DNA of 21,596 nt. Origin: a virus. The translations under genes were made by a program, and so were the position numbers. The stretch is from positions 1 through 21,596 of the IMG/VR virus record IMGVR_UViG_3300031566_000432; one strand, given 5' to 3'. Below the pieces are notes generated by a model. The model ran no database searches, had not been told where the DNA came from, and saw only the letters and a list, made by a program, of their open reading frames with translations. This document shows, piece after piece, positions 1 to 21,596 of this stretch. Each line of letters opens with the position of its first letter. Position 1 is the stretch's first letter.

Positions 1-3000
1 CGCGTCGTGCCAGTGAACCCGAAGGCCTTCGCGCCGACCTGTGACACCTCGGACAGGACACCGAAGATTCCCGAGCGGTCCGCCATCTCCGCGGCCCAGG
101 TCGCGAGGTCGTCGGACAGCTCGTTGCCCTTCTCCATCTCCTTGAGGGCGTAGATGAACCCGCCCATCCCGAGGGACAGCAGGGTCCCGCTCGCGACCGC
201 TGCGTCCCGCTGCTGCAGTCCGGACAAGAACACCCGGTTCGTCGCTGCGACCGAGAAGCTCTTGTATTGCGTGAGCGTCTTCCCAAGCTCGCTCGACATC
301 CAGAGCGGTCGGTCCCCGACTCCTGGGGTGACGATGATCCTGTCGACCTCGCTCACCGTGGCTCCGTTGAACAACTCGGCCAGCCGCCTGTCTTCCCAGT
401 CCAGCGAGTTCGCGAGGAACAGCCCCTCCCGGTCCTGCCCAAACTTGCCGAACTCGGCGGCGATCCCGAGCGCATCCTTCTCGCTGATTCGCTGCTGCCG
501 CAGGTAGCCCATCTCCTTCGCGAGCTTCTTGCTGATCGGCTTTCCGGACTCGGTCGCTTCGGCGAACTGGCGGATTGCGGTCAGCATCCGCCCCTGGGTC
601 ACGACGCCGGCCCATTGCTTTGCTGCGGTGTTCCACGGAGCGAGCAGATTCGCGACGGACATCTTCGACGCTGCCGCGCGAACCGCCTCCTCTCCGACCG
701 TCAGCCCGCGGTACTGGCTTCCGAGGTCATAGAGCGATACGGAGCGAGAGTCGAGAATCACCTCCCAGCCAATGCCGGCGAGCTTCAGCTCCTCCCTTGC
801 GAGCCTGAACCCCTTGAAGTCGCGGATCATCGGGACGATCGCGTGCTTCATCGTCCGCGACAGGCCGTGAATCATGACCGGTCGGCCGATGTCTGCGAGC
901 GACGAGATCACGAATCCGCCACCCTGCGCTAGCAGGTTCGACGCGCGCGCGAACCGAGAAACACGTACCGGCATGCTATTCGGATTCTCTGGCGCGGCGT
1001 AAGTCCCGCGAACCCGATCTCGCATTGCCTCGATGTCGCGGCGAACGGCCGCCCTCTCCGCGGTGACGTACTCGGACGCGTCGCTCAGCTCTTTCGCGGT
1101 GATCTCGTCCGCCGCCCGTGCCTGACCGAGCAGATCTAGCTTCAGGCCATACTCATCGTCGAGAGCCTTGAACGCATTGCTCATCCCTGGGTCGCCGAAC
1201 ACCTCTGACAGTGCCACGTCGGGCGCGACGGTGCGCCAGTAGTACTCCGCGATCATGTCGGCGTCGCTCTCGAGCCATTCCTCGACCAGACGGTCCTCGA
1301 TCGTGAACGTCCGGTGCGATAGCGGACTCGCCGACGAGATCTCCATGTCGTAGGGGATCCGCCCTCCGTTGTGCCCGATCAGTTTGCTGTGGATGTCCCT
1401 TGCGACGACTTCGGCTTCACCGCCCGTCAGGTCCGGGTGCTCGCGCCTGAGCCAGGACTCGGTCACCTGAAGGAACCGCGCGCGCGTGTTGATGAGTGCC
1501 TTCACGTTCCAGACACGGGTCAGGTACGAAGGAGCGGTCTTGCTATCGAGCCCCTTCGGCAGAAGCTTCACCGCAATCGCGCGTTCCAGCAGCTCGTCGA
1601 AGAACTCTCTCTTCGCCTTCGCCGCCGTCACCACCTGCGGGATCGGGTGAGCGTCGTTGTTGCGAAGAGCCTTCCCTACCTGCTCCATGAACTGCTTGTA
1701 GGACATGTTGGAGAGGTCGAGCGGGCGCTTCCCGGCGAACGGGCTTCGCGCGTCTGCGATGGCGAATCGAAGCAACGCGAAGCTCTTGAGGTCGCGACCT
1801 GTGGCGGCGCGTTTGTAGTCGAGGAACGCATCGCGGCCCTTCTCGTAGGCGAGACCGAGTTTTCCGAACGAGTGTTTCACCTTGGTCTCTACTGCGACTG
1901 CGCCCTCGTCTTCGAGGACGATGGGCCGCCCGAATTCCTCGGTCGCCTGCGTTTCGCCATGGACCGCCTTGCGCTCGAACCCGTGCGTCGCGTCCGCCAG
2001 CAGGTTCTCGATCGGCACCCACTCTTCGGTCCCGTCCGGGCCCCGCACGAGCGCCTGCTTGCTGCCCTCGTCCCCGCGGAACGCGAGCACCTCCACCTCG
2101 TCGCCCACCCTGAATGGCCCCAGCGCCACCTCGCGCGCGGCTGCCTGCGCCCCGAGATCGCTTTGTAGCTGTAGATTCTCCAGGGCCGTCGCGGCGGCCT
2201 CTAGGTCTGCCTTCGCGGCCTCGCGCGCCAGGGTCGCGGTGCGAAACGGCGCGCCCTTCCCCACGATGCCTTCCTTGACCAACTCCTTGGCCTTCGGCTT
2301 CAGGGATTCGATCCGACGCTCCGCAGCCCGCACGGCGCTCTTCGCGGCCTTGAGGTCGGCGGCGACATCTCCCACAGGCTTCGCCAACTGCTTCGCGAGA
2401 TCTCGGGTGAGCTTGGACGCCTCCGCGTCCGAGATCGGCCGTCCTACGCGATTCTGGAAGGCCACCGCCCGGGCCTCCGCGGCCTCGGTGAACCGGGCCA
2501 GATCGGTCGGCGTCGGGGCCGCGCCGAGCTTGGCCGTGCCGCGAGCCCCCTGGACGCCCGTCGGCTCGGTCCTGGCGATCCGGACGCCGCCCGTCGTAAG
2601 GCCCTTCGCGTTGCGCTCATGGATGAACGGGACTTCGGTGAGCATCTCTACGATGGCGCGGCCGACCGCGGTCCCGGAGGTCATGGCGCGCACCTGCGGA
2701 CTCAGCTTGCCCAGGACGCCGAGCTTCTCGGTGCCCGGAATGATGTCCTTCAGCTTCAGGTCTTCCGCGCTCAGTTGGCGGGGATTGGGCTCGCCCAGTG
2801 CAGCGCGAAGCGTCCGCGACTCGGCCTCGAGCTGGGTCAGTTCTCCCGAGCCGCCCGCAATCGCAGACTTGGGCGGCCTCCCGGAGAGGTCGTCCTCGAT
2901 GAGCTTCCCGAGGGCCCTCATCTGGCCGCGCGTGAGCAGGCCGACCGCACCGCCCAGAATCCCCGACAGGACCGTCGCGCCGCCCACGTTGAATGAGCTT

Positions 3001-3539
3001 TCGGTCAGCGTGCGATCGAGCTGCGTCGAGTGGAAGGCCACCTCGGCAGCGGTCATGCCGCCCGCGCCGGCAGCGGCCGTGAGCAGCGCGCCCTTCAGCA
3101 GGTTGCCGCCCCGGTAGGCCTTCACCGCGGCCCCCCCGACCGGGATCAGATTGATCGGATCCATCACGCCGGCCGCGAGCAGCGTCAGGGCCGTCATCGC
3201 GCCGCCTTGGTAGACGACCTCCGTCCGTCGTCGCTCAAGGTCGATGCGGTGCTTCACCATGTTCATGTCTTCGGCAGAGTCCGAGTCAATGAAGTCCCAG
3301 GCGTGCTCTTCGTAGCCCGCGATGTCGTTGAACGGGTTGAACGCAGGAGTCTGGATCCCGTACTCAGGAGACGGTGCCTTCAGCCTTGCGTAGAGCGACC
3401 CGAGCGTGTGCTCTCGCTGCAGGACGGCCGGCAGCGTTTCAGAGAACCAGTCGGGGGCTTCGTCTTCGATCGGAGCGTCGAGCAGCGCGTCTCCGAGGCC
3501 GCCGGTCGCGTATCGGTCACGTTGGTCGAACGTCGGCAT
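1..3539 (-). CDS. Giant internal core/ejection protein, T7 gp16-like (partial, runs off left edge)
   Basis: The frame is open from an ATG at 3539 to the window edge, 1179 codons without a stop; the C-terminus lies outside the window. The ATG is joined to the previous gene's stop as TGATG, which fixes the start. Residues about 113-168 and 184-203 are hydrophobic and Gly/Ala-rich (for example LLAAGVMDPINLIPVGGAAV) and could be membrane-inserting segments. Later come charged helical regions. Near the window edge is a stretch with YKSFSVAATNRVFLSGLQQ, which I recognise from the large virion core proteins of many podoviruses. By position (last of a 13-14-15-16-like set) and size it corresponds to the T7 gp16 role of forming the ejection channel across the cell envelope. 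Unlike T7 gp16, no lytic transglycosylase domain is visible at the N-terminus. The role is inferred from position and general character. Confidence 0.85.
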   Translation of the reverse strand, partial: MPTFDQRDRYATGGLGDALLDAPIEDEAPDWFSETLPAVLQREHTLGSLYARLKAPSPEYGIQTPAFNPFNDIAGYEEHAWDFIDSDSAEDMNMVKHRIDLERRRTEVVYQGGAMTALTLLAAGVMDPINLIPVGGAAVKAYRGGNLLKGALLTAAAGAGGMTAAEVAFHSTQLDRTLTESSFNVGGATVLSGILGGAVGLLTRGQMRALGKLIEDDLSGRPPKSAIAGGSGELTQLEAESRTLRAALGEPNPRQLSAEDLKLKDIIPGTEKLGVLGKLSPQVRAMTSGTAVGRAIVEMLTEVPFIHERNAKGLTTGGVRIARTEPTGVQGARGTAKLGAAPTPTDLARFTEAAEARAVAFQNRVGRPISDAEASKLTRDLAKQLAKPVGDVAADLKAAKSAVRAAERRIESLKPKAKELVKEGIVGKGAPFRTATLAREAAKADLEAAATALENLQLQSDLGAQAAAREVALGPFRVGDEVEVLAFRGDEGSKQALVRGPDGTEEWVPIENLLADATHGFERKAVHGETQATEEFGRPIVLEDEGAVAVETKVKHSFGKLGLAYEKGRDAFLDYKRAATGRDLKSFALLRFAIADARSPFAGKRPLDLSNMSYKQFMEQVGKALRNNDAHPIPQVVTAAKAKREFFDELLERAIAVKLLPKGLDSKTAPSYLTRVWNVKALINTRARFLQVTESWLRREHPDLTGGEAEVVARDIHSKLIGHNGGRIPYDMEISSASPLSHRTFTIEDRLVEEWLESDADMIAEYYWRTVAPDVALSEVFGDPGMSNAFKALDDEYGLKLDLLGQARAADEITAKELSDASEYVTAERAAVRRDIEAMRDRVRGTYAAPENPNSMPVRVSRFARASNLLAQGGGFVISSLADIGRPVMIHGLSRTMKHAIVPMIRDFKGFRLAREELKLAGIGWEVILDSRSVSLYDLGSQYRGLTVGEEAVRAAASKMSVANLLAPWNTAAKQWAGVVTQGRMLTAIRQFAEATESGKPISKKLAKEMGYLRQQRISEKDALGIAAEFGKFGQDREGLFLANSLDWEDRRLAELFNGATVSEVDRIIVTPGVGDRPLWMSSELGKTLTQYKSFSVAATNRVFLSGLQQRDAAVASGTLLSLGMGGFIYALKEMEKGNELSDDLATWAAEMADRSGIFGVLSEVSQVGAKAFGFTGTT

Positions 3540-6412
3540 CAGGTGCGCTTCCGGATGTTGTTGCGGTAGGCGGCCAGCTCTTTCTTCGTTTCCTTCGTAT
3601 CGAGCTCGACATGGAAGTGGATGTTCTTCCCGACCCCGTGGAGCACGGCTTCGTAGCCGGGAGGCAGGCGCTTCTTCAGCGACTTGATGACCGTCCTACG
3701 CTGACTGACCGTAAGGTCATGCGCGCGCACGTCGAACGCGTAGCCAAGCGGGTGGAAGTTCTTGTCCTTCTCGCCCGTGAGCGGGTTGTACTCGCGAACG
3801 CCCTCGGTCATAACGAACGGGACGTTGAACTCCTTCAGCACCGCGGACACGACGTGCAGGCCCGGGGTCATCTTCCCGCTGATGCCGCGGTTCGCGCCCG
3901 TCTTTACCGAGAAGTCCGGAAGCAACTCTTGCGACTCGGTGCCGGGGTCAGGCTCGACCGGGATGAGCCCGCCGCGCGGCTCGTCCTGTACCGGCACCGA
4001 GCCGGGCGGGGCCTCTTCGTTGGGCGCGTGGCGCGGCGTGAGCATCTCCGCGATGAACTGCGCGACCTGATGCTTCACCTCGATGCCACGCGCAGCAGCC
4101 TCCGCGAACGCGTTCGCACGCTTCAGCTCGCTCTCGCTCGAGATGCTCACGGCCGTCGCTACCAGATCCATCGTGTCTCCCGGCATAGAGAGGATCACGT
4201 CGCGCATGAGGTCCGTCTGCGCCATCTGGCTCTTCGCGAGGTCACGGCTCACGGCGTCCACTTCTTTGCCGACAAACCGAGCGACGCGTGCCATGACGTG
4301 CTTCGTGTAGATCGCCTTCGCGCGACCGGATTCACCGGGCTTCACCGTGCCGTCGCTTGCGACGATGTTCGCCAGTGCCATCTGGTCGGCGATCTCCGCT
4401 CGGGCCACCTTCGCGGCATCGATCTCGGCCATCCGCCCGGGACCGACTCGCTCCTCTTCGAGTACGCGGGAGGCGTCGAGCGCGAGCTTGTCGGGGCTCG
4501 TCTCCCAGTCTGGCGACCAAGTGATCAGCCCGTTGTCGTTCGGGTCCATCGCGGGGAGGCCTTCGAACATCACCGTGTACTGCGGCGACGGCCCTTCAAG
4601 GTACGACATCGCGTCCGCGCGGATCCGGATCTGATCCAACGTCAACTCTGGCATGTTGAGGCGGATTCGCATGTCGTGGAGCAGTTGACGCTCATGCCAG
4701 CCATACGGAGCCCCGGGTGCCTTGTAGACGTTCTCCACCGGACGTGCGGTCCACTGCTCTTCGCCGCCCGTTCCTGTCTTCGTCTTCCCAAAGTTGTTCT
4801 CGATCTCGGTCAGCATGACCTGGATCGGGGTCTCGATGTTCCCGTCGCCAGCGAGCAGGTAGTTCTCGCGCCCCGCTGCAATCATCGCGGCGCGCATCGC
4901 CTCCGGGACGGTTGGGTCGAACCACCAGCTTTGATCGCTCCAGTCGTCGATCGCCTTGTTGAACTCGTCCGCGAGCTTGTCTCTCTTCCACCGCCCATCG
5001 AGATGCTCGCGCAGGGTGGGGGCCTGCTTCATTGCCTCCAGCGCGCGGGCGACGGCCTGCGTCGGCGGCGCACCTCCGGCGAGGTAGTTGCTGATGATTC
5101 CCAACTTGGTCTGGTCGTCCTTGCTGAACGAGCGGGCCACCGCTATCCGGTTCTGGGCGGAGAGCTTCTCGAACAGGCTCGCGGTCTGGGCAAGAGTTTG
5201 CGGGTCATTCGATGCCGCGCCGTTCTTCATCTCACCTTCGAGAGTCTTCGGGAGAACGGTGACACGCTCGACCATCTTCGAGATTTCTGCGTCGATCTTG
5301 TTGAGCATCTCGCTCGCCTCGGCGCGCTGCTCGTCCGTCCTCGCGCGATTGACTGCGCCGATCGCCTCCTTCCTGCGCGACGCGTAGAGCAGGTTGTAGG
5401 CGTCGTCGTACTGGTTCTTGAAGTCCGGGTGATCGATGTTCATCACGACGCCGGGCTTCCCGTTCATCACGTCGACGAGGATGCTTCGAAAATCGACGTG
5501 GCGCTTGTAGGCGGCGGTCCTGGCCGCGAGCTGCCCGACGTAGGTCAGGTATTTGTCGTCATCGATCAGGCCGTCCTCGAATGCCTCGCGGATGTAGTCG
5601 TAGGTGCCCTGCGCGGTCAGGTCGGTCACCTCTCGGATGTCCGACTCGATCTTTTCGCGGACAGGCCACGCTGCCTTCTCTCGTTCCTGAATCGCCGCGC
5701 GATTCGCGACTCCGGATGCGGTCGCTCGTGTCGATGGATCCACGTTCTGGTAGGGCCCGTTGGGGTCCAGTAGGCGCTCGTGCGCGCCCTGCGGATCGCT
5801 CTGGATGTCGAGCCCGATCCGCTCGGTCTCGGCGGTCTCGATGAACTCGCGAATCATCTGCTCCTGGGCGGCGGGGTCGAGTCCGGAGTTCCGGATGTAT
5901 GCAATCGCGTCATGGCGCGCGAGCTCGCGCGTTTCATCGGTGTCGGCGCTGGCATACAGGCGAACAGAGCCTTCGACATAGCCCTTGGTCTGCTCGTTCT
6001 CCAGATCGCGTTCTCGCTTGATCGCCGCCAGACTGTTGGCCGAAGCGGCCGCCTGGAAGCGGCGCTGCATGCGAGCGCCAACCTCGCCTTGAACGGCGGG
6101 GCTCCCGATGCGACCCACGAGATCTTCGATTCCAGCCTGATAATCGGTGGCGAAGGCCTCGTCGTCTGCGTCCGGGCCCGCTCTGGCGTGCGCTTCCACC
6201 TGCTCGGAGTGGAACTGCATCGCCTCCGCTTCGGCCGCGTTGAAGTCCTTCTGCAATTCTTCGGCGCGCTTCTGCCTGTGCTCCTGCTGGGCCCGAGCGA
6301 TCAGGGGGTCCACGGCGCGCTGCGTCGCCGCGGCTCGACGGGGGCCGCTTCGCACGTTGGGCAGAACGACCCGAATGCCGCCTTGGCTCGTGTTCGTGGG
6401 GATGCTGGGCAT
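3539..6412 (-). CDS. Internal core protein, T7 gp15-like, with C-terminal M15-like peptidase domain
   Basis: 957 residues, with ATG at 6412 in a TGATG overlap with the upstream gene. The first ~830 residues are mostly charged alpha-helix, with coiled-coil-like stretches near residues 35-75 and 125-145, as expected for an internal core protein. An acidic Pro/Gly-rich linker (about 805-840) leads to a compact C-terminal domain. This has TEGVREYNP, then H887-x-x-G-x-A-x-D894 (FHPLGYAFD), E921 and H932-F-H934. That spacing matches the HxxGxAxD...HxH zinc-site pattern of M15-type peptidases that cleave peptidoglycan peptides. T7 gp15 is about 750 residues and has no such domain. I infer that the virion carries this enzyme to open the cell wall during DNA ejection. 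Peptidase family assignment is by motif only; the core-protein role rests mainly on gene order. Confidence 0.88.
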   Translation of the reverse strand: MPSIPTNTSQGGIRVVLPNVRSGPRRAAATQRAVDPLIARAQQEHRQKRAEELQKDFNAAEAEAMQFHSEQVEAHARAGPDADDEAFATDYQAGIEDLVGRIGSPAVQGEVGARMQRRFQAAASANSLAAIKRERDLENEQTKGYVEGSVRLYASADTDETRELARHDAIAYIRNSGLDPAAQEQMIREFIETAETERIGLDIQSDPQGAHERLLDPNGPYQNVDPSTRATASGVANRAAIQEREKAAWPVREKIESDIREVTDLTAQGTYDYIREAFEDGLIDDDKYLTYVGQLAARTAAYKRHVDFRSILVDVMNGKPGVVMNIDHPDFKNQYDDAYNLLYASRRKEAIGAVNRARTDEQRAEASEMLNKIDAEISKMVERVTVLPKTLEGEMKNGAASNDPQTLAQTASLFEKLSAQNRIAVARSFSKDDQTKLGIISNYLAGGAPPTQAVARALEAMKQAPTLREHLDGRWKRDKLADEFNKAIDDWSDQSWWFDPTVPEAMRAAMIAAGRENYLLAGDGNIETPIQVMLTEIENNFGKTKTGTGGEEQWTARPVENVYKAPGAPYGWHERQLLHDMRIRLNMPELTLDQIRIRADAMSYLEGPSPQYTVMFEGLPAMDPNDNGLITWSPDWETSPDKLALDASRVLEEERVGPGRMAEIDAAKVARAEIADQMALANIVASDGTVKPGESGRAKAIYTKHVMARVARFVGKEVDAVSRDLAKSQMAQTDLMRDVILSMPGDTMDLVATAVSISSESELKRANAFAEAAARGIEVKHQVAQFIAEMLTPRHAPNEEAPPGSVPVQDEPRGGLIPVEPDPGTESQELLPDFSVKTGANRGISGKMTPGLHVVSAVLKEFNVPFVMTEGVREYNPLTGEKDKNFHPLGYAFDVRAHDLTVSQRRTVIKSLKKRLPPGYEAVLHGVGKNIHFHVELDTKETKKELAAYRNNIRKRT

Positions 6413-6891
6413 CAGGGCTGCCCTTTCGGGGTGAATCCACCCTGCTGGGTGCTGGCCTTGTTGAAGTCAAACGCCCCGGCCGCAATCTGGGACGTTCCGC
6501 CCAGGATCCCTTCGAACAAGAGGTCGTGGCCTTCCTGCCTTTGGGCGTCGGCCTCGGTCTCTCGCGCGAAGGCAATCCTCATCGCCCTCACCTCACCGTC
6601 GACCGCGGTGCTGGCGACGAGGTCGAGGAAGCTGCCCGACGATGGGTCGAACCCGCTGGCCCCGACCGCCGCTCGCTGCGCGCCCATGAGGGCCCGCGTG
6701 TTCCGGCGCTCCTGATCCGCCTCGAGTTCGCCGATCCGCTCCAGCAGCTTGGCGTTCCGCTTGGCAGCGCTATTCGCCTGGATGCCACCGATGATTGATC
6801 CAATCCCGGAGATGCCGGTTCCGAGCCCAGAGCCCATGCCAATGCCGGCAGATCCGCCGCCCATGCCGCCGATCAGGGATGCAGTCTCCAT
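6412..6891 (-). CDS. Internal virion protein, T7 gp14-like
   Basis: 159 residues. The ATG at 6891 overlaps the previous stop as TGATG; a longer open frame reaching 7539 is only readthrough antisense to nothing and in conflict with the neighbouring gene. Residues 8-37 are Gly-rich and hydrophobic (GISGIGSIIGGIQA), a likely membrane-active segment. They are followed by a charged coiled coil (about 43-70) and a conserved-looking block, GASGFDPSSGSFLDLVAS. This pattern is common in podovirus core proteins at the gp14 position, which in T7 is ejected into the outer membrane to begin the DNA channel. The neighbours on both sides also fit the T7 13-14-15 order. Function is inferred from this context and the hydrophobic segment. 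Confidence 0.85.
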   Translation of the reverse strand: METASLIGGMGGGSAGIGMGSGLGTGISGIGSIIGGIQANSAAKRNAKLLERIGELEADQERRNTRALMGAQRAAVGASGFDPSSGSFLDLVASTAVDGEVRAMRIAFARETEADAQRQEGHDLLFEGILGGTSQIAAGAFDFNKASTQQGGFTPKGQP

Positions 6892-7346
6892 CAGGTCGTC
6901 CTCGCGTAGCGGTGGTAGTGGCTCGTGCCCCCAACGCCGTAATTTCGCATCAGCCCTTCCTCGCGGAACCCAAGGTGCCTCATCCAGCGGTGCCCGGCAT
7001 CGTGCCCGAACAGGACAGCCGCCTCCATACGCTTCAAGCCTAGCCTCGCCTCGATCTCGTCCAGCGCACCGCGGGCCGCTTTGTGGAGTGCCTTCGGGTG
7101 CTTCAGGCTCTCGAGGGAGAGGGCGCTCCAGACGGCCGCGACCCCTTCCCAGATCGGCCAGACTCCGCCACACGCGATGGGCGTATCGTCGAGCAGCAGC
7201 GTGTACGCGTTCAGTCCGAGGAAGCCGTCCGGATCGGGCATGGACCGAAGAACCCGAAGTGTGATGCAGAGATTCTCTGCCGACGCTTCGCTTCCCAGAT
7301 CCAGGCAGAGAAGGTGCTCCAGCTCGCATGGGACGCGTTCGATCAT
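6891..7346 (-). CDS. GNAT-like protein at the T7 gp13 position
   Basis: 151 residues, ATG at 7346 overlapping the hub gene's stop as ATGA. The sequence looks like a small GNAT (N-acetyltransferase) fold. A strand pair is seen around YTLLLDDTPIACGGVWP (48-64), then a helix with AARGALDEIEARLGL (90-104), then a C-terminal strand-helix GHRWMRHLGFREEG (118-131), which resembles GNAT motif B. The R/Q-x-x-G-x-G/A acetyl-CoA loop is not clearly present, so it may be catalytically degenerate. Proteins at this position in T7-like phages (gp13, internal virion protein A, about 140 residues) are needed for assembly and often look GNAT-like. I consider a structural role as likely as an enzymatic one. Confidence 0.82.
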   Translation of the reverse strand: MIERVPCELEHLLCLDLGSEASAENLCITLRVLRSMPDPDGFLGLNAYTLLLDDTPIACGGVWPIWEGVAAVWSALSLESLKHPKALHKAARGALDEIEARLGLKRMEAAVLFGHDAGHRWMRHLGFREEGLMRNYGVGGTSHYHRYARTT

Positions 7347-10300
7347 TGGCGATTCCCGCGATCCGCTGTCTGCAGCGCCGGTAGCAGCGCGACGAGCGTG
7401 AAGGGTAGTGGGCGGTCCTGGCGGATGAACACTTCGCCGTGCGTTTCCCAGCCAGCATCGAACGCCACCTCGATGTCTCCCGTGAACGGCGTCGCCACGG
7501 TGTCGAGCCGCAAGCTCGCCGGTAGCAATTTCGGGCCAAGGTTTTCTAGCGATTGCTCATCGGGCCCGAAGCTCAGCCCCAGGGTCGCATTTAGTCGGAG
7601 CACGATGTGGTCGATCCGCTTGTTCCTCCCCTGCGTAGAACCCGATCGGCTCGGGATCTCAAGGCGCATCCCCTGGAAGTCGGAGTCGTAGTGCAGGCCG
7701 ACGTGAACCTTCTCGGCCGCGTCAACCAACGTGACCACGCCGCCGACCGACACCTGAACATCATCGACGACCACTCCGTCCGCGAGTACGTCTACGAACT
7801 CACCAGCGAGATGCAGCAACCCGGAGATCGAGGTGGTGGCGGTGTCGTCGCGGCTCAGGCCGCCGTCGACCATGTAGGCGTCTACGGTGAGATCGTCGTC
7901 GTCGAACTCGTCCTCGATGAACTCGACGTAGCGCTTCGTAACCCCGTTGATGGTCCGCCGAACCACGAGCCATACCTGATCGTGGTTGACGTTCGCCCGG
8001 GCTCCCGGGCTCTGCACTCCGGCAGGGGAGGGGATCACCGCTACCGACTCGACTTGCGCGTTCGTTGCCGCGCCCAGTGTCGGGCTTCCCGACCCCACCG
8101 TAGTGATGTCGATCCGGTTGGTGTCGTTCGCCGCGTCAAAGGCGGTCGGGTGGAATGAGAGCGTGTCCGCATCGACCGCGCGAACGTAGTAGTCCTTGTT
8201 GTCGACGAAGGGGGCGGGGAGCGTCGCGCCGCTCGCGAGCCAGCGGACGCGCTGACCGTCCAGCAAGCCGTGCGCCACCTCGGTCACCGTATCGGCAGCG
8301 ATCGAAACGTCCGTCGACGCGACAATCGTCATCGAATAGGCAGCGACGAAAGCACCGCCTACTTGATGCCGAGACCACCCGGAGATGTCTTGGTCTCGGA
8401 TCAGCGCGAGCGCAGCCATGATCCCGTCTTGGCGCACGCACCATACCGTCGACCACGGCTCGTTCGCGTAGGCCATGTCGGTCACGCCGCTCTTGGTGAC
8501 GTGGTCCGCTAGCAGCGTCAGGTCTTCCGCTGAGAACGTCTCGCTGTCCGCCGTGTAGCCGATCGAGTGAACCCGTCGCCCCGTCGCGCTGACGTAGATC
8601 GCCCGGTTGTCGACCGCCAGAGGACTCAGCGAACTAGCGCCCTTCTGCGCGCCGGGTCGGACTTGGATGTTCGCAGGGGCGATAGCGTCTCCCTGCAACG
8701 CCGCCGCCGCGTTCCACGTCCTGCTTTGCGTCCCGAGCAGCAGAGACGTGACCGGGGCAAACCAGTTGATCACGTTCACATCGTTCGCGCCGATCGCATA
8801 AGAGATCGCGTTGTCCGCAGCTACGTCGTCGTCTAGGTCCGTCGGATCGTCCGAGGAGAAGCCGGTGGGGGCGTGGTTCTCGAAGTCGCCGGATTTGCTC
8901 GACCAGATCGTCTGCGGGGAGCCGTGGTTCGCGGCCCACCAGAGCCGCTGCTCGAAGAACGTCACCGCGCGTGGGAACTTCAGCGCCGGGTCGGCCCCCC
9001 ACGCACCGAGCCGCCATGTCGTCTTGGCGTCCGTGTTCGCCAGTTCCCCTTCGACCGAGGCCTGGGCCGACGAGAAGGGCACCGTCGCAGACGACATCGT
9101 GTGCGTGCCGCCCCCCTGGTTGTCGTCGATGCCCTTCGGGGTGCCCCCCTTGCTGAGCGACAGCGTCAGCGCGTCCGTCGCGACGAACCCGATGTAGTAG
9201 TCGGTGCCACCAGCGAGGCCGGCAGGCAGCCCGCCGCCCGAGTTGCTGAGCGTCACCGGTCCGTCACCGCCCGTGTATCCGTGACTGACGATGTCGATCA
9301 CCGAACTGGTGATACGCCCGCAGGGGACGCCCGCGGCAGTGCCTCCTGGGTCGGGGTCGATCCTGTTGGTGTCAAGAATCGCATCGGCCTTCGTCGGGAA
9401 GAAGCCCCATCGCTGAGCGCTGTCTGCGCGCACGTAGTAGTCCGTCGCCTCGGCGAGCCCGTTCGGGAGCGTCCCGTATTCGAGAACCCGGACCAGCTCT
9501 CCCGTGTCCATGCCGTGGTTGACGCCGATGTCGATGTAGCCGGCTGCGCCAGCGAAGACGTGAGCCGCGTTGAAATCGTGGCCCTCGATGTCGCCGTCCG
9601 TGAAGATGATCGGGTTGACCGCCAGGATCTTGCCCCATCCCCAGTGAACGGCGGACCCACCGTTCGTAGAGCGGTACCGATAGGGCCTGCCTACGTCGTT
9701 GCCCGTGAAGATGGCCTTGCTCGCGGTCAGCGTGATTTCGTTTCCAGACACCGCGTCGGGCACGATCACCGTGTCGGTCGTGTTCTCAGCGAGGTAGGGT
9801 CCGTCCGCGAAGTCGATGACCTCGAGCGAGAACCCGTGCGGCGAGTAGCGAGAGAGCTTGCGCGGCTCGTAGTTCTCGTGCGCGATGTAGAGCACGTCCG
9901 CCGACTGCGCGAAGGAGAGCAGCGGGAGGTCCGCCTCGATGTAAGGCGTCATCACCTCGATCGGCGTTGTCAAGCCTGCGCCGACCGGGGTCAGCGTGTG
10001 CGTACCCGTACCGGCGTCCGTGATGTCCTCGGCAGCGCCGCCAGGGGCGAGCGACAGCCGCATGCGGTCTCGCTTGTACGCGACGGTCGGAGTCATCGTG
10101 AGGAGACCGACGCCCACGTCGGTGAAGTCGACTGCGCCACCGCCCGGGTTCAGGGACAATCTGAACGTGTTCAAGTCCACATAGACCACGTAGTAGTCGG
10201 TAGACCGCAGCAGGCCAGTCGGGGTCGTGATGTTCGACGAGAGTCGGAATGGACCCATCTGGTCCGACAGCCCGTGAGCGGTCGAGGTGAAGAGGTCGGT

Positions 10301-10801
10301 CGTCGCGTTCAGATCGGTCGTCGCCATCACGAGCGTCGGGGGGAGGACGGCGTAGTAGTCCGTTGCGCCAAGCAGCCCGGCCGGAATCGTTCCCGTGCTC
10401 GTGATCTGGTACGGGCCGTCCTGATCGTTCAAGCCGTGCCCCGCGAACTCGATCTCGTCCGCTACGTCCGCGATGTCCGGGGCGGGGATCGGGGACAACG
10501 TCTGGAACGGCAGGTACCCCTCGTTGCGGAAGATCCGGACGTAGAGATCTCCGAATTCGAGGATGTAGGCCTGCTCGTCGCTGTAGATGAACGGGACGAG
10601 CCGAGTCCTCTTCGCTGAGTTCTTCACCTCGGCGACGTATCGAGTTCCAGACCGGCGGGTGACCGCTCCGTGTGGCGTGATCGACAAGTTCAGCAGTTGA
10701 CGCGCCGCGCGCGCGTACTTGTCGAGCTCCGTTCGGCCGTACATCCGCGGAGACCACTCGCCCGCGTTGAAGCTGTTCTGGATCGGCGTCGATCTTGCCA
10801 T
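7343..10801 (-). CDS. Tail nozzle/hub protein, T7 gp12-like (tail tubular protein B), enlarged
   Basis: 1152 residues, ATG at 10801 joined to the previous stop as TGATG. The N-terminus has NSFNAGEWSPRMYGRTELDK and then LLNLSITPHGAVTRRSGTRY (about residues 9-55). This is the signature opening of podovirus nozzle proteins, which form the hexameric tube below the adaptor ring. The rest is beta-rich, with FEQRLWWAANHGSPQTIW (616-633) and a tail of repeated DVLADGVVVDD-type strands. T7 gp12 is 794 residues; the extra length here is largely five copies of a ~60-residue module (see separate repeat entry) placed between the expected hub blocks. It probably forms the distal tail and may carry surface-exposed decorations. 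The family assignment is strong; the module function is unknown. Confidence 0.93.
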   Translation of the reverse strand: MARSTPIQNSFNAGEWSPRMYGRTELDKYARAARQLLNLSITPHGAVTRRSGTRYVAEVKNSAKRTRLVPFIYSDEQAYILEFGDLYVRIFRNEGYLPFQTLSPIPAPDIADVADEIEFAGHGLNDQDGPYQITSTGTIPAGLLGATDYYAVLPPTLVMATTDLNATTDLFTSTAHGLSDQMGPFRLSSNITTPTGLLRSTDYYVVYVDLNTFRLSLNPGGGAVDFTDVGVGLLTMTPTVAYKRDRMRLSLAPGGAAEDITDAGTGTHTLTPVGAGLTTPIEVMTPYIEADLPLLSFAQSADVLYIAHENYEPRKLSRYSPHGFSLEVIDFADGPYLAENTTDTVIVPDAVSGNEITLTASKAIFTGNDVGRPYRYRSTNGGSAVHWGWGKILAVNPIIFTDGDIEGHDFNAAHVFAGAAGYIDIGVNHGMDTGELVRVLEYGTLPNGLAEATDYYVRADSAQRWGFFPTKADAILDTNRIDPDPGGTAAGVPCGRITSSVIDIVSHGYTGGDGPVTLSNSGGGLPAGLAGGTDYYIGFVATDALTLSLSKGGTPKGIDDNQGGGTHTMSSATVPFSSAQASVEGELANTDAKTTWRLGAWGADPALKFPRAVTFFEQRLWWAANHGSPQTIWSSKSGDFENHAPTGFSSDDPTDLDDDVAADNAISYAIGANDVNVINWFAPVTSLLLGTQSRTWNAAAALQGDAIAPANIQVRPGAQKGASSLSPLAVDNRAIYVSATGRRVHSIGYTADSETFSAEDLTLLADHVTKSGVTDMAYANEPWSTVWCVRQDGIMAALALIRDQDISGWSRHQVGGAFVAAYSMTIVASTDVSIAADTVTEVAHGLLDGQRVRWLASGATLPAPFVDNKDYYVRAVDADTLSFHPTAFDAANDTNRIDITTVGSGSPTLGAATNAQVESVAVIPSPAGVQSPGARANVNHDQVWLVVRRTINGVTKRYVEFIEDEFDDDDLTVDAYMVDGGLSRDDTATTSISGLLHLAGEFVDVLADGVVVDDVQVSVGGVVTLVDAAEKVHVGLHYDSDFQGMRLEIPSRSGSTQGRNKRIDHIVLRLNATLGLSFGPDEQSLENLGPKLLPASLRLDTVATPFTGDIEVAFDAGWETHGEVFIRQDRPLPFTLVALLPALQTADRGNRQ
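8087..10444 (-). repeat. Five diverged protein modules of ~60 residues inside the tail hub gene
   Basis: The module pattern is HGL-x-D-x-(D/Q)GP-V/F-x-L ... LPAGL-x-x-x-TDYYV ... D-x-x-(T/L)-x-x-LS ... I-x-D-x-G-x-GT-x-T. Copies: residues 120-152 (10444-10346, lacking its second half), 176-236 (10276-10094), 429-488 (9517-9338), 507-570 (9283-9092) and 844-905 (8272-8087). An extra second half alone, MRLSLAPGG...ITDAGTGTHTLTP, lies at residues 247-272 (about 10063-9986). TDYY or KDYY is kept in every full copy. The copies are diverged at DNA level. They are probably small beta domains inserted into hub loops; that structure is inference. Confidence 0.85.
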
Positions 10802-12645
10802 CAGCTCACCACCCGGCTGCGCCGGATTCTGCCTCGGGCCCGTTCCCAGGCTCCGGGGAGTTCCTCTTCCTCATCTCGGAATTTCGGCTCCTGGCCGTTC
10901 GCCGATGCGGCGATGGCCCACAGCTTCTCCCATTTCCGCAATACGGCCTCTAGCTTACCGGAGTCGCCCGTAATGGCCTCAACCGTGTCGAGCGCGAGCA
11001 TCGCGGCAAAAACATCCCTGAATTGGGCGTCCATCTCCATGGGGTCCGTGATCCGCATCGTGTAGAGGATGTCGAGCGGGGCCGTGAGGTTCGTGATGAT
11101 CTTCCGGCCCTCGACCCGGTACGGGAGGCGGTGCGGATTGTCGACATCGATCAACCGCAGACAGTCGTTCGGGAGTGTGAATTGCCGCGCGAACTCGAAG
11201 AGCGGGACATCGACATCCGCCGCGAGTCGCGCCCGGTTCGTTGCGAAGTTCCACGGCACCGAGCGCAGCAATTCGTCGCGGACCTCGTCGAACCGCTCGT
11301 TCAGGATCCGGGCCGCCTTGCTCTCTGCCTCGAGGCTCTCGATCCGGCGCTCGCCCATGCAGATGAGCGCAGCGTTGGCGATCGAGGTCTCTGACGGATC
11401 ACGCAGGTCCGCCCCAGGCGGCGGGACGACCGGCGGAATCGGCCCCGGTGGCGACACGGCCGGCGGATCCCAGTCGATCGTGAGCACGACGCCCAATAGA
11501 CCCTCGGCCGTCACCGTTCCGTTCGACGAACTGTTGATCTGCCGACGCGAGTTCGTGAGCCCCGTAGACTCGGCAAGCCGGATCGCGATCCGTTGCGACA
11601 GCGAGGTGCGCGCGCGCAACGCGATCTGGAGATCCTCCGCAAGCTTGTCCGTCAGGGTGAACACGGGGACACCCGAGTAGCCCGACGTTCCGTAGACGTA
11701 GACGGTGCCTGCGGTGTGGGCCGGCGAGGTGACGAGGTTCCCCGTCCCGGCCTTGGCCGCCGCCTTCAAGTCGGGAGCGCGCCACAGGAATTGCATCGTC
11801 GGGTGCAGGCCATCGAGCGGTTTCCCCAGTTGCGCGCCGATGCGGTAGTTCTCGCCCAGCCCGGGATACGGGCCCGCGCGCGCCGAGAAGCTCAGGGTGG
11901 CCCCCGCCGAGCCGCGGAAGCGCTTCTCCAAGAAGTACCGGGTGCCGGCCGTCACGGTGTTGCCCGGGCTGAAGCTCGTCGCCTCGAAGTAGTCGCTAGG
12001 CCCGGCCGGGATGTCCGTAATAGCGGCCCACGGGGTCTCCCCGATCAGCGCGCCGGGGCCCCACGCTCTGAAGCTGCCGTCCGCGAGATACAGCAGGTTC
12101 TTATGCGTCCCACCCGTCCCGCCGACCCGCGTCAGCGCGCCCCAGTAGATGCCCGTGACGTTTCCGGAAGTGCTGCAGACGAATGACTGCCCGATCGAGT
12201 CCACGACGGACGGGAACTCCGGCACAGGGATCGGCTGTAGGGTGAACAGATGTGTGTAGTCCGCGACGTTGCTGTTCTGCACCCACAGCGACGCTCCAAA
12301 CGCGCCTTCCATGATCCGGATCGACAGGAGGTCGTTGATGTAGCCCTCGTCATGAATGTCAAAGCGCCGGTCGAGCGCGAGCACATCGATGTTAGGGTTG
12401 TTCGCGATGGCACTCGTTACCGCGGAACGAACGCGGATCATCGCGTCGTTCACGATCACGTCGCCGAGTCCGATCCCACTCGTATCGAGGATCACGACGA
12501 TTCCCCGAGTGGCTGGGCTCTTGCCGCCTCCCGTGCCGTAGCTAATCGACGTTCCGCGCACGAGGTTGAACGAGTCCTCGTCGTACTCAACGTCGTTGTA
12601 CGGGTCGCTGATCGACCCCGCCGCGCTCAGGTGAATCTCGGGCAC
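10801..12645 (-). CDS. Fusion: beta-rich appendage domain + second tail adaptor (T7 gp11-like)
   Basis: 614 residues. The start is a GTG at 12645 directly after the previous gene's TAG, with AAGGGAG nine bases upstream. Residues 1-392 are beta-rich. RGIVVILDTSGIGLGDVIVN (47-66) and VPVFTLTDKLAEDLQ (326-340) resemble the two ends of a DNRLRE-like beta-sandwich. The stretch between (about 145-242: DSIGQSFVCSTSGNVTGIYW ... TVTAGTRYFLEKRF) looks like an inserted jelly-roll. A Pro-rich linker (PPAVSPPGPIPPVVPPPG, 394-411) joins residues 415-600, which are clearly paralogous to the adaptor encoded at 13155-13772: both have PSETSIANAALI, SWNFAT/PWNFAT, YRVEGRK and EAITGD. The adaptor half should sit in the ring under the portal, so the N-terminal part would project as an appendage, possibly a receptor-binding one. 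That last step is inference. Confidence 0.88.
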   Translation of the reverse strand: MPEIHLSAAGSISDPYNDVEYDEDSFNLVRGTSISYGTGGGKSPATRGIVVILDTSGIGLGDVIVNDAMIRVRSAVTSAIANNPNIDVLALDRRFDIHDEGYINDLLSIRIMEGAFGASLWVQNSNVADYTHLFTLQPIPVPEFPSVVDSIGQSFVCSTSGNVTGIYWGALTRVGGTGGTHKNLLYLADGSFRAWGPGALIGETPWAAITDIPAGPSDYFEATSFSPGNTVTAGTRYFLEKRFRGSAGATLSFSARAGPYPGLGENYRIGAQLGKPLDGLHPTMQFLWRAPDLKAAAKAGTGNLVTSPAHTAGTVYVYGTSGYSGVPVFTLTDKLAEDLQIALRARTSLSQRIAIRLAESTGLTNSRRQINSSSNGTVTAEGLLGVVLTIDWDPPAVSPPGPIPPVVPPPGADLRDPSETSIANAALICMGERRIESLEAESKAARILNERFDEVRDELLRSVPWNFATNRARLAADVDVPLFEFARQFTLPNDCLRLIDVDNPHRLPYRVEGRKIITNLTAPLDILYTMRITDPMEMDAQFRDVFAAMLALDTVEAITGDSGKLEAVLRKWEKLWAIAASANGQEPKFRDEEEELPGAWERARGRIRRSRVVS

Positions 12646-13158
12646 CTAGCGTCGCTCCCTTGGCAGGATGCGCCGCGCGAGCGCGCGGTATTTGATGTCC
12701 GCGTCTTTCAAACCCTTCGAGCGCGAGAACCGCACGGTCCTTCCGTCCGCGAGCTCGAAATCGTTGTCGAGCATCCAGTCGTGAACCCGGCGCGCAAGTT
12801 CCCAGTCGAATGGGGGGGCGTCCGGGCTGTGCCGCTCCTCGATCTCGGGGAGGCCGTACCCGCTGATCGCCTCGAAGGTCCGAGGCGTCAAGAACTCGAC
12901 CTCCATGAGCAGCCACGCACCGTAGATCTCCGGACTGCCACCCTTGTAGACCGCGAAGTACGCGAAGTCGTCGCAATCCTCCTCGCACCAGTTCGGGCTG
13001 AAGTCGCGTAGCTCGCTGCGGGCCAGAATCCGGTTGGTGACGCGGCGGAACAGCCGGCGGGCCCGAACCTCCTCGCGCGGCCGCCAGGGTCCGGTGTGGG
13101 AGAAGCGGAGCGCGCCCTCGCCGCGCCCAATCGTGAAATCCTTGAACCGCGGGATCAC
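12646..13158 (-). CDS. Unrecognised 170-residue protein between two adaptor genes
   Basis: Start is a GTG at 13158 overlapping the upstream stop as GTGA; the TAG stop directly abuts the next gene's GTG. The protein is compact, charged and aromatic-rich, with a CEEDC pair (C58, C62) in an acidic patch (NWCEEDCDDFAYFAVYKGG) and a C-terminal helical part with RRVHDWMLDN and KYRALARRILPRERR. No signal peptide or membrane segment is seen. The HDW plus later ALARR pattern is faintly like the end of DUF1353-type phage proteins, but the rest does not fit, so I assign no function. Its placement between the plain adaptor and the fused adaptor, with coupled translation on both sides, suggests it acts in tail assembly. 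Confidence 0.82.
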   Translation of the reverse strand: MIPRFKDFTIGRGEGALRFSHTGPWRPREEVRARRLFRRVTNRILARSELRDFSPNWCEEDCDDFAYFAVYKGGSPEIYGAWLLMEVEFLTPRTFEAISGYGLPEIEERHSPDAPPFDWELARRVHDWMLDNDFELADGRTVRFSRSKGLKDADIKYRALARRILPRERR

Positions 13159-13772
13159 AGCGGTGTTCCGACCCCAGTCGGGACGTTGCGGACGAAGCCC
13201 TGCTCCTCACGGGCGTCGAGCCATTCGGAAGCCTCGAGATGCCTGGGACTCGGCTCCTGCCCGTCTGGCTGGCGGGATTTCGCGATCTTCTCGTTTCGCA
13301 TCGACATGAGTGTGGCGACCTTCTGGTCGTCGCCCGTGATCGCCTCGCAGATGTCCGCCGCGAGCGCCGCCGCGAGCGCCTGCCGGAACATCACGTCCAT
13401 CACGAGAGGGTCGGTGACCCGCGCGGTGTACTCGATGTTGATCGGCGTTCCCATGTCGGTGAGGACCTTCCGCCCCTCGACCCGGTACGGGTACTTCGAA
13501 CGGTTTTCCACGTCGAGCAGCCGCAGGCAGTCACTCGGGAGGGTGTACTGGCGATCGAATCCCCAGAGCGGGGCCGCGACATCCGCCGCGAGCTGGGCGC
13601 GCTTCGTGGCGAAGTTCCACGAGTGCGACCGCAGCAGGTCGTCGCGCACCTCCGCGTACCGGTCGTTCACGAGCGTCGAGGTCTTGTCGGTGCCGGAGAT
13701 GGATTCGATGCGCTGCTCGCCCAGCAGGATGAGGGCGGCGTTCGCGATCGAGGTTTCGGACGGAGTCGACAT
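13155..13772 (-). CDS. Tail adaptor / gatekeeper, T7 gp11-like (tail tubular protein A)
   Basis: 205 residues from the ATG at 13772. This start is preferred over an ATG six codons upstream because GGAGG lies 6 bases before it. The sequence TPSETSIANAALILLGEQRI, then VRDDLLRSHSWNFATKRAQL, then DCLRLLDVEN, YRVEGRK and a helical C-terminal part is typical of the podovirus adaptor that forms a dodecameric ring between portal and nozzle. T7 gp11 is 196 residues, so the length fits. The gene heads the tail block, about 70 bases after the head decoration gene, and is preceded by a strong hairpin. A second, fused copy of the same domain is encoded 0.5 kb downstream; more than half of the aligned residues look identical by eye. 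Confidence 0.9.
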   Translation of the reverse strand: MSTPSETSIANAALILLGEQRIESISGTDKTSTLVNDRYAEVRDDLLRSHSWNFATKRAQLAADVAAPLWGFDRQYTLPSDCLRLLDVENRSKYPYRVEGRKVLTDMGTPINIEYTARVTDPLVMDVMFRQALAAALAADICEAITGDDQKVATLMSMRNEKIAKSRQPDGQEPSPRHLEASEWLDAREEQGFVRNVPTGVGTPL

Positions 13773-13784
13773 GGCGTGCCTCCA

Positions 13785-13817
13785 GGGCAACCCCCCGCCC
13801 CATACGGGAGGTTGCCC
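13785..13817 (-). promoter_or_regulatory. Strong hairpin just upstream of the adaptor gene's ribosome binding site
   Basis: GGGCAACC (13785-13792) pairs with GGTTGCCC (13810-13817). After one mismatch the stem continues with CCCG (13794-13797) and CGGG (13805-13808), leaving a 7-base loop. It fills most of the gap after the decoration gene and ends two bases from the CCTCC complement of the Shine-Dalgarno site (13779-13783). There is no T-run, so it is not a classic intrinsic terminator in either direction. It could be an RNA processing site, a partial terminator or a stability element. Confidence 0.7.
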
Positions 13818-13842
13818 CTAGGCTAGCAGTCGCCCGGCGGGA

Positions 13843-14397
13843 TCAGTTGCCACCCGAGGTGTAGACCGCCTCGAGCACGTACTCGGAAGCCACGATTCCG
13901 ACCTCTGCCGAGATCGTCATCGCGATGTCGAACGAATCCGGTGCGTCTTCGAGCGAGCCATAGTTCGATGCCCCGAGATTCGACATGACCCAGAGGGCCT
14001 TGCTGCGGGCCTCGTTCGGGATCGTCCCTTCGGCCGTCAGCACGTCCACGCGCGCGATGGCCGCCGTGATGTCGATCATCGGGGAGGTCCCGACCGCGCA
14101 GAAGAGGTTGATGTCGACCAGAGCGCCGCCCTCCCCCAGGTACAGACCGAAATCGCCGGCCGCCGAGGTCGACGCGTCTGCCGCGTGCGACAGGTACAGG
14201 TGAATGAGCCGGTCGCTCTTCTTCATCGTGAAGAAGCGCACCACGTCCCCGGCCGCAGTGGCGGTGGTGACCGTCGCCGTGGCCCGCTTGTACCGCAGGG
14301 TCGCGTGGTTCCGGCCCGGCGTGACCTTGATGCGTGGGTCCGAAATCGACGAAGAGGAGACGGTGTCGTTGTAATGATCGGAATAGAGGTCGGCCAT
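13843..14397 (-). CDS. Probable head decoration / capsid-associated protein
   Basis: 184 residues, ATG at 14397 with a strong AAGGAG 8 bases upstream. The protein is beta-rich and small-residue-rich. Recognisable blocks are HATLRYKRATATVTTATAAGD (about 31-51), MKKSDRLIHLYLSHAAD (58-74), GDFGLYLGEGGALVDINLF (81-99) and a C-terminal AMTISAEVGIVASEYVLEAV. No signal peptide or membrane segment is present. I do not recognise a named family. Location immediately downstream of the major capsid gene, with its own strong ribosome binding site, and the beta-rich composition suit a decoration or capsid-stabilising protein. This role is inference. Confidence 0.85.
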   Translation of the reverse strand: MADLYSDHYNDTVSSSSISDPRIKVTPGRNHATLRYKRATATVTTATAAGDVVRFFTMKKSDRLIHLYLSHAADASTSAAGDFGLYLGEGGALVDINLFCAVGTSPMIDITAAIARVDVLTAEGTIPNEARSKALWVMSNLGASNYGSLEDAPDSFDIAMTISAEVGIVASEYVLEAVYTSGGN

Positions 14398-14427
14398 GGA
14401 AGTGGCTCCTTGTGTTGCTTGCCCGAA

Positions 14428-14459
14428 GGGCGGCGGCCGGAACCTCCGCGCCGCCGCCC
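14428..14459 (-). terminator. GC-rich hairpin after the major capsid gene
   Basis: GGGCGGCGG (14428-14436) pairs perfectly with CCGCCGCCC (14451-14459) around a 14-base loop that can pair further inside. On the transcribed minus strand the 3' arm runs into GCCCTTCGGGC, a second small hairpin that overlaps the first and so competes with it. No T-run follows. It may act as a partial terminator lowering expression after the capsid gene, or as an RNase site; the decoration gene's Shine-Dalgarno site lies 17 bases further on. Confidence 0.6.
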
Positions 14460-14483
14460 ATCAGAATGCTGTCATGTGCTGCC

Positions 14484-15365
14484 CTACGACTCGTCGACGA
14501 GGATCCGAACCACGCCCTTCTCGTCCATGCGGGTCGCGCCCATGTCCATCTCGGTCCGAACCTGAATCGAGTGGCGCTTCTGCGGGAGCACGTCGATGAA
14601 GGACCGGGCTTCCTGCCCGATCGAGAGCTGCATCGACATCTTCACCCAGAAGAACGCGTCGCGGATGCTGCTGCCGTCGATCGCAGCGCGCTGGGTCTTC
14701 TTGAAATCGAACCCGAGGTACGTGTCCACCTGCCCGTTCACCAGGGCGCGGATCGTGTTGTAGTCCGCGCTCGTGACCTCGGTCGTTCCGAGAAGCTGCT
14801 GCCGCGCCTTGGCAGAGAGCGCACCGTGCCACGAGTAGTCGCCCTGGTCCTCTTCGTTCTCCGCTGCCTCGAGGAGCGATCGGGCCTTGATGAGGTCGGC
14901 GACGATCAGCACCTGCGAGGTTCCCGTTGCGTTGTACGAGAAGGCCGTGTCGAAGACCACGTCGGTCGTTCCGTCGACCCCGGTCTTGGCCGTCGCGTCG
15001 AACGCGGCCAGGATCGTGTCGTCCAGCTTTCGGTTCGCCGCTGCGGCCTGCATCCGGGTGTACGGATTGATCGGGTCGTTCAGGAGTCGGCGGCGGTCTG
15101 CCCGGTCGACGAGGTCCGCGATCTCCTTCGTCGCGAGCGTGACCATGCGTCGGCGGTGCGGGTGGTCGGTGTACTCGGTGTCGCCGTGACGGTTCGTCAC
15201 GTCCTGCATCTCGACCGAGCCGACCTGATCGTAGAACTCGCGGTCGCCTTCGACGAGGTTGTCGACCATGACGGCCATGCGAAGACGGTTGTCCTGCTGC
15301 TGCTGCAGAACGCGGACGCCGTCAGCATACTGCTTGGTAAAGGCGGTGGTGATCTCGACGGACAT
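14484..15365 (-). CDS. Major capsid protein
   Basis: 293 residues, ATG at 15365 with GGAGG 7 bases upstream, one of the best ribosome binding sites in the window. It begins VEITTAFTKQYADGVRVLQQ and contains RRMVTLATKEIADLVDRADR (about 72-91), DPINPYTRMQAAAANRKLDD (97-116) and a C-terminal region with YLGFDFKKTQ, DAFFWVKMSMQLSIGQEARS and SIQVRTEMDMGATRMDEKG. These blocks are typical of podovirus capsid proteins with the HK97 fold that follow a scaffold gene. The gene sits between scaffold and decoration genes, with the window's longest gap between minus-strand genes (223 bases) upstream, suggesting separate high expression. The HK97 fold is assumed from the family, not seen directly. Confidence 0.93.
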   Translation of the reverse strand: MSVEITTAFTKQYADGVRVLQQQQDNRLRMAVMVDNLVEGDREFYDQVGSVEMQDVTNRHGDTEYTDHPHRRRMVTLATKEIADLVDRADRRRLLNDPINPYTRMQAAAANRKLDDTILAAFDATAKTGVDGTTDVVFDTAFSYNATGTSQVLIVADLIKARSLLEAAENEEDQGDYSWHGALSAKARQQLLGTTEVTSADYNTIRALVNGQVDTYLGFDFKKTQRAAIDGSSIRDAFFWVKMSMQLSIGQEARSFIDVLPQKRHSIQVRTEMDMGATRMDEKGVVRILVDES

Positions 15366-15588
15366 GGTTGTCCCTCCGTTTGGTGTGTGAAAACCAACGA
15401 AGGGCTCCCCGCGTCTCGCGGACCCGTCTACGTCTTATCGCGACGCCTTCAGCCGTGCTTTCCGGCGAGCACCCGGACGGCGCGTTGCGCCGCTCCCCGA
15501 GACATTCGATCACCGCTTCTAGCGGATCGCGGACCCTTTTGGACTACCCGCTTGACCGGAAATAAGCATGCCAACTCGATTCGCGCAA
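15366..15588 (-). promoter_or_regulatory. Leader region of the major capsid gene, with hairpins
   Basis: This 223-base gap holds no convincing gene. It contains adjoining inverted repeats: TCCGG/CCGGA (15461-15477) directly followed by CGGCGC/GCGCCG with a 3-base loop (15478-15492). An alternative GTGCT/AGCAC pairing (15455-15472) would exclude the first. Further pairs are CCGCG/CGCGG (15409-15421) and an imperfect TTGGT/ACCAA stem (about 15378-15397) right before the Shine-Dalgarno site (15373-15377). A TTGGCA hexamer exists on the minus strand (15574-15569), but no good -10 box at the right spacing. A phage-specific promoter or a processing site is plausible but not shown. Confidence 0.45.
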
Positions 15589-16524
15589 CTACTCCGGGTA
15601 CGCCGTCCGGTAGGCGGCGTCACGCTTGTGCTGAATCTCTTTTCGTTCCGGATGGTTGCGCGTCGCCAGCACCTCGATGATGTGCGGGTCGTTGTTCATC
15701 TGCTCGATGATGTCGAGCGCCTGTTCGCGCGTCCACGCGAAACCCGATCCAGGCCGCGCGCCCGTGAACGCATCCTCGGAGAATTTTCCGGCGAGCTCGG
15801 CGAAGGCCTTCACGAACAGCGGGTGGTCCGCGATCGTGTGGCCGTCCGGCAGCACGATCTGGGAGACCGCTTCCGCGTCCTCCCCGAAGGCTTCCTTGAA
15901 GGCACGGATCCCGCCGTTCACCATGGCGTCGTAGCCCGCCCCCCAACTCTCGCGAAGGGAGCGTTCGGCAGCATCGTGCATGCTCTGCACGTAGGCCCTG
16001 GCTCTCTCGTTGTTCTCGTACTGCACCTCCTCGAAGTCGCGCATCGTCTTGTTCATCTGCGCGTTCGTGAGGCCTGCGCTGTGGAGGCGTTGCATCATCG
16101 CCTTCTGCAGATTCGGATCCCAGTTGCTCTCGGGACGCGGCTCGAAGTCGCCGAGGTCGTAGCCGTCCGGGGTCTCGGGGCGGCCGAGTTCGGAGTAGAA
16201 CTTGTCCCAGTCCTTCTCGGTGAACTTCTCGTTCGGGCGCGTGATCTTCTCCATCCCGACGAGGCTCTGCGCGCCGATGAAGTCCTCCATCAGGCCGCGG
16301 ATGCCACGGGGCTCCTCGCCCTCGACGTAGGCGTCGAAGATCTTGTGGTCGCCGATGCCCGGGGGCATGGCGGCGCGCACGGCCGCGAAGTCCGGCGTGG
16401 ACGGGAAGGCGGCGGGCGGTGTCGGGGTCGCCACGACTTCGGGCGTCGGGGGCGCGGGATCGACCACATCGGGCGTGTCGCCCGTATCGGGTGCGTCAGG
16501 AATGGAAACGTCGGGCGCGGCCAT
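15589..16524 (-). CDS. Capsid assembly scaffold protein
   Basis: 311 residues, ATG at 16524 with a near-perfect AAAGGAGG 6 bases upstream that overlaps the previous gene's TAA. The first ~45 residues are acidic, Pro/Thr-rich and disordered. They are followed by helical, charged sequence with ITRPNEKFTEKDWDKFYSEL and GRPETPDGYDLGDF (about 94-125), a block I recognise from podovirus scaffold proteins, then coiled-coil-like helices and a basic C-terminal end. Scaffolds co-assemble with capsid subunits inside the procapsid and leave before DNA packaging. Position directly upstream of the capsid gene and downstream of the portal supports this. Confidence 0.9.
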   Translation of the reverse strand: MAAPDVSIPDAPDTGDTPDVVDPAPPTPEVVATPTPPAAFPSTPDFAAVRAAMPPGIGDHKIFDAYVEGEEPRGIRGLMEDFIGAQSLVGMEKITRPNEKFTEKDWDKFYSELGRPETPDGYDLGDFEPRPESNWDPNLQKAMMQRLHSAGLTNAQMNKTMRDFEEVQYENNERARAYVQSMHDAAERSLRESWGAGYDAMVNGGIRAFKEAFGEDAEAVSQIVLPDGHTIADHPLFVKAFAELAGKFSEDAFTGARPGSGFAWTREQALDIIEQMNNDPHIIEVLATRNHPERKEIQHKRDAAYRTAYPE

Positions 16525-16536
16525 GGGGTGCCTCCT

Positions 16537-16860
16537 TTATTGGGTTCGCCGCTGCGCGAGGCGGCGGCTCTCTTCGATCATCGTTCGGTCGTCCATGTGC
16601 AGGTAGTTCATCAGCTTCAGGATCACCGATCGACGGCCCTCGTTGTAGGCCGTCTGCATCGGATCGCCCTGAACGTAGCTCGGAGACACCTGCCGGCAGT
16701 AGGCCGCCAGGAAGTCGAGAACGTCCCGCCCGGACGGGCTCTCGAAGGTGGTCTTGATCAGCCCGATCATCTTGTCCAGCTCGATGTGCAGCTTGGCTGC
16801 GGCATCCAGCTCTTCCTGAGAGGGCTTCTCGTCATACCCGAGATACTCGTCCAGACTCAC
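16537..16860 (-). CDS. Bbp19-like small structural protein
   Basis: 107 residues, GTG start at 16860 overlapping the portal stop as GTGA. After an acidic helical start, it has FESPSGRDVLDFLAAYCRQ (about 39-57), then MQTAYNEGRRSVILKLMNYL (68-87). The pattern 'GR-x-VL ... C ... A-x-NEGRR-x-V-x-L' matches the Bbp19 family, small proteins encoded near the portal or scaffold gene in many podoviruses (first named in Bordetella phage BPP-1). Their exact role is not settled. It ends 12 bases before the scaffold start. Confidence 0.85.
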   Translation of the reverse strand: MSLDEYLGYDEKPSQEELDAAAKLHIELDKMIGLIKTTFESPSGRDVLDFLAAYCRQVSPSYVQGDPMQTAYNEGRRSVILKLMNYLHMDDRTMIEESRRLAQRRTQ

Positions 16861-18500
16861 GCGTTGTTGCCTTGCGATTGCGCGGCTTCGAGCGAAGCGC
16901 CCGCGCTGATCAGCTTCGCGCCCGTTTCGCCGGCCTGCATGAGCGTCTGTTGCATCTGCTGCCGCTCAGCCTCTTCGGCCTTCGCGCGGCGGATCTGGAT
17001 GACGCCGTCGCGGGAACGCATCGCCTCGACCGGCGTTCCGTTCGCCGCGTAGATCGCGCGGATGCCCTCGTCGAGGTCGACGTTGTCCATCACATCCGGG
17101 TCAGCCTGCGCCATCTGCAGCGCCGCGTTGAAGCTCTCCATGATCGCCTGTGCGTCGCCCTGCTTCTGGGCGCGGGCAACCGGGGATACGTATTCGATCT
17201 TGATCGGTTGGCCCGCCAGGAAGTCCGGGACTTCCGGGAAGTCTCCGCGCCGACTCTCGATGCCGTACACGCGAGCGATCATGGGCTCGAGCAGTTCGAC
17301 CGCGAGACGACCGAGAGTCGGCGACAGAATTCGCTGGGATTGGCGCGCGAGCTCCAGAACCTGGGTCGCGGTCATGCGAGGATCCTGAAAGGCCTGCAGG
17401 ATCTCGTGGTGAAAGGCGCGCTGGATGTTCTTCGTGCGCGACTCGATCATCTCGAAGTTCCAGTTGAGCTGACCGCGATGCTCCAGATACCGGACCGGGT
17501 CGCGCGTTCCGCCATCGTTTGCGACGACGATCTGCGCGTTCGGCGTGAGTCGCACCGAGCTGCCGGCCAGCACCGAGTCGTGATCGACGAGGACCGGCGG
17601 GTCGCTGGCCTTCTCGACGTTGCGGATGAACGTGCGCCAGATGCTGTTGAGCATCTTCTGGTCGGGGAGCGAGTCGACGCCGGGGCCGCGACCGTACAAT
17701 TCGCCCGTGTCCACCGACCAGCGCGGAACCATGTACGGGTTCTCTCGGAAGCCGCCTTCGCGGATCTTCTCCTTGCCCTTCAGCGAGATCCAGACCGACT
17801 CCCACGCCATACCCGACGCATCGATCTTCCCAGGCGTTGGCATCGCGCGCTTTCGGACGTGGTGTAGAAACTCGAATTCGCGTTCGGGGCGCTTCTCGGT
17901 GACCTTCCTGATGTCGTCCGGAGTGTCGTCCCCGAAGAATTCGACCGCCTTCCACGCCTGCAGCGAGAACTTCCGGAACACCACCACGATCTGGCCGGAG
18001 TGGTCCGTGTCGATGTACGTCTCGGCAAGCGGCCGGGAGATGAAGCGCGCTCCGATCTCCGGATCTTCTTCAATGTAGAGAACCCCCGTTCCGAATCCGG
18101 AGAGGTCTTGGTACAACTCTGCGACCTGGGTCGTGAAGCCAGACTTCGGTCGCTGGAAGGCCGTGCGGATCCGCTTCTTGACGAAGTCGAGGAAGCGGAC
18201 CGCTTCGTCCATCTCGTTCAGGATGTCCATCTCGTAACGGAGGTCGAACCAGTCGGCGGTTGCGGGGTTTGTGAGGAGCGAGTGGAGCGCGGCAGCGAGA
18301 AGATTGTTGCTGTCGCGGGAGGTCGTGTCGTAGATCCGGACGCCGCGCTGGCGTCCCGGCTCGCGCTTCGCCTGGAAGTTGCGTCGCTCGAGGCTGTAGT
18401 CCGAGATCTCCTGCCAGTGGGACTCCCAGTGGTGCCGGTCCCCTTCGAGCGTCCCGAAGTAGGTGCAGATCTTCTTCGCCTCTGCCTGGGAGATCGCCAT
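16857..18500 (-). CDS. Portal protein (head-to-tail connector, T7 gp8-like)
   Basis: 547 residues, ATG at 18500 directly after the TAG of the preceding gene. The N-terminus has HWQEISDYSLERRNFQ, then GVRIYDTTSRDSNNLLAAAL (about 53-72), then DWFDLRYE. The central region includes WSVDTGELYGRGPGVDSL and the C-terminal part DPRMTATQVLELARQSQRIL followed by LGRLAVELLEPMIARVYGI. These are the characteristic blocks of podovirus head-tail connecting proteins, which form the 12-subunit ring through which DNA is packaged and ejected. T7 gp8 is 536 residues, so length agrees. The C-terminal ~60 residues are Gln/Ala-rich and probably helical. Flanked by terminase and scaffold genes in the standard order. 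Confidence 0.95.
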   Translation of the reverse strand: MAISQAEAKKICTYFGTLEGDRHHWESHWQEISDYSLERRNFQAKREPGRQRGVRIYDTTSRDSNNLLAAALHSLLTNPATADWFDLRYEMDILNEMDEAVRFLDFVKKRIRTAFQRPKSGFTTQVAELYQDLSGFGTGVLYIEEDPEIGARFISRPLAETYIDTDHSGQIVVVFRKFSLQAWKAVEFFGDDTPDDIRKVTEKRPEREFEFLHHVRKRAMPTPGKIDASGMAWESVWISLKGKEKIREGGFRENPYMVPRWSVDTGELYGRGPGVDSLPDQKMLNSIWRTFIRNVEKASDPPVLVDHDSVLAGSSVRLTPNAQIVVANDGGTRDPVRYLEHRGQLNWNFEMIESRTKNIQRAFHHEILQAFQDPRMTATQVLELARQSQRILSPTLGRLAVELLEPMIARVYGIESRRGDFPEVPDFLAGQPIKIEYVSPVARAQKQGDAQAIMESFNAALQMAQADPDVMDNVDLDEGIRAIYAANGTPVEAMRSRDGVIQIRRAKAEEAERQQMQQTLMQAGETGAKLISAGASLEAAQSQGNNA

Positions 18501-18770
18501 CTACGCGCCCGCCCCTGGCTGGGGGCCGCCCGGGACGGCGGTCGAGCCGCCGAGGATCGTCTGCGCGACTTGCGGCTTCCCGAGAGTCTGCGGATTCAGG
18601 ATGGTCGATCTGCGGCCTTGCTGGTTCGCGGAGGATCGCAGGGCGCGACGGCGGGCCTCTTCGGCCTGGGGGTCGCCGATCGAAGGCGGCCCTTTCGGCC
18701 CCTTCGGCTTGGTGGCGGCCTGCGCGGCGACGCCTGCGATAGCGATGATCGCGGGAAGCACAGCCATCAT
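18501..18770 (-). CDS. Small hydrophobic-N-terminus phage protein between terminase and portal
   Basis: 89 residues if translated from the ATG at 18770 (ATGA overlap with the large terminase stop), 88 from the next codon, also ATG, at 18767. GGAGG is 4 bases before the first and 7 before the second, which makes the second better spaced. The N-terminus MAVLPAIIAIAGVAAQAAT looks like a signal peptide or membrane anchor, followed by a basic, Pro/Gly-rich, probably disordered remainder with RRSTILNPQTLG and QTILGGSTAVPGG. A '(R/A)-x-(S/A)TIL' motif in a small gene between terminase and portal is common in podoviruses; the function is unknown to me. An open frame extending upstream to 19067 is rejected because it overlaps the terminase. 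Confidence 0.78.
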   Translation of the reverse strand: MMAVLPAIIAIAGVAAQAATKPKGPKGPPSIGDPQAEEARRRALRSSANQQGRRSTILNPQTLGKPQVAQTILGGSTAVPGGPQPGAGA

Positions 18771-20224
18771 GACCCTCCGTCGAACGGATTCCAGTCGTGC
18801 TCTGCAACGGGCGCGTATCCCGCGACCGCCACCTGGGGCGTTCGCGCGAAACGTAGCATCATCACGGCCTGCCGCAGAGCCGAGAGCACGTCGTCGTTCT
18901 TCTTCACGATCTGGCCGTCCTTGCGGTGGTAGGTGCCGAACTCGTGCCAGAATTGCGTCAGATGCGAGAAGGCCTTGAACCGGCCGGTCTGCATGCGGCT
19001 CAGCAGGATGTGGACGCCGGCCTCTGGCGAGTAGCCGCCCTCCTTGAACGTCGAGTGCTCGCGCCACATCTTCAGGCCCTCCTTGCGGTAGACCTCGGCC
19101 ACCGGACCCGAATCGCCCCAGTCGCGATGACCGTCGTGGGGCCAGAAGACCGGGATGCCCGACTCCATGTGCCGCTCCCCGTCCCAGGCCTTCAGGCTCG
19201 AAGCGTGGATCGCCGGGACCATCTGCTTTTCCTTGTAGCAGTTGACCAGGATCAACAAGTCCGATTCGCGGTCATAGGCAACTTCGACTGCCGCGAACGG
19301 GTGGTCGCCGTAGCCAAAGTCGACCGCGCGGGCGCGCAGCCAGTGAGTCGGTATCTGGAAGGACTCGATCTCGAGCGTGCTCTGCGGGACGGTGAAGATC
19401 TTCCCCTCGCCCAGCATCGGCAGCCCGCGAGAGCGGGCGTCGCGCTCGTGCTCCGGGTAGGCCGCGATGATCTGTGCCCGGTCGTCTTCGTCGTAATGCA
19501 GCGCCTCCGAGATGTCCATCGTCACGAGCCCGCGGTCCTTGGTGTCGGGCGTCGGGTAGAAGTGCGTCACGAGTTCCGACAGGCCGAGCAGCGGCGTCAT
19601 CGTCGAGTAGATCACCCCGCCCGTTGCCGAGATGCGTGCGAGGCACTCCGTGTAGATGTCGATCGGGCACTCTTCGTCGAGCCAGATGCCGTCGAGCGTC
19701 ATCGTCTGGAATGCCTTGCGGCCCTGTTCGTAGGCCTTGAACTGGCAAAACGAAAAGCCGCCCGTGACGTGTCGCACGAGGAACGAGTCGACGAGGTCGC
19801 TCATGCCGCGCGCCATCGTCGGTTTCTTCGCGAGTGCGGAACGCGGGACTGTCCCCGTGCCCCACTGGCCGGGGTCGCCTAACAAGATTCGCTGCGGCCC
19901 CGCGCGCACCTGTTCGTTGTTCGTGTTCGCGCACCAGAAGCGAGTCGGGCGCGTGAAGCGGCGTCCCTCCCACCAGTCCGGGTAGTCTCCGGTCAGGTGG
20001 TAAGAGGTTTCGTTGCCGGCGCAGAGGGTCTTGCCGAGCTGGTTGCCCGCGAGGAGGGCTCGCTCGCGCGTTCGCAGGTTGTGGAAGGTGAGCTGTTTAG
20101 GATACGGCGTGTAGCCGGCGATCTTCCGAAGGCTCAGGGCCTTCAGGATTCTCCCCATCTCCCGCAATTCGGAGTCCGAGGCGGGGCGCTCGCTGTCGGA
20201 TCCAGGCTCGCTGCTCGTCGTCAT
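18767..20224 (-). CDS. terL: Terminase large subunit
   Basis: 485 residues, ATG at 20224 with a weak GGTGG upstream. The ATPase half has a Walker A-like AGNQLGKT (59-66), Walker B GIWLDEE (179-185) and a STMTP coupling motif (207-211). The nuclease half has AVDFGYGDHP (D302) and NDDVLSALRQA (D444/D445), consistent with the RNase H-like metal site. This is the packaging motor that cuts concatemeric DNA and drives it through the portal. The first ~20 residues are Ser/Glu-rich and lie in the 128 bases that overlap the small subunit gene. An internal ATG at 20158 would reduce that overlap, but its GGGAG directly touches the start codon, so it is less likely. Confidence 0.94.
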   Translation of the reverse strand: MTTSSEPGSDSERPASDSELREMGRILKALSLRKIAGYTPYPKQLTFHNLRTRERALLAGNQLGKTLCAGNETSYHLTGDYPDWWEGRRFTRPTRFWCANTNNEQVRAGPQRILLGDPGQWGTGTVPRSALAKKPTMARGMSDLVDSFLVRHVTGGFSFCQFKAYEQGRKAFQTMTLDGIWLDEECPIDIYTECLARISATGGVIYSTMTPLLGLSELVTHFYPTPDTKDRGLVTMDISEALHYDEDDRAQIIAAYPEHERDARSRGLPMLGEGKIFTVPQSTLEIESFQIPTHWLRARAVDFGYGDHPFAAVEVAYDRESDLLILVNCYKEKQMVPAIHASSLKAWDGERHMESGIPVFWPHDGHRDWGDSGPVAEVYRKEGLKMWREHSTFKEGGYSPEAGVHILLSRMQTGRFKAFSHLTQFWHEFGTYHRKDGQIVKKNDDVLSALRQAVMMLRFARTPQVAVAGYAPVAEHDWNPFDGGS

Positions 20225-20675
20225 TCATGTCCACCACGCGGAGGCCCACTTCGCCGGCAGCGGCGCGCACGAACTTCCGCAGATCCGCACCGGTCAGTTT
20301 TTCGAGCTCTGCATCGAGATTGTCGAGGATCAGCCGCTCGGCGAACATGCCGAGTTCCTTCCCGACGAGTTCGTAGCCTCGGTTCACGGCGGAAGCGTTG
20401 CCGCTCTCGCTCGCGCGCGAGATGTTGTCCTTCAGCCCGCCGAGCACCCAGGCGCGGTCGACCTTGGCGCGGTAGATGCCGTCCTCCCCGCACTCCTCTT
20501 GCAGCTCCGCGATGCGGGCAGCGATCTCGGGGCGGCCCATGAGTTCGGAGCCGCGCTTGCCGGCGTACTTGCGGCTGGTTTCGTAGCCGGCCGCAAGGTA
20601 GGCCTCCGTGCGCCGCATCCCCTGCATGGTGGCCCTGCAGAACTGCTCGTGTCGTTGGTTCTTCAGCTCGGGCAT
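20097..20675 (-). CDS. terS: Terminase small subunit
   Basis: 192 residues, ATG at 20675. The N-terminal NQRHEQFCRATMQGMRRTEA then YLAAGYETSRKYAGKRGSEL (about 6-45) is the helix-turn-helix region typical of phage small terminases, followed by RPEIAARIAELQEE and a central helical oligomerisation region (EKLTGADLRKFVRAA, 124-138). It recognises phage DNA and stimulates the large subunit. No Shine-Dalgarno site is visible before the start. Its last ~42 codons overlap the start of the large terminase gene in another frame. It is the first minus-strand gene of the block and faces a plus-strand gene across a 29-base gap. Confidence 0.9.
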   Translation of the reverse strand: MPELKNQRHEQFCRATMQGMRRTEAYLAAGYETSRKYAGKRGSELMGRPEIAARIAELQEECGEDGIYRAKVDRAWVLGGLKDNISRASESGNASAVNRGYELVGKELGMFAERLILDNLDAELEKLTGADLRKFVRAAAGEVGLRVVDMNDDEQRAWIRQRAPRLGLRIAGDGENPEGPEPSEDRRLHAVS

Positions 20676-20704
20676 CGGTGTCGATCGTACCGTATTATCG
20701 CCCC
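20676..20704. promoter_or_regulatory. Divergent start region with an AT-rich box
   Basis: Only 29 bases separate the small terminase start from the plus-strand start. The single AT-rich stretch in this GC-rich surrounding gives TATTAT on the plus strand (20693-20698) and GATAAT on the minus strand (20699-20694), both -10-like. The plus-strand ATG at 20705 is 7 bases after TATTAT, where transcription would begin, so that mRNA may be leaderless. No good -35 box is found at normal spacing for either direction, so this is a weak call. Confidence 0.35.
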
Positions 20705-21205
20705 ATGCCTGCCAAACCCTACCGTCCGCCGCCGCTCGGCGCGATCGCGACCGGGCGAAATTCGGCCTTCAATATCCCGCGCAACACGCAAGGCCAGTAT
20801 CCCTTCGAGGAGTTGGCGCAGTTCGTTGCGAACACCGCACTCCCTGGGGCACCGCTCGCTACCGATCGTCGGGGGCGGCCCATCGAGAAACCGCTCAGCG
20901 ACACGCCGACGCGGGGGCTGCTCTTCCCGGGGCAGACCTTCACCGCGGGCCGTCCCCTGGTGGCGCCCTCGAGCCGAGGCCCCGGGTTCATCGCCGGGGC
21001 AGGCCCGAGCCTGCAGCCCGCCGGCTTCAACCTCGCGCTCGCCCACTTCACCGGGGCCGGGAACCGCAAGGTGTCCGGGACGGTGGATCGGGGCAGGTTC
21101 AACCAGAGCCACTTCGGGCCGCGCACCCAGACGCGCGACGAGCGGCTGGCCTCCGGATCGATCCGCCGCCAGAAGCTCTCCCCCAGAGGAACGACACTGG
21201 GCTGA
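20705..21205 (+). CDS. Hypothetical protein, the only plus-strand gene
   Basis: 166 residues from the ATG at 20705; the frame continues upstream to a GTG at 20678 that has no ribosome binding site either. The protein is basic and rich in Pro, Gly and Arg (AKPYRPPPLGAIATG, FEELAQFVANTALPGAPLAT, GLLFPGQTFTAGRPLV, FNLALAHFTGAGNRKVSG), with no membrane segment. Codons mostly end in G or C, as in the phage genes, and the frame finishes 6 bases before a strong hairpin, which supports a real gene. The Pro/Arg-rich composition suggests a largely unstructured protein. I recognise no family. A competing minus-strand frame (20719-21342) would have to run through the hairpin and has a less protein-like composition. 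Confidence 0.6.
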   Translation: MPAKPYRPPPLGAIATGRNSAFNIPRNTQGQYPFEELAQFVANTALPGAPLATDRRGRPIEKPLSDTPTRGLLFPGQTFTAGRPLVAPSSRGPGFIAGAGPSLQPAGFNLALAHFTGAGNRKVSGTVDRGRFNQSHFGPRTQTRDERLASGSIRRQKLSPRGTTLG

Positions 21206-21211
21206 AACGTA

Positions 21212-21248
21212 GAAGCCCCGCCCGGTGCGGACCTCGAGGCGGGGCTTC
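21212..21248 (+). terminator. Probable terminator hairpin of the plus-strand gene
   Basis: GAAGCCCCGCC (21212-21222) pairs perfectly with GGCGGGGCTTC (21238-21248) around a 15-base loop, starting 6 bases after the stop codon. There is no T-run, only CTATGTG, so termination strength is uncertain. As a perfect inverted repeat it could also act on the minus strand. Confidence 0.7.
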
Positions 21249-21596
21249 CTATGTGGGAGCCCTTGGGTGATGGATGAGGGCCTGGGGGGCCCTCGAGCTC
21301 CGATGTGGCACGGAGCTTGCCCCCGATTTCGCTTGACCGCAAGTCCTAGCTGTCAGACAATCCCCCCGTGTGGGCATGCGACTCGAAATCCAGAGACGCG
21401 GCCTCGGGCTTCTCACTGCCGGGGGGCAGAAGACTCGGGGCTACCCACACAGTCGGCCCGGGTCGGCGGAGTTTCTCTTTTGATTCGCCCGCACGCCCGG
21501 CAACCGAGGGTTCGCCGCCGCCGGAGCGATACACCATCGGTCCGCACGTACGCCCGCGGGCAAACCGGGGCGGCTGACTCTCGGGCGACCAAAGCG
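21249..21596. other. Non-coding right end rich in inverted repeats
   Basis: No convincing gene lies here; frames of 60-70 codons on either strand have no ribosome binding site or family likeness. Hairpins: GAGGGCC/GGCCCTC (21276-21282 with 21288-21294); AGCTCCG/CGGAGCT (21296-21302 with 21311-21317); and GTGTGGG/CCCACAC (21368-21374 with 21444-21450), which encloses CTGCC/GGCAG (21416-21420 with 21425-21429). A pyrimidine run TTTCTCTTTT lies near 21472-21481. It could hold a small structured RNA, terminators, or packaging/terminal sequences. Confidence 0.5.

Follow-up and report, generated by a model that had tools for sequence, protein, structure and literature searches.

We identified a phage lineage in which a gp11-type tail adaptor is encoded twice, once as a plain protein and a second time usually as the C-terminal domain of a longer protein that carries an N-terminal module. 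The stretch analysed, called the window here, is the 21,596-base virus record IMGVR_UViG_3300031566_000432. Sequence comparison establishes two adaptor domains, one duplication, a conserved gene order and exchangeable N-terminal modules, and the adaptor ring probably also serves as an integral appendage for host contact. In the reading we prefer, to which we give an even chance as a whole and for which we infer the stacking, the copy number, the presence in virions and the surface binding, a single gp11-type adaptor gene would have been duplicated once in the ancestor of the clade. The plain copy (13,155–13,772) would form the ordinary ring of 12 subunits that is clamped to the portal. The fused copy (10,801–12,645) would form another adaptor ring, which most likely lies below the plain one and above the hexameric nozzle. 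Pro-rich linkers on this second ring would hold out N-terminal beta-sandwich modules, which may contact the cell surface or its polysaccharide alongside ordinary T7-type fibres.

The window was identified as a structural module. Its minus strand, on which all features described below are located, carries in order a small-terminase-like ORF, the large terminase, the portal, a scaffold-like ORF, the capsid, a 184-aa ORF, the plain adaptor, a 170-aa ORF, the fused adaptor, the nozzle, a GNAT-like protein and large internal-protein ORFs that extend past the window end. In profile searches, the 547-aa portal (16,857–18,500) matched Head-tail_con PF12236 (E 4e-117), the capsid PF19821 (E 6e-66), the gp12-like nozzle phrog_376 (E 3e-182) and the GNAT-like protein phrog_4177, with a weak match to phrog_308. 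Both adaptor genes are located between the capsid and nozzle genes with the portal upstream, which is the gene position of a gp11-type adaptor. The genes are arranged as in epsilon15, BcepC6B and Pelagibacter phage HTVC010P; the order portal, capsid, adaptor, nozzle and internal proteins is shared with epsilon15, BPP-1 and HTVC010P, but a single plain adaptor is found there. We assign the window as the structural module of an epsilon15/HTVC010P-type podophage.

The nozzle of the window (P0004; 7,343–10,801) is 1152 aa long, whereas the nozzles of the other phages compared have about 590–855 aa. It includes at least 5 copies of a "HGL...GP...G.LP.GL...TDYYV" module of about 80–90 residues each. 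On contig 3300009515_000004 (L036, 3,657–6,031), four tandem diverged paralogues (22–28% identity) of the window's 184-aa protein (13,843–14,397) are placed between the capsid and the plain adaptor, and they are possibly decoration or head-fibre proteins.

Residues 417–593 of the fused protein (P0001) and residues 4–180 of the plain adaptor (P0002) align without gaps over 177 residues, with 55% identity and 72% similarity (E 4e-61). Moreover, phrog_394 (tail protein) is matched over the whole domain in both copies, at E 6e-42 for the fused and 1.5e-48 for the plain one. These matches confirm the duplicated gp11-type adaptor proposed in a preliminary description of this DNA, whose coordinates, lengths and shared blocks were all correct on re-check. 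AlphaFold2 was run on an alignment of 16 related sequences and gave a pLDDT of about 90 for the adaptor domain of the fused protein. The predicted fold, a helical bundle with a small beta-domain, matches solved adaptor rings, with the Carin-1 connector and the LME-1, PhiM1 and T7 adaptors as the top hits in the PDB. The plain copy is linked to solved adaptors by sequence profile to 8ck1/9efk.

The fused protein is 614 aa long and consists of an N-terminal module (residues 1–394; 11,464–12,645), a Pro-rich linker (residues 395–416; 11,398–11,463) and the second adaptor domain (residues 417–603; 10,837–11,397), which is modelled at high confidence over most of its length and includes an alpha1-alpha2 loop (residues 431–442; 11,320–11,355). 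The linker had been described as joining the N-terminal domain to the adaptor copy; it is indeed there, and it is present in most fused copies. The plain adaptor has 205 aa. A 170-aa ORF without a family match (12,646–13,158), a detail absent from the earlier description, separates the two adaptor genes; it has a weak match to L018 2,518–3,117, and the inter-adaptor ORFs of L004 (10,006–10,680) and L018 look related, also without a family match. From the plain adaptor to the nozzle the genes are tightly packed, with a GTGA overlap, then a stop abutting a start, then an ATGA overlap, so that the nozzle gene overlaps the stop of the fused gene. The fused gene starts with GTG, and a Shine-Dalgarno-like AAGGGAG (12,655–12,661) is located 9 bases upstream, which is a good ribosome site. 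Because weak in-frame GTG/TTG codons exist at residues 384–397, a minor free form of the second adaptor may be produced from these internal starts.

A plain adaptor together with a second copy was found in 8 distinct genomes (the window and 7 relatives): the window, grouped with the near-identical contig 3300031539_000686, L004, L003+L007 (two overlapping contigs of one genome), L012, L014, L015, L016 and L018. The contigs of L016 and L018 end inside the second copy. Further contigs (L005, L006, L013, L017, L020) contain the plain copy alone because they stop ahead of the second gene or shortly after its start. In 7 of the 8 genomes, an N-terminal module of about 280–440 residues is fused to the second copy, which is located directly before the nozzle gene in all genomes whose contigs extend far enough (6 of 6).

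The preliminary description had named a sequencing error, with the two parts as separate genes in related genomes, as another possible source of the fusion. The parts are separate in L018 alone, where a free protein of 424 aa represents the module; a 146-aa gene (4,396–4,836) comes next, and after it the second adaptor with only a short Pro-rich extension. Since a whole gene intervenes between the parts, we take L018 to be a natural rearrangement and not a sequencing error. Contig IMGVR 3300031539_000686, which is 99.96% identical to the window, has the same intact 614-aa ORF, and intact fused ORFs are also present in 6 diverged genomes. The fusion is genuine and conserved: an assembly artefact is ruled out by these independent contigs, and the chance that misassembly or a frameshift joined two genes is negligible. 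Two other apparent fused adaptors, L053 and L076, were rejected, since the part upstream of the adaptor is a shadow reading frame in both and translation starts just before the adaptor.

The N-terminal modules differ in type between genomes and include DNRLRE/CBM96-like, Ig-like and unclassified ones. For example, the L007 module contains a DNRLRE-like part (E 1e-4) and an Ig-like domain (He_PIG above the curated cut-off), and the L014 module a DNRLRE-like domain (E 5e-4), while those of L012 and L016 are unclassified. The DNRLRE/CBM96 matches stay below the curated cut-off of 34 bits (L007, 22.1; L014, 20.1), and the window has no such match. For the window module, AlphaFold2 gives a beta-sandwich in two halves, residues 43–92 (12,370–12,519; pLDDT about 55–85) and residues 302–395 (11,461–11,742; pLDDT about 50–86), with residues 92–301 at low confidence; the model of the L012 module was too low in confidence to use. 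Homologues with 26–28% identity exist in L004, L015 and the free L018 protein, and searches of phage records, PDB sequences and Pfam gave no match and no characterised relative. The N-terminal domain of the window looks like a beta-sandwich adhesion module, in part by its homologues. Host-contact parts typically vary in this way next to an anchor that is conserved, and the putative function is binding. In phages, beta-sandwich and Ig-like domains often have structural roles, and no characterised relative of the window module was found, both of which would suit a fused copy placed in a ring with a module that serves as collar, ring stabiliser or capsid contact and binds no receptor. We consider such a purely structural module unlikely, as close relatives with conserved adaptor domains differ strongly in the module, in the way host-contact parts would.

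For comparison, we scanned 158 loci with an adaptor match, some of which are overlapping pieces of the same contigs. Single-adaptor loci contain one plain adaptor with the nozzle directly after it, and in a phage collection every matching record has a single adaptor location (175 of 175). Two separate adaptor genes were found in no other phage among these 158 loci and 175 phage records, and a search of bacterial genomes returned no prophage relatives. The sole other case with two adaptor domains among the 158 loci is a 365-aa chain with tandem domains (L158, 3,571–4,668; IMGVR_UViG_3300012922_000041), which precedes the nozzle gene in another lineage. It resembles the window in having a second adaptor domain, but both domains are in one chain and there is no appendage.

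In a tree of 79 adaptor domains, the fused copies group as a single clade (98/92), and so do the plain and fused copies taken together (100/99); the support values are rough, as the bootstrap was still short of full convergence. The joint clade is separate from the single-adaptor outgroup, with the exception of L022, a row on a long branch. This sequence, which comes from a locus with one plain adaptor, falls next to the fused clade with a very long branch of 1.9, and we took its position to be a placement artefact. The simplest reading of the tree is one old duplication in the ancestor of the clade, and the phylogeny suggested earlier as a check thus bears out a duplication within the lineage.

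The plain and fused copies suggest a division of labour. Single-adaptor proteins mostly end about five residues past a conserved W-L-x-x-R. An extra tail of about 16 residues, ending in GTPL or GVPL, is present in 9 of 10 plain copies (in the window residues 190–205, ending in GTPL; 13,158–13,205), in none of 122 single-adaptor outgroup proteins and in none of the fused copies. The plain adaptor of the window retains the outgroup-conserved portal-side residues. Among the residues conserved in the outgroup, H463 is found in all 10 plain copies but in none of 8 fused copies, and D583 in 9 of 10 plain copies but in none of 6 fused copies, where it is now mostly N; N466 is kept in 2 of 8 fused copies, and P589 is among the residues lost in them. 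Most outgroup-invariant residues are still present in the fused copies, and at seven conserved positions of the alpha1-alpha2 loop 93% are kept in the fused copies compared with 87% in the plain ones. The contrast between proximal and distal loss gave p 0.025 (permutation test with 7 and 17 positions, segments chosen post hoc).

In T7 gp11, the alpha1-alpha2 loop contacts the nozzle and the C-terminal part contacts the portal (PMC6702177). The region of H463 and N466, which comes after alpha2, should be on the portal side, as estimated from helix direction and not from coordinates. Because the fused copies lose portal-end residues and keep the nozzle loop, a plain ring next to the portal and a fused ring next to the nozzle are favoured; the pattern of residue loss is a lean towards this arrangement and not a proof. 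The preliminary description had asked whether the two copies form a mixed ring or two stacked rings, which is the right question, and the sequence evidence leans to the stacked rings. Against the preferred reading, the nozzle-side loop is retained in the plain copy too, although stacking would not call for this, and the window module has no match to a known domain family and is unmodelled at residues 92–301.

The main rival to stacking is a mixed ring, a single 12-mer built from six plain subunits in alternation with six fused ones, in which six appendages stand in register with the nozzle. In T7, 12 identical gp11 subunits with two alternating loop conformations meet six gp12 subunits (PMC6702177), and two genes could fill both positions. 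Plain and fused copies of the same genome are 52.5% identical, compared with 49.4% for cross-genome pairs (p about 0.001), and the excess is strongest in the nozzle-contact loop (67.7% vs 57.4%; p 0.003 before correction for seven elements), which could come from both copies touching the same nozzle. The tandem chain of L158 also speaks for a mixed ring, as six such chains could form a 12-fold ring. However, short gene conversion or shared codon bias could explain the same-genome similarity as well: codon identity is 57% within genomes vs 51%, and identical DNA runs are 36 nt long in L004 and 24 nt in L007. The loss of conserved portal-side residues from the fused copies also argues against a mixed ring, and we know of no solved mixed adaptor ring, which we count against it. 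We regard such a ring as somewhat unlikely, and as unlikely its extension in which the duplication would have fixed the 12-to-6 symmetry step genetically, with six covalently attached adhesins in nozzle register. It is quite improbable that the fused protein is only an accessory (a fibre-docking protein, collar or assembly factor) that uses the adaptor fold merely for tail binding and has no ring role. The fused copies evolve faster than the plain ones, the L018 module is unattached to an adaptor and the separate fibres of relatives need docking, all of which such an accessory would fit; yet the fused copies retain the full adaptor fold along with the outgroup-invariant residues noted above, and the gene adjoins the nozzle gene in all contigs that extend far enough.

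Two long contigs of relatives contain separate genes for fibres whose N-termini are T7-gp17-like, one in G012 and two in G003. Their PF03906 matches are below the curated cut-off, and PHROGs tail-protein/tail-fibre matches go down to about 1e-23. The window breaks off within the gene located ahead of the fibre genes in G012 and G003. Because these two relatives also encode T7-type fibres, the fusion probably adds to the fibres and does not replace them. The proposal that the fusion is a different way of attaching receptor-binding parts was therefore too strong, and it is further weakened by adaptors fused to surface domains in cultured Vibrio phages.

In these Vibrio phages (VP2, phiVC8 and QH; Enhodamvirus), a tail protein of 741–743 aa (phrog_9239) contains a phrog_394 adaptor domain fused to surface-type domains, which in QH are Ig and Gly-rich domains, and gel and mass spectrometry detected the protein of phiVC8 in its virions (PMC4802629). 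In contrast to the window, it is the only adaptor in the genome, and the adaptor is N-terminal and the appendage C-terminal. The layout of phiVC8 ORF14 was not found in the window, where the adaptor is C-terminal, the module has no Ig match and phrog_9239 matches the adaptor part alone. The "major tail subunit" annotation of QH (L167, 4,498–6,729) covers the adaptor domain (1–189) together with the Ig and Gly-rich domains and is probably wrong. The adaptor of L162 (MW202898; 5,007–5,579) and of similar Manatee Spring records carries the label "major capsid protein", apparently a misannotation, because another gene there is annotated as putative major capsid protein.

The T7 gp11 ring shares with the window the adaptor fold, the gene place before the nozzle and the portal and nozzle partners, with fibres between adaptor and nozzle, but T7 has one adaptor gene without a fused domain (PMC6702177). 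The phage phicrAss001 encodes several paralogous adaptor-like proteins, R1–R5, in five stacked 12-mer rings, a precedent for stacked paralogous rings, and podophages outside the crassviruses were reported to have one adaptor ring of one protein (PMC10172136). The window, like phicrAss001, has at least two adaptor-fold paralogues in one genome, whereas the phicrAss001 paralogues are more diverged (15–31% identity) and its fibres dock via the separate hub proteins THA, THB and gp22. A fold search of predicted viral proteins indicated that other long proteins with an adaptor domain exist. The literature searched, which was largely without subscription papers, contained no account of an adaptor that is duplicated and has an appendage on one of its copies; the combination looks undescribed, while fusion and stacked rings each have precedent.

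This clade would represent a natural intermediate, in which one duplication left a plain copy and a copy with exchangeable surface modules. With it, the gain of extra rings or appendages by phages becomes testable, as does the way in which the 12-to-6 symmetry step can be split between two genes. For annotation, a long protein with an adaptor domain at its C-terminus, encoded immediately ahead of the nozzle gene, is likely a tail appendage.
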